A DNA stretch of 64,000 bases, from assembly GCF_014203355.1 (NCBI RefSeq), contig NZ_JACHIR010000001.1:1986038-2050037 (forward strand). The letters run 5' to 3'. The number at the start of each line of letters is the position of its first letter. Position 1 is the first letter of the stretch. The notes beneath the pieces were generated by a model, which had not been told where the DNA came from, made no database searches, and saw only the letters and a program-made list of their open reading frames with translations. The translations under genes were made by a program, and so were the position numbers. Source of the stretch: Kutzneria kofuensis (GTDB lineage Bacteria; Actinomycetota; Actinomycetes; Mycobacteriales; Pseudonocardiaceae). Positions 1 through 64,000 of this stretch are shown one piece after another.

Positions 1-107
1 CCGTGACCTGGGCGGGTGCCGGCCAGGGCGGCACGTTCCCGAACATGACGACCTCGTCCACGGCGGCGTTCCGTGTGGCGGAGAGCCAGGGAATCGCGAC
101 CGGCTGA
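1..107 (+). CDS. C-terminal end of an unidentified protein (cut by window start)
   Basis: An open frame enters from the left edge and ends at a TGA at 105-107, giving 34 readable residues that end in ESQGIATG. It is followed by about 120 bases before the next gene, which shares its orientation. The fragment is too short for a family call. The position directly before a Tad-type secretion operon suggests it could belong to the same mobile block, but this is inference. Confidence 0.35.
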   Translation, partial: VTWAGAGQGGTFPNMTTSSTAAFRVAESQGIATG

Positions 108-229
108 ACCGAGCCTCCCGCCTCACGAGGGCGGGTGTGCATAACGCAAAACGACTCCGTTGTGACCAAGGCACGTCGAACATCCGAATCGACGCGTCGC
201 GATGGCGTCATGCCTGAAGGAGGTCGGTG

Positions 230-940
230 GTGACCACTACCGCAGGTTCGACCAGCACGGGCCCGACGACGCAGAAGCCCGCGTCGCCGAACGCGTGGGC
301 CGGCCGTGACGGCAAGACACCGTCGCGTTTGAGCGGCGGCGGCCGGCGTCGCAGCGTGCCTTATCTGCTGCTCGGCGTCTTGCTGGTCGTCGTCTGCGCA
401 GCCGGCGGTGTGTTCGCTGGAATGCAACTCGGTGACCGCGAGAGCGTCATTGCGCTGGCGCGTCCCGTTGCCGTTGGCCAAGTTCTGACGGCGCAGGACT
501 TGAAGCAGGTCAGCATGGCGGCGGACTCCGGGATGGACGTGTTGCCCGCATCGGCTGCGTCGACGGTGGTGGGACAGCCGGTCGCGTTCAGTCTTCCCGC
601 CGGCGCGCTGGTGACCCGTTCGGTGCTGGGCACACCTCAGATTCCCGCACAGGGCAAGGCAATCGCTGCGGTGGGGCTCAAGCCCGGACAGTTCCCGCCC
701 GACTTGTCACCCGGCACCACCGTCGCGGTCCTTACCACGCCGGGGCAGGGCACGACGACCGGAACGACGACGGGCTCCGGGCAGACGTCGTCGTGGACCG
801 CGGTGGTGACGGGCGTTGCCACACGCGAGACCGAGCAGATCACCGTGGTGTCCTTGCAATTGTCCGAATCGGACGCTCGCGCGTTGGCCTCTGCCCCGGC
901 AGGGCAGCTGAGTCTGGTCGCGATCGCGGGAGGCCGCTGA
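230..940 (+). CDS. SAF-domain membrane protein (CpaB/RcpC-like)
   Basis: The protein has a Pro/Thr/Ser-rich cytoplasmic head, one membrane helix at about residues 45-65 (PYLLLGVLLVVVCAAGG), and then a SAF-type domain with the typical VGQVLTAQDL and PAGALVTRSVL segments. SAF/CpaB-like proteins accompany Tad pilus or type II/IV-like secretion ATPases, and here the neighbours are exactly such genes. Two GTG codons lie in tandem at 227 and 230. The strong Shine-Dalgarno AAGGAGG at 217-223 is only 3 nt from the first but 6 nt from the second, so 230 is preferred. The stop overlaps the next ATG. Confidence 0.75.
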   Translation: MTTTAGSTSTGPTTQKPASPNAWAGRDGKTPSRLSGGGRRRSVPYLLLGVLLVVVCAAGGVFAGMQLGDRESVIALARPVAVGQVLTAQDLKQVSMAADSGMDVLPASAASTVVGQPVAFSLPAGALVTRSVLGTPQIPAQGKAIAAVGLKPGQFPPDLSPGTTVAVLTTPGQGTTTGTTTGSGQTSSWTAVVTGVATRETEQITVVSLQLSESDARALASAPAGQLSLVAIAGGR

Positions 941-1782
941 TGCTCATCGCGGTCTGCTCGCTGAAGGGGTCGCCGGGCGTGACGACCTTGGCGACTGCTC
1001 TCGGGGCGCGCTGGCCGGGTCAGCAGAGCCCGATTGTGGTTGAGGTCGACCCGGCTGGCGGTGACCTGATGGCCCGCTTCCGGCTGCCCGACACGCCGGG
1101 TGTGGTCAGCTTGGCCGCAGCGGCCCGTGGCCGCGGCGGAACCGACCCGAGTCTGCTGGCTCAGCACACGCAGCTGCTGCCTGGCGGTCTGCGGGTAGTG
1201 CTCGGCCCGGTCGGTGCCGAACAGGCTCGCGCCGCGCTTGCGGTGCTGGCCTCGGGCCTGTCGTCGCCGCTGCGGCGGGCGGCCGACCAGCCGGACACCA
1301 CGGTCATCGCCGACTGCGGTCGGGTCGATCCCGACTCGCCCGCGCTGCCGATCATCCGCAGCGCGGACGCGATGCTGCTGCTGGCCCGCCCGCATGATGA
1401 CGAACTCGCGCACGTGGCACTCAAGCTGCAGGCGGCCCAGCAATGGTCGCGCCGCCCGTGCTTCGTGCTGGTCGGCGACGGCTATTCGACCGCAGAGGTT
1501 TCCCAGGCGCTGCGTATCCCCGTGATGGGCCGGGTGCCACGCGACGCTAAGGGAGCCGCCGTGTTGTGCGGCCAGGGCACCAGCCGGCGCGGGCCGGACA
1601 AGTCCGCGCTCGGCCGGGCCGCCGCCACGATCGCGCTGAACTTCGCCGCGCACGGGCTCCAACCGGCCACTACCAGCGGTTCCCAGGCCCCGCACCTGCG
1701 GCTGGCGGTTCCCGGCGGGCCGGTCTCGGGCGCGAGCCTGCAACCGCTCGGTCCGCACACCCGAAACGGGGTGACGCGATGA
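940..1782 (+). CDS. ParA/MinD-like P-loop ATPase of a Tad-type locus
   Basis: The ATG overlaps the preceding TGA (ATGA), so the start at 940 is preferred over longer frames. The 280-residue protein opens with a deviant Walker A, SLKGSPGVTT at residues 7-16, followed by a Walker A'-like VVEVDPAGGDL around residue 35. This is the layout of CpaE/ParA-family ATPases that position or regulate Tad machinery. It retains the signature Lys but has V instead of K in the second lysine position (GVTT rather than GKTT), so ATPase activity may be altered. It lies in a tightly coupled operon between the SAF protein and the CpaF ATPase. Confidence 0.7.
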   Translation: MLIAVCSLKGSPGVTTLATALGARWPGQQSPIVVEVDPAGGDLMARFRLPDTPGVVSLAAAARGRGGTDPSLLAQHTQLLPGGLRVVLGPVGAEQARAALAVLASGLSSPLRRAADQPDTTVIADCGRVDPDSPALPIIRSADAMLLLARPHDDELAHVALKLQAAQQWSRRPCFVLVGDGYSTAEVSQALRIPVMGRVPRDAKGAAVLCGQGTSRRGPDKSALGRAAATIALNFAAHGLQPATTSGSQAPHLRLAVPGGPVSGASLQPLGPHTRNGVTR

Positions 1783-3224
1783 CCCGCCCCGGCCCCGGTT
1801 CCCTGACCACGTCGGCCAACGGCTCCGGCCCGCACCCGCTTCCTGTTGCGCAGCTACCGGGCCCGGCAGAGCTTCCGCACCGGCCAGCCGGTGAAATCGC
1901 GGCCGTGGAACGGCTGCGGACTCACCTGCGCACCGAGTTGTCCACCCAGCTCAGCCAGCGCATCCGAGCCGACGAGGCCGCCGGTCGCCCGCCGATGGAC
2001 GGCCCGGCGCGCCGCCGGTTGGCCGAGGTCATCCTGACCGATGCAGCCGAGGCACACGCCCAAGCCGAGCTGCGCAACTCCGCTTCGGGCGGGATGCTGC
2101 TGCACCCCGATGTTGAGCAGCGCGTGATCGGCCAGGTTCTCGACGAGGTCTTCGGCTTGGCCGGCCTGGAGCCGCTGCTGGCCGACACCGACATCGAGAA
2201 CATCAACATCAACGGCGACCGTGTGTTCGTCAAGTACGCCGACGGCCGTCGCAAGCGTTTGCCGCCGGTGGTCGGCTCGGACACCGAGCTGATCGAGCTC
2301 ATCCGTGACCTGGCCACCCGTAGCGGCGTGGAGGAGCGACGCTTCGACCGCGGATCGCCGATCGTGAACTTCCAGCTGCCCGGCGGCGAGCGCGTCTCGG
2401 CGGTCATGGCGGTGACCGCGCGGCCGTCGGTGTCGATCCGCCGGCACCGGTTCACCACGGTCACCCTCGCCGAACTGCGGGAGAACGGGACGATCGACCT
2501 TGCCCTGGAGAGCTTCCTGCAAGCCCTGGTGAAGGCGAAGCGGAACATTCTCGTCACCGGGGGCACCGCGATCGGCAAGACGACGATGTTGCGGGGGCTG
2601 GCCTCAGTCATCCCGCCGTGGGAGCGGCTGATCACCATCGAGGACGTCTTCGAGCTCGGTCTCGGCGAGGACGCCCAGGCCCACCCGGACGTGGTTGCGC
2701 TGCAGGCCCGCGAACCGAACATCGAGGGACAGGGTGAGATCTCGCTGTCGGACCTGGTGTGGCAGTCCCTGCGGATGAGCCCGGACCGGGTCATCGTCGG
2801 CGAGGTCCGCGGTCCCGAGGTCATCCCGCTGACCAATGCGATGTCCATGGGCAATGACGGCAGCATGGGCACCCTGCACTCCTCCAGCAGCCAGGGTGCG
2901 TTCACCAAGCTCGCCGCCTACGCGGTGCAAGGCCCGGAGCGGTTGCCGATGGAGGCCACCAACCTGCTGGTCGCCGCCGCGCTGCATTTCGTGGTGCATC
3001 TGGCAAAGCCCCGCGACGACCCGAGCAAGCGCGTCGTGTCCTCCATCCGCGAAGTCGTCGGTGCCGACGGCGCCCAGGTCATCAGCAACGAGGTTTGGCG
3101 ACCCGGCCCGGACTTGCGGGCGGTGCCCGGCGCGCCGCTGCGCACCGACACCGTCGACTTGCTCGTCGAGGCGGGCTACGACCCGGACCTGTTCGAGCGG
3201 CACGAAGGGTGGTGGACCCCGTGA
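1779..3224 (+). CDS. CpaF/TadA-family secretion ATPase
   Basis: The start is the ATG overlapping the previous stop, which gives 481 residues, the usual CpaF length. The N-terminal half carries the ENININGDRVFVKY block typical of CpaF. The Walker A is GGTAIGKTT, where most relatives have GGTNAGKTT. An Asp box (TIEDVFELGL) and a Walker B region (RVIVGEVRGPE) follow, then the GSMGTLHSSS His box. The protein should be a hexameric cytoplasmic motor powering a Tad/type II-like export or transfer apparatus with the TadB-like protein encoded next. Coupling by 4-nt overlaps on both sides implies one transcript. Confidence 0.85.
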   Translation: MTRPGPGSLTTSANGSGPHPLPVAQLPGPAELPHRPAGEIAAVERLRTHLRTELSTQLSQRIRADEAAGRPPMDGPARRRLAEVILTDAAEAHAQAELRNSASGGMLLHPDVEQRVIGQVLDEVFGLAGLEPLLADTDIENININGDRVFVKYADGRRKRLPPVVGSDTELIELIRDLATRSGVEERRFDRGSPIVNFQLPGGERVSAVMAVTARPSVSIRRHRFTTVTLAELRENGTIDLALESFLQALVKAKRNILVTGGTAIGKTTMLRGLASVIPPWERLITIEDVFELGLGEDAQAHPDVVALQAREPNIEGQGEISLSDLVWQSLRMSPDRVIVGEVRGPEVIPLTNAMSMGNDGSMGTLHSSSSQGAFTKLAAYAVQGPERLPMEATNLLVAAALHFVVHLAKPRDDPSKRVVSSIREVVGADGAQVISNEVWRPGPDLRAVPGAPLRTDTVDLLVEAGYDPDLFERHEGWWTP

Positions 3225-4141
3225 CCACCACTGCCGCCTTGTTCGGCCTGCTCGGTGCCGGCGTCGCCGTCGGAGCCCTGCTCATCGGCGTCGGGCTGCG
3301 CGGTCGGCCTGCTCGTCCGGCGACGCCGTCCCGGCTGAGTACCTGGTTGGCCGCACGGCACGATCGGAAACAGGTCGGCCTGCTCGTCATGGCCGTGCTC
3401 GCCGGCTTGGCGGTCGGCGCGGTCACCGGCTGGGTAGTCGGCGCCGTCCTGACCGTGGTCGCGGTGATCGGCCTGCCGCGGATCCTTGGCTCGAACGTCG
3501 ACTACAAGCGTCAGCTCGAACGCATCGAGGCGATCGCTGGGTGGACGGAGATGCTGCGCGACACCCTCGTGGCCGCGGCCGGGCTGGAACAGGCCATCCT
3601 CGCTACCGCGCCGGCCTGCCCGGAGGCGATCCGTGAGGAGATCACCGAGCTGGCCGTCCGGCTGGAACGCGGCGAACGCCTCGCGCCGTCCCTGCGTCAC
3701 CTCGCAGACCAGCTGCGTGATCCAACCGCCGACCTGGTGATCTCCGCGCTCGTGCTGGCTGCCGAGCACCAGGCCCGGCAACTGGCTGACCTGCTCGGTG
3801 AACTGGCCGGCGAGGCCCGTGAACAGGCGTCGATGCGTATGCGGGTCGAAGCTGGCCGGGCCCGTACCCGGACCAGCGTGCGCGTCGTCGTGATCACCAC
3901 GCTCGTCTTCGCGATCGGGCTGGTGCTGCTCAACCGCGGCTATCTCGCCCCTTACGACTCCGCGTTCGGGCAGATCATGCTGCTGCTCGTCGGTGCCCTG
4001 TTCACAGCCGCTTTTGCTTGGCTCGCACGGATTGTGCGCCTGCGTGAACCGGAGAGGTTCCTGACCGAGCTGAGTGTGATCCGTCCGCACGACGCCGAGG
4101 TGGACGTCGATGACCTGCTCATCGGGAAGGATTCCCAATGA
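3221..4141 (+). CDS. TadB-like inner-membrane protein (type II secretion F family)
   Basis: The GTG start at 3221 overlaps the cpaF stop, giving 306 residues. Hydrophobic segments occur at about residues 6-25, 50-85, 222-242 and 252-272. The soluble middle contains the T2SSF-like block with LRDTLVAAAGLEQAI and the ELAVRLERGERLAPSLRHLAD helix pair. In Tad systems this family forms the membrane platform contacted by the CpaF ATPase. The stop overlaps the next start codon, so a TadC-like partner was probably encoded immediately downstream, but that gene is destroyed. Confidence 0.75.
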   Translation: MTTTAALFGLLGAGVAVGALLIGVGLRGRPARPATPSRLSTWLAARHDRKQVGLLVMAVLAGLAVGAVTGWVVGAVLTVVAVIGLPRILGSNVDYKRQLERIEAIAGWTEMLRDTLVAAAGLEQAILATAPACPEAIREEITELAVRLERGERLAPSLRHLADQLRDPTADLVISALVLAAEHQARQLADLLGELAGEAREQASMRMRVEAGRARTRTSVRVVVITTLVFAIGLVLLNRGYLAPYDSAFGQIMLLLVGALFTAAFAWLARIVRLREPERFLTELSVIRPHDAEVDVDDLLIGKDSQ

Positions 4142-4173
4142 CGTTGTCAAGCGGTAGCGGTGATAGGCGGTGA
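4138..4173 (+). pseudogene. 5' stub of the next Tad-operon gene, cut by IS110
   Basis: An ATG at 4138 overlaps the tadB-like stop in the same ATGA pattern as every other junction of this operon. The frame runs only 11 codons (MTLSSGSGDRR) before a stop. The IS110 element begins here, and no remaining TadC-like coding sequence is recognisable beyond it, so the rest of the gene appears deleted as well as interrupted. The identity as tadC is inferred from gene order only. Confidence 0.5.
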
Positions 4174-4178
4174 GCCTG

Positions 4179-5384
4179 TCAGGCTGCTGCGCTGCCTGGT
4201 CGTGGCACGTGGGGCTGGAACGTTCGTTCGTCGCGGACGAGCGCCCACACGACGTTGAGGCGTCGACGCGCCAGGGCCAGTACGGCCTGCTTGTGGACCT
4301 TGCCCTCGTGCCGTTTGCGTTCGTAGAAGGCCTTCGACTCCGGACACCGGACGATGGCGTACTGCGCGGACAGGTAGAACGCCCGCAGCAGCCGCCGGTT
4401 GTAGCGGCGCGGACGGCGCAGGTTGCCCTGAACCCGGCCGGAGTCACGCGGGACCGGCGCCAGGCCGGCGACACCGGCCAGCCGGTCAACGCTGCCGAAC
4501 GCGGCCGGATCCCCGCCGGTCAGAGCGATGATCTCGGCCCCGAGCAACGGCCCGATGCCGGGCATGCTCAGGATCACGGCGGCGTGCCGGTGCTGGCGAA
4601 ACCGGCCCTCGATCAGGGCGTCGGTCTCCGCGATCTCCTCATCCAGGGCCATCACCCCCTTGGCCAGCCGCGCCGTCATGGCCGCGGCAGTGGACTGTCC
4701 GGGAACGGCGGTGAGCTGGGCCCGGGCTGCGGCGATCGCGGTCGCGGCGATTGCGGCGCCGTTGCGGACCTTGCGGGCCCGCAGCCAGGTGGCCAGCTCG
4801 GCCTGGCCGCACTCCCGCAGCGCGGCGGGAGTCTGAAAGCCGGTCAACAGCACCAGCGCGGCTTTGGAGGAGCTGTAGTCAAAGGCTCGTTCCAGGGCGG
4901 GGAAGTACTCCAGGATCTGGGCGCGCAGCCGGTTGATCGCCCTCGTGCGGTCGGCGGTCAGGTCGTAGCGGCGGGCGGTCAGGATCCGCAGGTCCACGGC
5001 GATCTCGTCGCCGGCGGTCATCGGGTGCAGGTCGCGGCGCATGCGGGCCTGGTCGGCGATGATGAACGCGTCCTTGGCGTCACTTTTGCCCGATCCTCGG
5101 TAGCCGGCCGAGGCGTGGTGGACGGTGCGGCCGGGGATGTAGAGCAGGGCCTGGTCGTGGTTGACCAACAGGGCGATCAGCAGCGCGCCGCCGCCGGCGT
5201 TGAGATCGATCGCCCACAGCACGTCGGGCGACAGCGCTCGGACATCGGCGATCAGCTCCAGCAGTTCGGCCTCGTTGTTGGGCACTCGCCGGGACAGGAT
5301 CTTGTCGCCCTCGGCGTTGATCACCACGCAGTGGTGGTGGGCTTTGCCCGCGTCCACACCGGCCCACAGTTGCGGCACGGCCAC
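4179..5384 (-). CDS. IS110-family DEDD transposase
   Basis: The 401-residue protein begins with LWAGVDAGKAHHHCVVIN, the first catalytic Asp motif of IS110 transposases. The SDAKDAFIIAD block follows near residue 100. The C-terminal transposase_20 domain contains SMPGIGPLLGAEIIALTGG and LAGVAGLAPVPRDSG. The second acidic motif reads AIDLNAGGG rather than the common E-x-T-G, so it may be a divergent subgroup. The frame is full length without internal stops, so the copy may still be active. IS110 transposases work with a structured guide (bridge) RNA from the adjacent non-coding end. Confidence 0.9.
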   Translation of the reverse strand: MAVPQLWAGVDAGKAHHHCVVINAEGDKILSRRVPNNEAELLELIADVRALSPDVLWAIDLNAGGGALLIALLVNHDQALLYIPGRTVHHASAGYRGSGKSDAKDAFIIADQARMRRDLHPMTAGDEIAVDLRILTARRYDLTADRTRAINRLRAQILEYFPALERAFDYSSSKAALVLLTGFQTPAALRECGQAELATWLRARKVRNGAAIAATAIAAARAQLTAVPGQSTAAAMTARLAKGVMALDEEIAETDALIEGRFRQHRHAAVILSMPGIGPLLGAEIIALTGGDPAAFGSVDRLAGVAGLAPVPRDSGRVQGNLRRPRRYNRRLLRAFYLSAQYAIVRCPESKAFYERKRHEGKVHKQAVLALARRRLNVVWALVRDERTFQPHVPRPGSAAA

Positions 5385-5575
5385 CTCCCGTCGTCGTTCG
5401 TGCCAGACACCCAGCAGACGACCTCGCCGTCACGTCCTTATGCAGCGATTGTTTCGCTCATCCCAATCAGCGGCCGAGTCGTCGCAGGACCCCGGGCGGC
5501 CAATCCTTCCCAGCCACACCAACGGCTCCGTCATGACAGCCACACCCGAGGTCCCCGGGCCTTCCTGATCTTACG
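5385..5575 (-). ncRNA. candidate IS110 bridge-RNA region
   Basis: About 190 nt upstream of the transposase start are non-coding and read on the minus strand into the gene. They contain G/C-rich complementary segments, for example GGCCCGGGGACC near 5550 and GCCCGGGGTCC near 5500. In IS110-group elements the non-coding left end encodes the bridge RNA whose loops pair with target and donor DNA. Position and length fit. The transcript and its loops are not demonstrated. Confidence 0.4.
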
Positions 5576-5609
5576 ACTGACCAGAACCGACCCGACTCAG
5601 AAGATAAGG

Positions 5610-6563
5610 ATGACTGACCGTCCCACGTCGCCCTGGCCGCTCCCCCTGCCGCCGGGGGAGGAGCCGCCGATGCCGCCGCTGTCGGTCTGGCCGACCGGCC
5701 AGCGGGACCCGCTCGCGCAACTGCGCGACGCCGGCTGTGTTCCCGGCACCGAGACCGACACCGAGCGGATTCCGCCGGCCGTCGCCGCCCACGCGATCGC
5801 CATATACACCCGTCCCGGCGACCTCGTTCTCGACCCGGATTGCGGCGCGGGCACCGCCCTCGTTGAGGCGCTGCGCGCCGGCCGTCACGCGCTCGGCCTG
5901 ACCGCCCGCAGCCGGTGGTGGACGCTCGCTCGCGGCAACGTCACCGCCGCCAAGACCGCGGGCGCCTGGCGTGACGGCTCGGTCCTCGACGCCCGGCCGA
6001 AAGTCCTCGCGACCGTCCGGGCCGCCGGGCTGATCGGGCGAGTCGGACTCGTCCTGACCGCCCTGCGCACCGCGCCAGCCGACCCCAACAACCAGGCGAG
6101 CGGTCCGGACCGCGAGCCGGTCGAGTCCGCCCTCGCCGACCTCGCCACGACGCTGCTCTACTGCGAGCCGCTGCTGCGCTCCGGCGGGCACGTCGCCGTC
6201 ATCGCGCGACCTCTCCGGCACCCGGACGGCTCGCTGGTTGACCTGACCAGTCCGCTCATCGCCGCCGCCACCGCTGCCGGGCTGGCGCCGGTCGAGCGGT
6301 GCATCGCGCTGACCGCCGGCCTGCGCGGCAGCCGACTGGTCACCCGAGCGTCGCTGGCTGAGCGCCGCGCCGCTGCCCGAGCCCGCGCTGCCGGTGTGCC
6401 GACCGCGCTGACCGCGCACCACGAGGTGCTCGTCTTCCAACTCGCCCACGACGCCGAACTCGCCGCCGCGACGGCAGCCGGCATCCCGTGGCCAACCGAG
6501 GACGACGTGATCCGGCCCGCGGTCAACGGCGTCACTTACCCCGGCTGGAGGCGAGCGGCATGA
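5610..6563 (+). CDS. SAM-dependent DNA methyltransferase-like protein, degenerate catalytic motif
   Basis: The 317-residue frame carries a SAM-binding motif I, VLDPDCGAGTALVEALRAGR at about residues 73-92, followed by ALGL, as in N4/N6-type DNA methylases. The catalytic motif IV, normally S/N/D-PPY, would fall where the sequence reads LVLTALRTAP, so it is not recognisable and the enzyme may be inactive or highly divergent. The open frame extends further left into the IS110 end, but the ATG at 5610 is the first start outside that element. The stop overlaps the next ATG. Methylase-like genes of this kind are common on actinobacterial integrative elements. Confidence 0.55.
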   Translation: MTDRPTSPWPLPLPPGEEPPMPPLSVWPTGQRDPLAQLRDAGCVPGTETDTERIPPAVAAHAIAIYTRPGDLVLDPDCGAGTALVEALRAGRHALGLTARSRWWTLARGNVTAAKTAGAWRDGSVLDARPKVLATVRAAGLIGRVGLVLTALRTAPADPNNQASGPDREPVESALADLATTLLYCEPLLRSGGHVAVIARPLRHPDGSLVDLTSPLIAAATAAGLAPVERCIALTAGLRGSRLVTRASLAERRAAARARAAGVPTALTAHHEVLVFQLAHDAELAAATAAGIPWPTEDDVIRPAVNGVTYPGWRRAA

Positions 6564-7217
6564 CCACCCGCCTGTATTGCCGCGAGTGCGACTGGCACCC
6601 CGAGTTCCGCCGCAAGCGCGCCGCCCTCCGCGCCGCCGCCCGGCACCAGTGCACCGGCACACCGGTGGCCGAGATCCGTCCACCGTGGTGGTCTCGACTG
6701 TGGACAAACCTGTGGACAAGCCAACCGGGTAACACCGCCGCCGACACCGAAGGCAGCGCGGACGACCAGACCCATGACGACGAACTGTTCGACGCCTGCG
6801 GCAACCGGATCCAGTGGACCGCGCTCGCCGCGCACCACGCCGAGACCACTCGCCGCGCCCGCGCCGCGATGGTCGAGCTCGTCCGAGCCGGCTACCAGAT
6901 CGGGCCGCCGCCCTACGGCTACCGAGCCCTGCGCATCCGTGTCACCGACCCCAGCGGCCATAGCAAGCTGCGTGCGGTCCTCGTCCTGGACTGGCAGACC
7001 GCCGCGGTCGTGAAGCAGATCTTCATCTGGCGCGCCGACCACGGCCTGACGTTCGCCGCCATCGCCACGCGACTCAACAGCGACTCGCGCCAGTACCCGG
7101 CCCCTGTGCCCAACGGGCGGTGGACCGCCAAGGCCGTCCGGCGGATCGTCACCTTCTCTGCACTAAATCGAAGTCGCCTTTCGCTGGTGGGCGGTGTTTG
7201 AGGTGGCTTCGGCGGTG

Positions 7218-7445
7218 TCAGCCGTGCTGTCCGCGGGTGGGCATGCCGAGATTGACCTGTGTCGGAGCGCCCAGTCGTGCAGTGCGTTGGGCGCGGGTGC
7301 GTTTGCTGCGCAGGAAGGTCAGCGTCAGGTCGAGTCCTTCGATCTCGCCGCGCCAGCCTTCCTCGACGGCCCGACTGCGGCGGGCGAGCAGGTCCTGTTC
7401 CAACTCATCAAGCCGGGACAGCATCTTCGGGTCAATCGACAGCAT
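7218..7445 (-). CDS. small conserved integrase-associated protein (remnant)
   Basis: The 75-residue frame has a charged, helical pattern beginning MLSIDPKMLSRLDELEQDLL with EEGWRGEIEGLDLTLTFL. From memory, such short proteins sit directly downstream of tyrosine recombinase genes in streptomycetes; I cannot verify this here. It lies inside the insertion that splits the recombinase gene, downstream of an integrase fragment in the same orientation. Function is unknown. Confidence 0.4.
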   Translation of the reverse strand: MLSIDPKMLSRLDELEQDLLARRSRAVEEGWRGEIEGLDLTLTFLRSKRTRAQRTARLGAPTQVNLGMPTRGQHG

Positions 7446-7594
7446 CGGGCAGCGGATGCAAGCTTAACCGAAATGATCTTGAACAGGACTTCGGCCCACG
7501 ACGTGCCGGAAACATTACGGAACGTAATCGAAGATCCTTGGCTACATGTGCGGATCGGCGTGTCGCCCGACTTTGGCGGATGGTCGATCGGCGC

Positions 7595-7930
7595 CTATTT
7601 GAGTGGGTGTTCCTCGTCGTGCGGAGGGCGGACATGGTCAAGGTGCCGTTCGTCTGAGGCCCCGAAGGCGGCGAAGTTGTTCCGCGCCTGGGTGAGGCTG
7701 AGGTCTTTGTTCGGACCGCCCCGGACCACTGTGGCGTCGTGGTCGTCTTGGCCATCGACCTCCCGCCCGGCGCCGTCCCGCACCACCCACGGCAACAACG
7801 CACCGGGACCGGCCACCACTGCCCCGATCGCCGGTAGCACGGCCCGTCCCTCCATCAACCCCCGATGCACCCGGGAGAGCTCATGATCCATGCCACCGCA
7901 TCGAACATCGACGCCCGCAGGTTGAGTCAC
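7595..7930 (-). pseudogene. N-terminal fragment of a tyrosine integrase
   Basis: The start of this frame (MDHELSRVHRGLMEGRAVLPAI ... LLPWVVRDGAGREV, split here by ellipsis) resembles the N-terminal arm of actinobacterial site-specific integrases. After about residue 60 the sequence becomes unrelated and no catalytic R-H-R-Y domain remains. With the small protein at 7218-7445 it looks like the two ends of an integrase cassette with its middle deleted. Assignment rests on pattern recognition only. Confidence 0.4.
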
Positions 7931-8153
7931 TCATCCAGTTGGTGCAGTCAACAGAACAACGTCAAGTACACCGGCCGCCAGGTCTGGGCCCGCACCATCG
8001 CCGGCCGCCCGGCACCCATCGAGCAGTGGGTCACCTCGGCGCCGAAGGTACACGAGCCACTGGTTGACGAACGCACCTTCCACCGCGCCCAGCCGGCGCC
8101 GCCGACGGTCCGCCCGACGCGGAGGACTCGGCCGATACCCGGCCGAGTGCGAC

Positions 8154-8663
8154 ATGACCACCCGCCGGTGGAGCATCGCCGCCGTGGTCCTGGTCGCCGG
8201 GTACGCGGCGACGATCGCCGGAGCGAACTGGGCCACCACACTCTGGCCGGCGGTCACGGTCGCCGGCCTGCACATTCCCGCGGGCGCGCTCCTCGCCGGA
8301 CTCGCGTTCACCGTCCGGGACCTCCTGCAGGACACTGTCGGCACCCGGACAACGCTGCTCACGATCGCCCCCGGCGCGGCGTTGTCCGGACTGATCGCCG
8401 AGCCGCGCATCGCGCTCGCCAGCGCGGCGGCATCCGCGATCTCCGAGTCAGCCGACATCGCCGTCTACACCCTCTGCGCCGACAGCATGATGCTCATCGT
8501 CGCGCCCGTGCCTCCGCGCGGCAGTTACTGCTTGGCTGACGACTCGTCAGCTTCCGGTTTCTCGGCGAGCGCGATCTCCCGTGGAGGAACGACGCCGTAC
8601 AGCTCGTCCGGAGTGCACTTCAGGGCGGTACACAACGCCTGCAGAGTCTCGGTCTTCATCTGA
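8154..8663 (+). pseudogene. truncated VUT/YhhQ-family transporter gene
   Basis: From the ATG at 8154 the translation matches VUT family membrane proteins: two hydrophobic helices, then HIPAGALLAGLAFTVRDLLQD and a segment ending ISESADIAVYT. After about 8470 the expected PLR continuation appears only in another frame (TPLRR) and soon degenerates, so a one-base deletion plus loss of the 3' end is likely. The tail of the open frame overlaps an XRE gene on the other strand and is probably meaningless. YhhQ proteins import queuosine precursors, but this copy should be non-functional. Confidence 0.55.
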
Positions 8664-8812
8664 ACCGGCTCGTTGTTCATCAGCGCCGAGACAGACGGCG
8701 CCGACAAGGTGAAGTTGGCACGCCGGAGAAGCAGCTCGCGCAACTCCTTGCCTGTCCATACCTCGCGGGAGGCCATCACCTGCCTGAGCCGCCATCGAAG
8801 CTGCACCGCCAC
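8525..8812 (-). CDS. XRE-family HTH regulator (Cro/C1 type)
   Basis: This 95-residue protein is mostly one HTH domain: the LRQVMASREVWTGKELRELL helix, then a recognition region LSAPSVSALMNNEPVQMKTETLQALCTALKCTPDELYGVV. The pattern matches small single-domain repressors. A GGGAAGG Shine-Dalgarno is very close to the GTG at 8812 and better spaced for the in-frame GTG two codons later. It reads away from an AT-rich promoter region with an inverted repeat (8945-8996), which it may bind. Confidence 0.75.
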   Translation of the reverse strand: MAVQLRWRLRQVMASREVWTGKELRELLLRRANFTLSAPSVSALMNNEPVQMKTETLQALCTALKCTPDELYGVVPPREIALAEKPEADESSAKQ

Positions 8813-8944
8813 GCCTTCCCGCGCTCACTCGTCTTCCGGCGGCCTCCATGGGCGCCGATCGTCGCCCAGTCTCCCCGATGACCTACGTGAGGACAGGGGA
8901 CCACCCGGTGTGTTTGACGAACAGAACCTCGTGAGCCGCCCTGC

Positions 8945-8996
8945 ACCTAATTGAACTTTGTTGTACCTACTACAGTTAGGTGCTACCTTAATTGGA
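8945..8996. promoter_or_regulatory. AT-rich intergenic promoter with inverted repeat
   Basis: This stretch is markedly AT-rich compared with its surroundings and contains ACCTAC-TACA-GTTAGGT, a near-perfect inverted repeat, with TTGTACC and TACCTTAATT elements resembling promoter boxes. It separates the leftward XRE gene from rightward DNA. Beyond it, about 8997-9456 holds no open frame I can support, although several overlapping frames are open. Confidence 0.4.
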
Positions 8997-9456
8997 TGGC
9001 AGACGTCCCCGCAGACGGAAAGGAGCACCCCCGACTCACACGACCAACCCAGCCCTACATCAGCACGAGCCGTGTTTGGCCCGTGCCTGTACCGATCTCT
9101 GGACCCACGTCGGCCGCCGCGTCTCTTGCTCCCATGGTGATCGAGTACGCAGTCGGCAAGACCTGCGATCTTGCCGGGCGGCAGGAGTCCAGCACGACCG
9201 TGACCGCCGGCCCCGCACACACATATCCGGGGAGTAGAGGCACACAGCTCGTGACAGCTTCGGCAACCCCAGCACGTTCAACGCGCGTCATGGTGCGTGT
9301 CTGTCTTCCAGAAGATCCGCCTCGCGGACCTGAGAGCGCAGGTGTCCACAGCTGGGGAATGCCCGCTGAGTCGACGCTTTCCTTGTCGCCGACCAGCACG
9401 CCCGCGAACGTCTCTGATCTGCAGGTGACCTCGCGGAGCGAGGCGGGAGGTGCGCG

Positions 9457-9705
9457 ATGCGCCACCCACACGACACGCCAGAACCAACAGGCCCTGATGA
9501 GTCGGGCCCGATCCAGCCACCAGTCGAATCCGCGGTCCCGGCCCGTCGTCGTTGGCGACCTGCGGACGAACTCTGGGAGATCGAACGCCTCGAAACCACG
9601 CCCATGACGCCCGACCACTACGAGACCGCCGTGTCCACCCTCGCCACCTTGATTTCCCACTGGCTCCGAGACACCCGAGGCGAACGCGACGACCAAGCGG
9701 CCTAA
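9457..9705 (+). CDS. small hypothetical protein
   Basis: The 82-residue frame has a good Shine-Dalgarno (GGGAGG, 9447-9452 region) before its ATG. It has a Pro-rich N-terminus and an amphipathic C-terminal part, YETAVSTLATLISHWLRDTRGERDD. No family is recognised. Its TAA stop is exactly the target sequence used by the two insertion sequences that follow, so the coding sequence itself remains intact. Confidence 0.5.
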   Translation: MRHPHDTPEPTGPDESGPIQPPVESAVPARRRWRPADELWEIERLETTPMTPDHYETAVSTLATLISHWLRDTRGERDDQAA

Positions 9706-10581
9706 GAGGGTGTCTTACGTGGCGGCCTTGGCGAGCCTCTTGAAGCAAGTCAAGGCCGCCGCCAACGTCAGGAACGCGCAGAAGTGGTTCGCCTTGCGCT
9801 CGTACCGCATCGCGAGTCGGCGGTACCCGAACAACCAGGCGATCGTGCGTTCGATGACCCACCGGTGCCGACCCAGCCGCGCGCTGGACTCAGTGTCTTT
9901 GCGGGCGATCCGCACCGCGATCCCCTGCTCGCGTACCCACGCCCGTAACTCCTTGATGTCGTAGGCCTTGTCCGCGTGCAACTTCGCCGGCTTGCGCCGA
10001 CGGGGACCACGCCGCGACTTCACTGCGGGGATCGCCCGCACCAACGGTTTGAGCCCGTAGGCGTCGTTGGTGTTGGCCGCCGACACCGCCACCGACAACG
10101 GCAGACCGGCCCGGTCGGACAGCGCGTGGATCTTCGAGCCCGGCTTGCCTCGATCGACCGGGCTCGGACCGGTCAACGATCCCCCTTTTTCGCCCGCACC
10201 GCCGCCGCGTCCACCACCACCCGCGACCAATCGATCAAGCCCTGGCCGCCCAACTCGTCCAAGACCGCCCGATGCACCCGTGGCCACAGGCCCGCTTTGG
10301 TCCACTCGGTGAACCTGCGGTGCGCGGTCGGCACTGTGACCCCGAACGACGGCGGTAGATGCCGCCAGGCGCAGCCGCTGGTCAACACGAACACGATCGC
10401 GGTGAACACCGCCCGGTCGTCCACCGGCGTCGTCCCACCGCCCTGCCGACGCGGCGTGAACTGTGGGACCAACGGCGCGACCAGTGCCCACAACTCGTCG
10501 GGCACCAGCCGCTGCGACAACGCATCCGTCACAACGTCTGATCATGGCAGCGGCCGAGCAAGATCCACGTGAGACGAGCTC
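9706..10581 (-). mobile_element. IS5-family (IS427-like) insertion sequence, 876 bp
   Basis: The terminal inverted repeats can be read directly: GAGGGTGTCTTACGTGG at the left and, on the complementary strand, GAGCTCGTCTCACGTGG at the right. A 3-bp TAA duplication flanks it (9703-9705 and 10582-10584). The transposase is in two overlapping phases. It lies precisely at the left junction of an IS701 element, so it arrived after that one. Confidence 0.85.
9715..10532 (-). CDS. IS5-family DDE transposase, two frames joined by -1 frameshift
   Basis: The upstream frame (10173-10532, 119 aa) has the DUF4096-type N-terminus, LVPDELWALVAPLVPQF and GCAWRHLPPSFG, ending DAAAVRAKKGDR. The catalytic half continues in the -1 frame: GSKIHALSDRAGLPL, LHADKAYD and RHRWVIERTIAWL, which carries the DDE glutamate. 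The switch lies on an A-A-A-A-A-G-G-G-G-G run at about 10180, the usual slippery site of IS427-group elements. All catalytic blocks are present, so the element may be active. Confidence 0.85.
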
Positions 10582-10584
10582 TAA

Positions 10585-11953
10585 TACGACAACGACAGGT
10601 TGTAATCTAGGTCCGGACTCTGGTAGTTGATCTTGTTGTGTTGGCGGAGATGGTGGCGGACTGGTCGGCGAGCTTCGAGGCGTTTCTGGGCCGGTTCGCC
10701 GGCAGGTTCCCCCGAGTGGAGTCGCGGCGCCGGATGCGCTGGTATGTCAAGGGATTGCTCGCCGAGATCGAGCGGAAGAACGGGTGGACGCTGGCCGAGG
10801 CCGCCGGGGATGCGGGGCCGGAAGGCATGCAGCGGTTGCTGAACTTCTACGCGTGGGACACCGATGGCTTGCGTGACGACGTGCGTGCCGCGGTTGTGGA
10901 ACGCATCGGTGACGGTGAGCAGGGGGTGCTCATCGTCGACGAGACCGGCTTTCTGAAGAAGGGTGCCCACTCCGCAGGAGTCGCACGGCAGTACTCGGGC
11001 ACTGCCGGCCGGATCGAGAACTCGCAGATCGGGGTATTTCTGGCGTATGCCTCACCACGCGGTCGTGCGCTGATTGATCGGGAGTTGTATCTGCCCAAGG
11101 ACTGGACCGATGATCGTGACCGGTGCCGGGCGGCTGGCATTGATGACGAGGTGGAGTTCGCGACCAAACAGGTGCTGGCCCGCCGGATGATCGAGCGTGC
11201 GCTCGCGACGGAGGTGCCGTTCGGATGGGTGACCGCCGACGAGTTGTACGGGCAGGACACGAAGTTCCGGCTGTGGTTGGAGACCGTGGACGTCCCGCAT
11301 GTGGTGGCGGTGCCCAAGTCGGCGATGGTGGTGTCGATGCACTTGGCCAAGGTCCGGGTTGCGCGGATGATTGCGGACGTCGCGGACGCAGATTGGCAGC
11401 GGCTCAGCTGCGGGGACGGAGTTCGTGGCCCTCGGGTGTCGGACTGGACGGCGGTGGAGATCCGGCCGTTGCGCCGGCGGGGTTGGGGGCACTGGCTGCT
11501 GGCTCGGCGTTCGGTCAGCGATCCGACCGACATCGCCTACTACGTGTGTTTCGGGCCTGCCGATACCAGCTTGGCGGAGCTGGTTCGTGTCGCGGGCAGC
11601 CGCTGGGCGATCGAGGAGTGTTTCCAGACGGCGAAGAACGAGACCGGTCTGGATCACTACCAGGCGCGGGGTTACCAGGCGTGGTACCGGCACGTCACGC
11701 TGTCGATGACGGCGTTGGCGTTCCTGGTGATCACACGGCCAACCGTTGAAAAGGGGGCTCCGTTGCTGGCGATGGTCAGACCGTGATCCCGTTGTCGGTC
11801 AACGAGGTTCGCCGGTTATGGAACCGGGTCGTGGTCCGTTCCGCCCACACCGTCGATCACATCCTGCACTGGTCACGGTGGCGGTTGGTTAGCCAGGCCC
11901 GTGCCCGAGCTAGCCACCACCGGAGACAACATCACGACCTGTCGTTGTCGTAC
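10585..11953 (+). mobile_element. IS701-family insertion sequence, copy 1
   Basis: The termini begin TACGACAACGACA on both ends in inverted orientation. The flanking CTAA duplication is at 9702-9705 (displaced by the later IS5 insertion; the IS5 end also recreates CTAA at 10581-10584) and 11954-11957. CTAR is the usual IS701 target. The right terminus has one extra base relative to the left, suggesting a small mutation in the 3' end of the transposase gene. Confidence 0.85.
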
Positions 11954-11980
11954 TAAGCGAATGGGAAGCTGAACGATAAA
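10638..11980 (+). CDS. IS701-family transposase, probably read with -1 frameshift
   Basis: The zero-frame product (to 11786) contains the DDE blocks of the family: VLIVDETGFLKKG, RQYSGTAGRIENSQIGVFLAYAS, VTADELYG and RVAGSRWAIEECFQTAKNETGLDHYQ. It stops after VEKGAPLLAMVRP. The conserved C-terminal tail, VIPLSVNEVRRLWNRVVV and ILHWSRWRLVSQARARA, continues in the -1 frame from an A-AAG-GGG-G motif at 11748-11756. Copy 2 in this window has the same arrangement. The -1 frame passes the element end and stops at 11978-11980, which suggests an extra base near 11940 in this copy. Confidence 0.75.
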
Positions 11981-12174
11981 AATGAAGGGGATCGTCGATC
12001 CGCCCCGCCGTCACCCGGCTTGGCCTATCCGCCGACAAGAGCGCCGAGATCATCAGCAGCGGGCATTGAACCCTACAGACGGTCCGTCCTCCGCAGACAC
12101 TCAACTGCCTCGACACCAACACCCAGCACCACCGGCATAGTGATCAACTTCTCCACATCCCGTAGGCTGCCAGA

Positions 12175-12747
12175 GTGACGGAGTACCCGGAGGCACTGAA
12201 GTGGAAGGTCCATGGCGAGCGGACCGTTTACGACAACCGGTGGATCAAGGTCAACCTAGTTGATGTGGAGCCGCCCGACGGCAGTCGGTTCGAGCATCAC
12301 GTGGTCCGGCTGGACCACGTCGCGATAGCTCTGCTCGTCAATGAGAACGAAGAGGTGCTGACGCTGTGGCGGTACCGTTTCGCTGTCGACCAGTGGGGCT
12401 ATGAGCTGATTGGCGGGCTGGTCGAAGAAGGCGAAGAACCTGCCGCGACGGCCGCGCGTGAAGCTGAGGAGGAGACCGGCTGGCGTCCAATCGGCGAGCC
12501 TGAACACATTGTGAAGTTTCAGCCGCTGCCGGGCATGATTGATTCGCCGGTTGACGTCTTCATGTGGCGGCAGGCCGAGAAGGTCGGCGAGCCTACCGAT
12601 GCCGAGGAAGCCGCGCGGATCGAGTGGATTCCGGTAGACCGGGTGTTGGACCTTGTTCGGAACGGTGAGGTCCTTGGGTCTGGCGCGGTAATTCCACTCC
12701 TCTACTACCTAGCATCACGCAATAGTGGTGCCGCTGGCGCCCGGTAG
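12175..12747 (+). CDS. Nudix hydrolase (ADP-ribose pyrophosphatase-like)
   Basis: The 190-residue frame with a GTG start has a full Nudix box at about residues 82-104: GG...EEGEEPAATAAREAEEETGW. The preceding VLTLWRYRFAVDQWGYELIGG region is typical of the ADP-sugar pyrophosphatase branch. Such enzymes cleave nucleoside diphosphate-X compounds. Nudix genes are recurrent regulators or cargo of AICEs and element 2 in this window carries another. Its 3' end overlaps the convergent regulator gene by 33 nt, so convergent transcription may matter. Confidence 0.85.
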   Translation: MTEYPEALKWKVHGERTVYDNRWIKVNLVDVEPPDGSRFEHHVVRLDHVAIALLVNENEEVLTLWRYRFAVDQWGYELIGGLVEEGEEPAATAAREAEEETGWRPIGEPEHIVKFQPLPGMIDSPVDVFMWRQAEKVGEPTDAEEAARIEWIPVDRVLDLVRNGEVLGSGAVIPLLYYLASRNSGAAGAR

Positions 12748-13911
12748 AATCAGACTTTCGAGCCGCTGCCGTTGGCGATCGGAGCCAATTTGCGAAGCAA
12801 GCCGCCGAGCTCGCTGCGCATAGGCAATCGCAGCTTCCCGGTCGCCAGCGGCAGAGTAAGCAAACGCTAGATCAACGTACAACCAGTTCAGTCCACGAAT
12901 GGCCGAGCCCTCACGAATGGCCGTGCCATTCGGCGACTCCAGTTCCCGGGCAGCCGCTTCCAGTTGTTCTATCGCCTCCTGCTCACCAAGCTTCGTTAGA
13001 CCATTGCCGCGCCAGCGAGCGAGTTGACCGCTGTTCAGCAGAAGGAATGGCATTTCGGGATCAACCGGGTCGGCCGGCAACCACTCGTCCGCCTGATCAA
13101 AGGCTCGTAGCGCTTCATTACGACGACCAGCAGCTGCAAGCCCCTCGCCGTGAGCAGCAGCAAGCCATGACTGCAATACCGCAGGCACTTTGTTTTCGGC
13201 TACCGAACGCGCGTATTCAAGTAGCTCGACCGCGCCAGTTGCGTCGCCAAGGTCCAGCAGGATTACCGCCTGTTGCGCCGCAGCATGAGCAAGCAAATGA
13301 GGCGCGCCAGCCTCGCCCGCAGACACCTTGGCATCTTCATGATACTTCCATGCCTGAAGTTGTGAGCCTCGATCCAAAGCATTCCAGCCAGCCAACGTAC
13401 GCGCGTCAGTCAGTATTGCCGCAAGACGCTTGCGATGCTTTGCATTAACACTGAATGCATGGACTTCTTCCATGTGTTTGATGAGACTGCTCAACTGGTC
13501 AAGAGCCGCAATGGCACCGAATCGCTTGTCCGAGCCGCGAATCATGTTGACCTGCTGCTGAAACAGGTCGAGCGTTTCGCCGTCTATGCTGCGAGCGACT
13601 ATCAAGCGGTCCCGCAGTTCCGCGGCACCTTCATTCAGTACTTCAGACGGGAAGCCAAGTTCTTCATTGGTCCGTCCGTAGATCTCCCGAAAAAGCCGCC
13701 GGTAGCCAGGCTCAGTCACTTGGTCGTGCCCGTTCTCCCAGCGCGACAGCATGACTTTGAGCGAAGACTCGGACGCCACCGCTATGTTCAGCAGCGAAGC
13801 ACGCATGATCACGAGACGGATCACCTGGTCCTGACTGCGCCCTTGCTGAACGCGGACAGCCTGCAACTTGGTCGCGGGTGGTCCGCCTCTCTGGCTCCGC
13901 GCCATCTTCAC
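12715..13911 (-). CDS. HTH regulator with TPR-like C-terminal domain
   Basis: This 398-residue protein has an N-terminal Cro/C1-type HTH (SESSLKVMLSRWENGHDQVTEPGYRRLFREIYG) and a long all-helical C-terminus with TPR-like repeats: AHAAAQQAVILLDLGDATGAVELLEYARSV, GEGLAAAGRRNEALRAFDQADEW and DLAFAYSAAGDREAAIAYAQRAR (each a separate repeat). The layout suggests ligand or peptide sensing by the helical domain. Its C-terminal region is clearly paralogous to the protein at 20197-21351 (shared DARTLAGW.SLD.G, with paired LDLGD/LHDVGD segments). The lower GC content of the gene suggests separate acquisition. Confidence 0.7.
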   Translation of the reverse strand: MKMARSQRGGPPATKLQAVRVQQGRSQDQVIRLVIMRASLLNIAVASESSLKVMLSRWENGHDQVTEPGYRRLFREIYGRTNEELGFPSEVLNEGAAELRDRLIVARSIDGETLDLFQQQVNMIRGSDKRFGAIAALDQLSSLIKHMEEVHAFSVNAKHRKRLAAILTDARTLAGWNALDRGSQLQAWKYHEDAKVSAGEAGAPHLLAHAAAQQAVILLDLGDATGAVELLEYARSVAENKVPAVLQSWLAAAHGEGLAAAGRRNEALRAFDQADEWLPADPVDPEMPFLLLNSGQLARWRGNGLTKLGEQEAIEQLEAAARELESPNGTAIREGSAIRGLNWLYVDLAFAYSAAGDREAAIAYAQRARRLASQIGSDRQRQRLESLILPGASGTTIA

Positions 13912-14052
13912 CCCAGATCATTTGGCGTCTGACCTCGCTAGTTAACTCCACTTAACTCGGGGCACGTTAATCGCCGACAACTGTTTTGGGTCGGTTGTTG
14001 GCCGTTTCCTGGTGTCATGACGACGACGGGAACGGCCACCAGGGCAACAGAG

Positions 14053-14448
14053 CTAACGGCTCTTTGTCGGCTTCTCATTCTCACCCGAGACTGCCGATTC
14101 GAGCCTGCTGCTCAGTGTGCCTACTTGGGCCCGCAGGCCCCGGAGTTCGCGCACGATTGTGCCCAGCATCGCGACAACTGGATCATCCGCAGTGGTGGCC
14201 GGCGCCTCGGCTTCCGGCGGATTCTCTCCGCGAAGCACCGCGCTGAGGTGCTGCGGGTGCCAGTCCAGCGCGATCGACAGAGCTTCGAGCGTGCGCGGAT
14301 TTCGTCGTCGCTGAATCTTCCCCTGTTGGATTTCGCGGACGATAGCCAGCGAAACGCCGGAACGTTCGGCAAGCTCCTTCTGCTTCAAGGCGAGGTCCGC
14401 CGTGCGGGCGTTGATCGCCCCCGCGACTGCCGCCCAATCCTCGTCCAC
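14053..14448 (-). CDS. XRE-family repressor-like protein
   Basis: The 131-residue protein has an N-terminal HTH, QKELAERSGVSLAIVREIQQGK followed by the RRNPRTLEALSIALDWHPQHL helix, then a Pro/Ala linker and a heptad-like C-terminal helix (LGTIVRELRGLRAQVGTLSSRLESAV) suited to dimerisation. It is divergent from the xis-like gene at 14599, and the 150-nt region between them holds repeated CGCTGACATC sites. It is a good candidate for the element's master repressor, by inference. Confidence 0.75.
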   Translation of the reverse strand: MDEDWAAVAGAINARTADLALKQKELAERSGVSLAIVREIQQGKIQRRRNPRTLEALSIALDWHPQHLSAVLRGENPPEAEAPATTADDPVVAMLGTIVRELRGLRAQVGTLSSRLESAVSGENEKPTKSR

Positions 14449-14473
14449 GTACGCCTCCGTGCTCCGCCTTCAC

Positions 14474-14561
14474 CGCTGACGTTAGCGCGCACAGCGCACA
14501 GCAATCGGTCTTTGCGCTGACATCGGCGGTGATTGGCCATAAATCAAGGCTGATGTCAGCG
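14474..14561. promoter_or_regulatory. divergent promoter region with CGCTGACATC operators
   Basis: The motif CGCTGACATC occurs at 14515-14524, in inverted orientation at 14552-14561, and as the related CGCTGACGTT at 14474-14483. It recurs at 20175-20184, just upstream of another regulator gene in the same element. Placement between the repressor-like gene and the transfer operon marks these as likely operators. The protein that binds them is not known. Confidence 0.55.
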
Positions 14562-14598
14562 AATCCTGCGCAAAAATCAGTCTTCTGGAGTCACCAAA

Positions 14599-14886
14599 AT
14601 GAGGTCGACGAGTGAGACAGGACCGAGCAGGCCACCTGTCTTCTACAGCGTGCAGGAAGCCGCACAGATCTTGCGAGTCAACGCGGCGACGATCTACCGG
14701 GCGATTCAGGAGGACGCGTTCCCGGCAGTACGCCTCAGGACGCGGTACGTGGTTCCGGCCCAGGCGGTTGACGAGCTGGCCAAGCAGGCAGCCCAGTCCG
14801 GCGGCGTGATCGACGTTGCTCGGATGGCTGCCGAGCGTCGGACGGCTCGCGAGGCGGAGCGGCTGGTCGGGGGTGCGCCGTGGTGA
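14599..14886 (+). CDS. excisionase-type HTH protein (HTH_17, MerR-like)
   Basis: The first half matches the excisionase DNA-binding domain: YSVQEAAQILRVNAATIYRAIQEDAFPAVRLRTRYVVPAQAVDEL. A basic helical tail follows. In element 2 the equivalent protein sits directly before the integrase, whereas here it starts the presumed transfer operon, far from the integrase at 22030-23316. It may therefore act as a regulator of the operon rather than, or as well as, a recombination directionality factor. Its stop overlaps the WhiB-like start. Confidence 0.75.
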   Translation: MRSTSETGPSRPPVFYSVQEAAQILRVNAATIYRAIQEDAFPAVRLRTRYVVPAQAVDELAKQAAQSGGVIDVARMAAERRTAREAERLVGGAPW

Positions 14887-15233
14887 ATCGTGACGAGTTT
14901 CGTGACAACTACTACGAGGTAGTCGCGGCAGACCTCGACCGGTACGCCGAGGTTCCCGACAACGTGCTGTTGGAGATCGTGACCACGGACGGCACGTGCA
15001 TGTGGCTCGTCACCAACGATGAGCCCGAGTGGTCCGGCGAGGAGCTGACTGACCGGGAACTGGCCGCGCGACTGTGCGCGGGCTGCCCGGTTCAGCGCGA
15101 GTGTCTCGAACTCGAACTCCGTACCGCCGGAGAGTCGACGGTCGGAGTGTGGGGAGCGCTTTCCGAAGAGGACAGGCGAGCGGTCTACCGCGCGTGGCTG
15201 GCTCGCCGGCGGGGCGGAGGGCAGCCGTCATGA
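14880..15233 (+). CDS. WhiB-like iron-sulfur protein
   Basis: Cysteines at residues 40, 66, 69 and 75 give the WhiB pattern C-x25-C-x2-C-x5-C (GTCMWLV ... LCAGCPVQREC), followed by the GVWGALSEEDRR turn and a basic tail. Wbl proteins bind a 4Fe-4S cluster and act as transcription factors with the principal sigma factor. A longer-than-usual N-terminal segment precedes the first cysteine. It overlaps the preceding gene (tandem GTGs at 14880 and 14883) and the next ATG, so it is within the operon. Confidence 0.85.
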   Translation: MVNRDEFRDNYYEVVAADLDRYAEVPDNVLLEIVTTDGTCMWLVTNDEPEWSGEELTDRELAARLCAGCPVQRECLELELRTAGESTVGVWGALSEEDRRAVYRAWLARRRGGGQPS

Positions 15234-15562
15234 CGGTCAACGTGCCGTTGATGCCGTTGCTCGCCGGCTTGGGTGCGCTGTTGGCCTTGATTCTCGTATG
15301 GCGCGCCGGCCGTCGACGGGCGAAGGCAGCCGCTGAAGCCGCGCGAGCCGGTGCGCGGCTGGTGTCGTTGGCCGGCAGGGTCCTACTCGGCGGTGCCGTG
15401 CTCCTCGGCGTCCAGTGGATCGTGGTCACCTACTCCAACAACACCACGTTGTTGGTGGGGGTGCTCGCACTGCCGGATCTGTTCGCGGCCTACGTGCTCA
15501 CCAAGGCGCTGACGGTGAGCACGCTGGACAACGCCACTCGGCGCAGGGGTGGTCAGCGATGA
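15230..15562 (+). CDS. small membrane protein of the transfer operon
   Basis: The start is the ATG overlapping the WhiB-like stop, giving 110 residues. There is one helix near residues 8-24, a basic loop (WRAGRRRAKAAAEAARAGA), then two further helices at about 45-65 and 70-90. Lengths and position resemble the small membrane proteins encoded next to Spd/Tra genes in actinomycete elements. No specific function can be assigned. Confidence 0.6.
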   Translation: MTVNVPLMPLLAGLGALLALILVWRAGRRRAKAAAEAARAGARLVSLAGRVLLGGAVLLGVQWIVVTYSNNTTLLVGVLALPDLFAAYVLTKALTVSTLDNATRRRGGQR

Positions 15563-16419
15563 CTAACCCGGTTGAGTCCCGACGAAGCGGAGGGAGGAGG
15601 GTGGCCGCCCACGGGCGGCCACCCGGCCCCTCCGCGAGCCAGGCCCAGAAGCTCATCGAAGAGGCAGCCGAGGCCACCCAACGGCGGGCCTACCAGACCC
15701 ATCCCGATGTGGTGGCCTTGCGAGTAGAACAAGTGCGTACCCAGGTCGACCGGCTGTGCTGGGCCGGCATCACGCTCGGCCTGGGCTTCACGATGACCAA
15801 CGTGCAGGCGTTCGCCGCTGCTGGCGCGGCGGCCTGGTCGCTGCCGTGGCTTGCCGCGTGGCTGCTGGACCCGACGGTGTCGCTGGTGTTGTTGGCGATC
15901 CTGCGGGCCGAGCAGGTCACGGCCCGCTACCAGGTTCAGACCGGGCCGTGGGTGCGACGGGCGAAGTGGCTGACGGTGGCGGCCACGTACGTGATGAACA
16001 CCTGGGCGTCGTACGCGGCCGGGTCACTGTCGGGTGTCGTGCTGCACTCGGTGCCGCCGCTGGTGGTGTTCGTGGCCGCCGAGGCGGTGACCGATCTCCG
16101 CGACAAGCTGACCGAAGCAGTGACGGCAGCGTTCACCAACGCGTCAGCGGTGAACACTCCGGAGACCGTTCACCAACCGCGACGCGAACCCCCGAAGAGG
16201 AAGAGCACCCGACGGAGGAAGCTGTTCGGCGACTACCTCACTGAGGCCCGTGCGGCATGGACACCAGGCGTCGAGATCACACCCGCATGGGTGCGGTCGG
16301 TCACCGATTGCGCGCGAGGGCTGTCCCCTCGGTTGGCCGCTGCCCTCAAGTCCGAAGTGGAGCACTCTGCTGCAACCACTGCGAAGGATGCGGAGCCAGA
16401 AAGTGAGGCGGGGCAATGA
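15559..16419 (+). CDS. Spd-like membrane protein (DUF2637-like)
   Basis: The ATG overlap with the previous gene gives 286 residues. A charged N-terminus is followed by four hydrophobic segments between residues 68 and 180 (including AGITLGLGFTMTNVQAF and VVLHSVPPLVVFVAAEAV), a basic linker PKRKSTRRRK, and a small C-terminal helical domain. Spd proteins assist intramycelial spread of transferred DNA in Streptomyces elements. The gene order Spd then TraB is typical. A homologous arrangement exists in element 2 (43334-44227). Confidence 0.65.
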   Translation: MTNPVESRRSGGRRVAAHGRPPGPSASQAQKLIEEAAEATQRRAYQTHPDVVALRVEQVRTQVDRLCWAGITLGLGFTMTNVQAFAAAGAAAWSLPWLAAWLLDPTVSLVLLAILRAEQVTARYQVQTGPWVRRAKWLTVAATYVMNTWASYAAGSLSGVVLHSVPPLVVFVAAEAVTDLRDKLTEAVTAAFTNASAVNTPETVHQPRREPPKRKSTRRRKLFGDYLTEARAAWTPGVEITPAWVRSVTDCARGLSPRLAAALKSEVEHSAATTAKDAEPESEAGQ

Positions 16420-18542
16420 CTTCACGTGACTCCGACATTGTACCGGCCGAGCCCGTGTATGACGCCGAACTGGTCGACGATGCCGCGCCTCACCTCAGTC
16501 AACCGTCAGTGCGGCAGGTGATCGACTCGTGGTGGCAGCGTTCACCACGCGTGCCGATGGCATTGAAGTCGCGCAGCGCGTTCACGCAGGCGTTGAAGGA
16601 TCTGGCGGTTCGCCTGCTCCGTTCACCGTTCCGCTACGTCAGTGCTGTAGCGCGTGGAGCGCTGGCCGCCGCCCGATGGTGGCGAAAGTGGGTCACCGTT
16701 CACGACTACCGCGACGCCGCCGAGCAGTCGGAGAAGTTGGCTGACAAGTTCACTGAAATCCGGGCGTTGACGTTGTTCCGGTGGAAGGTGACCGGTGCGG
16801 TTGCCGTCAGCAGCGCTATGGCGGTGTTGGTGACCCAACTCGTGTACGGCAATGTGACGCTGTGGATCACAGGTGCCGTCGCATCTGTTGCACTGGCGGT
16901 CCTCGGTCGACGCAAGGACGGCAGTCCCGGACGCAAGCCCGTGCTTGCCGGTCCACGCTCGCTCACGTGGACCATGGACCCGCAAGTGTTGGTCGACGCG
17001 TTCCGCGACGCCAAGCTGATCGGCAAGGATGAGACACTACGGCTTGTCGAGCGTGCATCTCGACAAGGCGACGGGTGGGCAATCACCGTCGACCTGCCGG
17101 CGACCCGCAAGGCAGCCGATGTGGTGAAGAACCGCGAGGCGCTTGCGTCCGCCCTTGCGGTTGACGAGGTTCAGCTGATCGTCGAGCGAGTCCGAGGAAA
17201 CGGCGGTCACGCCGGCCGAGTCTCCATGTGGGTCGCTGACGAAGATCCGTACGCCGCTCCTCCGCTACGGACGCCGCTGCTCAACGTCGAGCACTGGGAC
17301 GCCTGGCGCCCAGTCCCGTTTGGACAAGACGCACGCGCTCGGAAAGTAAGCCTGCCGTTGGTGTGGACGTCACTCCTGATCGGAGCGATTCCCAGACAGG
17401 GCAAGACTTTCGCCGAGCGGCTTGCCGCCGCAGGGCTGATCCTGGACCCCTACACGCGGTTGTACGTGGCGGACTTCAAGGGCGGCAAGGACTGGGATGC
17501 GTGCGAGCCGTGTGCGCACCGGTTCTTCTCCGGTGACGACGACGGCCACGTGTTCATGTTCAAGGCGTGGCTTGAGGAGTTGGTGTCCGAGACTCAGGGA
17601 CGCTACGCCCGGATGCGCGAACTCGATGACGAGACATGCCCCGAGTCGAAGATCACGCCGAGCATCTCGCGGGACAAGGCGCTCAACATGCCGATCACCG
17701 CCGTCATCGTGGACGAGGCGCACATCCCCTTGGAGTCTCGTATTCCGGTCGAAGTGGAGGGTAAGAAGGTCCCACTCGGCAGGTACCTCGGCGAGTTGCT
17801 GACGTGGCTCGCCAAGAAGGGACCGGCAGCTGGCATCGTGGTCATCCTGGCAACCCAGCGCCCGGACGCGACTTCACTGCCTACGCCGCTGCGGGCGGTG
17901 CTCGGCTCGCGGTTCGCGCTGCGGGTGATGGACTGGCGAGACTCCAACATCATCCTCGGCGAGCAGATGAACACCCGCGGCTACGACTCTTCCAAGCTTT
18001 TGGCTTCACACAAAGGAGTTGGCATCCTTCGGCCGGACGGCGAGACGGAAGCAGGTACGGATGTACTAGCGATGACGGTCCGTACCTACTACATGCCCAA
18101 CCCCGACTGGAAGATCATTTGCCAGCGTGGTCGTGCGCTGCGAGAGGCTGCCGGAACCCTGAGCGGTCATGCAATCGGTGCGAACCTGACGCCGATGCTC
18201 GACCGTGCTGCCGTTGCCAAGGCCATTGGCAGCAGTACCGGTCAGGCGGGTGACGTTGAACTGGTTGAGTTGCCCGAGCTACTAGCGTCCGTTGTGGACT
18301 ATCTCGGCGACGATCTCGCCGAGCAGGACGGCCGCACGTTCGTGCCCACGGCCGAGCTGGTCGAGGCACTCGGCGTCGAGCCGACGATGTTCGGCCGGCA
18401 GATGGGAGAACTTGGCTGCCGGTCAAGGCGGGAGCGGATACCGACCACGGACGGCACCGTGAGGCAGGTACGCGGGTACTTCACCGCTGACATCCGTGCC
18501 GCCGTGGACGCTGCCTGTGACGAGGAGGCCGACAATGACTGA
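16416..18542 (+). CDS. FtsK/SpoIIIE-type conjugative DNA translocase (TraB-like)
   Basis: This 708-residue protein has an N-terminal membrane part (helices at about 125-145 and 150-165) and a motor domain with Walker A GAIPRQGKT at residues 323-331, Walker B ITAVIVDEAHI near 430, and the LATQRPDATSLPTPLRAVLGSRFALRV block of FtsK-like pumps. A C-terminal winged-helix-like region follows (FVPTAELVEALGVEPTMFG). TraB proteins alone move double-stranded plasmid DNA between hyphae after binding a short repeat locus. A 13-residue frame overlaps its stop and ends at 18576. The repeat cluster just downstream is the likely binding site. Confidence 0.9.
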   Translation: MTSRDSDIVPAEPVYDAELVDDAAPHLSQPSVRQVIDSWWQRSPRVPMALKSRSAFTQALKDLAVRLLRSPFRYVSAVARGALAAARWWRKWVTVHDYRDAAEQSEKLADKFTEIRALTLFRWKVTGAVAVSSAMAVLVTQLVYGNVTLWITGAVASVALAVLGRRKDGSPGRKPVLAGPRSLTWTMDPQVLVDAFRDAKLIGKDETLRLVERASRQGDGWAITVDLPATRKAADVVKNREALASALAVDEVQLIVERVRGNGGHAGRVSMWVADEDPYAAPPLRTPLLNVEHWDAWRPVPFGQDARARKVSLPLVWTSLLIGAIPRQGKTFAERLAAAGLILDPYTRLYVADFKGGKDWDACEPCAHRFFSGDDDGHVFMFKAWLEELVSETQGRYARMRELDDETCPESKITPSISRDKALNMPITAVIVDEAHIPLESRIPVEVEGKKVPLGRYLGELLTWLAKKGPAAGIVVILATQRPDATSLPTPLRAVLGSRFALRVMDWRDSNIILGEQMNTRGYDSSKLLASHKGVGILRPDGETEAGTDVLAMTVRTYYMPNPDWKIICQRGRALREAAGTLSGHAIGANLTPMLDRAAVAKAIGSSTGQAGDVELVELPELLASVVDYLGDDLAEQDGRTFVPTAELVEALGVEPTMFGRQMGELGCRSRRERIPTTDGTVRQVRGYFTADIRAAVDAACDEEADND

Positions 18543-18596
18543 CAGTCGGCGGCAGGCCGTGGCCGGATTCGGGTAGGCATCTACTGCGCGCCAATA

Positions 18597-18760
18597 CGTG
18601 ACAAGTTCCGTGACAAGTGCGACCAGCACCCGTCACGGCAGGCGTCACACGCGCAGCACCCGTCACAACCACTGTGACGGGTCCACCAGCCGCTCTACCA
18701 GGCAGAACGGCATCTGTGACGGGTGGGACAGGGTCAGCGACGACCTGTCTCACCCGTCAC
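18597..18760. repeat. cluster of ACCCGTCACA / TGTGACGGGT repeats (candidate clt)
   Basis: Copies at 18628-18636, 18658-18667 and 18752-18760 read ACCCGTCAC(A). Copies at 18673-18682 and 18715-18724 read TGTGACGGGT. Partial copies (CGTGACAAGT at 18597 and 18609, CGTCACAC at 18643) lie alongside. The pair 18658-18667/18673-18682 is a perfect 10-bp inverted repeat with a 5-nt loop. In Streptomyces plasmids the cis-acting transfer locus lies directly downstream of traB, as here. Confidence 0.5.
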
Positions 18761-19654
18761 CGCAGGGCACGTCAGGTCCGGACCCGACAGCGCCACGGAG
18801 GCCGCGCCGTTGGCGACCGCGATTGTCAGATGCTGGTCGGTGACCCGAGCGATCCGCGCGGGCACATCGGGCAGGCCGCACAACGGATGCGTGAGCGCGG
18901 CGGCGATCGAACTCGTTGACGCTCCCCCGGACCAGTCCACCTGACACGCTTCCCTCGCCGAGGCCACGACGTTGGGAGCCAACGGGAACAGGCCAGTGCG
19001 CCGCAACAGAGAACTTGCAATCGACGACGCAAGCGCGTGTCTGGCGGGAACTGTGGAGAGTTCAGCATCGGTCAACGGAGGGGGCTGCCGCCAGTTCAGC
19101 CACGCTGGATCGCGGTCAGCGACCGCATCGCGCCAGATGTCATAGGACACGGTCGCCAGCGAAACCCGTGCAGTCGTGCCCAAGAGATACAGCTCGACAT
19201 GTCGCCGGAAGGGGCGCACCCGTAGGCCGGCGACACCAACCAGACCAACGGATGTCTCACTCGGCACCAAAGCTGCCAGCAGAGGCAGCCGCGCCTCCGC
19301 GCGAACGTGAAGGGTCAGGTAGTCAGGGAGCGGGCGAGCCATCCGAAACGCGGCAGGGGCAAGGCGGTTCGCGACGCTGAGAATCCCTGCCTCAAGGGCG
19401 CGTTGCTCAGGTGCAACAGCATCCGGCAGCACGAGTTGCCGTACCTCGGCGGGTACCGATGCACTGCAATCGCCGAGGGCGGCAATCAACTGAAGACGCG
19501 TGGTCCTGTCTACGGGATCGAGCGCCTGGACGATGGCCGGCAGGACGGAGGACGTCGTTTCGGCTGTGAAGCGGCGACGCAGCCCCGCCAGACGCCGAAC
19601 CAGGGACAAGCGGTGCGGCAACTCAGCTACCGCCAGCCATCGCACGGGATTCAC
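18734..19654 (-). CDS. hypothetical protein of element 1
   Basis: The frame is open well beyond the likely start. GTG at 19654 is chosen because it overlaps the end of the upstream gene (stop at 19623). The 306-residue product is rich in Leu, Ala and Arg, with a helical N-terminal half (AELPHRLSLVRRLAGLRRRF) and no recognised motif or membrane helix. It converges on the TraB gene and its 3' end overlaps the repeat cluster at 18752-18760. Function is unknown. Confidence 0.45.
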   Translation of the reverse strand: MNPVRWLAVAELPHRLSLVRRLAGLRRRFTAETTSSVLPAIVQALDPVDRTTRLQLIAALGDCSASVPAEVRQLVLPDAVAPEQRALEAGILSVANRLAPAAFRMARPLPDYLTLHVRAEARLPLLAALVPSETSVGLVGVAGLRVRPFRRHVELYLLGTTARVSLATVSYDIWRDAVADRDPAWLNWRQPPPLTDAELSTVPARHALASSIASSLLRRTGLFPLAPNVVASAREACQVDWSGGASTSSIAAALTHPLCGLPDVPARIARVTDQHLTIAVANGAASVALSGPDLTCPAVTGETGRR

Positions 19655-20063
19655 GTCGAGCGCGGCGGCTGGCCGCCGTCGCGCGCAGCGTGGCGCGGCA
19701 ATCGAGACACCGGTTCCGGCAGGCACAGTTGGGAACCCACGAACACCAGAACCCGTCCACAGACAGGAAGGCAGTGCGCCCGTACAGTTCCTTCGTCTCC
19801 GCATCCTCGAACACCAGATGCCGATCAAGGAAAGCGCGTTCCCCCTCGACCTGGATGAGCATCCCGAGCATCGGCGCATCTGTCTCCACGACGTGCGGCC
19901 CAGTCATGCCGAACGCCTGTGACTGCGCGTTCAGCTCAGCAGCGATACGGTCGACGTACCGGCGGCGCTGAATCTCCCGAGTCGCGAGGACCACGGCAAG
20001 GACCAGCAACGCGAGCGCGCCGGCCGAGGCAGTAAGCGCCAACACGGCCACAGCAGGGTCCAT
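19623..20063 (-). CDS. membrane-anchored hypothetical protein
   Basis: The ATG at 20063 follows a good GGAGG site (reading AAGGAGGCGACC before it), giving 146 residues. One membrane helix lies at residues 4-28 (AVAVLALTASAGALALLVLA), then a cytosolic domain with IQVEGERAFLDRHLVFEDAETKE and a cysteine-rich end (CSW...CACRNRCLDC) that could bind a metal. It overlaps the downstream gene and they are probably cotranscribed. No family is recognised. Confidence 0.5.
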   Translation of the reverse strand: MDPAVAVLALTASAGALALLVLAVVLATREIQRRRYVDRIAAELNAQSQAFGMTGPHVVETDAPMLGMLIQVEGERAFLDRHLVFEDAETKELYGRTAFLSVDGFWCSWVPNCACRNRCLDCRATLRATAASRRARRESRAMAGGS

Positions 20064-20094
20064 GGTCGCCTCCTTCCACTCGTGACAGCAGAAG

Positions 20095-20184
20095 TCAGCG
20101 TTTCTCAGTGACAGCTCTTGAGTACATGACCTGCCAGCGACCTCTAGCGACATCTGACGCCGTAGACTGATCAGCGCTGACATC
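20095..20184. promoter_or_regulatory. promoter region with CGCTGACATC operator
   Basis: The site CGCTGACATC at 20175-20184 is 12 nt before the GTG of the downstream regulator and repeats the motif found twice at 14515-14561. An inverted GTCAGCG half-site is at 20095-20101. It suggests that the regulator gene here and the transfer operon are controlled by the same protein. Confidence 0.5.
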
Positions 20185-20196
20185 AGTGACGGAGGT

Positions 20197-21351
20197 GTGG
20201 CTGTGGAGCATCGCGCACGAACTATGCTCGAACAGTTGATCAGGGACCGGCGGCAGACTCCAGAGGAGTTCTGCAAAGAAGCTGAGCAGTACGCAGAGCA
20301 TCGCACCGACGTGGTGCCGATCAGCGTTCGCCACCTTCAACGCCTTGCCGCCGGTCAGCGCGCCGATGGGCGACCACTCGGACCTGTTCGCCCAATGACC
20401 AGGCGACTGCTTGAGGGGATGCTCGGTGTTCCGATGGAAAAACTTCTTCGCCCGCCCGAGTCAGCCGCTGTGTCAGACCGCGACATTTCTGACCTGCAGG
20501 CAAGACTCGCAGCATCTCGCAACCTCGACAAGGAAATGGTAGAACTGTTTCAACAGAAACTTGATCTTGCCCGAGTGATGGACCGTCGAGTTGGAGCTCC
20601 CGCATTGTTGGGCGAACTTCGTCACCAGATAGAGCATATGCAGCAGGTATTGCGCTACTCGCTACCGAACAGCGCACGCTCGGCCCTGGCCAAGGTCTTG
20701 GTGGATGCCCGAACACTGGCGGGGTGGCAATCCCTTGACCAAGGGCTCACAGTCGACGCATGGGCACACTACGACGGCGCGAAAGCAGCGGCTCTGGAGT
20801 CCGATTGCGCAGCATTGCACGCCTACGCGACAGCTGCCCAGTCCGTGGTTCTACACGATGTCGGCGACACAGTGTCCGCGGTTGAGCTTGCAGAGTTTGC
20901 CCGAAACCTCGGATACAACAAGGCCCCAAAATTGCTCAGATCATGGCTGAACGCGGCTTACGGTGAAGCCTGCGCCGCCGACGGTCGCCAGCGGGATAGC
21001 TTGCGGGCATTCGATGAAGCGGTTCGCATTATGCCGAGTAGTCCCGATCTATCAGAGACTCCATACTTGGTATTTGGGCTAGTCCACCTACAGCGCTGGC
21101 GAGGTAACGCATTGGCGCGACTAGGCGAACATTCAGCGATCGCCACACTGTCAGAGGCGCTTGCCGATCTCGACTCAAGCTTCACGCGCGCGGAAACGAC
21201 GCTCAGAGTTGACTTGGCTCTTGCATTGAGGACAACCAGGAACCATGATGAAATTAAACATCATATAGAACACGCAAGCGCACTTGCACTGCAAATTGGT
21301 TCGATACGCCAGCAGCAGCGACTGACTCAACTCGCACACTACCGCCTATGA
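20197..21351 (+). CDS. regulator with TPR-like helical domain, paralogue of 12715-13911
   Basis: The 384-residue protein with a GTG start behind GGAGG has an N-terminal region that fits a DNA-binding HTH (VPISVRHLQRLAAGQRADGRPLGPVRPMTRRLLEGMLG), and a C-terminal TPR-like array: DARTLAGWQSLDQG, TAAQSVVLHDVGDTVSAVELAEFAR and RWRGNALARLGEHSAIATL. The last two-thirds align with the regulator at 12715-13911. The composition is less GC-rich than its neighbours. Likely it senses a signal and controls transfer genes, which is an inference. Confidence 0.65.
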   Translation: MAVEHRARTMLEQLIRDRRQTPEEFCKEAEQYAEHRTDVVPISVRHLQRLAAGQRADGRPLGPVRPMTRRLLEGMLGVPMEKLLRPPESAAVSDRDISDLQARLAASRNLDKEMVELFQQKLDLARVMDRRVGAPALLGELRHQIEHMQQVLRYSLPNSARSALAKVLVDARTLAGWQSLDQGLTVDAWAHYDGAKAAALESDCAALHAYATAAQSVVLHDVGDTVSAVELAEFARNLGYNKAPKLLRSWLNAAYGEACAADGRQRDSLRAFDEAVRIMPSSPDLSETPYLVFGLVHLQRWRGNALARLGEHSAIATLSEALADLDSSFTRAETTLRVDLALALRTTRNHDEIKHHIEHASALALQIGSIRQQQRLTQLAHYRL

Positions 21352-21996
21352 GCGACCGACTGCGCGATACTTGCGGCGGATCCACCAGCGATACACGGGC
21401 TGCCACACGTGACGAAACGGCCACGACACTAGCTGCCACAACTTCAGACGAAACCTGCGAACCGACGGGAATCTGTCGACGTTGAGATCACGTCGAACAA
21501 GAGAGACAAACTCGGCTCGCACGCTGTGAGTATCCGCCAGAAGCCTTGAAACCGAGTCCAGCCTATCGGAAGATGCCGGCAGCCGAGTCCAATGATGGAG
21601 CGTTTCCACGGTGCCGGGCATCGTTCGAGCTACTTCAACAACCCTTCCACCTGCCATCAACTCAAGCTCATTAACGATATCGATCAGGTCGCCATGCACT
21701 ACCGTCGCATTACGCCTAGCTTCCTCAATCTGTTCCGTCAGTTGCCCGTCACTTCCCTCTTTGAGCACCCCCCCAGTCTCACTAAGCCATTGCCTCTTCA
21801 AGAATGCCGCGCGGCCAAGCTCATCCAACGCCTTGTCGAACATGCCCAACAGAGTTGCCACAATCCTCCGCTCCTCTTGCCGCCTCCACTTCTCCAACTC
21901 AGTCTTCCCTGAAGAGAGAACATTGACCAAGACGCCAACAAGAGAACTAAGAGCAGCGATAGTTGCAGCCACGAGCGTAACGATTCCAGTTGTCAC
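21346..21996 (-). CDS. membrane-anchored hypothetical protein
   Basis: The 216-residue protein has one N-terminal helix (GIVTLVAATIAALSSLVGVL) followed by a charged coiled-coil-prone region (SSGKTELEKWRRQEERRIVATLL) and a very basic C-terminus with PFRHVWQPVYRWWIRRKYR. The gene is AT-richer than the flanking core. It lies between a regulator and the integrase and overlaps the regulator's 3' end by 6 nt. No family is recognised. Confidence 0.55.
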   Translation of the reverse strand: MTTGIVTLVAATIAALSSLVGVLVNVLSSGKTELEKWRRQEERRIVATLLGMFDKALDELGRAAFLKRQWLSETGGVLKEGSDGQLTEQIEEARRNATVVHGDLIDIVNELELMAGGRVVEVARTMPGTVETLHHWTRLPASSDRLDSVSRLLADTHSVRAEFVSLVRRDLNVDRFPSVRRFRLKLWQLVSWPFRHVWQPVYRWWIRRKYRAVGRS

Positions 21997-22029
21997 AGCA
22001 CACCTTCACCCGTAGTGGCTATTGAATGA

Positions 22030-23316
22030 TCATCCTGACTTCGTCCTCTTTGGCATCCGGGAGCCTAGGATCTCCGCTGCCTTGCGGTCTGCGCCGGCAA
22101 CCCACGCCGCGTACACGCGAAGGGTCGTCGCCCCTCCCCCTCCGTGACCGAGTCGGCCAGCGACCGTACGGAGGTCGATTCCGGCCGTCAGTAGCTCCGT
22201 GGCGGAGTAGTGCCGCAGTGAGTGGATGTGCGTCTTGATGCCGAGCCTTTCAGCCATGTCCTTGTAGCGGCTCGACACAGCGTGTGGCGAGTATGGCTGA
22301 GTCGGGTCCGGGTTGCGGACGCCTGTGAAGACGTACATGTCGTCGCTCAGCTCCATGCCGAGCCCTGCGAACCGCTGACGGCAGCGCTCCTTGTACTCGG
22401 TCAGCAACACGGTCGTTTCCGTGTCGAGCGCGATTCGACGCATCTGGTGGGTCTTGGTGTCCTTCTCCTTGCCGACACCAGAGCGGAGCGTGTAGCTGCG
22501 CCGGATCTCGATCGTGCCCTCGTCCAGGTCGACGCGCGACCACTTCAGCGCGCACACTTCGCCGCGACGGATGCCTGTCGTCATGACGAGCCACACGAGG
22601 ACTCCCCAGTCCTCGTCAAGCTCGAAGGCGGCATCGATGAGCCGAGCAGCGTCGGTCGGCGACGGCGGATCAGGCTCAGGTGCCTTCTGCTTGGGCCGCT
22701 GAGCGATGCGCGCAGGGTTCGAGTCGATCCATTCCCAACGGACCGCAGCCGTCAGTGTGCCGCTGATGATCGAGTGAATCTGCCGCACGGTCGAGGCGGC
22801 GAGCGGACGGCACTCGTGAGGGCGACACCGCTTCTTCGTGTTCTTGGGAGGCTCGGAGCAGTCGTGCTCTTCCTCTGTCCGATGCTCGACGAAGGGTTTG
22901 CCGTCGCATCGGACGCGGCAACGGCGCAACTCCGCGTACAGCTCTTCCAGCACGCGCGCGGACACCTTCTTGATTGGGGTCTCGCCGAGTACAGGTCGGA
23001 TGTTGCGCTCGACGTAGCCTCGGTACATGTCGCGCGTGCCATCGTCCAACTCGGCGGTCCGCAGCCACTGGTCAATGGCGTAGCCGAGCTTCACGGCGGA
23101 CGGTGCGTTGCGCTGCTTGTCGACCTGAACGAGCAGCTCGTTCAGCTTCTTCTCGGCGCGCTTCATAGCAACGTCGTCAGTGCCTTTGATGGTCTCGCGG
23201 AGGTAGACGCGCTTGCCGGTGACGGGGTCCAGGCCCGCGTAGACCTTGACGCGGAGCGAGTCTCCACGGACCTCGATCCCGCCTCGCTGACGACCCTCAG
23301 AGCGTGCAGCAGCCAT
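22030..23316 (-). CDS. int: tyrosine integrase of element 1
   Basis: ATG at 23316 is chosen over an upstream extension towards the tRNA gene. The 428-residue protein has an arm-binding N-terminus, a SAM-like core-binding domain, and catalytic residues R250 (TTGIRRGEV), H365 and R368 (HSLRHYSAT), H391 (GRLGHGG) and nucleophile Y402 (RVYAAW). An unusual Cys/His-rich insert at residues 133-169 (RCRVRCDGK ... DCSEPP ... CRPHEC) could bind zinc. It is oriented away from tRNA-Met, whose 3' end lies 87 nt upstream, as expected for integration there. Confidence 0.92.
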   Translation of the reverse strand: MAAARSEGRQRGGIEVRGDSLRVKVYAGLDPVTGKRVYLRETIKGTDDVAMKRAEKKLNELLVQVDKQRNAPSAVKLGYAIDQWLRTAELDDGTRDMYRGYVERNIRPVLGETPIKKVSARVLEELYAELRRCRVRCDGKPFVEHRTEEEHDCSEPPKNTKKRCRPHECRPLAASTVRQIHSIISGTLTAAVRWEWIDSNPARIAQRPKQKAPEPDPPSPTDAARLIDAAFELDEDWGVLVWLVMTTGIRRGEVCALKWSRVDLDEGTIEIRRSYTLRSGVGKEKDTKTHQMRRIALDTETTVLLTEYKERCRQRFAGLGMELSDDMYVFTGVRNPDPTQPYSPHAVSSRYKDMAERLGIKTHIHSLRHYSATELLTAGIDLRTVAGRLGHGGGGATTLRVYAAWVAGADRKAAEILGSRMPKRTKSG

Positions 23317-23402
23317 GACCTCAGGATACTCGCACCCGAGGCCGCACCCGATGATCAACTTAGTTGATCTCTGCTTCAGTTGTTTTGGCTGTTGAGAAGG
23401 GG

Positions 23403-23477
23403 TAGGGCGGGTGGGGCTCGAACCCACGACCTGACAGATTATGAGTCTGCTGCTCTAACCAGCTGAGCTACCGCCCC
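23403..23477 (-). tRNA. tRNA-Met (CAU)
   Basis: A full cloverleaf can be drawn on the minus strand: acceptor GGGGCGG with CCGCCCT (one G-U), a D-arm TAGCTCAGCTGGTTAGAGC, an anticodon arm CAGACTCATAATCTGT with anticodon CAT, and T-arm GTGGGTTCGAGCCCCAC. CCA is not encoded. The overall form fits elongator tRNA-Met, though a tRNA-Ile2 (modified CAU) cannot be fully excluded. The 3' half lies next to the integrase of element 1 and is the probable att site. Confidence 0.9.
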
Positions 23478-23694
23478 AGCACGCCGGTGGGCCGGCGCGT
23501 GGTGGGGAGACTACCGCCGTGCGGGTGAGCGGGGGCGGGCGGACCCCTGGTCGAGGGCTCTTGCCGGCATCTGAAAAGTTCCGGCTTGACCGACCTGGTT
23601 GCTGCTTCAATGATCATCGCGTCAGCGGTAGCTCGACACCAAACCGCCGCTGGCTGCTGCCGGCGGGCGGGACACCCTTGCAACCGGAGGACCA

Positions 23695-24471
23695 ATGCCC
23701 GACGCCCAGCCCAAACCACCGAGTGGGCTGATCGGTTCGGTGCAGCGAGCGCTGCGGGTGTTGGAGACGGTGGCGGACGGGGGCGACGGGATCACGGCGA
23801 AGGCGGTGGCCCGGCGCACGGGCTTCAAGCTGTCGACCACGTACCACCTGCTGAACACGCTGGTCCACGAGGGCTATCTGGTACGCCTGGCGAACGCCAG
23901 GGGCTTCGGCCTGGGGTACAAGCTGCCGGAGCTGCACGACAGCCTGAAGGCGCAGCTGTCGGTGACGCCGGAGGTCGCCTACACGCTGAGGGACCTGCAC
24001 AACCGGGCGAAGGCGGCCATGTACTACGCGGTGGTCCGCGACGACGAGCTGGTGGTCGCGGAGGTGGCGGACTCGCCGGAGCACCGCAAGGCGGAGCCGC
24101 TGGACCTGGGGTTCGACCGCTCGGCCCACGCCACCTCCTTCGGCAAGGTGCTGCTGGCGGCGATGTCACCGACGGCCCGCCGGCACTACCTGGCCGGCGC
24201 GGGCTTAGCCCGGCTGACGAACCGGACGATCACCCGGCTGGAGGACCTGGACCGGGAACTGGCGATGGTCCGGAAGACGGGGATCGCGGCGGAGATCGAG
24301 GAGTTCCAGCCGGGCCTGGCGTGCCTGGCGACGCCGGTGAAGGACGCGGAGGGCCGCACGACGGCGGCGGTGGCGCTGTCGGTCCCGGTGAAGGAGTTCG
24401 CGAAGCGCCGCCGCCAGTTGGAGACGTTGATCAGGCACGGCGGCGAGGAACTGTCGAGGCTGCATTCCTGA
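23695..24471 (+). CDS. IclR-family transcriptional regulator
   Basis: The 258-residue protein has the two-domain IclR plan: a winged HTH (SVQRALRVLETVADGG, AVARRTGFKLSTTYHLLNTLVHEGYLVR split over two segments) and a C-terminal ligand-binding domain with SAHATSFGKVLLAAMSP and a GLACLATPVKD segment. Such proteins regulate catabolic or amino-acid genes in actinobacteria. A GGAGGA Shine-Dalgarno precedes the ATG. No obvious catabolic partner gene lies beside it, so the target is unknown. Confidence 0.9.
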   Translation: MPDAQPKPPSGLIGSVQRALRVLETVADGGDGITAKAVARRTGFKLSTTYHLLNTLVHEGYLVRLANARGFGLGYKLPELHDSLKAQLSVTPEVAYTLRDLHNRAKAAMYYAVVRDDELVVAEVADSPEHRKAEPLDLGFDRSAHATSFGKVLLAAMSPTARRHYLAGAGLARLTNRTITRLEDLDRELAMVRKTGIAAEIEEFQPGLACLATPVKDAEGRTTAAVALSVPVKEFAKRRRQLETLIRHGGEELSRLHS

Positions 24472-24561
24472 AACCGATTTCCCACGGAAATCTGACAACG
24501 GTAGACCAAATCATTCGGGCATGTGGCTGCTGCACTCTTCCCACGCCTATGCGGCAGCTAG

Positions 24562-25987
24562 TACTACAGCCGCAGGCTGTGATGTTTGCGGTGTTGCCGC
24601 TGGTAGTGGCATCGCCGGGCGTGGGTCTGATGAAGTCGCCGCCAGTCCGACCATCGATCAGTGTGCGCTCGGGGGTGCGTCGGTCGCGTCAGGATGGCCC
24701 ACAAACGTCTGATCTCGTTGCACGACAACGGGATCAAACACTCGTGGCCGGCTGTGACGCCCCCTTTGCGTCGCGGTCGCGTTCAGCGGACGCGGTCACG
24801 GCCAGGAACGCGGCGGCCAGCATCGACAGCGTGACATGTCGGTACCACGCCTGATACTTGCGGACCTGGTAGTGGTCCAAGCCGGTCTCGTTCTTGGCGA
24901 ACTGGAAGGTTTCCTCGACACCCCAACGACTGCCGGCGACCCGGACAAGTTCTGCCAACGGCACGGGACGGCGGGTGTGGCAGATGTAGTACGCCAACTC
25001 GTCCGGCTTGCTGATCGACCGGCGCACCACGAGAAGGTGCTCGTCCGCGCCCGGGTCCAGCAGCAGCCAGTCATACAGCCGGCGCCCCTTGCTGCCCTCA
25101 CCGGCCGACAGGCGTTGCCAGCCCTTGCGCGGTGCGCTGCGAGCCAACGCATCCGCCCGCACAGCGCCTTTCGGGGTGGTGAAGCGCTGATCGCAGGAAA
25201 CGGCCATGACGTAGTCGATGTCGTTGTCTTCTAGCCAGGTTCGCAGGCCGGGATTGTCGCCGTATGCCTCGTCCGCGGTGAACCAGTCGATGTCCCTTCC
25301 CGCCTCCAGCAGGCGAGCCAGCATGTGTTGGGCCAGCACGGGCTTGGTCGCGAACTCCACATCCTCGTCGATCCCGGCCTCCGCGCAGCGCTCGCGGTCG
25401 TCGGTCCAGGACGCGGGCAGGTAGAGCTCGCGGTCGATCAACGCCCGCCCCCGGGCCGACACGTAGGTCAAGAACACGCCGAGTTGGCAGTTCTCGATCC
25501 GACCGGCGGTGCCGGAGTACTGCCGTTGGACACCGGCGGATTTGGTGCCTTTCTTGAGGAATCCGGTCTCGTCGGCGACCACGACCCCGGTGGGATCAGT
25601 GATCTGGTCCAGCACGTAGTCCCGCAGGTCGTCTCGGACCGCGTCGGCGTCCCAGCGGTAGAAGTTCAGCAGGCGCTGCATGCCGTCAGGGGCCAGGTCA
25701 CCGGCCTGCTCGGCGATCGTCCAGGAGTTCTTGCGCTCGGCGCCCGACAGCAAGCCCAGCAGGTACATCCTGGCCCGGTGGCGTGAGTCTGCCTGTGCGA
25801 ACCGGCCTGCGACCAGCGCGAACATGTCCTCGAACCCTGCCCGCCACCGCGCCAGGCGATCGTCCGCGTTCGTCTCCGGTAGGGCCGTGAGGTCCTGCTC
25901 CATGTCCGGCACACCCAAGTCGATCACGCATCGGCGGTCTCCGTGAACACGACACGCCGACAAGTATCACACCGTGCGGCTGTAGTA
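24562..25987 (-). mobile_element. IS701-family insertion sequence, copy 2
   Basis: The ends begin TACTACAGCCGCA in inverted orientation and a CTAG duplication flanks the element (24558-24561 and 25988-25991), giving 1,426 bp. It differs clearly from copy 1 in sequence, so the two are relatives rather than recent duplicates. It sits in the last codons of the YhgE/Pip-type gene. Confidence 0.88.
24564..25903 (-). CDS. IS701-family transposase, probably read with -1 frameshift
   Basis: From the ATG at 25903 the zero frame encodes VVADETGFLKKGTKSAG, RQYSGTAGRIENCQLGVFLTY, FTADEAYGDN and RVAGSRWGVEETFQFAKNETG, and stops at 24734. The C-terminal tail of the family, LIPLSCNEIRRLWAILTRP to the terminal TAG at 24564-24566, is in the -1 frame. 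It can be joined on A-AAG-GGG-G near 24765, exactly where copy 1 has the same heptamer. Arithmetic of the two frames is consistent with a single -1 slip. A longer in-frame start at 25963 is possible. Confidence 0.8.
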
Positions 25988-27917
25988 CTAGCCGCAGCCG
26001 CCGGGTGGACAGGTAACGACGCCGGTCCGTGACGAGAATCGCCGCCAGCACACCGACAATCAGCCACGCGGCGAGCTCGGCGATCCCGCTGTACAGCCCG
26101 GCATCGCCGGTCACCGCGGCACGAAGGCCGAGCACGGCGCCGTGCGTGGGCAGGTCGTCAGCCAGGGCGTAGAGCGGGCTCGGCAGCGTGGACACGATCC
26201 CGGTCGCCGAGGCAAGCACCAGCACGGCAAGGGAAGCGAGCCGTCCGGCGCGGCCGAAGATCGCCGTGACGGCCTGGTTGAGCGACACGAACGCGAACGC
26301 CGCCAGCAAGGCGACGCCGAGGAACTCGAACGCACCGCCGACACCGAGATGAAGCGCCGGAATGGCGATCGCGGTGATCGCGATCGCCGCCAGGGCGGCG
26401 GCTGTGGCGCCGGGTAGGGCTGCGCGGATGATGATTCGCCAGGTCGGCTCGCGCGCCGTCAACACGGCATCGGGGACGGCCCGTGTGACGAGGTAGGTGG
26501 CCAATGCCAACGCCCACAACGCAAGGACCGCGAACAGCGTGATGGCGAGCGTCCCCGATGGCGTGCTGTCCGAGGCGGTTGACGTCGGACTGGCGGCGAT
26601 TGTCTTGAGGTGATTGCGTTCCGCGTCGGTGTAGCTGGGAACCTGGTTGCGCCCCTTGTCCAGCGAAGACGCCAACTGCTGCGCGCCGTCATTCACCTTG
26701 CCGGTCCCGGCGCTCAGCTGCCGCGAGCCGTCGGCCAGCTGCTGCGCGCCGGAATTCGCCTGCCGCACACCGCTGTCCAGCTGCCGCGCGCCATCGGCGG
26801 CTGAGGCGATTCCCTGGGCAAGGAGACCGGATTGCTTGGCCAGCTGGGCGTTTCCGTTGGCGACCTGCCTGGCCCCGTTGGCCAGCGCCTGGATGCCGTC
26901 ACGGACCTGCACGGCCTCGGCCCGCATGGCGGCCTTGGCCCCGTCGATCTTGTCGGCGTCCGCGGTCAGCCGCGCTGCCGCCTGCCGGAGGTTGCCGCAG
27001 AACTGCGCGTCACCGCTGCACTGGTCGGCCAGCCGCTGGATGTCGGCGGCCGCGGCGGTGGCGGACGGCAGGGCGTCGATGGCGGCGATGATCCGGTCGG
27101 CCAGCGGGACGATCGTGCCGGCGAGCTTTTCGTTGCCCTGCGCGACTTGCTCCGCCCCGGCGGCGAGTTGTTTGGTCAGGGCGGGCAGCTGCGCGGTGTC
27201 CCGCTCGGCCTGGCTGAGGCCGCTGGAAAGCTGGGCCGAGCCGGCAGCCAGTTGCGACGTGCCCGCCGCGAGCCTGGCGGCGCCGTCGGCGAGCTGTTGC
27301 GCGCCGGGCACGAGCTGGCGCGTGCCGTCGGCCAGTTGGCCGGCGCCGTCGGCGGCCTGGTTGATCTGGCCGTGAATGGTGGTGAAGCCGACGTAGATGT
27401 TGGCCAGGTAGGTCTCGACGACCTGGTTGTTCAACGTGTGCTGGGTGCTGTCGGCGATCCGTTGCGACAGCGAGGGATCCATGACGCCGGTGCTCGCGGA
27501 CGTCTTGACGTCGACCACGGCCCGAGAAGCGTCGAGCGGCTTGCCGGCCGCGGCGGAGGTCGCGCGGGTAGAGAAGTCCTTCGGGATGGTCACGACGGCC
27601 GCGTAGGTTCCGTTGCCCAGCCCCGAATTCGCATCGGACGCGTCGGTGAGCACCCACTTGTAGGCCGAACTGGCGCTGTGCGTGAGGTCGCCGGCAAGTT
27701 CGCGGCCGAGCGGGATGAGCTGCCCGTTCACGGTGACCGGCTCGTCGTTGTTGACCACGGCCGCGGTCGCGGTGCCGTGGTCGCTGTCCGGCGACCACAG
27801 CGCCCACGTGAGCAGGCCCATGATCAGCACCGGCACCGCGATGAGGCCTGTCCAGGTCTTCCAGGTAAGCGGGCCGGCGGCCAGCGCCCGGGCGGAGTTG
27901 GCGAACGGCTTGAACAT
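25988..27917 (-). CDS. YhgE/Pip-family membrane protein, 3' end disrupted by IS701
   Basis: The protein has an N-terminal helix (WTGLIAVPVLIMGLLTWALW), a long extracytoplasmic region made of repeated heptad-like units (QLADG, QLAAG, ARQLDSG) around residues 190-430, and about five C-terminal helices. This is the YhgE/Pip plan, an ABC-2-like membrane family often paired with MMPL transporters, as here. The IS701 insertion falls at codon 643. Without it the gene would end RLRLAAA-stop, so only the last residues are replaced, and the frame now runs on into the element to 25698 (739 aa). It overlaps the MMPL stop by one base. Confidence 0.8.
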
Positions 27918-30571
27918 CAGTGCACCTCGACGGGCTGGGCGAGGGAGAACAGACGGGCGTCGGCCGGCAGCAGGTCGGCGAGCCGATCGGGGTCCTGGCA
28001 GGTCAGCACCACGGACACCGGGCGCCCGGAGGCGGTGTGCCGGCGGGCGATCAGGTCGCGCAACGCGTCCCGCTCGTCGGTCCGCAGCACCAGGTCGGCG
28101 TCGTCGATCAGGACGAGCTCGACGTCGTCGGCGAGGGCGGTCGCCATCTCGCGGGCCGGAGCGGAGCTGTCCCGGCAGCCGATCACCGTGACCTCGCGGC
28201 GCAGGGCGTGCACGTGTTGCGGCAGCACCCGGCCGAGCACCTTGAGGTCCCCCTTGAGTTTGGTGATCCGGCCGGCGAGCGTGAAGAGCAAGGCGGTCTT
28301 GCCGGCGCCGTGCAACACCAGAACGCCACCTCGTGGCACGTGCAGATCGATGTCGCGATAGACCGGTCGGCCGCGATCGTCGTCCACGCCGAGGCCACGA
28401 GCGCTGATCGCCTCGTCAACGCCGGGCCAGTCGGCCAACTGTAGCTCGTGCACCAAGGAATCACCCTCGGCGTCGAACACCGGCAGCGCCCGGTCCAGCG
28501 CCGGCGGCAGGCCCCAGGCCCGGTGCCCGAGCAGCGCCAACACCGCCGGCACCAAGGTCATGCGCACCACGAAGGCGTCGACGAACACGCCGACCGCCAG
28601 GCTGAACGCGATCGGCTTGATCGTGGCGCTGCCCTCCGGCACGAAGGCGGCGAACACCGCGAACATGATCACTGCGGCGGCGACCACGACCCGTGACGCC
28701 GAGACGAAGCCGGATTCGACGGCTCGGTGCGGATCCCCGTTGTGCACGTAGTCCTCACGGATCCGCGACACCAGGAACACCTCGTAGTCCATGGCCAGGC
28801 CGAACAGCACTCCCATCAGGATGATCGGCAGGAAGCTGATCACGCTGCCGGTGTGGGTGACGCGCAGCGCGTCGGCGAGATGGCCCTGATCGAACACGAA
28901 CGACGTGGCGCCGAAGGCCGCGCCGACCGAGAGCAGATAGCCGGCGGTGGCCTTGATCGGCACCCAGATCGAGCGGAACACCATCGCCAGCAGGATCAGC
29001 GACAGCCCGACCACGAGAATCCCGAACGGCAGCAGGGCGTTGCCGAGCTGCGCCGACACGTCGATGCCGACCGCGGTGATGCCGGTGACGGCGGTCTTCG
29101 TGCCGTACGCGTCCTCGAAGTGCTGCTCGGAGTCGCGCAACCGGTGCACCAGGTCGTCCGTCTGCGGCGAATCCGGCGCGGTGGTCGGAACCACCTGGAT
29201 GATCCCGGTGTCGCCCTTGGGGTTCGGCGTGGCCAGCGGCACCGCGGCGACGCCCGGCATAGTCCGGATCTCGCCGGCGATCTTGTTCACTAGGCCGACG
29301 GGATCGGTGCTGGTGATGATGTCCGCGGTGACGATCAGCGGCCCGTTGTAGCCGGGCCCGAAGTGCTCGCTGACCACGTCGTAGGTGTCGCGGGCCGGGC
29401 TGCCCTGCTCCTCGGTGCCGTTGTCGGGCAGCGCCAGCCGCAGGTCGATGGCCGGGATCGTGCACACCGCCAAGGCGGCGATGACTGCGATCACCGTGAC
29501 CAGGGGCGCCTTCGTTGCGGTCCGCACCCACCAGCGGGCCACCTGAGGACGCTTGACCTTCCTCTTCCGGCGCTGCCGTGGCCTCAACCGTCGTCCGGCG
29601 AAGGCCATCAGCGCCGGCACGAGCGTGACCGCGATGCAGACGGCCAACGCGACTGCGACGGCCGCCGCAACGCCCATGGTGGTGAGGAACGGGATGCCGG
29701 CGACGGCCAGCCCGAGCAGCGCGATCACCACCGTCAGGCCGGCGAAGATCACCGCCGAGCCGGCCGTCGCCGTCGCGCGGGCAATGGATTCCTCGACGTC
29801 GAGGCCGTCGTCGAGTTGATCACGGTGCCGGGACAGCAGGAACAGGGCGTAGTCGATGCCGACGGCCAGCCCCAGCATCACGGCGAGCATCGGCGCGGTC
29901 GACGAGATCGGCACGACCAGCGTCGCCAGGTACACCAGGCTGATCGAGATGCCGACGCCGAGCACGGCCGTCAGCAGCGGCATGACCGCGGCGATGATCG
30001 ACCGGAACATCAGCAGCAACACCATCAAGGCGATGACGAGGCCGATGCCCTCGGTGGGGCTGAGCTTGGGCACGCGATTCGAGAAGGCGTCGCCGCCGGT
30101 GTAGACGTGCGTGCCGGTCTTGGCCGCGAGGTCGTCGGCGATGGCCGTGAGCCGGCCCTTGGTGTCGGCGTGGACCTGCGCCTGCTGCACCTTCAGCGGC
30201 ACCGCGATCAGCTGGGCACGGCCGTCACCGGAGACGCCGCCGTCCGCGGCGGTCGCGACCTGGTCCACCTTCTTGATCTCGTTCACGGCGTCGGCGACCG
30301 CGTTTTTGATGGCCGGCGTGTCGACCCGCCGTCCCGCCGGACTGAGCAGCACCAGCTGCGCCGAGGTCCCACTGACCTCCGGGAAGACGCGACCGAGGTG
30401 GTCGAGGGCGTCCTGGGACTCGGACCCGGGGATGGCGAACGTGTCGTCAGTCCCCTGCTCAAGCAGCACGGCGCCGCCGCCCGCGGCGGCCAGCACCACC
30501 AGCCACACGGCCAGGACTAGCACCTTCGCCCGGGCGGCGGCCCGGCCGAGGCGGTAGAGGAACGAGGACAC
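27917..30571 (-). CDS. MMPL/RND-type transporter with C-terminal ABC-like ATPase domain
   Basis: The first 720 residues follow the MMPL plan: a helix near 14-35, a large loop, then helix bundles at about 170-320 and 520-690, with GLAVGIDYALFLLSRHR and GLAMDYEVFLVSRIRED motifs. The last 150 residues resemble an ABC nucleotide-binding domain (PVYRDIDLHVPRGGVLVLHG, AGKTALLFTLAG, and Walker B ELVLIDDADLVL). The P-loop is shortened (VLHGAGKT lacks the first Gly) and there is no LSGGQ signature. Such proteins export lipids or hydrophobic compounds. The operator for the divergent TetR lies just upstream of the start. Confidence 0.88.
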   Translation of the reverse strand: MSSFLYRLGRAAARAKVLVLAVWLVVLAAAGGGAVLLEQGTDDTFAIPGSESQDALDHLGRVFPEVSGTSAQLVLLSPAGRRVDTPAIKNAVADAVNEIKKVDQVATAADGGVSGDGRAQLIAVPLKVQQAQVHADTKGRLTAIADDLAAKTGTHVYTGGDAFSNRVPKLSPTEGIGLVIALMVLLLMFRSIIAAVMPLLTAVLGVGISISLVYLATLVVPISSTAPMLAVMLGLAVGIDYALFLLSRHRDQLDDGLDVEESIARATATAGSAVIFAGLTVVIALLGLAVAGIPFLTTMGVAAAVAVALAVCIAVTLVPALMAFAGRRLRPRQRRKRKVKRPQVARWWVRTATKAPLVTVIAVIAALAVCTIPAIDLRLALPDNGTEEQGSPARDTYDVVSEHFGPGYNGPLIVTADIITSTDPVGLVNKIAGEIRTMPGVAAVPLATPNPKGDTGIIQVVPTTAPDSPQTDDLVHRLRDSEQHFEDAYGTKTAVTGITAVGIDVSAQLGNALLPFGILVVGLSLILLAMVFRSIWVPIKATAGYLLSVGAAFGATSFVFDQGHLADALRVTHTGSVISFLPIILMGVLFGLAMDYEVFLVSRIREDYVHNGDPHRAVESGFVSASRVVVAAAVIMFAVFAAFVPEGSATIKPIAFSLAVGVFVDAFVVRMTLVPAVLALLGHRAWGLPPALDRALPVFDAEGDSLVHELQLADWPGVDEAISARGLGVDDDRGRPVYRDIDLHVPRGGVLVLHGAGKTALLFTLAGRITKLKGDLKVLGRVLPQHVHALRREVTVIGCRDSSAPAREMATALADDVELVLIDDADLVLRTDERDALRDLIARRHTASGRPVSVVLTCQDPDRLADLLPADARLFSLAQPVEVH

Positions 30572-30592
30572 GATCGGCTCCCTTGTCGGGTT

Positions 30593-30626
30593 GGATACGT
30601 CATGTATCGTAATGCATGATGTATCC
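30593..30626. promoter_or_regulatory. palindromic operator between MMPL and tetR genes
   Basis: Arms GGATACGTCATG (30593-30604) and CATGATGTATCC (30615-30626) form a 12-bp inverted repeat with one mismatch and a 10-nt spacer. It sits 22 nt before the MMPL start and 34 nt before the tetR start. This is the position and size expected of a TetR autoregulatory operator controlling both directions. Confidence 0.75.
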
Positions 30627-30659
30627 GATGCAGTGTGTATCGAGTCACGGACGGGTGAA

Positions 30660-31292
30660 ATGACGCGGCGACGGGCGGAGACGCGGCGACGGGTGATCGA
30701 CGCCGCCTACGAGGTGTTCAGCGAGCTGGGCATCCGGGACGCGCCGGTGGAGCTGATCTGCGAGCGCGCCGGCTTCACGCGGGGCGCCTTCTACTCCAAC
30801 TTCGCCAGCAAGGAGGAGCTGTTCCTCGCTGTGTACGAGGTGCAGATGCAGGAACGCGTCGACCGGCTGCGGGCCGCCGTGCGGGCCGCGATCGACGACG
30901 CTGACACGACCGACCCCGATGTCGCGACCGACGTGCTCCGCCAGGCCGGCACGCTGTTCATGGAGTCGCTGACCGCGGATCGCACCTGGTACCTGCTCAC
31001 CGCCGAATTCCACGCCCAGGCGCTGCGCCAGGAGGAACTGCGCACGCCGACTTCCGCGGCCCAGCGCCGGTTCCACGACAGCCTGGCCGAGATCCTGCTG
31101 TCGGCGCTGGACCGCCTGGGCTATCGGCTGACCGTGGACCCGCTCAGCGCCGTCGTCACGATCACCGGGCTGTACACGACCATGCTCGAACGCGTGATCA
31201 TCGACGGCTCCGCCGACGACGGCCGGTACGTGACCGACGTGCTGCCCCGGCTGTTCGCCGCCCTGATCGTGCCGGCAGACAAGGAAAGCTGA
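30660..31292 (+). CDS. TetR-family transcriptional regulator
   Basis: ATG at 30660 starts a 210-residue protein with the TetR HTH, RRRVIDAAYEVFSELGIRDAPVELICERAGFTRGAFYSNFASKEELF (in consecutive segments), followed by an all-helical ligand pocket. It is divergent from the MMPL/YhgE operon across the palindrome at 30593-30626, so it is the likely local repressor of that export system. The stop overlaps the ATG of the amidohydrolase gene by one base (TGATG), which suggests that the enzyme is coexpressed and perhaps acts on the exported compound. Confidence 0.9.
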   Translation: MTRRRAETRRRVIDAAYEVFSELGIRDAPVELICERAGFTRGAFYSNFASKEELFLAVYEVQMQERVDRLRAAVRAAIDDADTTDPDVATDVLRQAGTLFMESLTADRTWYLLTAEFHAQALRQEELRTPTSAAQRRFHDSLAEILLSALDRLGYRLTVDPLSAVVTITGLYTTMLERVIIDGSADDGRYVTDVLPRLFAALIVPADKES

Positions 31293-32251
31293 TGCGCATC
31301 GACACGCACCAACACGTCGTCCCGCCCCGCTACGCGGATTGGATGCGGGACAAGGGAATCCGCCCGGGCGGCATCGACCTGCCGGCCTGGTCGGAGTCGT
31401 CGGCGCTGAAGTTCATGGACGGCCACGGCATCCGCACCGGCATCCTGTCGCTGTCCACGCCCGGCGTGTACTTCGGCGACGTGACCGAGGCCCGGTCCTG
31501 GGCCCGCGAGATCAACGAGTACTGCGCGGACGTCGTGACCCGGCGACCGGACCGGTTCGGCTTCTTCGCCACGCTGACGTTGCCGGACGTCGAAGGGGCG
31601 CTGGCGGAGGCGGCGTACGCGCTGGACGAGCTGCACGCCGACGGCATCGTGTTGCTGGCCAACAACGACGGCCGCTACCTCGGCGACCCGACGTTCGCCC
31701 CGTTGCTGGACTTCCTGCACCGCCGCTCGGTTGCGGTGTTCGTGCATCCCGGCGAGCTGCCGGCGCCCGAGGTGCCCGGCATCCCCACCTTCACCGCGGA
31801 CTTCCTGCTCGACACCACCCGCACGGCGATCAGCCTGATCCTGTCCGGGTCGATGGACCGGTATGCCGACATCAAGTTCATCCTCGCGCACGCCGGCGGC
31901 TTCGTGCCGTACATCGCGTACCGCATCCTGCTGACCATGTTGAACGCCAAGAACAAGGTGCAGCAGCTGTGGGCGCTGGTCGATCAGAAGCACCAGGTGC
32001 CCAAGCATCTGGCGGTGCTGCGGCAGTTCTACTACGACATCGCGCTGTCGGCGAGCCCCGCCGCGCTGCCGAGCCTGCTCGAGGTGGCCGACCCGGACCA
32101 CATCACCTACGGCAGCGACTTCCCGTTCGCGCCGGCGGCCGCGGTCGGGTTCATCAACAAGCAGTACGAGAACTACAAGCTGTCGCCGGCCCTGCGGACG
32201 GCGATCGACCGCGGCAACTCGGAGACACTTTTCCCGCGGTTGAAGGTATGA
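31292..32251 (+). CDS. amidohydrolase family 2 protein (ACMSD / 6-methylsalicylate decarboxylase-like)
   Basis: The 319-residue protein starts with the metal-binding HxH motif (H6, H8 in RIDTHQHVVPP). Conserved blocks follow: VFVHPGELPAP, ILAHAGGFVPYIAYR and ITYGSDFPFAP, with the catalytic Asp. This is the TIM-barrel amidohydrolase_2 family, whose members decarboxylate aromatic or aminomuconate acids using a Zn ion. The exact substrate is not evident. It is translationally coupled to the TetR gene. Confidence 0.85.
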   Translation: MRIDTHQHVVPPRYADWMRDKGIRPGGIDLPAWSESSALKFMDGHGIRTGILSLSTPGVYFGDVTEARSWAREINEYCADVVTRRPDRFGFFATLTLPDVEGALAEAAYALDELHADGIVLLANNDGRYLGDPTFAPLLDFLHRRSVAVFVHPGELPAPEVPGIPTFTADFLLDTTRTAISLILSGSMDRYADIKFILAHAGGFVPYIAYRILLTMLNAKNKVQQLWALVDQKHQVPKHLAVLRQFYYDIALSASPAALPSLLEVADPDHITYGSDFPFAPAAAVGFINKQYENYKLSPALRTAIDRGNSETLFPRLKV

Positions 32252-32258
32252 TGCGTTC

Positions 32259-32300
32259 GTGACCTTGACCGCGTGCCTGAGCTGGTGGCGTCCCGCCTAG
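32259..32300 (+). CDS. Trp leader peptide (MTLTACLSWWRPA)
   Basis: A 13-codon frame from GTG at 32259 to TAG at 32300 contains tandem Trp codons (TGG TGG at 32283-32288). It lies 108 nt upstream of a tryptophanyl-tRNA synthetase gene and is followed by alternative hairpins. This is the architecture of ribosome-mediated attenuation. It was missed by length filters. A purine-rich stretch at 32243-32247 (GAAGG) may serve as ribosome site. Confidence 0.75.
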   Translation: MTLTACLSWWRPA

Positions 32301-32345
32301 GGACGGCCCCATCACGCACGCGCGTGCCGTCCGAATGGACGGCAC
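32301..32345 (+). promoter_or_regulatory. trpS attenuator: mutually exclusive hairpins
   Basis: GGACGGC at 32301-32307, immediately after the leader stop codon, can pair with GCCGTCC at 32326-32332. The same GCCGTCC, extended to GTGCCGTCC (32324-32332), can instead pair perfectly with GGACGGCAC at 32337-32345 around a GAAT loop. A ribosome stalled on the Trp codons would cover the first arm and favour the second hairpin. Which hairpin terminates, and whether GTCCG-TTCAT-CGGAC further on takes part, is not decided by sequence. Confidence 0.6.
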
Positions 32346-32408
32346 AGGCACTCCTCTCCACTGCGGGGCGGTGTCCGTTCATCGGACCCGACCTCTTGGA
32401 GAGAAGTC

Positions 32409-33416
32409 ATGTTGGAGAAGCAGATCCAGGCCCACCCCGAGCGCTTCCGCGTGCTCACCGGCGACCGGCCGACCGGCCCGCTGCACCTCGGGCACCTGTT
32501 CGGCACGCTGCAGAACCGCGTCCGACTGCAGGACATGGGCGTCGACCTGTTCGTGATCATCGCCGACTACCAGGTGTTGACCGACCGGGACGTGGCCGAC
32601 CGGCTGGCCGAGACCGTCGAAGGACTGGTGCTGGACTACCTCGCTGTCGGCATCGACCCCGAGCGCGCGACCGTCTTCACGCACAGCGCCATACCCGCGT
32701 TGAACCAGCTGATGCTGCCGTTCCTGAGCCTGGTCTCGGTGCCCGAACTGCAGCGCAATCCCACCGTGAAGGAGGAGATCGCGCACTCCCGACAGTCCGC
32801 GGTCAGCGGGCTGATGTTCACCTATCCCGTGCACCAGGCGGCGGACATCCTGTTCTGCAAGGGAAACCTCGTACCGGTGGGACGGGATCAGCTGCCGCAC
32901 GTGGAGATCACGCGGACCATCGCGCGCCGGTTCACCGAGCGCTACGGCCCCGTGTTCCCCGAGCCGGACGCCCTGCTGTCGTCGGCGCCGGTGCTGCTCG
33001 GCACTGACGGCACGAAGATGAGCAAGAGCCGGAACAACGCGATCGCCATCGGCGCGAGCGCGGACGAGACGGCGCGGCTGCTCAAGGGCGCTCGCACCGA
33101 CACCGACCGTCACATCACCTACGATCCCGTTGGCCGGCCGGAGGTTTCCAGCCTTGTGCTGCTCGCCGCCCTGTGCCTGGGCCGCTCGCCGGAGGACGTC
33201 GCCGCCGAGATCGGCAGCGGTGGCGCTGCCGCGTTGAAGCGCACGGTCACCGAGGCCGTGAACGAGTTCCTGGCCCCGATGCGCGCCCGGCGCGCCGACT
33301 ACGCCGCCGACACGGGGTACGTGCGGAAGATCATCCAGATCGGCAACGAGCGGGCCAACGCCATCGCCGACGCCACGCTGGCCGAGGTCCGAACGGCCAT
33401 GGGCACGGCCTACTGA
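32409..33416 (+). CDS. trpS: tryptophanyl-tRNA synthetase (probably the inducible auxiliary form)
   Basis: The 335-residue class I synthetase has a HIGH-like PLHLGHL motif at residues 24-30 and KMSKS at 203-207, both intact, plus the conserved PVHQAADILFCKG and VGRDQLPH segments. It charges tRNA-Trp with tryptophan. The Shine-Dalgarno is GGAGAG. A Trp-codon leader upstream strongly suggests attenuation control, as established for the auxiliary indolmycin-resistant TrpRS1 of Streptomyces coelicolor. A second, housekeeping trpS would then be expected elsewhere in the genome. Confidence 0.93.
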   Translation: MLEKQIQAHPERFRVLTGDRPTGPLHLGHLFGTLQNRVRLQDMGVDLFVIIADYQVLTDRDVADRLAETVEGLVLDYLAVGIDPERATVFTHSAIPALNQLMLPFLSLVSVPELQRNPTVKEEIAHSRQSAVSGLMFTYPVHQAADILFCKGNLVPVGRDQLPHVEITRTIARRFTERYGPVFPEPDALLSSAPVLLGTDGTKMSKSRNNAIAIGASADETARLLKGARTDTDRHITYDPVGRPEVSSLVLLAALCLGRSPEDVAAEIGSGGAAALKRTVTEAVNEFLAPMRARRADYAADTGYVRKIIQIGNERANAIADATLAEVRTAMGTAY

Positions 33417-33698
33417 TTCCGGTGCCGCCCCGACTGGTACGCGCGGCACATGGTGGCCGAGCAGGCCGCCACCGAACTGCCCACCCGAGCGCTACCAGCG
33501 GATTCAACCCTCTCTCAAGGATTTCGTCGCCGCCTCCCACTACGGTGTGGCCAGCACGGTGCACCGTGTCTCCCCGATCTGGGCCGTCGGGCGGCCTCCC
33601 CAGCCCGCCCGGCGGTCCTCCCACTCAGCGGCCACACACCCCGGCACCGCCGGTCGTGCCAATCGGATTCGGCGGCACTTCCCTCTTCGACAACAAAT

Positions 33699-33727
33699 GA
33701 GGCCCCGTCCACAATGGACGGGGCCTC
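33699..33727. terminator. hairpin downstream of attL (native tRNA-Asn terminator)
   Basis: GAGGCCCCGTCC and GGACGGGGCCTC form a perfect 12-bp stem around ACAAT. A nearly identical hairpin lies at 47751-47777, just past the 3' end of tRNA-Asn. This copy was presumably the tRNA's own terminator before element 2 inserted. The preceding stretch 33417-33698 has no supportable gene; a short DWYARHMVAEQ-like run near 33436 may be a gene remnant. Confidence 0.7.
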
Positions 33728-33739
33728 ACCTGGGATAAC

Positions 33740-33778
33740 GCTCCTCCAGCTGGACTCGAACCAGCAACCCTGCGATTA
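33740..33778. repeat. attL: 39-bp copy of the tRNA-Asn 3' end
   Basis: This copy matches the tRNA-Asn gene from just past the discriminator base through the T-arm to the anticodon stem and then diverges. It is a tRNA fragment without acceptor 5' strand or anticodon and is not a functional tRNA. The identical partner is 47792-47830. The crossover must lie within the shared segment. Confidence 0.92.
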
Positions 33779-33930
33779 GCCATCTGATCTTGCCGACGTT
33801 TCTCATCGTTCGTCACCCCCTTGCGGCACTTGGGAAATCCCTCCACTGCGCTTGTCGACGTCGACCGTCATCTACGGGTGTCGGCCGTCCAATTGCAGGG
33901 GTAAAGCATGGCGTTGATCTTGATCCCTGC

Positions 33931-34200
33931 CTACTCCGACAGCCCCGCCGTCGGCTCCTCCGGGCCGTCCGGCTCCGGCAGCCGCCGCAGGACCTCCCCC
34001 ACCATCTGCGTCAGGCTGCGCAACTGGGCGTCCACCGAGTCGAACCGCCCCGTGTGCGCCGCCAGCGTCTCCGTGTGCTCGGTCTGCGTCGCCGCGATCT
34101 CCGCCAGGTCCCGGTCCACCCGGCCCGTGTACCAGCGCGTCAGCCGGTGGTCGTGCTCCAGCTGGCTCACCCGCTGCTCAAGCTCGTCGTCATCAGGCAC
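33931..34200 (-). CDS. small coiled-coil protein
   Basis: The 89-residue acidic protein has heptad-like helices throughout: DDDELEQRVSQLEHDHRLTR and AEIAATQTEHTETLAAHTGRFDSVDAQLRSLTQMVGEVL (two segments). No signal or membrane helix is present. It is the first gene inside attL. Small proteins of this sort are frequent accessory genes on actinomycete elements. Role unknown. Confidence 0.55.
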   Translation of the reverse strand: MPDDDELEQRVSQLEHDHRLTRWYTGRVDRDLAEIAATQTEHTETLAAHTGRFDSVDAQLRSLTQMVGEVLRRLPEPDGPEEPTAGLSE

Positions 34201-34319
34201 ACCTCAACCGTACCGGTCAGCTCCGACAATCGGCAGCATCGGTACTCTTTCTGACGGCGATAGAACTGGCCGCCACTGGCCCCGCGCTTGTCGATCCACT
34301 CGTCGCGCAGCACAACCAT
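34167..34319 (-). CDS. possible 50-residue protein upstream of 33931-34200
   Basis: An ATG at 34319 opens a frame beginning MVVLRDEWIDKRGASGGQF and ending at 34167, overlapping the start of the coiled-coil gene by 34 nt. The amino-acid composition looks protein-like, but there is no Shine-Dalgarno, and the C-terminal third uses the other gene's DNA. It may be a small coupled gene or chance. Confidence 0.25.
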   Translation of the reverse strand: MVVLRDEWIDKRGASGGQFYRRQKEYRCCRLSELTGTVEVCLMTTSLSSG

Positions 34320-34335
34320 ACCAATTCAACCATTA

Positions 34336-35355
34336 CTAATGATATCCCTTAACTTTGTCAAGTATCGCCCGGGTTAGATCAACGTTAAGCATGTGCGCAT
34401 TCGTGAAATCCACCGAAGAAATTCGCGCACCCGCGAAGGTGTCATCAGTCAGTCGAGCGTTTTCAAATGGGGCATCAGAAATAGATGAGTGATCAAATTT
34501 CGACCCCTCGATCTGCGCGCCTGAAAAATTTGTTCGCGCTAAGACGGCATCAACAAAATTGACACTCCAGAAATGCGCCAAGGTGAGGTTACAGCCAGTT
34601 AATCCCGCCTCCTGCAGTACAGTACTAAACACTACTGCACGGGTCAGATTTGCGTTGATTAGAGATGCGCCATAGAGGCTTGTTCGGTCAAATTTAGCCC
34701 CCGATAGATTGGCTCGATCGAGGTCAACCGCGTTAAGATTAGCCTTAGTAAGGTCGACGCCCTGAAGTTGGGCCCCAACCAGAGTGGCACCAGCAAGACA
34801 GGTCTTACTTAGATCGACCGTGCCCGCGTTAACACCCTCGACATCCCTCCTGCCGATCACAGTTAAAGCAGCCTGCACATCGGTCGCAGGAAACGAAACC
34901 TCAGCTTGAGCAAAGGATGGACACGACGAGACCGGAGCACGTTCCCGAATAAAAGCCGACAACACATCAATGATTGTCGCCTCGTCACGTGTAGAGTCCT
35001 TAGCAAGGCGCTCTAATGCGTAAACTCCGCCGATACGAACTTCCTGCTTGTCAGACCCAAGTTCGTCAACCGCCTTGCCAAACCGGTCTGTTATCTGAGT
35101 CTGCTCTGACACATTGACCTGATTCAAGGCCGCTTGAATAGATTGTGAGCTAAAGAATAGCGCCCCAACGGCGGCGACTGAAGTGAGCAGCGAAACTACC
35201 CCCTGCCACCCTTTCCATCCCAGAAAGCGACCCAAGGGTTTCCAAACATTAGGCACATTGCGACGCGACGCCGGTCTACGCAGTCCACGTAACCTTCCGC
35301 CCATGGCTCGTTTAGCGGTATAAGTGCTTCTGTGCAGAGGCCGCCCCGACGTCAT
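34336..35355 (-). CDS. membrane-anchored pentapeptide-repeat protein (AT-rich cargo)
   Basis: The 339-residue protein has a basic N-terminus, a membrane helix near residues 52-70 (GVVSLLTSVAAVGALFFSS), a helical region, then about 150 residues of A(D/N)LXX pentapeptide repeats (LVGAQLQGVDLTKANLNAVD, LDRANLSGAKFDRTSLYGAS) forming a quadrilateral beta helix. The gene is conspicuously AT-rich relative to the element backbone, with TTA and ATA codons, indicating separate acquisition. Similar membrane-tethered pentapeptide proteins are of unknown function. Position at the element edge fits a cargo slot. Confidence 0.8.
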   Translation of the reverse strand: MTSGRPLHRSTYTAKRAMGGRLRGLRRPASRRNVPNVWKPLGRFLGWKGWQGVVSLLTSVAAVGALFFSSQSIQAALNQVNVSEQTQITDRFGKAVDELGSDKQEVRIGGVYALERLAKDSTRDEATIIDVLSAFIRERAPVSSCPSFAQAEVSFPATDVQAALTVIGRRDVEGVNAGTVDLSKTCLAGATLVGAQLQGVDLTKANLNAVDLDRANLSGAKFDRTSLYGASLINANLTRAVVFSTVLQEAGLTGCNLTLAHFWSVNFVDAVLARTNFSGAQIEGSKFDHSSISDAPFENARLTDDTFAGARISSVDFTNAHMLNVDLTRAILDKVKGYH

Positions 35356-35457
35356 GCCAACTAGTCGGCATGAGTCGTCGCAAGGTTACCTCTGCGGAAG
35401 ATTGTGACAAAAACGTCACCGGCACTGGGGCTCGCGGAACCTGCCTAGCTACGTGAA

Positions 35458-35497
35458 GGCCGCCCGACCGGAGGGAAATCCCTTCGGCAGAGCGGCC
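35458..35497 (-). terminator. terminator hairpin downstream of the SprT-like gene
   Basis: GGCCGCCCGACCGGAGGG and CCCTTCGGCAGAGCGGCC can form an interrupted long stem around AAAT. It lies 12 nt past the stop of the leftward SprT-like gene and in front of the pentapeptide gene, so it separates the two transcripts. Confidence 0.55.
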
Positions 35498-35508
35498 CGG
35501 GTCGCTGG

Positions 35509-36171
35509 CTACTCGCCTTCGTCGTCCTCGGCCACGAAGTCGGTGTCGCACGCGCCGCAGGTGATCGGGGCCTCGGCCAGCGTCGTGCGGGCAACCCGGA
35601 TCTTGCGGGGGCACGCGCACTCGGCCACGGCCAAGTTGGTGCTCTTCTTCTTGCTGGTCGCGTGCACCTCGGCGTAGCGCCAGGCGACAAGCGCAGCGCC
35701 CAACTCGTCCAGTTCGGCCGCGTACGCCTTGGCGGTCGTCTCCGGGACGGTCGTGAGGCTCCATCCGATGGTCTTGTCCTCGGCGAGCGTGAGCCCCAGT
35801 TCCTCGCCCAGCGCCTTGAACTTGGCGTTGTGGTAGCGGCCCTGGCGTGAGGTGTCCTTGATCTCGCGAACGTGGGCCAGGCCGTGAGCGGCCTCGTGAA
35901 GCAGCGTTCCGAGCACCTCCAGCGCGCCCCGCTGCAAGCCCTCGCCCGAGATGAACAACTCCGGGAGCTGCTTCTCCCCGTGCTGCCACCGCGCGGCGGC
36001 GAAGTGCCCGAGTCGGGCCTGGCCGGCCTTCATGCCCAGCGTCCCCGAGCCGAAGGTCACGACCACTTCGGGCACGTCGGGGTGGCGCTGCTGGATAGCG
36101 CGCCAGGCTGCTTCGAATGCGGTGACGAGTTGCGTGGTGATGGTGGTGAGCGTAGCGGCTGGTGCAGACAT
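35509..36171 (-). CDS. SprT-like zinc metallopeptidase-domain protein
   Basis: The 220-residue protein has the HExxH motif in LGTLLHEAAHGLAHVRE near residue 93, with a following RYHNAKF segment that may give the third ligand, and a C-terminal zinc ribbon (ECACPRK ... ITCGACDTDF). This is the SprT/Spartan architecture; eukaryotic Spartan cleaves DNA-protein crosslinks. On a RepSA element that makes covalent Rep-DNA intermediates, a protease of this type would be a sensible helper, which is speculation. A CTTAAG palindrome lies 50 nt upstream. Confidence 0.75.
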   Translation of the reverse strand: MSAPAATLTTITTQLVTAFEAAWRAIQQRHPDVPEVVVTFGSGTLGMKAGQARLGHFAAARWQHGEKQLPELFISGEGLQRGALEVLGTLLHEAAHGLAHVREIKDTSRQGRYHNAKFKALGEELGLTLAEDKTIGWSLTTVPETTAKAYAAELDELGAALVAWRYAEVHATSKKKSTNLAVAECACPRKIRVARTTLAEAPITCGACDTDFVAEDDEGE

Positions 36172-36220
36172 CGTTGGCGCCTCCCCTACCTCGCGTGGTG
36201 TACCTCCATTCTAGCCGTTT

Positions 36221-36236
36221 GACACTTAAGCGTCAC
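36221..36236. promoter_or_regulatory. CTTAAG palindrome, site 1
   Basis: TGACACTTAAGCGTCA is a near-perfect 16-bp palindrome 50 nt upstream of the SprT-like gene. The same sequence occurs at 39921-39936 (inverted) and 44300-44315, always in front of element genes. It is probably an operator of one element-encoded regulator. Confidence 0.6.
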
Positions 36237-36325
36237 GACATATCCGCAGGTAAACGCCATTTCCGAGGACTCCTCACTCACAAGGGTGGGGCCTCCGTGC
36301 CATCCCGTCGACCTGGCGCAGCCCG

Positions 36326-36400
36326 ATCACACGTGTCAAGGGGGCACCCGCTCGTTGAACCGCCGGCTTGGGCTGGATCGGCCCCCTTGACACGTGTGAT
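36326..36400. repeat. perfect 20-bp inverted repeat with 35-nt loop
   Basis: ATCACACGTGTCAAGGGGGC at 36326-36345 is exactly complementary to 36381-36400. Each arm contains the palindrome ACACGTGT. The region 36237-36768 contains no supportable gene, although several GC-rich frames are open. It could be a replication or transfer origin, a recombination relic, or a transcriptional control hairpin. Confidence 0.7.
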
Positions 36401-36590
36401 TGCCCTCTGGGAGGTCGATGGGATGGCGCGGTCAAGGCCGCGCCCGAACCGCAGCCGGTTCTACTCCCCTGGCCATCCTGTTGGCCTGCCTAGCGGCGAG
36501 CGTCCTCTTTGGACTGATGGGCGCCCCGCGGCTTGCCGCTGCGGTCTCCTCGCGGGGGATCTTTCCGCTGGTCGTCTATGCCGGCCGCGT

Positions 36591-36619
36591 GCCCCCGGCC
36601 TACGCGGCGCGCCGGGGGC
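36591..36619. repeat. GC-rich inverted repeat
   Basis: GCCCCCGGC (36591-36599) and GCCGGGGGC (36611-36619) form a 9-bp stem with an 11-nt loop, in the same non-coding stretch as the 20-bp inverted repeat. It is one of three strong hairpins within 400 nt. Confidence 0.5.
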
Positions 36620-36696
36620 CGGAGGTCCCCTTGGCGCGTCCGCAAAGAGGCGAGGCCGGATCAGGGCTGAGCGGCCGGCTTGGGCATGGACGACCA

Positions 36697-36718
36697 GCGG
36701 CCCCCGTGAGGGGGCCGC
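36697..36718. terminator. GC-rich hairpin, likely terminator
   Basis: GCGGCCCCC and GGGGGCCGC pair perfectly around GTGA. It lies 50 nt from the stop of the leftward Nudix gene and may terminate that transcript, or one entering from the left. Confidence 0.5.
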
Positions 36719-36768
36719 CTTGATGGAGAAAAGAAACTATGAACGAGCCTCGATGTCACAAACAGCCC

Positions 36769-37194
36769 TCAAGAGAGAACGTTGACCCCGTCGTGGGCGC
36801 GAAACTCCGCATGGTCGCCCAACGCGTCGGCGACACGGACCGCGTACGCGGGTGCCATGCGCACAAGTGCCTCCTGCGGGTCGACCCACTGAACCGAGAC
36901 CGACTCATCTGTAGCGACAGGCTCGCCGTCAACCGGGCGACAACGAAACACAAGGGCTACAATTCCGCGAGGCAGGTTCTTGTATGCGCCAGTTAGCCGT
37001 TCGACATCGACAGTGATTCCCGTCTCCTCGAGAACCTCTCGGCGCACACCCTCGTCGAACGTTTCACCCAGCTCAAGGACGCCACCGGGCGGCTCCCAGT
37101 GTTGATTGTCGCGACGCTGAATCAAAAGAATGCGCCCTCTGAGGTCGACGACGACGCCCGCAACGCTGACGGAATGCATCGGCGTACCGCTCAT
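36769..37194 (-). CDS. Nudix hydrolase (MutT-like)
   Basis: From the ATG at 37194 (an in-frame ATG at 37212 is also possible) the 141-residue protein contains the Nudix box GGVLELGETFDEGVRREVLEETG at about residues 37-59, preceded by ILLIQRRDNQHWEPP. It should hydrolyse a nucleotide diphosphate derivative. It is divergent from the GntR gene across a short intergenic region with a TCTAG operator. A Nudix gene next to the GntR regulator is a recurring AICE arrangement, as in pSAM2-type elements. Confidence 0.85.
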   Translation of the reverse strand: MSGTPMHSVSVAGVVVDLRGRILLIQRRDNQHWEPPGGVLELGETFDEGVRREVLEETGITVDVERLTGAYKNLPRGIVALVFRCRPVDGEPVATDESVSVQWVDPQEALVRMAPAYAVRVADALGDHAEFRAHDGVNVLS

Positions 37195-37241
37195 ATCAAT
37201 CCTCCAAGTCAAGGTCCGTCAGCACCTGATATGCTACCACT

Positions 37242-37250
37242 TGTCTAGTT
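37242..37250. promoter_or_regulatory. GntR operator half in front of gntR
   Basis: TTGTCTAGT (37241-37249 region) matches the CTTGTCTAG arm repeated at 38112-38119. It lies 15 nt before the GntR start codon and between that gene and the divergent Nudix gene. Confidence 0.5.
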
Positions 37251-37263
37251 GTCAGGAGGAGTC

Positions 37264-38043
37264 GTGCTTCAGCTCGGAACGGTGGACCGGTCCGACGACC
37301 GCCCGCCCTACAAGCAGATTGCTGATGAGCTACGGTCGGCAATCGATCTTGGGCGGCTCGCTCCGGGCGAGAAGCTGCCGTCAGAGGCGGACCTTGTCGA
37401 ACACTACAAGGTGTCACGAATGACGGCGCGCCAGGCGATACAGGAGCTTCGATCAGAAGGACTTGTTGACGCAGAGCAAGGGCGCGGCGTCTTCGTTCGA
37501 AAGGTTGCACCAATTCGACGGTTGGCGTCGGACCGCTTTGCTCGTCGGCATCGCCAAGACGGTAAAGCCGCCTTCATCATCGAGGCAGAGAAGTCAGGCG
37601 TCCAACCATCAGTTGATCAGATCCGCGTGAGTCGGGAATCACCGAGCAGCTTCATTCAGGAACGGCTGCGACTTACTGCGTCAGACTCAGTGGTTGTCCG
37701 GGCTCGCCGATACCTTGCGAATGACATTCCAGTTGAAACGGCAGTCTCGTACATTCCAGCCGAGATTGCAGATGGAACTGCAATAGCCGAGTTGAACACC
37801 GGCCCGGGCGGCATCTATGCACGTATTGAAGACGCCGGTCATATCCTCGATCACTTCACCGAAGAAGTGTCGGCCCGCATGCCCACTCCAGAGGAACGGA
37901 AGGACCTTCAGCTTGGAGCGTCCGTGCCCGTGCTTCGCGTAGTACGGACGGCCTACGACACCACGGGCAGGCCGGTAGAGGTCTGCGACACGATCAAGGC
38001 AGCACCCGCCTACCTGCTTGAGTACGAGCTCCCCGCCCGCTGA
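37264..38043 (+). CDS. GntR-family regulator (HutC/UTRA type, KorSA-like)
   Basis: GTG at 37264 is chosen because AGGAGG lies 6 nt upstream. The 259-residue protein has an N-terminal GntR winged helix (PPYKQIADELRSAIDLGRL, PSEADLVEHYKVSRMTARQAIQEL, GLVDAEQGRGVFV) and a C-terminal UTRA ligand domain ending YLLEYELPAR. KorSA-type repressors control transfer and replication genes in related elements. Copies of a TCTAGA-centred site lie both in front of this gene and in front of the next operon, consistent with autoregulation. Confidence 0.88.
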   Translation: MLQLGTVDRSDDRPPYKQIADELRSAIDLGRLAPGEKLPSEADLVEHYKVSRMTARQAIQELRSEGLVDAEQGRGVFVRKVAPIRRLASDRFARRHRQDGKAAFIIEAEKSGVQPSVDQIRVSRESPSSFIQERLRLTASDSVVVRARRYLANDIPVETAVSYIPAEIADGTAIAELNTGPGGIYARIEDAGHILDHFTEEVSARMPTPEERKDLQLGASVPVLRVVRTAYDTTGRPVEVCDTIKAAPAYLLEYELPAR

Positions 38044-38064
38044 CGCACATTCACCCGATTGGAC

Positions 38065-38127
38065 GCGTCTAGACAGGTTGCGCTCGTCTAGACGACTAGG
38101 CATAGTGATACTTGTCTAGACGCCTAG
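38065..38127. promoter_or_regulatory. array of TCTAGA-centred operators
   Basis: Three TCTAGA palindromes occur at 38068-38073 (CGTCTAGACAGG), 38087-38092 (CGTCTAGACGAC) and 38115-38120 (TTGTCTAGACGC), with additional CTAG cores at 38095-38099 and 38123-38127. The cluster is directly upstream of the operon starting at 38146 and downstream of gntR. Confidence 0.7.
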
Positions 38128-38145
38128 TTGAGGAGCTGAGACGAG

Positions 38146-38568
38146 ATGCTGAAGAACATCCCCGCCATCCTGGACGGCTACCGCCTGATGATCGTGGAAG
38201 CGCCCGAGATGAAGATGCGCAAGACCAAGGAGAACGGCCGCGAGATCCTCGTCCCCGACACGATCTTCGGCACCGATGACCCCAAGTACACCGTGACGCT
38301 GTTCTGCAAGAAGCGCGCGTCGGCGGACGGCTACCGGCAGAAGGGCGAGGAGATCAAGGTCACGCTGACCAGTGATCCCGGCTCGGAGTTCGAGGAAGGC
38401 CAGTACGTCAGCCTGCGGAACCTGACCGTCAGCATCACCGCCATGCCGCACCGCAACGCCCGCCGCGACACCGGCACCGAGGACGCGATCGGCTACGTCG
38501 GCTGGTCGTTCACCGCCGAGGGCCTGGCACCCGAGTCCCCGCACCTGGCCAGCCGCCCGGCGGCCTGA
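38146..38568 (+). CDS. conserved AICE regulatory-type protein (SCO3933-like)
   Basis: The 140-residue protein has no membrane helix. Its sequence (LDGYRLMIVEAPEMKMRKTKENG, YTVTLFCKKRASADGYRQKGEEIKV) is of a kind that I recall from actinomycete elements, where it is encoded just after the GntR repressor. The biochemical role is not known. It is the first gene behind the TCTAGA operator array. Confidence 0.6.
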   Translation: MLKNIPAILDGYRLMIVEAPEMKMRKTKENGREILVPDTIFGTDDPKYTVTLFCKKRASADGYRQKGEEIKVTLTSDPGSEFEEGQYVSLRNLTVSITAMPHRNARRDTGTEDAIGYVGWSFTAEGLAPESPHLASRPAA

Positions 38569-38692
38569 CAGCTTCGCCTGTGCCCCCAGGAGATCGCGGT
38601 GGGGCAGCCCAGTTCGAGCCGGGCCACAGGCACTAGCTCAACGTCGGAAGGCGTCTCCTCGCGATGACGCGCGCCGTAATCCGTTGCGCTTC

Positions 38693-38717
38693 TTGTTCTT
38701 TGAGAACTCCACAGTGG
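38693..38717 (+). promoter_or_regulatory. rRNA boxA-like antitermination/processing motif
   Basis: TTGTTCTTTGAGAACTCC followed by ACAGTGG closely resembles the boxA region of actinobacterial rRNA leaders (TTTGAGAACTCAA). It lies in the 293-nt gap 38569-38861, before a long run of small genes leading to TraB and RepSA. The same gap contains a CCCCGTCCGGGG hairpin near 38814 and no supportable gene. Confidence 0.45.
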
Positions 38718-38861
38718 ATAGAGCCATGCCCAAATCCGGCTGATCTCCGGCGCAGCAACCGTTGTGCGCCGGGAGATTCGGTCGCCCCCGGACGCTCGTG
38801 TTCGACGTAGTACCCCGTCCGGGGACGGCCGTGTTTCCCGCAACTGGAATGGAGAAAGAGG

Positions 38862-39044
38862 ATGGCACGCACCACGTTGACGCTCGTCCGCATCGCCCCG
38901 GCTGCGGGGAACGACGGCGAGCCCAACCCGTACCGGCCCGCCGGACTGCTCACCACCAGCAGCGGCAACCGCGTCGTGGCCTTGTCGACCCGGCGCAACC
39001 CGACCCGCCCGCCATACACCCCGACCGGAAAGGACGCCGCGTGA
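38862..39044 (+). CDS. small hypothetical element protein
   Basis: The 60-residue frame from ATG at 38862, with an AGAAAGAGG purine stretch just before it, encodes a basic protein (ARTTLTLVRIAPAAGND). Its TGA overlaps the next GTG, which supports it being a real cotranscribed gene. No family is recognised. Confidence 0.5.
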   Translation: MARTTLTLVRIAPAAGNDGEPNPYRPAGLLTTSSGNRVVALSTRRNPTRPPYTPTGKDAA

Positions 39045-39436
39045 GCAACTCCGATCTGTTCGGCAACAAGGTGGCCGAGACGTCGTCGCCGGCCAAGAAG
39101 TCCAAGACGGTCAACAACATGGAGACCATCAAGACCGTGATCGACCGGGCGTGGAGCGAACGCCCATACGTGCTCGTCGGCCCGACCGGGCAGCCGCACC
39201 GGGTATCCGATGACGGGACGGTCAAGCCGTGCATCTACTGGGAGGCCGACGCGATCCATCAGTTGATTCAGCAGAAGGTGCTCGTGGTCGGCGGGCGGCG
39301 CAGCTACCAGACCCGTCACGGGGTCAAGAGCGGGCAGTCCGTCCTGGTACCCAAGAGCACGCGAGACATGCTCAGTCGATGGAAGTCACTTAAGCCCTTG
39401 TCCAGCAACGGAAACACGACGAGAAGGAGCGCGTGA
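39041..39436 (+). CDS. hypothetical element protein
   Basis: GTG at 39041 overlaps the preceding stop, giving 131 residues. The sequence is soluble, with a Lys/Ser-rich N-terminus and a compact central domain (YVLVGPTGQPHRVSDDG, IYWEADAIHQLIQQKVLVVGG). The core could be a small nucleic-acid-binding fold, but nothing diagnostic is present. It is part of the pre-TraB gene run. Confidence 0.5.
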   Translation: MSNSDLFGNKVAETSSPAKKSKTVNNMETIKTVIDRAWSERPYVLVGPTGQPHRVSDDGTVKPCIYWEADAIHQLIQQKVLVVGGRRSYQTRHGVKSGQSVLVPKSTRDMLSRWKSLKPLSSNGNTTRRSA

Positions 39437-39439
39437 ACC

Positions 39440-39715
39440 GTGCCGAAGAAGACCGTTCAGCAGATGATGCTCAGGCGGGCCAAGCGCAAGTACGACAACA
39501 TGCTGACCTGCGTCGAGGCCCTGGTGTCCACGCTGCCGCTGGCGGAGAAGGAGATCCGGCGGATGAACCCGCGCGTCAAGGGCCGGAGCTACCGCCTGGC
39601 AAGCCAGGACGACTTGCTCAAGCTCGTCGCCGGCGTCCGCGACAAGCTCATCGGCTTCGCCGAGGACTGCAAGAAGCACGAGACCAAGCTGACCACCCAA
39701 GATTGGACGGTGTGA
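39440..39715 (+). CDS. small basic hypothetical protein
   Basis: The 91-residue Lys/Arg-rich helical protein (TVQQMMLRRAKRKYDNML, EKEIRRMNPRVKG) begins at a GTG three bases after the previous stop and ends four bases before the next start. Spacing and composition support cotranslation. It could bind DNA or RNA. Function unknown. Confidence 0.5.
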   Translation: MPKKTVQQMMLRRAKRKYDNMLTCVEALVSTLPLAEKEIRRMNPRVKGRSYRLASQDDLLKLVAGVRDKLIGFAEDCKKHETKLTTQDWTV

Positions 39716-39718
39716 CCG

Positions 39719-39898
39719 ATGAACGGAGTTGACCGGGTCACGATGGAGATGGACGAGGCGATGAACGCGCTCAAGCGCTCGATGCGGGGGATTCCCGTCG
39801 CGGCTTTCGCCTCCAGTCACAAGGTTCTCGCCCGCGCGGTGGCCACGCTGCACACCGAGATGCGGTGGGCGCGTCACGCGGCCGTCGACGCGCGGTAG
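39719..39898 (+). CDS. 59-residue hypothetical protein
   Basis: An ATG at 39719, directly after the stop of the preceding gene, opens a 59-residue frame with helical character (VTMEMDEAMNALKRSMRG) that ends at TAG 39896-39898. The tight spacing in an operon of small genes is the main support. Confidence 0.4.
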   Translation: MNGVDRVTMEMDEAMNALKRSMRGIPVAAFASSHKVLARAVATLHTEMRWARHAAVDAR

Positions 39899-39920
39899 AT
39901 CGCACAACAACCCCGACAAT

Positions 39921-39936
39921 TGACGCTTAAGTGTCA
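39921..39936. promoter_or_regulatory. CTTAAG palindrome, site 2
   Basis: TGACGCTTAAGTGTCA is the exact reverse complement of site 1. It lies 121 nt upstream of the TraB start in a 158-nt non-coding stretch, so it probably controls the traB transcript. Confidence 0.6.
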
Positions 39937-40056
39937 GAAGAGCGGTTCCGGTGCTGGCGCTGTCCCTGGACACCCCACCGAACCATCGGGCCTGTCCAGG
40001 CACGGCGGGATCACCGCGATCCACGAACCACCCGTCTGCCCTGGGAGGGAACGACA

Positions 40057-41466
40057 ATGAGCACGAACACCAACGGCGGCTCCCGGCGTGGGATCGGTCC
40101 GGAGATCCGCGCGGCCCGCTGGGCCATCCGCCACCCCGGCATGATCGCCATGCCCACCATGCTCGGCACCGGCGAGCTGGAACTGCTCAGCCACTTCGGT
40201 CCGATCGGGGCCGGCTCGGTCACGGGCGCGCTGGCACTCGGGGTTGCCACCTGGTACCGGGCGCACCCGGACTCGTTCGACAGCATCGCCGCCCCGCGCA
40301 TCCGCGCTGCCTGGCGACGCTGGGCCGGCCCGTACATGGGCGTGAAGTGGCGCGACCTGTGCGACGCCACGGATCTCGCCAAGGAGCACCGCCGCAAGGG
40401 CATCACGCTCTACCCGCGCGTGCTCAAGGTGCAGGCGTTCAGCCCGCACGTCGACCTGGTGCACATCCACCCGGCCAAGGGCCAGTCCATTCAGGCGTTC
40501 GAGTCGCGTTTGGCCGACCTCACGGCCGGACTGCGGGCTGAGCGGATCGCGCTGGAGCCCCTGGCGCGGGGCCGGTTCGTGATGATCGTGCAGCGCACCG
40601 AGCCGTTCACCGAGGTCATCCCCGCGCCGGAGATGCCGCAGTACTCCAAGGAGGTCGACCCGGCCCGGCTGTACGTCGGGGAGGACGAGTTCGGCAACGA
40701 CTGGACCGAGTCGCTGGTGGGCACCTCGTCGTTCCTGCTCGTGGCCGGCGCGGTCGGTGCGGGCAAGAACTCCATCCCGCTCGCGCTGCTGCGGGGCCTG
40801 GCCCCGATGATCCGCGACGGCCTGTGCAAGGTCTGGATCATCGACCCCAAGCAACTGGAGTTCGCCGCGCTCAAGCCGATCACGTTCAACGGTCACGCCT
40901 ACGCCACCGTGGAGCAGGGCGGCGACGGCGCGGCCTGCCTGGACCTGCTGGATGACTACATCGCCGATATGGAGCGCACCCAACGGCGGATCATGGAGAT
41001 GGGTGTCCGGTCGGTGCCGATCAGCGAGGAGTTCCCGCTCAACGTGCTGATCGTGGACGAGGTCGCCTCGCTGGTCGCCTACACCGAGGACTCCAGCGCC
41101 CGGGGCATCAACGCCAAGCTGGCGCGGATCGCCTCGATGGGCCGCACCACCCACCACTCGATGGTGGTCACCACGGTGGACCCGGGCAAGGACGTGATCG
41201 AGTTCCGGGACCTGTTCCCGTCGCGGATCTGCCTGCGGGTCTCGGCCCCGACGCAGCCGAACATGGTGCTCGGTGAGGACGCCCGCGAGCGGGGCGCGGT
41301 CGCCGACGAGATCCCGTTGGGCAAGGAGTTCATCGGGATCGGCTACGCCCAGGGCGAGAAGACCAAGAACCCTCGCCGGGTCCGGGCCGCCTACACCAGC
41401 GACCGTGACATGCACGAGCTGGTGGAGTTCGTCACTCGTCGCGGTCACCTGCGCTCGGTCGCCTGA
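40057..41466 (+). CDS. FtsK/SpoIIIE-type conjugative DNA translocase (TraB/TraSA-like)
   Basis: GGGAGG precedes the ATG at 40057, giving 469 residues. A membrane segment lies near residues 45-65, followed by a motor domain with Walker A GAVGAGKNS at 231-239, Walker B FPLNVLIVDEVASL, and RIASMGRTTHHSMVVTTVDP. In relatives as I recall them the P-loop usually ends GKGS or GKSS, so Asn after the Lys is unusual. The protein would pump double-stranded element DNA between cells. It is shorter than the 708-residue TraB of element 1 and only distantly related. Confidence 0.88.
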   Translation: MSTNTNGGSRRGIGPEIRAARWAIRHPGMIAMPTMLGTGELELLSHFGPIGAGSVTGALALGVATWYRAHPDSFDSIAAPRIRAAWRRWAGPYMGVKWRDLCDATDLAKEHRRKGITLYPRVLKVQAFSPHVDLVHIHPAKGQSIQAFESRLADLTAGLRAERIALEPLARGRFVMIVQRTEPFTEVIPAPEMPQYSKEVDPARLYVGEDEFGNDWTESLVGTSSFLLVAGAVGAGKNSIPLALLRGLAPMIRDGLCKVWIIDPKQLEFAALKPITFNGHAYATVEQGGDGAACLDLLDDYIADMERTQRRIMEMGVRSVPISEEFPLNVLIVDEVASLVAYTEDSSARGINAKLARIASMGRTTHHSMVVTTVDPGKDVIEFRDLFPSRICLRVSAPTQPNMVLGEDARERGAVADEIPLGKEFIGIGYAQGEKTKNPRRVRAAYTSDRDMHELVEFVTRRGHLRSVA

Positions 41467-41591
41467 GCACCCGCTTCACCGTCCCCGCCCCGAGGTGAAC
41501 TCGGTCGGGCTGTCCGTTCGAGACGGACCGGGGACACCAGCACCTGTTGCACACCAACCACTTCCCACCCTCGGAAAGGGGGCTGATCATC

Positions 41592-42059
41592 ATGCGCGCA
41601 CTCCTTGCTCACCAGTCGGGCACCCGGCACATGGACCGGCTGCTGTGGCGGCTGCGGTCACACATCCGGTCGCAGAACCTGCCGCGTCCCAACACGATCA
41701 CGCTGTCGGACATCGGCCCGGCGGTCGCGGTCGACTACGGCGTCGGTGAGGGCCGGCTGCGGCTGCGCAACCTGATGGCCTGGATCCCGGGCCTGTCCGG
41801 GGTCTCGCTGCGCTGGGTGCTGTGGCCCTCGGGCTACCTCGCGGTGATCCTCTCGACCCGCATGGGCGCCGCAACCATGGAGATCTCGGCCGGCGCGGAC
41901 ATCCGCGAGCTGGGCGGCTCCATGGAGTACCAGCGGCACGCCGCGTTCGGGCATCTCGCCGGGCACGTCATGCCGACTGAGGTCGTCAGCCCGGTCACCG
42001 AGACATCCCTGAACGCGGTTCTCGGGACCCGCAACACCCGGGCGGGGGTGGCGGCGTGA
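41592..42059 (+). CDS. hypothetical element protein
   Basis: The 155-residue protein, from ATG at 41592 behind AAAGGGGG, has a mixed alpha/beta character (DIGPAVAVDYGVGEGRLRLRN, VSLRWVLWPSGYLAVILSTRMGAA). No membrane helix is convincing. Its stop overlaps the WhiB-like GTG start. It occupies the position behind TraB in this element. Function unknown. Confidence 0.5.
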   Translation: MRALLAHQSGTRHMDRLLWRLRSHIRSQNLPRPNTITLSDIGPAVAVDYGVGEGRLRLRNLMAWIPGLSGVSLRWVLWPSGYLAVILSTRMGAATMEISAGADIRELGGSMEYQRHAAFGHLAGHVMPTEVVSPVTETSLNAVLGTRNTRAGVAA

Positions 42060-42382
42060 ACAACCTCGACGCCCGCTACGCGGGCCACAGGGCGCTGATG
42101 ATGGCGCTGTTCGGCCGCTCCGGTCAGCCGCCGGCCTGGCGGACCGAGGCCGCGTGCGCCGAGACGGACCCGGCTGTGTTCGATGACCAGCACCGCATCG
42201 ACGAGGCCCAGCGGGTGTGCGCGGGCTGCCCCGTGATGGCCCTGTGCCGCGCCGATCAGCTCGCCTGGGAGTCCCGGACCGGCACGCGCCGTCGCTTCCC
42301 GTCCGGGGTTGTCGGCGGGCTCACCGCGACCGCCCGCCACCAGATCCACTACCCGCCCAAGCCGAAAGCGGCTGCGGCGTGA
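42056..42382 (+). CDS. WhiB-like iron-sulfur protein
   Basis: Cysteines at residues 34, 55, 58 and 64 (AACAETDP ... VCAGCPVMALC) give the canonical C-x20-C-x2-C-x5-C pattern, followed by GVVGGLTATAR, a variant of the usual GVWGG turn, and a basic tail. It should bind a 4Fe-4S cluster and modulate transcription. Both elements in this window encode one, suggesting that Wbl proteins are a standard module of this AICE group. GTG start overlaps the preceding stop. Confidence 0.88.
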   Translation: MNNLDARYAGHRALMMALFGRSGQPPAWRTEAACAETDPAVFDDQHRIDEAQRVCAGCPVMALCRADQLAWESRTGTRRRFPSGVVGGLTATARHQIHYPPKPKAAAA

Positions 42383-42428
42383 TCCCACCCAGCACCACAC
42401 CCACACTCACCCGAAGGGGGAACCTGTC

Positions 42429-42617
42429 ATGAAGTTTCTGTTGGTGGCTGAGCTGTCCTGGCGCGCGGTCGGTCGGCTGATCGGTGTCGCCGTGCTTGCC
42501 TTGGCTGGCCTCGGTGTGGTCGCGGTCGTCGCCAGCCCCGGGGCCGCCATCGCCGCCGGTATCGGCCTGCTGCTGGTGGTCTCGGCCGTGATCAAGGCGT
42601 TGAAGAACGATGAGTGA
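42429..42617 (+). CDS. small two-helix membrane protein
   Basis: ATG at 42429 behind GAAGGGGG gives 62 residues with two hydrophobic segments (LIGVAVLALAGLGVVAVVA and AAIAAGIGLLLVVSAVI). It overlaps the next gene start. Small membrane proteins beside Spd and TraB genes may be part of the transfer pore, by inference. Confidence 0.6.
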   Translation: MKFLLVAELSWRAVGRLIGVAVLALAGLGVVAVVASPGAAIAAGIGLLLVVSAVIKALKNDE

Positions 42618-42969
42618 CGACATCTTGGTGCCGCTTCGGCACGCTCCCAACCGGGCCACCACCGTCCTGCTGATGATCGGACGCCATCAGTTCGCTCGTA
42701 CCAGCTTCGGCCCCGGGAAGATCTACGACGTTCGCGACCCGCTAGCCGGGCGCGCGTACACCCCGCCTCGCTGGACCCGAGACATGATCGAGGAGTTCAT
42801 CAGGCAGGGCCTCACCGTTGACGACGTGCGCCGCCAGTTCCGGATGCCAGGCGGCGACGAGACACGAACGCTGACACTGCTGGGCCTGTCCCCGGCGGGC
42901 GAGGCTGAGGCATACCTGCGGTGGAACGCCGACCTGGACCGGCGACTAAAGGCGGCCAACGATGAGTGA
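42610..42969 (+). CDS. hypothetical element protein
   Basis: The 119-residue soluble protein overlaps both neighbours by 8 nt. It contains an HTH-like helix run, RDMIEEFIRQGLTVDDVRRQF. It has no recognised family. Coupled translation in the operon supports it as real. Confidence 0.5.
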   Translation: MSDDILVPLRHAPNRATTVLLMIGRHQFARTSFGPGKIYDVRDPLAGRAYTPPRWTRDMIEEFIRQGLTVDDVRRQFRMPGGDETRTLTLLGLSPAGEAEAYLRWNADLDRRLKAANDE

Positions 42970-43300
42970 GTCGCCACCGATCCCGGAGAAACAGGAGGAC
43001 ATCGAGTTCGAGATCGAGCGGCTCACCTGGACCAACGCGGTCTACTACTTCGTGCCTGTGCGGGGCGTGAAACGGATATATCTGCGCACTGATCTACGCG
43101 CGGACCGTGCGCCCCGCACGCAGGAGCTGTGCCTGCTCGGCTTGATGGAGCACGGATGTGTGGCCGAGGACGCACCCGGCACACAGTGCAGGCTGCGGGT
43201 CGCCGAGGGTGGAGACCTGACGCTGGTGCCGCTCCTGGTGACCCCGCTGGGCCGTCGATACCTGCGGAGTCTGTTCTCCGCGTTGGCAAACCAGCCCTGA
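42962..43300 (+). CDS. hypothetical element protein
   Basis: The 112-residue protein begins within the end of the previous gene (ATGAGTGAG). It is soluble, with central strands (WTNAVYYFVPVRGVKRIYLRTD) and two Cys residues around LCLLGLMEHGC. No family is recognised. It precedes the Spd-like gene. Confidence 0.5.
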   Translation: MSESPPIPEKQEDIEFEIERLTWTNAVYYFVPVRGVKRIYLRTDLRADRAPRTQELCLLGLMEHGCVAEDAPGTQCRLRVAEGGDLTLVPLLVTPLGRRYLRSLFSALANQP

Positions 43301-43333
43301 CAAACCACCCCGCATCGAAGGAGGTGACACACC

Positions 43334-44227
43334 ATGCTCCGCCGCAAGAACACCGAACCGTCCACACCGGAGGAAACCGCGCGGGTCCGCAAGCTCCGGG
43401 CCGAACTCCACGAGGCGCACGACTTGCACGCGCTGTCGGAAGACCCGCTCCGGCACATCGTCGCCCTGGAGCGGATCCGCGTGTCGGTCACTCGCTCCAT
43501 GTGGTGGTTCCTCGCCGCCGGGCTCGGCTTCACCACGGCCGGCGTCCACGACTTCCTGGCAGGGGACAAGCCGATCAGCGATCCCATGTGGTGGGGCTGC
43601 TGGCTGGTGGAACCGGCACTCGCCGGGCTGCTGATCACGCTGCTGCGCTGGGAATCGGAGATGCTCAGCCGAGAGGTCGCCATTCCCTCCGGGCGTCCGG
43701 GCAAAACCACGGGCCCGGTGCAGTGGCTCAAGAAGGTGCTACTCGGGTCCACGCTGGTGATGAACGTCGTCCCCACGCTGTGGCCCCGAGCCGGCTCCGG
43801 CGAGCAGGTGACACCCGGCTCGGTGTTCGTGCACATCGTGATCCCGATCGTGGTGTTCCTCGTCGCCGAAGTTATGCCCCTGATCCAGACCGGGTTCACC
43901 CGCGCCAAGGAGCGCCACACCCCCCGGGCGAACGCCACCGACACCACGCCCGCATCGGCCCGGGAGGGCAAGCCGCGGCTTCCCCTGACACCCACCGCAC
44001 CCGCCGTTCAACCGGTGCCGGACACGCCGCCCGCACCCGCACAACCGGCCGTGGCTACCACGGCTGCGCCGTCGCGGTCTGCGATCCCGGACGCGATGCG
44101 AACCAAGCTCGCCGATCTCCGTGCCAACCTCGGCCGGTCCCTCACCCCTGAGGACATCCGGTCCGCACTGCGCGTGCCCGAGGGCTACGCGGCACAACTC
44201 GCGGCATCCCTCGCCGACGCCGCCTGA
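43334..44227 (+). CDS. Spd-like membrane protein
   Basis: The 297-residue protein has a charged N-terminal helix, four hydrophobic segments between about residues 55 and 185 (MWWFLAAGLGFTTAGVHDF, CWLVEPALAGLLITLLRW, VFVHIVIPIVVFLVAEVM), a long Pro/Ala/Thr linker, and a small C-terminal helical domain LTPEDIRSALRVPEGYAAQL. The plan matches the Spd-like protein of element 1 (15559-16419). It is expected to act with TraB in spreading DNA along hyphae. Confidence 0.7.
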   Translation: MLRRKNTEPSTPEETARVRKLRAELHEAHDLHALSEDPLRHIVALERIRVSVTRSMWWFLAAGLGFTTAGVHDFLAGDKPISDPMWWGCWLVEPALAGLLITLLRWESEMLSREVAIPSGRPGKTTGPVQWLKKVLLGSTLVMNVVPTLWPRAGSGEQVTPGSVFVHIVIPIVVFLVAEVMPLIQTGFTRAKERHTPRANATDTTPASAREGKPRLPLTPTAPAVQPVPDTPPAPAQPAVATTAAPSRSAIPDAMRTKLADLRANLGRSLTPEDIRSALRVPEGYAAQLAASLADAA

Positions 44228-44299
44228 TCAGTCCACACCGGACACACCAGCGGGGCGCAGCCACGAACCGGTTGCGCCCCGCACCTCACCCACCCGCTC

Positions 44300-44315
44300 T
44301 GACACTTAAGCGTCA
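44300..44315. promoter_or_regulatory. CTTAAG palindrome, site 3
   Basis: TGACACTTAAGCGTCA is identical to site 1. It lies 17 nt before the start of the 44332 gene with AGGGAGG between, so it would control the 44332-repSA transcript. Confidence 0.6.
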
Positions 44316-44331
44316 AGAAGGGAGGTTCGGG

Positions 44332-44856
44332 ATGACCACCACCGAGGACGCCCCCGAACTGATCGTCCACCCGGACGGCACCGTCTGGGAACGCTGGTAC
44401 GACCAAGACGACGGCGGCTGGCGGCAGTCCCGCGCGGTGTTCTGGGCCGACGAGGGTGTCATCGGCAGCCTCCCCGACGTCGTGATCGAGAACGCGGACG
44501 TGCCGATCCACCGCAACTCCGGACGCCCGCTGGAAGGCTGCCGCTGGGCCACCCAGGACGACGCCCAACACGCCCTGAGCGCCACGCAGACGCCCATTCC
44601 CGCCGATCCGCCGCTGACGGTCGGGGAAGTCGTCCCGACGTTCGTGGCGGCCTCCTGCTCCACCGTCCGGGAACGCGTGCTCGTTGACATCGGCCACCAG
44701 GCCGTGCCTGACGGACCCGTGTTCACCCTCACTATCTCCGCCGACGTGCCGTCAGCGATAGAGCTGTACCGGAGCTTGTCCGGCGCGCTGCGCTACCTCG
44801 GCGTGAACACCGACGCCCTGTGGCCGGCCACGGTCGCCATGACCGACCGGCGCTGA
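44332..44856 (+). CDS. hypothetical element protein
   Basis: From ATG at 44332, 10 nt after a strong AGGGAGG, the 174-residue acidic protein shows an N-terminal beta-rich part (LIVHPDGTVWERWYDQDDGGWRQ) and a C-terminal domain (VFTLTISADVPSAIELYRSL). No family is recognised. It is first behind CTTAAG site 3 and precedes RepSA, so a role in replication control is possible. Confidence 0.5.
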   Translation: MTTTEDAPELIVHPDGTVWERWYDQDDGGWRQSRAVFWADEGVIGSLPDVVIENADVPIHRNSGRPLEGCRWATQDDAQHALSATQTPIPADPPLTVGEVVPTFVAASCSTVRERVLVDIGHQAVPDGPVFTLTISADVPSAIELYRSLSGALRYLGVNTDALWPATVAMTDRR

Positions 44857-44900
44857 ATTTCCGCTCGTAAACCCGTTGTCCCGCAACCACTGGGGGTCCC

Positions 44901-46349
44901 ATGAAGACCACAGCGTCCACTCTGGACGACCGGTTGGCGGCTCGGATCCGCCGCGCCGACTTCGGAACCTGGCGCGACAAGGTGACCGCCGTACGCGGTT
45001 GCGCCCGCCCGATCCACCTGACCGGGTCCAGCACCATCCTCGCCAAGCCCGAGGCCGACCCGTTCCCGCTCTCGTCGAACGCGAAGGCACAGGCTCTGTC
45101 CCACCGGTCCGGGCACATCTTCGTCCCGTGCGGCACCCGCCGGGCCTCGGTCTGCCCGGCCTGCGCCGACCGGTACGCCGCTGACGCGTTCCATCTGATG
45201 CACTCCGGCTTGGCCGGTGACGACGGCAAGGGCGTGCCTGCCTCGGTGACCGCCAAGCCGCGCCAGTTCGTCACCCTCACCGCGCCCAGCTTCGGCACCG
45301 TCCACGGCCGCCGGTCCTCTCGCCGGGGACGCCAGATGCCGTGCCCGTGCGGCGAGTTCCACCACCCCGACGACCCGCGCCTGGGTACGGCGGTGGATCC
45401 GGACGCCTACGACTACGAAGGCGCGGTGCTCTGGCAGGCACACGCCGGGGTGCTGTGGCACCGATTCGTCATCACCCTGCGCCGACACCTCGCCCGGGCC
45501 GCCGGGCTGTCCGAGGCCGCGTTCACCGCACAGGCCCGGATCTCCTACGCCAAGGTCGCCGAGTACCAGCGGCGCGGCCTGGTCCACTTTCACGCGGTCA
45601 TCCGGGTCGACGGGCAGGGCGGCGCGTCCGACCCGACCCCGCGCTGGGTGACTCACGAGCTGGTGGCCGGCTGCGTGCGCTCGGCTGCGGCTGCGGTGCT
45701 GGTCGAGACCTGGCGCCCCTGCGGGACCGTCCTCCCCCTGGTCTGGGGCTCCCAGGTCGACGTCCGCGAGATCCGCCCCGACCAGGCCGGCCAGTTTGAG
45801 GACGCCGCCGGTCAGGTCAGTGAGACCAAGCTGGCCGGCTACATCGCCAAGTACGCCACCAAGTCCACCGGCAGCACCGTCGACGGCATCGACCGCCGGC
45901 TGTTGTCCCAGGCCGCGATCGACATGCTGACCGGTATCACCGAGCACCACCGGCGCATGATCCAAACCGCCTGGGACCTCGGCGGGCTGGAGATGTACAA
46001 CGACCCCAAGGACGGGCTCAAGCTCCGCCGCTGGGCACACATGCTCGGTTTCCGGGGCCACTTCCTGACCAAGTCCCGCCGGTACTCCACGACCTTCCGC
46101 GAGATCCGTCACGCCCAAGCCGCGTTCCGCCGCACCGAAACGCTGGCGGCGCTGGGCATCGAGGACGACGAGGGCTTCGAGTACACCGGCCTGGACGGCA
46201 GCAAGGTCTACGTCACCCCGACCGCGCTCGTGATCAATTCGTGGAACTTTGTCTCAGTCGGCTACGAGTCCGACGAGGAACGAGAACTCGCAGCAGCAAT
46301 CGCTGAGGGAATGAGGAACGCGCACTCATCAACACAGGAAGGGAGGTAG
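44901..46349 (+). CDS. repSA: RepSA-type rolling-circle replication initiator
   Basis: The 482-residue protein resembles the RepSA family of pSAM2-like elements. It has an N-terminal CGTRRASVCPACADRY metal-binding segment, RQFVTLTAPSFGTVHG, a HUH-type motif in RRGLVHFHAVIRVDG, and a YIAKYATKSTGS block that probably holds the catalytic tyrosine. It nicks and religates the double-strand origin of the excised circle. It is upstream of xis and int, the gene order repSA-xis-int of the classical AICEs. No frame damage is visible. Confidence 0.88.
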   Translation: MKTTASTLDDRLAARIRRADFGTWRDKVTAVRGCARPIHLTGSSTILAKPEADPFPLSSNAKAQALSHRSGHIFVPCGTRRASVCPACADRYAADAFHLMHSGLAGDDGKGVPASVTAKPRQFVTLTAPSFGTVHGRRSSRRGRQMPCPCGEFHHPDDPRLGTAVDPDAYDYEGAVLWQAHAGVLWHRFVITLRRHLARAAGLSEAAFTAQARISYAKVAEYQRRGLVHFHAVIRVDGQGGASDPTPRWVTHELVAGCVRSAAAAVLVETWRPCGTVLPLVWGSQVDVREIRPDQAGQFEDAAGQVSETKLAGYIAKYATKSTGSTVDGIDRRLLSQAAIDMLTGITEHHRRMIQTAWDLGGLEMYNDPKDGLKLRRWAHMLGFRGHFLTKSRRYSTTFREIRHAQAAFRRTETLAALGIEDDEGFEYTGLDGSKVYVTPTALVINSWNFVSVGYESDEERELAAAIAEGMRNAHSSTQEGR

Positions 46350-46353
46350 CGAC

Positions 46354-46536
46354 ATGGATGACAAGACGTGGGGGCCGAAGGACGTCGCCGATTACCTGGG
46401 CGTCCCTGTGCAGACGGTCTACCAGTGGAGGACGAGGAACTACGGGCCGCCTGGTCGCCGGGTCGGTAAGCATGTCCGCTACCTGCCGGACGAGGTGCGG
46501 GCTTGGTTCCGGGGCTTGTCCACGGGGGTGGCGTGA
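46354..46536 (+). CDS. xis: excisionase (HTH_17)
   Basis: The 60-residue protein is a single MerR-like HTH: WGPKDVADYLGVPVQTVYQW and YGPPGRRVGKHVRYLPDEVRAWF. An AGGGAGG site lies before the ATG. It sits between repSA and int with a 1-nt overlap with int, the standard position of the recombination directionality factor. Confidence 0.9.
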   Translation: MDDKTWGPKDVADYLGVPVQTVYQWRTRNYGPPGRRVGKHVRYLPDEVRAWFRGLSTGVA

Positions 46537-47726
46537 TGGCGCGGCCTCGGTTGTCGATCGGCACTTACGGCGAAATTCGCACGTACTCCACGTCTTCGGG
46601 CAAGGTCCGGGCGGTCGCGAACTATCGCGACTTCGACGGCATCACGCGACCGGTTGAACGGGTCGGGAAGTCGAAGACGGCGGCAGTCGCCAATCTCAAG
46701 GAGGCTCTGCGGGACCGTAAGCGGGCCGACTTTGAGAACGAGATCACGTCGGACAGCAAGTTCGCTCCGGTCGCGGAGATGTGGTTCGCGGCGATTCAGG
46801 CCGAGGTGGACGAGGGGCACAAGTCGCCCGGCACGGCTCGGCTGTACCGAGATCGACTGGACAATCAAGTTCTCCCGGCCCTGGGCCAGCTGGCCCTCAG
46901 CGAGATCACGGTGTCGCGCGTGGACAAGGTCGTGAAGGCGGTGAAGGACAAGCACGGCACGGGGACCGCGAAACTCACCCGGACCGTGATCGGCGGGGTC
47001 CTGGGCCTGGCCACCCGGCACGATGTCTACGACCACAACCCGGCGCATGAGATCGAGCGGATCCGCGCTCCGAAGAAGAAGTCGGCCGCGCGGGCGCTGG
47101 AGCTTGAGCAGGCTCAGGACTTGCGCGCTCGGATTGCGGCCGACAAGGTCGCCGTGGGGCGGGATCTGCCGGACTTCGCCGACATGATGCTGGGCACTGG
47201 GATGCGCATCGGCGAGGCTGCGGCCGTCATCTGGGACGCCCTGGATCTGGATTCCTCGCCCGGCCAAGTTGAGGTGCGGGGAACGGTGGTCCGCGTGAAG
47301 GGGCAGGGCCTGTACATCAAGCCCGCGCCCAAGAGTGAGGACGGATACCGGAAGCTGGAATTGCCGAACTGGCTGCGCGAGCAGTTGCGCCGTCGTAAGC
47401 CCGCGAACGCGTCGCCGTCCGACGTCGTCTTCACCGCGCCGATGGGTGGGCTCCGTGATCCGTCCAACACCAACGCGGACCTCAAGGAGGCGTTCGAGGC
47501 TGCCGGTTACCCGTGGATGACCAGCCACGTGTGGCGCAAGACGGTGGCGTCGATGATGGACGACGCGGGCCTGTCCGCGCGGGCCGCCGCTGACCAGCTC
47601 GGCCACGCGAAGGTGTCCATGACCCAGGACAACTACTTCAAGCGGCGGGTCCGGCGTACCGGGGCGGCGGAGGTCATGGAGCGGGTTGTCCCGGTTGCCG
47701 ACCCCACCGGTAATGACGAGGGTTAA
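46536..47726 (+). CDS. int: tyrosine integrase of element 2
   Basis: The 396-residue protein starts at the ATG overlapping the xis stop. Catalytic residues are R224 (TGMRIGEA), H331 and R334 (SHVWRKTVAS), H357 (DQLGHAKVSM) and nucleophile Y367 (QDNYFKR), with a SAM-like core-binding domain at about 75-165. The gene ends 66 nt before the 39-bp repeat at attR, so it integrated the element into tRNA-Asn. It lacks the Cys/His insert of the element 1 integrase. Confidence 0.93.
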   Translation: MARPRLSIGTYGEIRTYSTSSGKVRAVANYRDFDGITRPVERVGKSKTAAVANLKEALRDRKRADFENEITSDSKFAPVAEMWFAAIQAEVDEGHKSPGTARLYRDRLDNQVLPALGQLALSEITVSRVDKVVKAVKDKHGTGTAKLTRTVIGGVLGLATRHDVYDHNPAHEIERIRAPKKKSAARALELEQAQDLRARIAADKVAVGRDLPDFADMMLGTGMRIGEAAAVIWDALDLDSSPGQVEVRGTVVRVKGQGLYIKPAPKSEDGYRKLELPNWLREQLRRRKPANASPSDVVFTAPMGGLRDPSNTNADLKEAFEAAGYPWMTSHVWRKTVASMMDDAGLSARAAADQLGHAKVSMTQDNYFKRRVRRTGAAEVMERVVPVADPTGNDEG

Positions 47727-47750
47727 GCATGGGATGGTCCTGAACAGCGA

Positions 47751-47777
47751 AGGCCCCGTCCACTTGGGACGGGGCCT
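47751..47777. terminator. element-borne terminator hairpin beside attR
   Basis: AGGCCCCGTCC and GGACGGGGCCT form an 11-bp stem around ACTTG. It closely copies the native hairpin at 33699-33727 and lies 15 nt past the tRNA-Asn 3' end, so the element replaces the tRNA's terminator on integration. It may also terminate int from the other side. Confidence 0.75.
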
Positions 47778-47791
47778 CACCTGCTAAAACA

Positions 47792-47830
47792 GCTCCTCCA
47801 GCTGGACTCGAACCAGCAACCCTGCGATTA
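47792..47830. repeat. attR: 39-bp repeat inside tRNA-Asn
   Basis: This copy is identical to 33740-33778 over 39 nt and then differs on both sides. It covers the tRNA-Asn 3' half from the anticodon stem to one base beyond the discriminator. Confidence 0.92.
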
Positions 47831-47865
47831 ACAGTCGCATGCTCTGCCAATTGAGCTATGGAGGA
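47793..47865 (-). tRNA. tRNA-Asn (GUU)
   Basis: On the minus strand, the acceptor TCCTCCA pairs with TGGAGGA, the D-arm reads TAGCTCAATTGGCAGAGCA, the anticodon arm GCGACTGTTAATCGC carries anticodon GTT, and the T-arm GCTGGTTCGAGTCCAGC is followed by discriminator G. CCA is not encoded. It is the integration target of element 2, and its 3' half is now element-derived. Confidence 0.95.
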
Positions 47866-48010
47866 ATGTTCTCTTGTTCGCCGTCTCGCGGTCCCCCGCT
47901 CGACTGGTGATAACTGTAGCGCATGCCGGCGAGGGGGTTTCACACACCCCCCTCCAGCGGGTACGCGTAGGGGGTCGGCACGACGGGACGGCGATGCGGA
48001 GGACCCGACC

Positions 48011-48178
48011 ATGAAGGCTTTCCTGCTGGGTGCTGCTGTCGGGTACGTACTGGGCGCTCGCGCAGGTCGGGAGCGGTACGACCAGCTCGTGCGGGCATAC
48101 CGCAGGCTCAAGGACCACCCCGCGGTGCAGGGTTTCGCGGGTGTGGTCAGGGCCAAGCTGGGCGACGCCGCAGAGTGA
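48011..48178 (+). CDS. YtxH-like small membrane protein
   Basis: The 55-residue frame from ATG at 48011 has one N-terminal helix with the FLLGAAVGYVLGARAGRERYDQ signature of small actinobacterial YtxH-like proteins, followed by a helical basic tail. The gene is convergent with the methyltransferase gene and their ends abut. Exact role is unknown. Confidence 0.65.
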   Translation: MKAFLLGAAVGYVLGARAGRERYDQLVRAYRRLKDHPAVQGFAGVVRAKLGDAAE

Positions 48179-48946
48179 TCAACGTCGCACCTGGGCGACG
48201 GCGAACACGCGGCGGAACGGGAACCAGGTCGTGCCGTCGGTCCGCGGCGGATAGACCTTGCGCAGCTCGACGGCCAGTTCGGTGCGGAACTCCGACCAGC
48301 TTTCCTCGTCGAGAGCGGCCTTGATCGGGCGCAGCGCGGTTCCGGTCACCCATTCGAGGACCGGGTCCGGCCCGGACAGCCGCTGCAGATAGGTCGTCTC
48401 CCAGGCGTCGACCTCGCAGCCCGCCTCGACCAGCACGTCGGCATAGCCGGCCGGGTCGAGCACCGCCAGCGGCTCACGCAGCGCGAGCTCCGCCAGCTCG
48501 CGCTGCCACCGCGGCCGGCCCGCGACCTCGCGGATGGTCGTGTGTGACGGCGACGAGAAGTTGCCCGGCACCTGCATGGCCAGCCACGCCCCGTCCGGCA
48601 GCTCCCGGGCCCATCGGCTCAGCAGCGCCGCGTGGCCCGGCACCCACTGCAGCACCGCGTTGGTCACGACGACATCGGTGTCCGCCTGCGGCTTCCAGTC
48701 GTTGACGTCCACGACCTCGGCGTAAATGCCCCGTTCCTTCGCTGCCGCGACCATCTCCGGCGAGGAGTCCGACGCCTCCAGCACCGCCCCCGGCCACCGC
48801 CGGCCCAGCGTCACCGTGAGGTTGCCCGGCCCGCAGCCCAGGTCGACGACCCGGCGGGGCGACTCCGCCCCGATGCGCCCGACGAGGTCGTGGAACGGCC
48901 GGGCCCGGTGATCACCGAACGCGAGGTACTTGGCGGGATCCCACAT
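48179..48946 (-). CDS. tam: trans-aconitate 2-methyltransferase-like enzyme
   Basis: ATG at 48946 ([21 protein letters not shown]) is the typical Tam start, giving 255 residues. SAM motif I is [15 protein letters not shown], and the family-specific [15 protein letters not shown] and [11 protein letters not shown] blocks follow. The enzyme methylates trans-aconitate, the spontaneous inhibitory by-product of the citrate cycle. A GGAGG site precedes the start. The longer open frame upstream is probably untranslated. Confidence 0.85.
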
Positions 48947-49063
48947 GCACGCCTCCTTAAAAACCGTACGTACGTCTTTTATAGCGCGCATACGGCTCCA
49001 CCACCAGACTCCCCGCCTGTAGAGGCCACCGATCGGCGACGGTTGCCAGGAGCCCGACCGAGG

Positions 49064-49558
49064 TCACTTCAGCCGTTCGGACACCTTCTCCGCCAGCTTG
49101 GCCACGGCCGCCGGGTCGGCGCCGGCATCGGCCCTGACCTGCAGAACCGTGCCGTCCTGGCCGGGCACCCGGCGGCGCACGAACCACACCCCGCCACCGG
49201 GCAGCTCGTGCCGGTGCCGGTCCACGATCGACCCGGTGACCCGCCGCTGCACGGCCTGCGGCAGCTTGCCCGGCTGCTCCAGCGGATACCGCCGTGGCGG
49301 CTGGTCGGTGAGCAGCACGGCCGAGCCGGCGGTGCCGCTCTCCACGGCGGCGATCACGGTCAGTGCGGCGCCGTCCCACGTCGCCTTGCTGATCAGGTGC
49401 CAGCCGAGCCGCTCCTCACCGGGCAGCCACAGCCCCAGCGAGGTCGCCACCACGGGCTCGCCGCCCGAGGTGCCGCTCGCCGCCACGCTCTCGTTCTCGG
49501 CCAGCTCCCCGGCGAACCCCTCAGGGATGCCGGTCAGCCGTCGGCGCAGCCAGCTCAA
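49064..49558 (-). CDS. conserved hypothetical protein downstream of dnaG
   Basis: The 164-residue soluble protein, with a TTG start overlapping the dnaG stop, has beta-rich segments (VVATSLGLWLPGEERLGWHLI, GAALTVIAAVESG) and a charged middle. Similar proteins are found next to dnaG in actinobacteria, to my recollection, but their role is unknown. The coupling with dnaG supports the call that it is real. Confidence 0.65.
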   Translation of the reverse strand: MSWLRRRLTGIPEGFAGELAENESVAASGTSGGEPVVATSLGLWLPGEERLGWHLISKATWDGAALTVIAAVESGTAGSAVLLTDQPPRRYPLEQPGKLPQAVQRRVTGSIVDRHRHELPGGGVWFVRRRVPGQDGTVLQVRADAGADPAAVAKLAEKVSERLK

Positions 49559-51456
49559 AAGCCACCGATCCCCTGCTCGCGCAACGCCTTCTTGTACTGC
49601 TCCAGCGCCACCAGGTCGCCGAACAGCTCGCGGTACTCGTCCTCGTGCTCGACGGGCGACAGCCGCTGCAGCCGCGACTTGAGCTCGGCGACCTGCTTGG
49701 CCACCAACGTCTCCTGCAGCCGCGCCACGATCACCTCGACGTAGCGGATGTCCACTTCGGACTTCACCTGCAGCGGCTCGACCGCGAGCTCGGTCAGCAG
49801 CGACCGCAGGCTCTGGTGCTGCAACTGCTGCCCGACGGCGTCAACGAACGCCGGACCGGAGATCCCACAGGACGCCCCGCCGGCGGCGATCACGGCCCGG
49901 TGCAGCTCCAGGTAGGCCGGGTCGCTGAACGAGTCCTCGGGCAGCGAGTCGTAGTACGGCCCGGCCAGGGCCGGCGCCTGCAACGCGACCTTGAGCGCCT
50001 CACGCTGCGTCCACAGCGCCGGGTCGTCCCGCCGCGGCCGTGCCGGCCCGGCGACGTCCAGCCCGAGCGCGCCCTGGTCCGGGTCGGCGACCTGCACCCT
50101 ACGGCCACGCCGCACGGTCTCGCCGCCGCCGGCGGACTCCCGCACCCGCCGCACGACGGTGTTGGTGTCCTCCCAGCCGACCCAGCCCGCGAGCTGCCGC
50201 GCGTACTCGTCCCGCAGCGACATGTCCTTGATCTGCGCCACCATCGGCACCGCGCGGCGCAGCGCGTCCACCCGGCCCTCGGCGGTGTCCAGGTCGTGCT
50301 CGGCGAGCAAGGCCTTGATGGCGAACGTGAACAGCGGCTGCCGGCGCGCCACCAGGTCGCGCACGGCCGTCTCGCCCTTGTGCTGCCGCAGCTCGCACGG
50401 GTCCATGCCCTCCGGCGCGATGCAGACGAAGGTCTGCGCGGCGAACCGCTGCTCGTCCTCGAACGCCTTCAGCGCCGCCTTCTGCCCGGCCGCGTCGCCG
50501 TCGAAGGTGAAGATCACCTCACCGCGGAACGCGTCGTCGTCCATCAACAGCCGGCGCAGCACCGAGATGTGGTCGCTGCCGAACGCGGTGCCGCACGCCG
50601 CCACGGCCGTCGGCACGCCCGAGGCGTGCATCGCCATCACGTCCGTGTAGCCCTCGACCACGACAACCTGGTGCCGCCGTGCGATCTCGCGCTTGGCCAG
50701 GTCGATGCCGAACAGCACCTGCGACTTCTTGAAGATCGGCGTCTCCGCCGTGTTGACGTACTTCGCCTCGATCCGGTCGTCGTCGAACAGCCGGCGCGCG
50801 CCGAAGCCGACCACGTCGCCGCCGAGATCCTTCAACGGCCACAGCAGCCGCCGGTGGAAGCGGTCGATCGGCCCGCGCTGCCCCTCCCGGGCCAGCCCCG
50901 CCTTGTACAGCTCCGCCAGCTCGAAGCCGCGCCCCAGCAGGTGCTTGGTCAGCTGGTCCCAGCCGGCCGGCGCGAAACCGCAGCCGAACGTGGCCGCCGT
51001 CGCCTCGTCGAAGTCCCGCTCGGCCAGGTACTCCCGCGCCTTGAGGGCATCCGGCGTGCGCAGCTGCTCCATGTAGAACTCGGCCGCCGCCCGGTGCGCG
51101 TCCAGCAGCCGGCTGCGGGTGCCGCGGTCGCGCTGCACGCTCGCGCCGCCGCCCTCGTAGGTCAGCTGGATGCCGACCCGCTCGGCGAGCCGCTCCACCG
51201 CCTCGACGAAGCTGAGGTGATCGATCTTCATCACGAAGGCGATCACGTCCCCGCCTTCGCCACAGCCGAAGCAGTGGAAGGTGCCGTGCGTCGACCGGAC
51301 ATTGAACGACGGAGTCTTCTCGTCGTGGAACGGGCACAGCCCCTTCAGCGCGCCGCCACCGGCCCTGCGCAGGGCGACGTACTCGCCGACCACCTCGTCG
51401 ATCCTGTTGCGGTCGCGCACCTCGGCGATGTCACTGTCCCGGATGCGTCCTGCCAC
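49555..51456 (-). CDS. dnaG: DNA primase
   Basis: GTG at 51456 (MAGRIRDSDIAEVRDRNRIDE) is the family-typical start, giving 633 residues. The zinc-binding domain has C41, H44, C62 and C65 (CPFHDEKTPSF, FHCFGCGEGGD). The Toprim core contains VVVEGYTDVMAMHASGV with the catalytic Glu and a TFDGDAAGQKAA motif. The C-terminal helicase-interaction region follows. It makes RNA primers for replication. Complete and well conserved, it marks the return to core chromosome. Confidence 0.97.
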   Translation of the reverse strand: MAGRIRDSDIAEVRDRNRIDEVVGEYVALRRAGGGALKGLCPFHDEKTPSFNVRSTHGTFHCFGCGEGGDVIAFVMKIDHLSFVEAVERLAERVGIQLTYEGGGASVQRDRGTRSRLLDAHRAAAEFYMEQLRTPDALKAREYLAERDFDEATAATFGCGFAPAGWDQLTKHLLGRGFELAELYKAGLAREGQRGPIDRFHRRLLWPLKDLGGDVVGFGARRLFDDDRIEAKYVNTAETPIFKKSQVLFGIDLAKREIARRHQVVVVEGYTDVMAMHASGVPTAVAACGTAFGSDHISVLRRLLMDDDAFRGEVIFTFDGDAAGQKAALKAFEDEQRFAAQTFVCIAPEGMDPCELRQHKGETAVRDLVARRQPLFTFAIKALLAEHDLDTAEGRVDALRRAVPMVAQIKDMSLRDEYARQLAGWVGWEDTNTVVRRVRESAGGGETVRRGRRVQVADPDQGALGLDVAGPARPRRDDPALWTQREALKVALQAPALAGPYYDSLPEDSFSDPAYLELHRAVIAAGGASCGISGPAFVDAVGQQLQHQSLRSLLTELAVEPLQVKSEVDIRYVEVIVARLQETLVAKQVAELKSRLQRLSPVEHEDEYRELFGDLVALEQYKKALREQGIGGF

Positions 51457-51500
51457 AACACGCGAGTGTAGGCGGCCACCCATGCGGCAGGATCCAGGGC

Positions 51501-52406
51501 ATGTCAGTCCCCGCCGACGACCTGGCCGCCGCGTTCACCTCGCACCGCCCGCACCTGCTCGGCGTGGCCTACCGCATCACCGGGCGGTACGGCGACGCCG
51601 AGGACGCCGTGCAGGAGGCATGGCTGCGGCTGTCGACCCATCCCGACGGCATCCGCGACCTGGGCGCGTGGCTGACGACCGTGGTCGGGCGGATCTGCCT
51701 GGACCAGCTCAAGTCGGCGGCGGCACAACGTGAGCGCTACGTCGGCTCGTGGCTGCCCGAGCCGCTCGTGACGCCCATCGAAGGCGGCGACCCCCTCGAC
51801 GTCATCGTCCGCGATGACGGCATGCGGATGGCCGCCCTGGTCGTCCTACACACGCTGACCCCGGAGCAGCGCGTGGCGTTCGTGCTGCACGATGCCTTCG
51901 GCGTGCCGTTCCCGGAGATCGCCGAGACGCTCGGCTGCACCCCGGCGACCGCCCGCCAGCACGCGTCCCGGGCGCGCCGAATCGTCGAGGACGCCGACCT
52001 GCCCCCGCGCGCCGATCTGGACACCCAGCGCGCCGTGCTGACCGACTTCATGGCCGCCGTCGCCGCCGGCGACATCGACCAGGTGCTGCGGGTCCTGCAC
52101 CCCGACGCCGTCGTCGTGGGCGACGGCGGCGGCCGCGCCCGCACCACCATCAACGTCATCACCGGCCGCGACAAGGTCGCCCGCTTCCTGCTCGGCCTGC
52201 GCACCATGTACGGCCCGCAAGCGCTTGCCGCCTACCGCCTCGAGCTCGTCAACGGCGACCTGGGCCTGGTCCTGCCCGCCGGCCACGGACCGGACGCCCG
52301 GGTGAGCACCTTCGCCGTCCGCGACGGCCAGGTGGTCGCGATCTACGACATGGCCAACCCGGACAAGCTCACCCACATCGCCTTCGACACGCCTGACCAG
52401 ACATGA
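51501..52406 (+). CDS. ECF41-family RNA polymerase sigma factor (SigJ-like)
   Basis: The 301-residue protein contains sigma region 2 (YRITGRYGDAEDAVQEAWLRL), region 4 (FPEIAETLGCTPATARQHASRAR), the ECF41 linker motif WLPEPL, and a C-terminal SnoaL-like domain with DGGGR and NPDKL motifs. In this family the C-terminal extension regulates the sigma factor in place of an anti-sigma factor. The gene converges on a carboxymuconolactone decarboxylase-like gene that is the family's usual partner and has a matching promoter (53084-53110). Confidence 0.93.
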   Translation: MSVPADDLAAAFTSHRPHLLGVAYRITGRYGDAEDAVQEAWLRLSTHPDGIRDLGAWLTTVVGRICLDQLKSAAAQRERYVGSWLPEPLVTPIEGGDPLDVIVRDDGMRMAALVVLHTLTPEQRVAFVLHDAFGVPFPEIAETLGCTPATARQHASRARRIVEDADLPPRADLDTQRAVLTDFMAAVAAGDIDQVLRVLHPDAVVVGDGGGRARTTINVITGRDKVARFLLGLRTMYGPQALAAYRLELVNGDLGLVLPAGHGPDARVSTFAVRDGQVVAIYDMANPDKLTHIAFDTPDQT

Positions 52407-52508
52407 AAGCCCTGGCCGACCGCCTCACCACGCGGCACCCCGACGCATCTCCCGACACGAGCCCCTGGTCGACCTCCGCCACACCCGCGTCGTCTCCCGG
52501 GAATCACC

Positions 52509-53075
52509 TCACACTCGCGGCACCCGACAGGCCTCCCCCGAGGTGAAGCCCTGGTCCACGATCCCCAGCGCATGGTTGATCCGGCTGCGCTGGTTCTCCA
52601 ACGCGATCAGGTAGGTCAGCTCGATCACGCCGACGTGCCCCAGCTCGGCGTCCAGCTCCGCCACCTGCTCGTCGGTGACGGTGGGCGGCGTCGCCGTCAT
52701 CGCGTCGGCGTAGGCGAGCGCCTTGCGTTCGATGTCGGTGTAGCGCGGCGAGGTCTCGTAGTCGTCGATCTCCCGCAGCCGGTCGATGTCCAGCCCGTTC
52801 AGCCGCTGCAGCATGGTGCCGAAGTCGACGCACCACGAGCAGCCCAGCACCACGGCGACCCGGTACTGCACCAGATGCCGCAGGCTCACCGGCAGCTTCG
52901 TGGCGGTCCGCTCCACCGCGAGCTCGTGCACAGCGGCGGCCTTGAGCAGCCCTCGGTGCTGGGCGAACACCGCGTACGGCTCGGGCACCGCGCCGTAGCG
53001 GCGCTCGGCGAACCAGTACATCCCGCGCACCAGCGGGCCAGCCTTGTCCTTGCTCACCACAGGAATCCTCGTCAT
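52509..53075 (-). CDS. carboxymuconolactone decarboxylase/AhpD-like protein, ECF41 partner
   Basis: The core AhpD-like motif is VAVVLGCSWCVDFG, with two redox Cys separated by Ser-Trp. The protein is helical throughout. ATG 53075 (MTRIPVVSKDK) is preferred to ATG 53081 because the predicted ECF41 promoter ends at 53084 and transcription should begin close to 53078. The start would then be nearly leaderless. Such proteins are peroxidase or oxidoreductase relatives of unknown substrate and are the common target of ECF41 sigma factors. Confidence 0.88.
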   Translation of the reverse strand: MTRIPVVSKDKAGPLVRGMYWFAERRYGAVPEPYAVFAQHRGLLKAAAVHELAVERTATKLPVSLRHLVQYRVAVVLGCSWCVDFGTMLQRLNGLDIDRLREIDDYETSPRYTDIERKALAYADAMTATPPTVTDEQVAELDAELGHVGVIELTYLIALENQRSRINHALGIVDQGFTSGEACRVPRV

Positions 53076-53083
53076 GCCCATGG

Positions 53084-53110
53084 GACGAGGCGGCCGGCGT
53101 GAGTGTGACA
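53084..53110 (-). promoter_or_regulatory. ECF41-type promoter
   Basis: On the minus strand TGTCACA (53104-53110) and CGTC (53084-53087) are separated by 16 nt, directly in front of the AhpD-like gene. This matches the known ECF41 promoter consensus. Confidence 0.75.
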
Positions 53111-53111
53111 G

Positions 53112-54218
53112 CTACGGATGCACGATCCGTGCGACGAAGTACGGCACACCGGTCTCCCGGTGCCGCACGACGACCAGGAACGGCCGGTCGACGTCCACGA
53201 CGATCGGCTCCGCCGCCACGGACATCGACATCGTCCGCATGACCGTCGCGGTTGCGGCGGCACCCTCGAGACCCTGCTCGTCGAACTTCAGCACCGACTC
53301 GTGCAGCACGTCGTCGACGTACAGCCGCGGATCGGGGCACAACCGCGTCAGCTCAGCCTGGCCGGGCTTGAACAACAGCCGCACGCCGAGGTCCAGCAGC
53401 GGATGCTTGATGCTGGCCCGGGTGCTGACGTTGATCTTCGGCATGGTCAGCTGCACGCGCTGCGACGACGAGGTGTCGAGCAGGTCGGCCAGCTTGGCGG
53501 CGTCGAGTTCGGGCTCGGCGGCGGTCAGCTGCTCGTCCGGCAGCAGCAGGACGGCCTCCACACCGCCGGCCGCCGGCAACACGACAACCTGCCAGCCGCC
53601 CCGGTGGTCGTAGCCGAGCCGCTGGGTCTGCCGCATGCTCGGCGGCTCGTACGTGCCGGTCGGCGCGTGGAACGGCCGCGGCGCCGTGGCCCCGGCGGTG
53701 AACGGGTGGTGCCAGGCGACCTTCAGGTACAGGGCGTTGACCAGGGCGGCGACCGTCATCGGCTTGATGCTGCCCGGCGGGATCAATTCCGGGATCAGGC
53801 CCCGGGTGGTCTCCGCGACGTCGGTGTTGATCAGCTTCCTGGCGTCCTCGGGCGCGTCGGCGAACGGCGCGCCCTTGACCGAGCCGTTGGGCCAGCGCGC
53901 GAGCTCCTCGGCGAACTCCCGCCGGATCGGCAGGTCCTCGACCGCCCACAGCGTGTTGGACACGGCCAGCACCGGCGGATCGCCGTGCCCGGTGTCGGCC
54001 AGCTCGGCGGCCGCCGCCAGCAGTGTGGCCTGCGCCCGCAGGTCGCCCGCCGTGTCGTCACCGAGCAGGGCGCCGACGAGTTCGTCCCGGCTCGCGCCCT
54101 CGGCTGCCTCCGCGGTCAGCCCGAGCGCGCTCAGCACCGAGAACGGCGACCAGCACAGGTCGTTGTCCGGATCGGGGTCGACCGCGCGGTGCAGGGCGAG
54201 GGTGAACGCCAGGTCCAC
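53112..54218 (-). CDS. serpin-family protease inhibitor
   Basis: The 368-residue protein shows the serpin fold markers: SPFSVLSALGLTAEAAEGASRDEL, NTLWAV, MTVAALVNALYLKVAW, a hinge and reactive loop in KFDEQGLEGAAATATVMRTM, and the C-terminal signature DRPFLVVVRHRETGVPYFVARIVHP. The small-residue hinge (EGAAATAT) indicates an inhibitory serpin rather than a non-inhibitory relative. There is no signal peptide, so it should act in the cytoplasm. The target protease cannot be read from the loop. The serpin stop lies just past the ECF41 promoter region. Confidence 0.9.
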   Translation of the reverse strand: MDLAFTLALHRAVDPDPDNDLCWSPFSVLSALGLTAEAAEGASRDELVGALLGDDTAGDLRAQATLLAAAAELADTGHGDPPVLAVSNTLWAVEDLPIRREFAEELARWPNGSVKGAPFADAPEDARKLINTDVAETTRGLIPELIPPGSIKPMTVAALVNALYLKVAWHHPFTAGATAPRPFHAPTGTYEPPSMRQTQRLGYDHRGGWQVVVLPAAGGVEAVLLLPDEQLTAAEPELDAAKLADLLDTSSSQRVQLTMPKINVSTRASIKHPLLDLGVRLLFKPGQAELTRLCPDPRLYVDDVLHESVLKFDEQGLEGAAATATVMRTMSMSVAAEPIVVDVDRPFLVVVRHRETGVPYFVARIVHP

Positions 54219-54523
54219 GACACCTCCTGGGGTGGGCGTGACCCGAGTCTGCCACCCGCCTGCCGCTAACGCCGTGGGTCGCGCAATTTGACGTTCGCAG
54301 ATTCCTCCGGAAGTGGTCGGGACCCGGCCCCGCGCGGTCCGTGCGGCAGCGGAACCCGCGGTTCACGGACGCCCGCCGCGCCGCCGCCCTCCGCCCCGCC
54401 ACCCCTTCGGGTGACGCCCGCCGACACCCTGCGGCCGAACAGCCGCCGCAGTCCCCGCCGCACTGCTCCAGCTATGCCCATGACATCGAGAGTCCCACCG
54501 GCAACGTCGGTCGGACAGGCAGT
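54219..54523. other. intergenic stretch, no supported gene
   Basis: This 305-nt gap separates the serpin from the dgt gene end. It is GC-rich with several open frames, the most plausible a 71-residue Arg-rich frame on the minus strand (54266-54481), but there is no ribosome site or family pattern. TTTGACG near 54291 may be part of the serpin promoter. Confidence 0.4.
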
Positions 54524-55780
54524 TCACCCCAGGCAGAACCGGTCGTACCAGGCAACTGCTTGAGCATCGGTGAGCGAGGCCAACTGATCGACGACCACCC
54601 GCAGCCGGGCGGCATCGTCCCCGGCCGCCAGCCACGCCGGCCGGAACGCCGGGTCGAGCGCGTCCGGCGAACGCGCCGACAGCACCTCGGCCAGCTCCGC
54701 GAGCTGCTGCCGCTGCACCCGCTGCAAGGCCAGCCGGTGCGGATCGCTCATCACGTAGTGCAGTGCGACCGCCTTGAGCAGTGCCACCTCGGCCGCGACC
54801 AACGCCGGCACCGCCAGGTCGGCGGCGTACCGATTGAGCGGCCCGTCGCCGTGCAGCCGCCGCGTCTCGGTGATCGCGGCCGCGGCGAACCGGCCGACCA
54901 GCTCACTGGTCAGCACCTTCAGCGCCACCTGCGCGCCCAGCGAGCCGTCGTAGTCGTGCTCGGCCAGCTCGGCGACCGCCGGCAGCCGCAGCAGCTCGGT
55001 CGCCGCATCCTCCAACGCGCCCACCGACTCGTCGGAGAAGTGCTTGGCGGCCAGCTCCGCCACCGCGGCCCGCTCCACCGGACTGGCCAACTCACTGAGC
55101 GAGATGCGCCCGGACAGCACACCGTCCTCGACGTCATGCACCGAGTAGGCGACGTCGTCGGCCCAGTCCATGACCTGAGCCTCCAGGCACCGCCGACGCT
55201 CCGGCGCACCCTCCCGCACCCACTCGAAGACGTCCAGGTCGTCCTCGTACACGCCGAACTTGACCACACCCGCGGTCCGCGGCCACGGGTACTTGGTGGC
55301 CGCGTCCAGCGACGCCCGGGTCAGGTTCAGCCCGTAGCCGCGTCCCTCGGCCAGCACCTTCGGCTCCAGCCGGGTCAGGATCCGCAGCGTCTGCGCGTTG
55401 CCCTCGAAGCCGCCGCACGGCTCCGCGATCACGTGCAGCGCCCGTTCCCCGTTGTGCCCGAACGGCGGGTGCCCGATGTCGTGCGCCAGCCCGGCCGTGT
55501 CCACCACGTCCGGATCGCAGCCCAGCTCGGCACCGATTCCCCGGCCGATCTGCGCGACCTCCAGCGAATGCGTCAGCCGCGTCCGCGGCACGTCGCCCTC
55601 GCCCGGCCCGACCACCTGGGTCTTGCCGGCCAGCCGGCGCAGCGCCGCCGAGTGCAGCACACGGGCCCGGTCCCGGGAGAACGCACTGCGCTGCTCCGCG
55701 AGCGAGCCCGGCAGGGCCGCCCGCTTCGGAGCGTCCGGCAGCAGGCGCGCGGTGTCGTGCTCGGTGTAGCCGCCGGTCAA
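54524..55780 (-). CDS. dgt: deoxyguanosinetriphosphate triphosphohydrolase-like protein
   Basis: A TTG at 55780 overlaps the preceding gene's stop, giving 418 residues starting [20 protein letters not shown]. The HD-domain motifs are [18 protein letters not shown] and [16 protein letters not shown] (His and His-Asp ligands), then [16 protein letters not shown]. The family cleaves dNTPs to the nucleoside and triphosphate. The location between glyS and dnaG is the conserved actinobacterial order. It is coupled to the DUF218 gene. Confidence 0.92.
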
Positions 55781-56421
55781 CTGGCGCTCGCCCCGAACTC
55801 GTCCGCCGGAGCCCTGGACAACCGGTAGAACAGCAGCGCCCCGGTCTCCCGCACGATCTGACTGAACTGCGTCTCCCGGGTCCGCACCATCGGACCGGTG
55901 TGTGTCGGCGACACCCCGGCGTCGATGCCGCTGTCCCGCGCCATGGTCTGCGCCCGGAACGAGTGCCACGGATCGCTCACCAGCACCGCCGAGGTCCAGC
56001 CGTGGTTGCGGTACACGGGGGCCACCGCCCGCAGGCTCTCCAGCGTGTCGCTGCCGGTGCCCACGGAGATGATCCGGTCCTGCGGAACCCCGTTGTCGGC
56101 CAACCACATCTGACCCGACTCGGCCTCGGTGTAGTGGTCGCCCGGCTGCCGGCCGCCGACGGTCAGCACGTACTTCACCACGCCGTCGTCGTACAGCGTC
56201 TTGGCGTGCTGGAGCCTCGCCTCGAGCGCGTCCGACGGCGTGCCGTCGTACTGCGCCGCGCCGAGCACGATCGCCACGTCCACCGGTGACCGGTCGTCCA
56301 GTCGCGCCACCTGCCAGACCCGAACGGCGGTGCCGCCGATCACCAGTCCGGCCACGAGGAGCGCGCCCAGCACGACCCGCAGAAACATCCGGCGCACGGT
56401 CGACCCACTCACGGGGCCCAT
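55777..56421 (-). CDS. YdcF/SanA-like DUF218 membrane-anchored protein
   Basis: The 214-residue protein has an N-terminal signal-anchor ([21 protein letters not shown]) and a DUF218 domain ([77 protein letters not shown]). Such proteins affect envelope integrity and vancomycin sensitivity in other bacteria, but the biochemical role is unsettled. It is 4 nt downstream of the response regulator and overlaps dgt. Confidence 0.85.
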
Positions 56422-56425
56422 CGTG

Positions 56426-57031
56426 TCACAGCCAGCCGCGGTCCTCCGCGAGGCGGGCTGCCTCGGCCCGGGTCCTGGCCCCGGTCTTGCCGATGGCCGA
56501 CGACAGGTGGTTGCGCACCGTGCCCTCCGACAGGTGCAGCGTCCTGGCCACGTCCGAAACCGTGCCGCCGTCACTGGCGGCGAGCAACACCTCCCTCTCC
56601 CGTTCGGTCAGCGGGCTCGCCCCGCTGGCCAGCGATTCCGCGGCGAGCGCGGGATCGACCACCCGCAGCCCAGCGTGCACCCGCCGGACCGCCTCCACCA
56701 ACTGCTCCGGCGGCGCGTCCTTGACCACGAACCCGGCCGCACCCGCGGCCATCGCCCGCGCCAGGTAGCCGGGCCGACCGAAGGTGGTGCACACCACCAC
56801 CCGGCAGCCGGGCATCACCTTGCGCAGCTCGGCTGCCGCGGTCAGCCCGTCCATGCCCGGCATCTGCACGTCCAGCAGCGCCACGTCCGGACTGGTGCGC
56901 TGCGCCGCCGGCACCACCTCGTCGCCCGAGCCGACCTCGGCGACCACCTCGATGTCCGACTCGATGCTGAGCATCGCGGCCAGCGCGCCGCGAACCAGCG
57001 CCTGATCGTCGGCGAGCAGAACCCTGATCAC
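56426..57031 (-). CDS. NarL/LuxR-family response regulator
   Basis: GTG at 57031 overlaps the kinase stop, giving 201 residues. The receiver domain has the acid pair (LLADDQ), phosphoacceptor D54 (PDVALLDVQMPGMDG) and the conserved Lys in GFVVKDAPPEQL. The C-terminal LuxR HTH is LTEREREVLLAASDGGTVSDVARTLHLSEGTVRNHL. It would receive phosphate from the upstream DesK-type kinases. It is the only response regulator for three kinases. Confidence 0.93.
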   Translation of the reverse strand: MIRVLLADDQALVRGALAAMLSIESDIEVVAEVGSGDEVVPAAQRTSPDVALLDVQMPGMDGLTAAAELRKVMPGCRVVVCTTFGRPGYLARAMAAGAAGFVVKDAPPEQLVEAVRRVHAGLRVVDPALAAESLASGASPLTEREREVLLAASDGGTVSDVARTLHLSEGTVRNHLSSAIGKTGARTRAEAARLAEDRGWL

Positions 57032-58101
57032 GGCACCGCCACTCTCAACCGAAAACCCCCTTCCGCGCACGGCCCGGTGTCGATCCGACCACCGATGCCC
57101 GCCACACGTTCGACAAGACCACTGTCCACTCCATCACCGTCCGCGACGGGCACGCTGGCCGTGCCGTTGTCGCGGACCTCCAGCCAGGACTCGCCCAGCC
57201 GGACCTCGCACCGCGTCGCGCCGCCCGCGCGCCGCAGCACCGCCGTGACACCGTCGCGCAGTGCGTACGCGAAGGTCTCCCGGTAAGCAGGCGCCACCCG
57301 GTCCACCGCCGTAGGCAGGTCGGCCGTGATGCCGGCCGCCTCCAACGCCGCCCGTGCGCCGACAACCTCGGCGGCCAGCGAAGCCGTGCGGTAACCCGAC
57401 ACCGTCGCCCGCACCTGCGTCACCGCCTCTCGGGCCAGGTCCTCGACCTCGCGCACGTGCTCCGCCGCCCTGCCGCCCCGTTCCAGCTCGGCGCACACAG
57501 CGCCGGCCCTCGCGGTGATCTCCACCAGGCTGCGCCCGAGGTCCTGGCGTAACTCCTCGGCCAGCCGCGCCCGCTCCTCGGCGGCGGCCAGCCGTGCGAT
57601 CTCCTCCTGCGCCGTCGCCAGCGCGTGATTGGCCCGGATCAACCGGCCCATGAACCAGGTCGCCGCGAACACCGACGCGAGCACCACCCAGTCGGTGAAC
57701 AACTCGGTGTAGCCCAGGTTCACGACGATGAGCACGGCAGTCACGGCCAGCGTCGGCAGACCGACCGCGAAGGCCAGGCCCGTCGGCAGCATGATGGCGA
57801 CCAGGGACAGCCCGTAGACGAACACCCACGTCGACGCCAGCCCGAGGACCCACACCAAGAACGCCGGCAGCGTTATCAGCGCCGCGGTCAGCACCAGCTT
57901 CCACCGCAGGCTCAGGCTCCACATCTTGGTGGACGCCACCACGTACAGGGCGGCGTAGCCGGCGAACACCGTCAGCCCGGTCGCGATCCGCCATGTCGGC
58001 GTGCCGCTGGTGGCCAGCTGGTACAGGCTCGGCAGCGCGAACAGCAGGAAGAAGCAACTGAGCGGCCAGCCCAGCTCGGGATCGAACCGACGCGGCGTCA
58101 C
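57028..58101 (-). CDS. DesK-type sensor kinase homologue lacking phosphoacceptor His (pseudokinase)
   Basis: The 357-residue protein has about five membrane helices (residues 10-150), a dimerisation helix and an ATPase-like domain. Where its two paralogues read ARD(L/V)HDVLGHSL, this one reads AEELRQDLGRSL, so the phosphoacceptor His is R185. In the N box TNVLRHS becomes TAVLRRA (A287), and the Gly-rich G2 loop is reduced, though DNG of the G1 box remains. It is most likely catalytically dead but keeps frame and codon quality. It overlaps the response regulator and HK2 genes by 4 nt each. Confidence 0.85.
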   Translation of the reverse strand: MTPRRFDPELGWPLSCFFLLFALPSLYQLATSGTPTWRIATGLTVFAGYAALYVVASTKMWSLSLRWKLVLTAALITLPAFLVWVLGLASTWVFVYGLSLVAIMLPTGLAFAVGLPTLAVTAVLIVVNLGYTELFTDWVVLASVFAATWFMGRLIRANHALATAQEEIARLAAAEERARLAEELRQDLGRSLVEITARAGAVCAELERGGRAAEHVREVEDLAREAVTQVRATVSGYRTASLAAEVVGARAALEAAGITADLPTAVDRVAPAYRETFAYALRDGVTAVLRRAGGATRCEVRLGESWLEVRDNGTASVPVADGDGVDSGLVERVAGIGGRIDTGPCAEGGFRLRVAVP

Positions 58102-59183
58102 GCCGGCACCTCCACCCGAAGGCGGAAACCCTGGCTGGGCAACGGTCCTGCCTCCAGTCGAGCGCCGATTCCTTCCAGGCGCTCGGAAAGTCCGCTCAGG
58201 CCGTTGCCGCCGCCGACGACACGGGATGGGTTGGCGGCGGCCGGCTCGGGGTCGCCGTCGTCGCGCACCTCGAGCCAGCTGTCGCCAAGTCGGACCTCGC
58301 ACCGGGTCGCGCCCGCGCTGTGCCGCAACACATTGGTCACGCCTTCCCGCAGCGCGAAGGCGAACGCCTCCTGGTACTCGGAGGCGACGTCGTCCACTGC
58401 GAGCGGGAAGTCGGCGGTGATCCCGGCCGCCCGCAACGCTTCCTTGGCGCCGACCAATTCCGCCGCCAGTGATGCCGTCCGCTCCCCCGACACCGTCGCC
58501 GTGATGTCCGCCAAAGCCTGCTGGGACAAGCGTTCCACGTCCCGCATCTCGGCCAGCGCACGGTCGATCACCACGCCGGCCTCGAGCATCCGTCGGGCCA
58601 GTCCGGCCTTCACGGTCACCGTCGTGAGGCTGTGCCCGAGCACGTCGTGCAGGTCCCTGGCGATGCGACCGCGCTCGTCCGCCACGGCCAGCGCGGTGAC
58701 CTGCTCCCGGGCCAGTCGGAGCTCACGGTTGATCTCGATCATGTGGACCACCGATCGGCACAGCACGGTGACCGACAGCAGGATGACCAGCAGTCCCAGA
58801 TAGCTGCCCGGCAGCACGACCACCAGCGTCACGAACGCCGCTCCGTTGACGACGGCCAGCCACCAGCCCGGCACGATCACCGCGCACAAGGCGAAGGCCC
58901 AGATGAAGATGTACGGCGTGGCCACCGTGGACAGTGCGGTCGCCGTGCCCATGTAAACGACGCCGGCGGCGACCTGCCAACTCGTCGACGCACGCCAGAC
59001 CACCAGCGGCAGCAGCACGTACGCGATGCCGTAGAGCACCAGGCCGCCGACCGCCGTCGCGGTCATCCACACCGGCCGGTCGACGCCGAACTGCGCCACC
59101 ACGGCCGGCAACATGAACAACACGAAGAAGGAGGCCGAGACGACCCACCCCCGGTGGTTGTCCCGGACGATCTGATCGGTCAT
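58098..59183 (-). CDS. DesK-type sensor histidine kinase (HK2)
   Basis: From the ATG at 59183 the 361-residue protein has five or six membrane helices (residues 12-140), then HisKA_3 with H179 in RIARDLHDVLGHSLTTV, N box REGVTNVLRHS, G1 box DDGD and Gly-rich GGGNGLSGL. All catalytic elements are intact. It lacks a separate sensory domain, so the membrane helices probably sense the signal. Overlaps of 4 nt on both sides place it in the same operon as HK1, HK3 and the response regulator. Confidence 0.92.
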   Translation of the reverse strand: MTDQIVRDNHRGWVVSASFFVLFMLPAVVAQFGVDRPVWMTATAVGGLVLYGIAYVLLPLVVWRASTSWQVAAGVVYMGTATALSTVATPYIFIWAFALCAVIVPGWWLAVVNGAAFVTLVVVLPGSYLGLLVILLSVTVLCRSVVHMIEINRELRLAREQVTALAVADERGRIARDLHDVLGHSLTTVTVKAGLARRMLEAGVVIDRALAEMRDVERLSQQALADITATVSGERTASLAAELVGAKEALRAAGITADFPLAVDDVASEYQEAFAFALREGVTNVLRHSAGATRCEVRLGDSWLEVRDDGDPEPAAANPSRVVGGGNGLSGLSERLEGIGARLEAGPLPSQGFRLRVEVPA

Positions 59184-60328
59184 GCCGGCACCTGCCTCGG
59201 CACGCTCGCCCGCAGCAGGAAACCGCCGCCCGGCACCGGACCCGCGTCGATCCGGCCGCCGATCTCGGCGAGTCGGTCGGCCAGCCCGGTCAAGCCGGCC
59301 CCGCCGCCGTCCACACGCGACGCCCCCGCGTCCTCGACGACAGCCGAACCGTTGTCCCGCACCTCGAGCCACGACTCCCCCAGCCGCACCTCGCAGCTCG
59401 TCGCACCGCTGTGCCGCAACACGTTGGTGACCCCCTCTCGCAGCACATAGGCGAACGACTCCTGGTACTGGGGCAGCACGTTGTCCACCGCCCTGGGCAG
59501 GTCGGCGGCGATCCCCGCGGATGCCAGCGCCGCCCGCGCCCCCGCGACCTCGGCGCTCAGCGACGCGCTCCGGTACCCCGACAGCGTGGCACGCACCTCC
59601 GACAGCGCCTGCCGTGACAACTGCTCGGCCTCCCCCACCTCGATGATCAACCGCTCCACCTCCCCCGGTTTGGTCTCCAGCAACCTACGGATGAGCCCCA
59701 GCTTCAGCGTCACCGTGGTCAGGCTGTGCCCCAGTACGTCGTGCACGTCGCGGGCCACCCTGGCCCGTTCCTCGGCGACCGCGAGCCTCGCCACCTCCTG
59801 GTTGGCGGCCTTCAGGTCACCGCCGACCTTGGCAAAGCTCGTGATGCCGATGGTGAGCGCCACCATCAGCGCCAGGTTGCCCCAGTCGGGGCCGCCCGGT
59901 GACAGCGCTGAAGCGACAAACGCCACAGCGGTGATGCCGCCCGCGACCACGATCGCGGCGCGCCTGGGCAACATGATGGCACCGAGCGCGAGCGCGTAGA
60001 TCAACAAAAGGCTGTAGTCCGGCCCGTCGAGCCACACCGCGGCCAGGCCGAGGGCCGTGGCCACGGCCACATACCACATCTTCAGCCGGGGCCGATCCGC
60101 TCCGGACAGCCAGGTGCCGATCGGGTAGCTGACGAGGTAGGCGATCGTGACCGCCAGCTGCGCCGCCTTCAACCCGGCAGGCACATCCGAGCGGGCGATG
60201 TCCACCGCGCCCGGCACCGACCAGGACAGGAAGACGCACGAGAAAGCGGTCACGCCCACGCGTCGGCGGCGGTCGGCCTTGTCGCCGGCCACCGAGTCCG
60301 AAGTGCACCGGTCCGCCATGGGCATCAC
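59180..60328 (-). CDS. DesK-type sensor histidine kinase (HK3)
   Basis: This 382-residue protein begins the operon. A short basic N-terminus precedes about five membrane helices (residues 25-165). HisKA_3 has H196 in RVARDVHDVLGHSLTTV, with an intact N box (REGVTNVLRHS), G1 (DNGS) and G2 (GGGAGLTGL). It is paralogous to HK2 and HK1, with near-identical C-terminal phrases (EVRLG-SWLEVRD). The start could be either of two ATGs at 60328 and 60325. Confidence 0.92.
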   Translation of the reverse strand: MMPMADRCTSDSVAGDKADRRRRVGVTAFSCVFLSWSVPGAVDIARSDVPAGLKAAQLAVTIAYLVSYPIGTWLSGADRPRLKMWYVAVATALGLAAVWLDGPDYSLLLIYALALGAIMLPRRAAIVVAGGITAVAFVASALSPGGPDWGNLALMVALTIGITSFAKVGGDLKAANQEVARLAVAEERARVARDVHDVLGHSLTTVTLKLGLIRRLLETKPGEVERLIIEVGEAEQLSRQALSEVRATLSGYRSASLSAEVAGARAALASAGIAADLPRAVDNVLPQYQESFAYVLREGVTNVLRHSGATSCEVRLGESWLEVRDNGSAVVEDAGASRVDGGGAGLTGLADRLAEIGGRIDAGPVPGGGFLLRASVPRQVPA

Positions 60329-60399
60329 GGTAGGACAGGAAGCTGGCAGTCCCCCATGACAACTGGCACGGGTGCCGCCGCGACTGACAGGATCCGGGC

Positions 60400-61128
60400 A
60401 TGGCAGCCGATCAACCGACCATCGTGGCGACCTCGGGCGGATGGGTCCGGGGCGAACGGACCGAACTGGAGTTCGGGCCGCTGATCCGGCTCGCGCTGGA
60501 CCTGTCCGGGGCGACCGGCCGACCGAGGCTGTGCCACGTCGGCACCGCCAACGGGGACAACCGCAGCACGAACGCGATGGTGAACGAGGCCGGCCGGGTC
60601 GCCGGCGTCGACGTGTCCAACCTGAACCTGTTCCCGATGCCGCCGACCGAGGACCTGGCCGGCTTCGTGCTCGACCACGACGTGGTGTGGGTCAACGGCG
60701 GCTCGGTGGCCAACCTGCTCGCGGTCTGGCAGGTGCACGGGCTCGGCGAGATCATGCGCGCGGCCTGGGAAGCGGGCGTCGTGCTCGGCGGCGTCTCGGC
60801 CGGCTCGATCTGCTGGTACACCGGCGGCGTCACCGACTCGTTCGGCCCGAACCTGCGGGTCGTCACCAACGGCCTCGGCCTGCTGCCCTACTCCAGCGGC
60901 GTGCACCTGGACTCCGAGGCGCAGCGACGCCCGACGATCCACGAGGCGGTGGCGTCCGGGAAGCTGTCGGAGACGCACTGCACGGACGACGGCGCCGGCC
61001 TCGTCTACCACGGCACCAGGCTGGTCGAGGCCGTGTCGGAGCGGCCGCGCGGCGGCGCCTACCTGGTGCGGCGGGACGAGGCGACCGGCGAGGCCGTCGA
61101 GACGCCCTTCGACGTCCGCCGGCTCTGA
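60400..61128 (+). CDS. peptidase E-like protein (S51 family)
   Basis: The 242-residue protein carries the S51 nucleophile motif GGVSAGSICW near residue 133, a VWVNGGSVANLL loop, and a downstream GVHLDSEAQRRP His segment. Members of this family hydrolyse Asp-Xaa dipeptides, and some are cyanophycinase relatives. It is divergent from the kinase operon and convergent with the MFS gene, ending one base before it. The start is ATG at 60400. Confidence 0.88.
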   Translation: MAADQPTIVATSGGWVRGERTELEFGPLIRLALDLSGATGRPRLCHVGTANGDNRSTNAMVNEAGRVAGVDVSNLNLFPMPPTEDLAGFVLDHDVVWVNGGSVANLLAVWQVHGLGEIMRAAWEAGVVLGGVSAGSICWYTGGVTDSFGPNLRVVTNGLGLLPYSSGVHLDSEAQRRPTIHEAVASGKLSETHCTDDGAGLVYHGTRLVEAVSERPRGGAYLVRRDEATGEAVETPFDVRRL

Positions 61129-61129
61129 C

Positions 61130-62359
61130 TCACACCAGTGCCGGCTCGGCGACGCGCTGCGCCGAGTCCGGCACGATCCGCTCCAGCATCAGCATGCCTC
61201 CCAGCGCGGCCAGGTTGAGCAGGCCGAGCGCCAGCCACGGCAGCGACCGGTGCAGCTCGAACAGGGTGGTGAAGAACGCCGGGGCGATCATGCTGGCGAT
61301 GGTGAACGAGTACTGGAAGACGGCCAGGTAGCGGCCGCGAGCGGCGGCCGGCGACAGGGCCGTGGCCAGCCCCATCGAGACGGGCGCGTGCATCACGTCC
61401 GCCGCCGTGTACAGCAGGGTGGCGATGATCAGCGCCGGAATCACCCAACCGGGTTGCTTCGGCACGAGGCCGGCGAAGGCCAGGCACCACGCCGCCCACA
61501 GGCCCGCGGCCGCGACGAGCACCCGCGTCCGTCGACAGGGCTCGACCCGCTTGATCACGGGCGCACCCAGCACGGCCAGCAGAATCGTGTTGCCGGCGAG
61601 CACGACCGGGGCCAACCACACCGGCCCGGCGAGGCCGTCCTTCACGAAGACCAGCAGCCCGAGCGCAAGCATGCCGGTCGACATCGCGAAGACCGTGTTG
61701 ATTGCGGCAAACGCAACGAAGGGCCGATCTCGCAGCATGGTCGCGTAGCCGACGGCCTCGCCCGTCTCATGGGCACGGCGAGGGGCCCGCACGAAGGCGC
61801 CGATCGCGAGTGCGGCCACCAGGTAGCAGGCGGCGGAACTGTTGGACAGCACTCGGTAGAAGGCGTCACTGCCGCCGGCGACGGCCAGACTCGTGATCAG
61901 GCCGCCGATGCCGAGGCCACCCGTTCGGGTCATGTTGGCCCATGCGTACCAGCTGTCCTTGCTCATCGTGGACGCGCTGCCGTCGGCGAAGTCGGCGATC
62001 GCGGTGAACACGCTCGACCAAAAGAACCGCACGCCGATCGTGACCAGGGCCGACGCCAGGAAGATGCCGACCGCTCCCTGCACCTGGCCGTACTCGAGAT
62101 AGCCGATCCCCTGCGCCACCTGCGACACGACGACCAGCGGCACCGGACCGACGCGGTCGGCCAGCCACCCCACCAGCACCGGAACCGGCAGCGTCAACGC
62201 GGTCGCGACGCTGACCAGCACGCCGATCAGCCCCAGCGGCACCGAGGTCAGCTGCTGGAAGTAGTTGAGCGAAAGCGGCATGAACATGCCGTTGCCGACC
62301 GAGTCGAGAACAAGCGCGGACAGCAGCACGACGCCGCCGCGGCTGCGGTCGACTGGCAC
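61130..62359 (-). CDS. MFS transporter
   Basis: The 409-residue protein has twelve hydrophobic segments, the loop 2-3 motif GWLADRVGPVPLV typical of the major facilitator superfamily, and a second-half counterpart. The overall type is drug or metabolite efflux of the MDR-like branch. No ligand can be inferred. It stands alone between peptidase E and the divergent gene at 62594. Confidence 0.88.
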   Translation of the reverse strand: MPVDRSRGGVVLLSALVLDSVGNGMFMPLSLNYFQQLTSVPLGLIGVLVSVATALTLPVPVLVGWLADRVGPVPLVVVSQVAQGIGYLEYGQVQGAVGIFLASALVTIGVRFFWSSVFTAIADFADGSASTMSKDSWYAWANMTRTGGLGIGGLITSLAVAGGSDAFYRVLSNSSAACYLVAALAIGAFVRAPRRAHETGEAVGYATMLRDRPFVAFAAINTVFAMSTGMLALGLLVFVKDGLAGPVWLAPVVLAGNTILLAVLGAPVIKRVEPCRRTRVLVAAAGLWAAWCLAFAGLVPKQPGWVIPALIIATLLYTAADVMHAPVSMGLATALSPAAARGRYLAVFQYSFTIASMIAPAFFTTLFELHRSLPWLALGLLNLAALGGMLMLERIVPDSAQRVAEPALV

Positions 62360-62514
62360 GAAAACCCCCTTGGTAGCGCGTCCGGCAAGGAAACACGCAC
62401 TGGCACACCACCATCTCGGTGATGCGAGCCGTCGTCAACTCGATTCCAGGCAAACCCCTCAGGCTACCGCGTCCGGTCCAGCGGACAGTCCGATGTGGAT
62501 CTCTGGGGGCCCAG

Positions 62515-62541
62515 TTGTCCACAGGGCCTGAGTTATCCACA
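62515..62541. promoter_or_regulatory. two DnaA boxes
   Basis: TTGTCCACA (62515-62523) and TTATCCACA (62533-62541) lie in the same orientation 18 nt apart, about 55 nt upstream of the next gene. The second matches the consensus DnaA box exactly. They may couple the gene's expression to DnaA or be coincidental. Confidence 0.5.
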
Positions 62542-62593
62542 GATGGGCCCTCGGCGGCCGCGGCCGACGGGGCGGATGGCGCAGGCTTGCCCC

Positions 62594-63574
62594 ATGCGCA
62601 CATGCAGCCCGAGCGGGACGCACATCCAGCTCGACAAGCTCAACGGACTGTTCCCGCACCGTGTCGCACGTGCGGAGGATCTGGTCGAACTAGGCCTCTG
62701 CGCCAGCTCGGTGTATCGGAGATGCCGGCCCGGCGGCCCCTGGCAGCGCGTCCTGCCCGGGGTGCTGGTGCTCGGCAATTCGCCGCCGACACCGCCGCAA
62801 CTGGTGCAGGCGGCGCTGCGCTACGCCGAGCCGGACGGGGTTCTCACCGGGCACCACGCCCTGTTGCTGCACGGCATGCGGTCCGCCCCGCCGCTGCCGT
62901 ACAACGCCGTGCACGTGCTCGTCCCGAAAGGACGGTCGTTGAAGGGGACACCCGAGGTGCTGGTGGAACGCACGACCAGGATGCCAAAAGCCGTGATGCG
63001 CAAAGGTTTCCTGGTGGCGCCACTGGAACGGGCGCTGCTCGACACGGTCCGCGGCTTCGGTCACGTCGAGCAGGTCCGCCCCCTGCTCACCGAGGCGGTC
63101 TGGCTGCGCGGCCTCGCCCCCAAACTGATCAACGCCGAACTCGACGCCGGCAACGGCCGTGGCAGCGCCCTGCCTCGGCGCGTGCTGGCCGAGGTGGTCA
63201 ACGGCATCCGGACCGAGGCGGAGGCGCTGGCCGCCACGCTCGTCGGCACCGCCCGGCTGCCCAAACCGAAGTGGAACATGCAGGTCGACGACGCCGAGAA
63301 CGCCTACCTCGGGCCGGTCAGCGCCTGGTGGGACGACGTCGCGTTGGCGTTGGACATCGATGTGGCGGAGCAGTCGTTCGAGCGCACCGTGGACCGGCAC
63401 GGCGCACTCACCGCCGCCGGCATCGTCGTCGTGCACACCACACCACAGCGGCTACGAGATGCCCCCAAGGTGTTCGTCGAGCAGCTCAGGCGGGCCCACC
63501 AGTGGGCGGCCAAGCGCGAACGCCCACCGGTGACCGCGACCGCTCAGCACCCGAGGAGTTGCGGTGCCAGGTAG
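62594..63574 (+). CDS. hypothetical protein with AbiEi/DUF559-like layout
   Basis: ATG at 62594 is preferred to longer frames since the DnaA boxes lie upstream. The 326-residue protein has an N-terminal winged-helix-like part ([22 protein letters not shown] ... [12 protein letters not shown]) and a middle domain with [14 protein letters not shown] and [14 protein letters not shown], as in actinobacterial AbiEi-like antitoxin-domain proteins. The C-terminal part may be a divergent endonuclease fold ([12 protein letters not shown]). No toxin gene is adjacent. It overlaps the glyS 3' end convergently by 31 nt. Confidence 0.6.
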
Positions 63575-64000
63575 GCCTCCAGTCGATCCATCGACACCCG
63601 CTCCTGGGTCATCGAGTCGCGCTCCCGCACCGTCACCGCGTGGTCGGTCAGCGAGTCGAAGTCCACCGTCACGCAGAACGGCGTGCCGATCTCGTCCTGC
63701 CGACGGTAGCGGCGGCCGATGGCGCCCGCGTCGTCGAAGTCGGTGTTCCAGTTGCGTCGCAGCACCGCCGCGAGGTCCTTGGCCTTCGGCGACAGCTCGG
63801 CGTTGCGGGACAGCGGCAGCACCGCCACCTTCACCGGTGCGAGCCTGCGGTCCAGGCGCAGCACCAGCCGCTTGTCCACGCCGCCCTTGGCGTTGGGCGC
63901 CTCGTCCTCGGTGTAGGCGTCCAGCAGGAACGCCATCATCGGGCGGCCGACGCCGGCCGCCGGCTCGATCACGAACGGCCGGTAGCGGGAGTTGGTGGCC
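63544..64000 (-). CDS. glyS: glycyl-tRNA synthetase, C-terminal part (cut by window end)
   Basis: The visible 152 residues include [19 protein letters not shown] of the class II motif 3 region and the anticodon-binding domain ([40 protein letters not shown]), ending LAPQLLGC. This is the single-chain alpha2 GlyRS found in actinobacteria. The N-terminal catalytic part is beyond the window. Its neighbourhood with dgt and dnaG is the usual one. Confidence 0.95.

Follow-up and report, generated by a model that had tools for sequence, protein, structure and literature searches.

The window, a 64,000-nucleotide stretch of the Kutzneria kofuensis genome, contains two complete IS701-family insertion sequences, referred to here as copy 1 and copy 2, together with an IS5-family element that adjoins copy 1 (Table 1). 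The cores of copies 1 and 2 are 56% identical, and both match PF13546 (DDE_5; E 2.8e-51 for copy 1 and 2.9e-50 for copy 2). The two copies also met the test for membership in the IS701 family, scoring 450 and 434 bits against the NF033540 model (transpos_IS701; cut-off 150 bits), with an E-value of 6.9e-135 for copy 1. The R-(3)-E-(6)-K signature of copy 1 is RWAIEECFQTAK, which satisfies the IS701 criterion without a tyrosine at the Y position; this Tyr of the YREK signature is kept in 4 of 27 IS701 members (PMC2266710, available in part). NF033540 has 363 positions, and its match to copy 1 stops at residue 366, a few residues short of the slip site. The C-terminal part of the protein falls outside this curated model, whose end just precedes the shift point.

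In copy 1, the final residues of the zero frame are ..VEKGAPLLAMVRP (also given as ..TVEKGAPLLAMVRP), followed by a TGA at 11784-11786, and the frame -1 product runs as KGGSVAGDGQTVIPLSVNEVRRLW..LSLSY up to a TAA at 11954-11956. In copy 2, the zero frame finishes with ..DAKGASQPATSV and a stop, and frame -1 goes on as KGGVTAGHECLIPLSCNEIRRLW... The zero-frame codons at the slip site read GAA AAG GGG GCT in copy 1 and GCA AAG GGG GCG in copy 2 (24767-24761, minus strand). Re-reading of the sequence thus agreed with the original prediction that both copies end early in the zero frame and have their conserved tail encoded in frame -1, and the codons of each copy confirmed an in-phase A_AAG_GGG at the tail start. 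Because frame -1 of copy 1 is closed by a TGA immediately 5' of the heptamer, a shift in this copy is confined to 11750-11783. The bare heptamer is not rare, as AAAGGGG occurs 4 times in the window versus 3.2 expected; its evidential weight is in its phase, its position and its conservation in relatives, not in rarity. An Rfam scan of positions 10400-12200 returned zero matches.

Table 1. Features of the window, with positions counted from its first nucleotide.
Feature	Position	Strand	Details or basis
Copy 1, complete IS701-family element	10585..11952	+	1368 bp; ends TACGACAACGACAGGT / ACCTGTCGTTGTCGTA; locus L003
CTAA target duplications of copy 1	10581-10584, 11953-11956	+	sequence
Zero-frame ORF of copy 1	10638..11786	+	382 codons from GTG (putative start); DDE catalytic core without C-terminal part
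Slippery heptamer A_AAG_GGG of copy 1	11750..11756	+	in phase with zero frame
Frame -1 tail of copy 1	11750..11956	+	68 codons and TAA; similar tails and tail selection in relatives
Copy 2, complete IS701-family element	24562..25987	-	1426 bp; ends TACTACAGCCGCA / TGCGGCTGTAGTA; locus L015
CTAG target duplications of copy 2	25988-25991, 24558-24561	-	sequence
Zero-frame ORF of copy 2	24734..25963	-	409 codons from TTG (putative start)
Slippery heptamer A_AAG_GGG of copy 2	24761..24767	-	sequence
Frame -1 tail of copy 2	24564..24767	-	67 codons and TAG
Predicted strong hairpin 3' of the copy 2 slip site	24682..24764	-	z -3.5; 90 nt from slip +3; measured on copy L021
IS5-family element adjoining copy 1	9715-10545	-	NF033580, 133 bits, cut-off 110

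The genome (10.4 Mb, 5 contigs) contains nine copies of the copy 1 element (type 1), nine of the copy 2 element (type 2) and three of a type 3 element that is 59% identical to copy 1. The tail lies in frame -1 in all 21 copies of the three types. A_AAG_GGG is present in 18 of the 18 type 1 and type 2 copies, and of the three type 3 copies, two read A_AAA_GGG and one reads C_AAA_GGG at the slip site. Every type 1 and type 2 copy has both of its ends (1368 and 1426 bp apart) and is flanked by matching 4-bp duplications, which meets the 4-bp criterion for IS701, and these duplications follow YTAR with the single exception of GTAG. Since all 18 of these copies keep their ends and duplications, and all 21 tails are in frame -1, the split elements have been moving, and they are read as recently mobile. 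No fused copy of types 1-3, i.e. with its tail in the zero frame, was present among 30 matches in this genome. At one place (G000:C1:5383918-5387738, L009-L011), type 3, type 1 and type 3 elements adjoin one another in a single cluster.

Tail frame and slip site in relatives

At least 304 loci, which constitute a sample, were collected through protein and family searches, and the three frames behind each core were scanned with a tail profile built from 50 clear -1 tails. The 261 unique matches comprised 158 with the tail in frame -1, 41 in frame 0, 8 in frame +1 and 54 without a recognisable tail. At 90% identity there were 138 clusters with a recognisable tail: 97 split (-1), 35 fused (0) and 6 with a +1 tail. 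These cluster counts are limited to matches of at least 200 aa (7 of the 207 labelled matches were shorter), and three mixed clusters were assigned by majority. It is possible that a profile made from -1 tails favours such tails; fused tails were nonetheless found by it. One clade of 109 clusters (SH-aLRT 96) held 96 of the 97 split clusters, along with 8 fused and 5 +1 clusters, and 7 of these 8 fused clusters are mutually related. The stop-to-stop frames of fused relatives span 439-518 codons in 30 of 41 cases (an upper bound), lengths that fit the size calculated for the copy 1 product in frame -1 (approximately 439 residues).

The pN/pS ratio of the tail in frame -1 was 0.40, versus 0.25 for the core (pooled over 21 close pairs). 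Among 14 independent pairs, two tails gave values of 0.80 and 1.09, each on very few changes. By these substitution patterns, the tails of the relatives are under selection.

The overlap in the 97 split clusters contained A_AAG_GGG in 33, A_AAA_GGG in 27, C_CCA_AAA in 13, G_GGA_AAA in 3 and A_AAA_AAC in 1, with a mixed motif or none in 20. Thus, different perfect heptamers (A_AAG_GGG, C_CCA_AAA, G_GGA_AAA and A_AAA_AAC) share the same region and phase. An in-phase X_XXY_YYZ or A_AAA_GGG no more than 72 nt before the tail was found in 79 of 97 split clusters and in none of 35 fused clusters (Fisher P 6e-19; the clusters are related and hence not fully independent); the listed motifs were absent from this 72-nt interval in the remaining 18 split clusters. 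Codon use was also specific to the site. A_AAR_GGG occurs in 58 of the 63 clusters with Lys-Gly at the shift site and at 1 of 213 KG pairs elsewhere in the same genes. At the site, 61 of the 63 have GGG for Gly, 58 have A as the preceding base and 55 have G as the following one; the Gly of the core Lys-Lys-Gly motif in these genes is GGG in 13 of 91, and CCA-AAA was found at 0 of 70 other PK pairs. Counted by phase, AAAGGGG was seen 34 and 28 times where it encodes Lys-Gly (two phases) and 5 times in the remaining phase. The slip-site runs are A3-A7 adjoining G4-G7, the shortest being A3G5 or C3A4.

The prediction would have been refuted if most relatives had carried the tail in the zero frame with the heptamer unconserved. 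This did not occur, as the tail is in frame -1 in 97 of 138 clusters and the slip site is conserved in the split ones. A_AAG_GGG, the heptamer originally noted in both window copies, is conserved, but the motif proved broader and is better written as A_AAR_GGG or C_CCA_AAA. Three criteria for programmed -1 ribosomal frameshifting, namely an overlapping -1 ORF, an in-phase slip motif, and conservation of motif and direction in relatives, are met, with the qualification that 18 of the 97 clusters lack a motif and that +1 lineages exist.

Split elements outside the actinobacteria

A wider sample that included plasmids and viral contigs (L305-L339) gave 36 matches, 20 with the tail in frame -1, 9 in +1, 4 in 0 and 3 without a tail; this sample holds repeats of the same element (L310 with L330 and L331, and L311 with L316). 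Frame -1 tails were found in Leptolyngbya (GAA AAA GGG GGG) and Deinococcus (CAT AAA AAG GGG) and, among proteobacteria, in Sinorhizobium (ISRm31), Rhizobium, Paracoccus (CCC CCA AAA), Bradyrhizobium, Acetobacter (IS1452), Gluconobacter, Shinella, Indioceanicola and Aromatoleum. No listed slip motif is visible in the codons of L308 (Indioceanicola), L320 (Shinella) and L322 (a Rhizobium). The split occurs in five named phyla, with many proteobacterial members; cyanobacteria, Deinococcus and Chloroflexota are represented by single members, that of Chloroflexota being one metagenome bin (L108).

A +1 tail follows a conserved ATC GGG GGG (G6) in Methylorubrum (ISMdi28), two Microvirga and two Azospirillum, and L306, L307, L321, L336 and L337 constitute this alphaproteobacterial +1 lineage. 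A +1 tail after AAA AAA AAC (A8) was found in Caballeronia, Mycetohabitans and two viral contigs; these A8 members, from Burkholderiaceae and the two viral contigs, are L326, L327, L335 and L339. The check suggested with the original prediction was an alignment of actinobacterial IS701 genes. The split is indeed present in actinobacteria but is not restricted to them, since other phyla have split members and some proteobacteria use +1. The four zero-frame matches of the wider sample were three fused elements on viral contigs and one Zymomonas copy with an intervening stop. In this last copy (L319, on a plasmid), a long A run and a zero-frame stop precede a frame 0 tail, which may reflect decay or another form of recoding.

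In a 66-row tree, for which thinning left 39 of the 138 clusters and from which L316, L331, L319 and the second match of L311 were excluded as duplicate or too short, 14 fused rows formed one clade (UFBoot 100, SH-aLRT 99), with a further fused row (L152) elsewhere. The simplest reading of these sequences is that the fused clade re-joined its frames and lost the slip site. Because the midpoint root falls on a long planctomycete branch, an ancestral split is likewise the simplest reading and is not proven. An earlier scheme based on the midpoint root, in which the split was born within actinobacteria from fused ancestors, was dropped after the wider sampling; the root is uncertain. Nevertheless, it seems probable that recoding between the core and the C-terminal part is ancestral to the whole IS701 family and has been kept in at least five phyla, with the type of recoding switched between lineages (-1 at A_AAR_GGG or C_CCA_AAA; +1 at G6 and A8). 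By the same reading, a Tn5-like C-terminal pairing domain is rationed apart from the catalytic core, and most members are truncated in public annotation.

Proposed mechanism and alternatives to it

We conclude, with a probability of roughly 0.78, that the window transposase genes are split by programmed recoding at the point where the catalytic core meets the C-terminal part, most likely by -1 ribosomal frameshifting; the frameshift itself is inferred. The programmed -1 frameshift originally predicted for IS701 elements is supported by the tail frames and by slip-site conservation in relatives, without a frameshift measurement. The finding is real and broader than first stated, being well supported by sequence comparison, without bench data.

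In the zero frame, which most ribosomes would follow, translation would stop eight or nine codons past the slip site, and the inferred protein of approximately 382 (copy 1) or 409 (copy 2) residues would contain the whole DDE core and no C-terminal part. A minority would slip one base back, with lysine tRNA on A_AAR and GGG next, and continue in frame -1 until the element ends, which by arithmetic would give a product of approximately 439 residues for copy 1. By analogy with Tn5, the added C-terminal part may serve dimerisation and the pairing of element ends. Slippage would thereby limit transposition, the full form being, again by inference, the active enzyme.

The naturally fused relative L154 was modelled with AlphaFold2 (mean pLDDT 76). 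The core is mostly confident and its last helix ends at 383, followed by residues 387-411 at pLDDT below 50 and a terminal helix at 414-441 of low confidence (block means 43-58). The top Foldseek match of this model was the Tn5 transposase (E 1.9e-10, TM 0.55, rmsd 8.4), and a sequence search of the PDB gave no relatives (E up to 1). Correspondence of the tail to the C-terminal domain of Tn5 is inferred from its position.

A_AAR and V_VVA_AAR motifs shift readily in E. coli and are common among IS1 and IS3 elements, and Sharma et al. found A_AAG to be the most shift-prone tetramer in E. coli and Y_YYA_AAR to be among the efficient heptamers, with A_AAA weaker (PMC4066793, available in part). 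According to the same partial source, tetramers lacking a stimulator show hardly any shifting in E. coli. The lack of a general stimulator in our set therefore counts against -1 ribosomal frameshifting, as does A_AAA_GGG, found in 27 of the 97 split clusters, at which only the Lys tRNA re-pairs perfectly. Further points against it are the 18 motif-less clusters, the three wider-sample members without a visible motif, the +1 lineages, and the likeness of the A/G runs to a known site of transcriptional slippage.

A downstream stimulatory hairpin, which the original prediction had proposed to look for, is not seen across the family. A strong one is predicted in the copy 2 type, for which the folding z downstream of the slip site stands out (-3.5), and the value for the copy 1 type is modest (-1.3). 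Across 78 sites, no family-wide hairpin was detected: the mean folding z was -0.42 (+3 to +93, dinucleotide shuffles, with pseudoknots outside the test) versus -0.26 in the upstream control, and 35 fused relatives gave a mean of -0.29. By this test, a downstream hairpin does not appear to be a general stimulator. RNAalifold returned 0 for both A-type sets and for their column-shuffled controls, and was thus without power there; on the C_CCA_AAA set it gave -2.0, versus -1.0 (sd 1.5) in controls. Shine-Dalgarno-like words were not enriched upstream of the slip site (13 of 78 sites versus 218 of 1560 control windows).

The main rival explanation is transcriptional slippage, in which RNA polymerase would add or drop a base within the A/G or C/A run, so that some members of the resulting mRNA pool encode the full protein in one frame. 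The runs at the slip sites are in keeping with it, as is the Roseiflexus IS630 element, which slips at a mixed run of similar size (template A5G5, RNA U5C4; PMC5009743, available in part). Antonov et al. read mixed directions within a family as a sign of such slippage (PMC3711429, likewise available in part), and the two +1 lineages have their tails at runs, G6 and A8; for these lineages the case is stronger still. However, in the first set, which is mainly actinobacterial, -1 is by far the prevailing direction (97 versus 6 clusters), the runs go down to A3G5 or C3A4, and the codon phase of the motif is kept (34 and 28 versus 5). In addition, C_CCA_AAA and G_GGA_AAA suit tRNA slippage, and a Roseiflexus-type hairpin has no general counterpart in IS701. 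We therefore regard polymerase slippage as unlikely for the family, yet as a possibility that has to be kept in view.

It might also be supposed that translation terminates and re-initiates, the tail being a separate small protein whose start codon coincides with the zero-frame stop or lies close to it. In copies 1 and 2 and in type 3, the zero-frame TGA does overlap GTG, TTG or ATG where the tail begins, and such a stop/start overlap exists at 24 of 78 sites; in frame -1, the interval from slip -60 to the tail start contains a start codon at 27 of 78 (12 of 34 A_AAG_GGG, 12 of 27 A_AAA_GGG and 3 of 3 G_GGA_AAA sites). The overlap, however, follows from the hydrophobic-Ile codons of the tail, the C_CCA_AAA group has no such start (0 of 13) and a zero-frame stop 34-46 nt beyond the tail start, and the slip motif is left unexplained. 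Re-initiation is thus very improbable. Even less credible is the view that the copies are dead through independent loss-of-function indels in a G-rich run and were mobilised by a transposase acting in trans. Homopolymer runs do mutate easily, and +1 copies such as L035, L050 and L078 look like single indels relative to their nearest relatives. This explanation is already disfavoured by the direction shared by 96 of the 109 clusters of one clade, by selection on the tails, and by the lack of a fused copy among the own-genome matches.

Comparison with known elements, annotation and the tail stop codon

Like the IS701 copies, IS1 and members of the IS3 family such as IS911 have an in-phase A_AAR or V_VVA_AAR motif, a second frame in -1 and a full-length transposase as the -1 product. 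In IS911 and IS1, the catalytic core comes from the shifted frame. In contrast, the zero-frame IS701 protein contains the complete core, and what the shift adds is a C-terminal part; moreover, no general stimulator was found for IS701. The closest solved fold to the model of the fused IS701 relative is that of the Tn5/IS50 transposase. In Tn5, two forms of one transposase regulate transposition, and the inhibitor lacks the N-terminus, whereas the IS701 short form lacks the C-terminus.

In the IS5-family element next to copy 1, the slip site at 10188-10182 (minus strand) reads GCG AAA AAG GGG GAT. Its in-phase A_AAG_GGG, the continuation of the protein in frame -1 and the match to the IS5 model bear out the claim that this element uses a similar A/G run. 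Some IS5 members may express their transposase through frameshifting (PMC7371123, available in part), and a +1 shift appears in a figure legend, apparently for IS1237 (PMC2516522, also available in part). IS5 members with a frameshift have a purine-run slip site as in IS701, but both the family and the position of the split differ. The Roseiflexus IS630 element similarly has a split transposase that is restored at a mixed run of similar length, but there it is by polymerase slippage with an RNA hairpin (PMC5009743, in its available part), whereas in IS701 the codon phase of the motif is preserved and no hairpin common to the family was detected.

The IS701 family as described in 2008 has the same transposase family and 4-bp duplications as the window elements; in the available part of that report, absence of a frameshift is a hallmark of IS4 and none is reported for IS701 (PMC2266710). 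We found no description of recoding in IS701 in the open-licence literature, including PMC2266710, PMC8944449, PMC9569102 and PMC7371123, so far as their text was available. In plasmid records, 23 of 23 annotated IS701 CDSs end at the zero-frame stop, although the gene table used for this comparison never marks joins. Beyond that stop, 20 of the 23 have a tail, in frame -1 in 15 and +1 in 5; it was unrecognised in 3. It appears that the annotations examined miss a control step, the full-length enzyme apparently being made only when the frame slips at one fixed spot. If this is true, recoding controls IS701 transposases as it does those of other insertion sequences; in the IS701 layout, the unshifted protein comprises the complete catalytic core, to which the shift supplies a terminal part. 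The -1, +1 and fused forms at one position in one family would also provide a natural series on the gain, switch and loss of recoding.

The tail stop codon of copy 1 sits within the target duplication. At window positions 11951-11956, it is formed from the YTAR duplication (TA followed by YTAR), so that the last residue varies with the insertion site; in copy L005, with the GTAG duplication, the tail is one residue shorter. In a rough end search across the 97 split clusters, the tail stop fell inside the element in 39 clusters, within the duplication in 19 and just past the called end in 17; 21 gave no ends and 1 ran off. Several of the 17 stops just past the end resemble register errors, and GTAC duplications in this search look like CTAG misregistered by 3 bases. 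Some elements borrow their stop codon from the target site, a further point open to testing.
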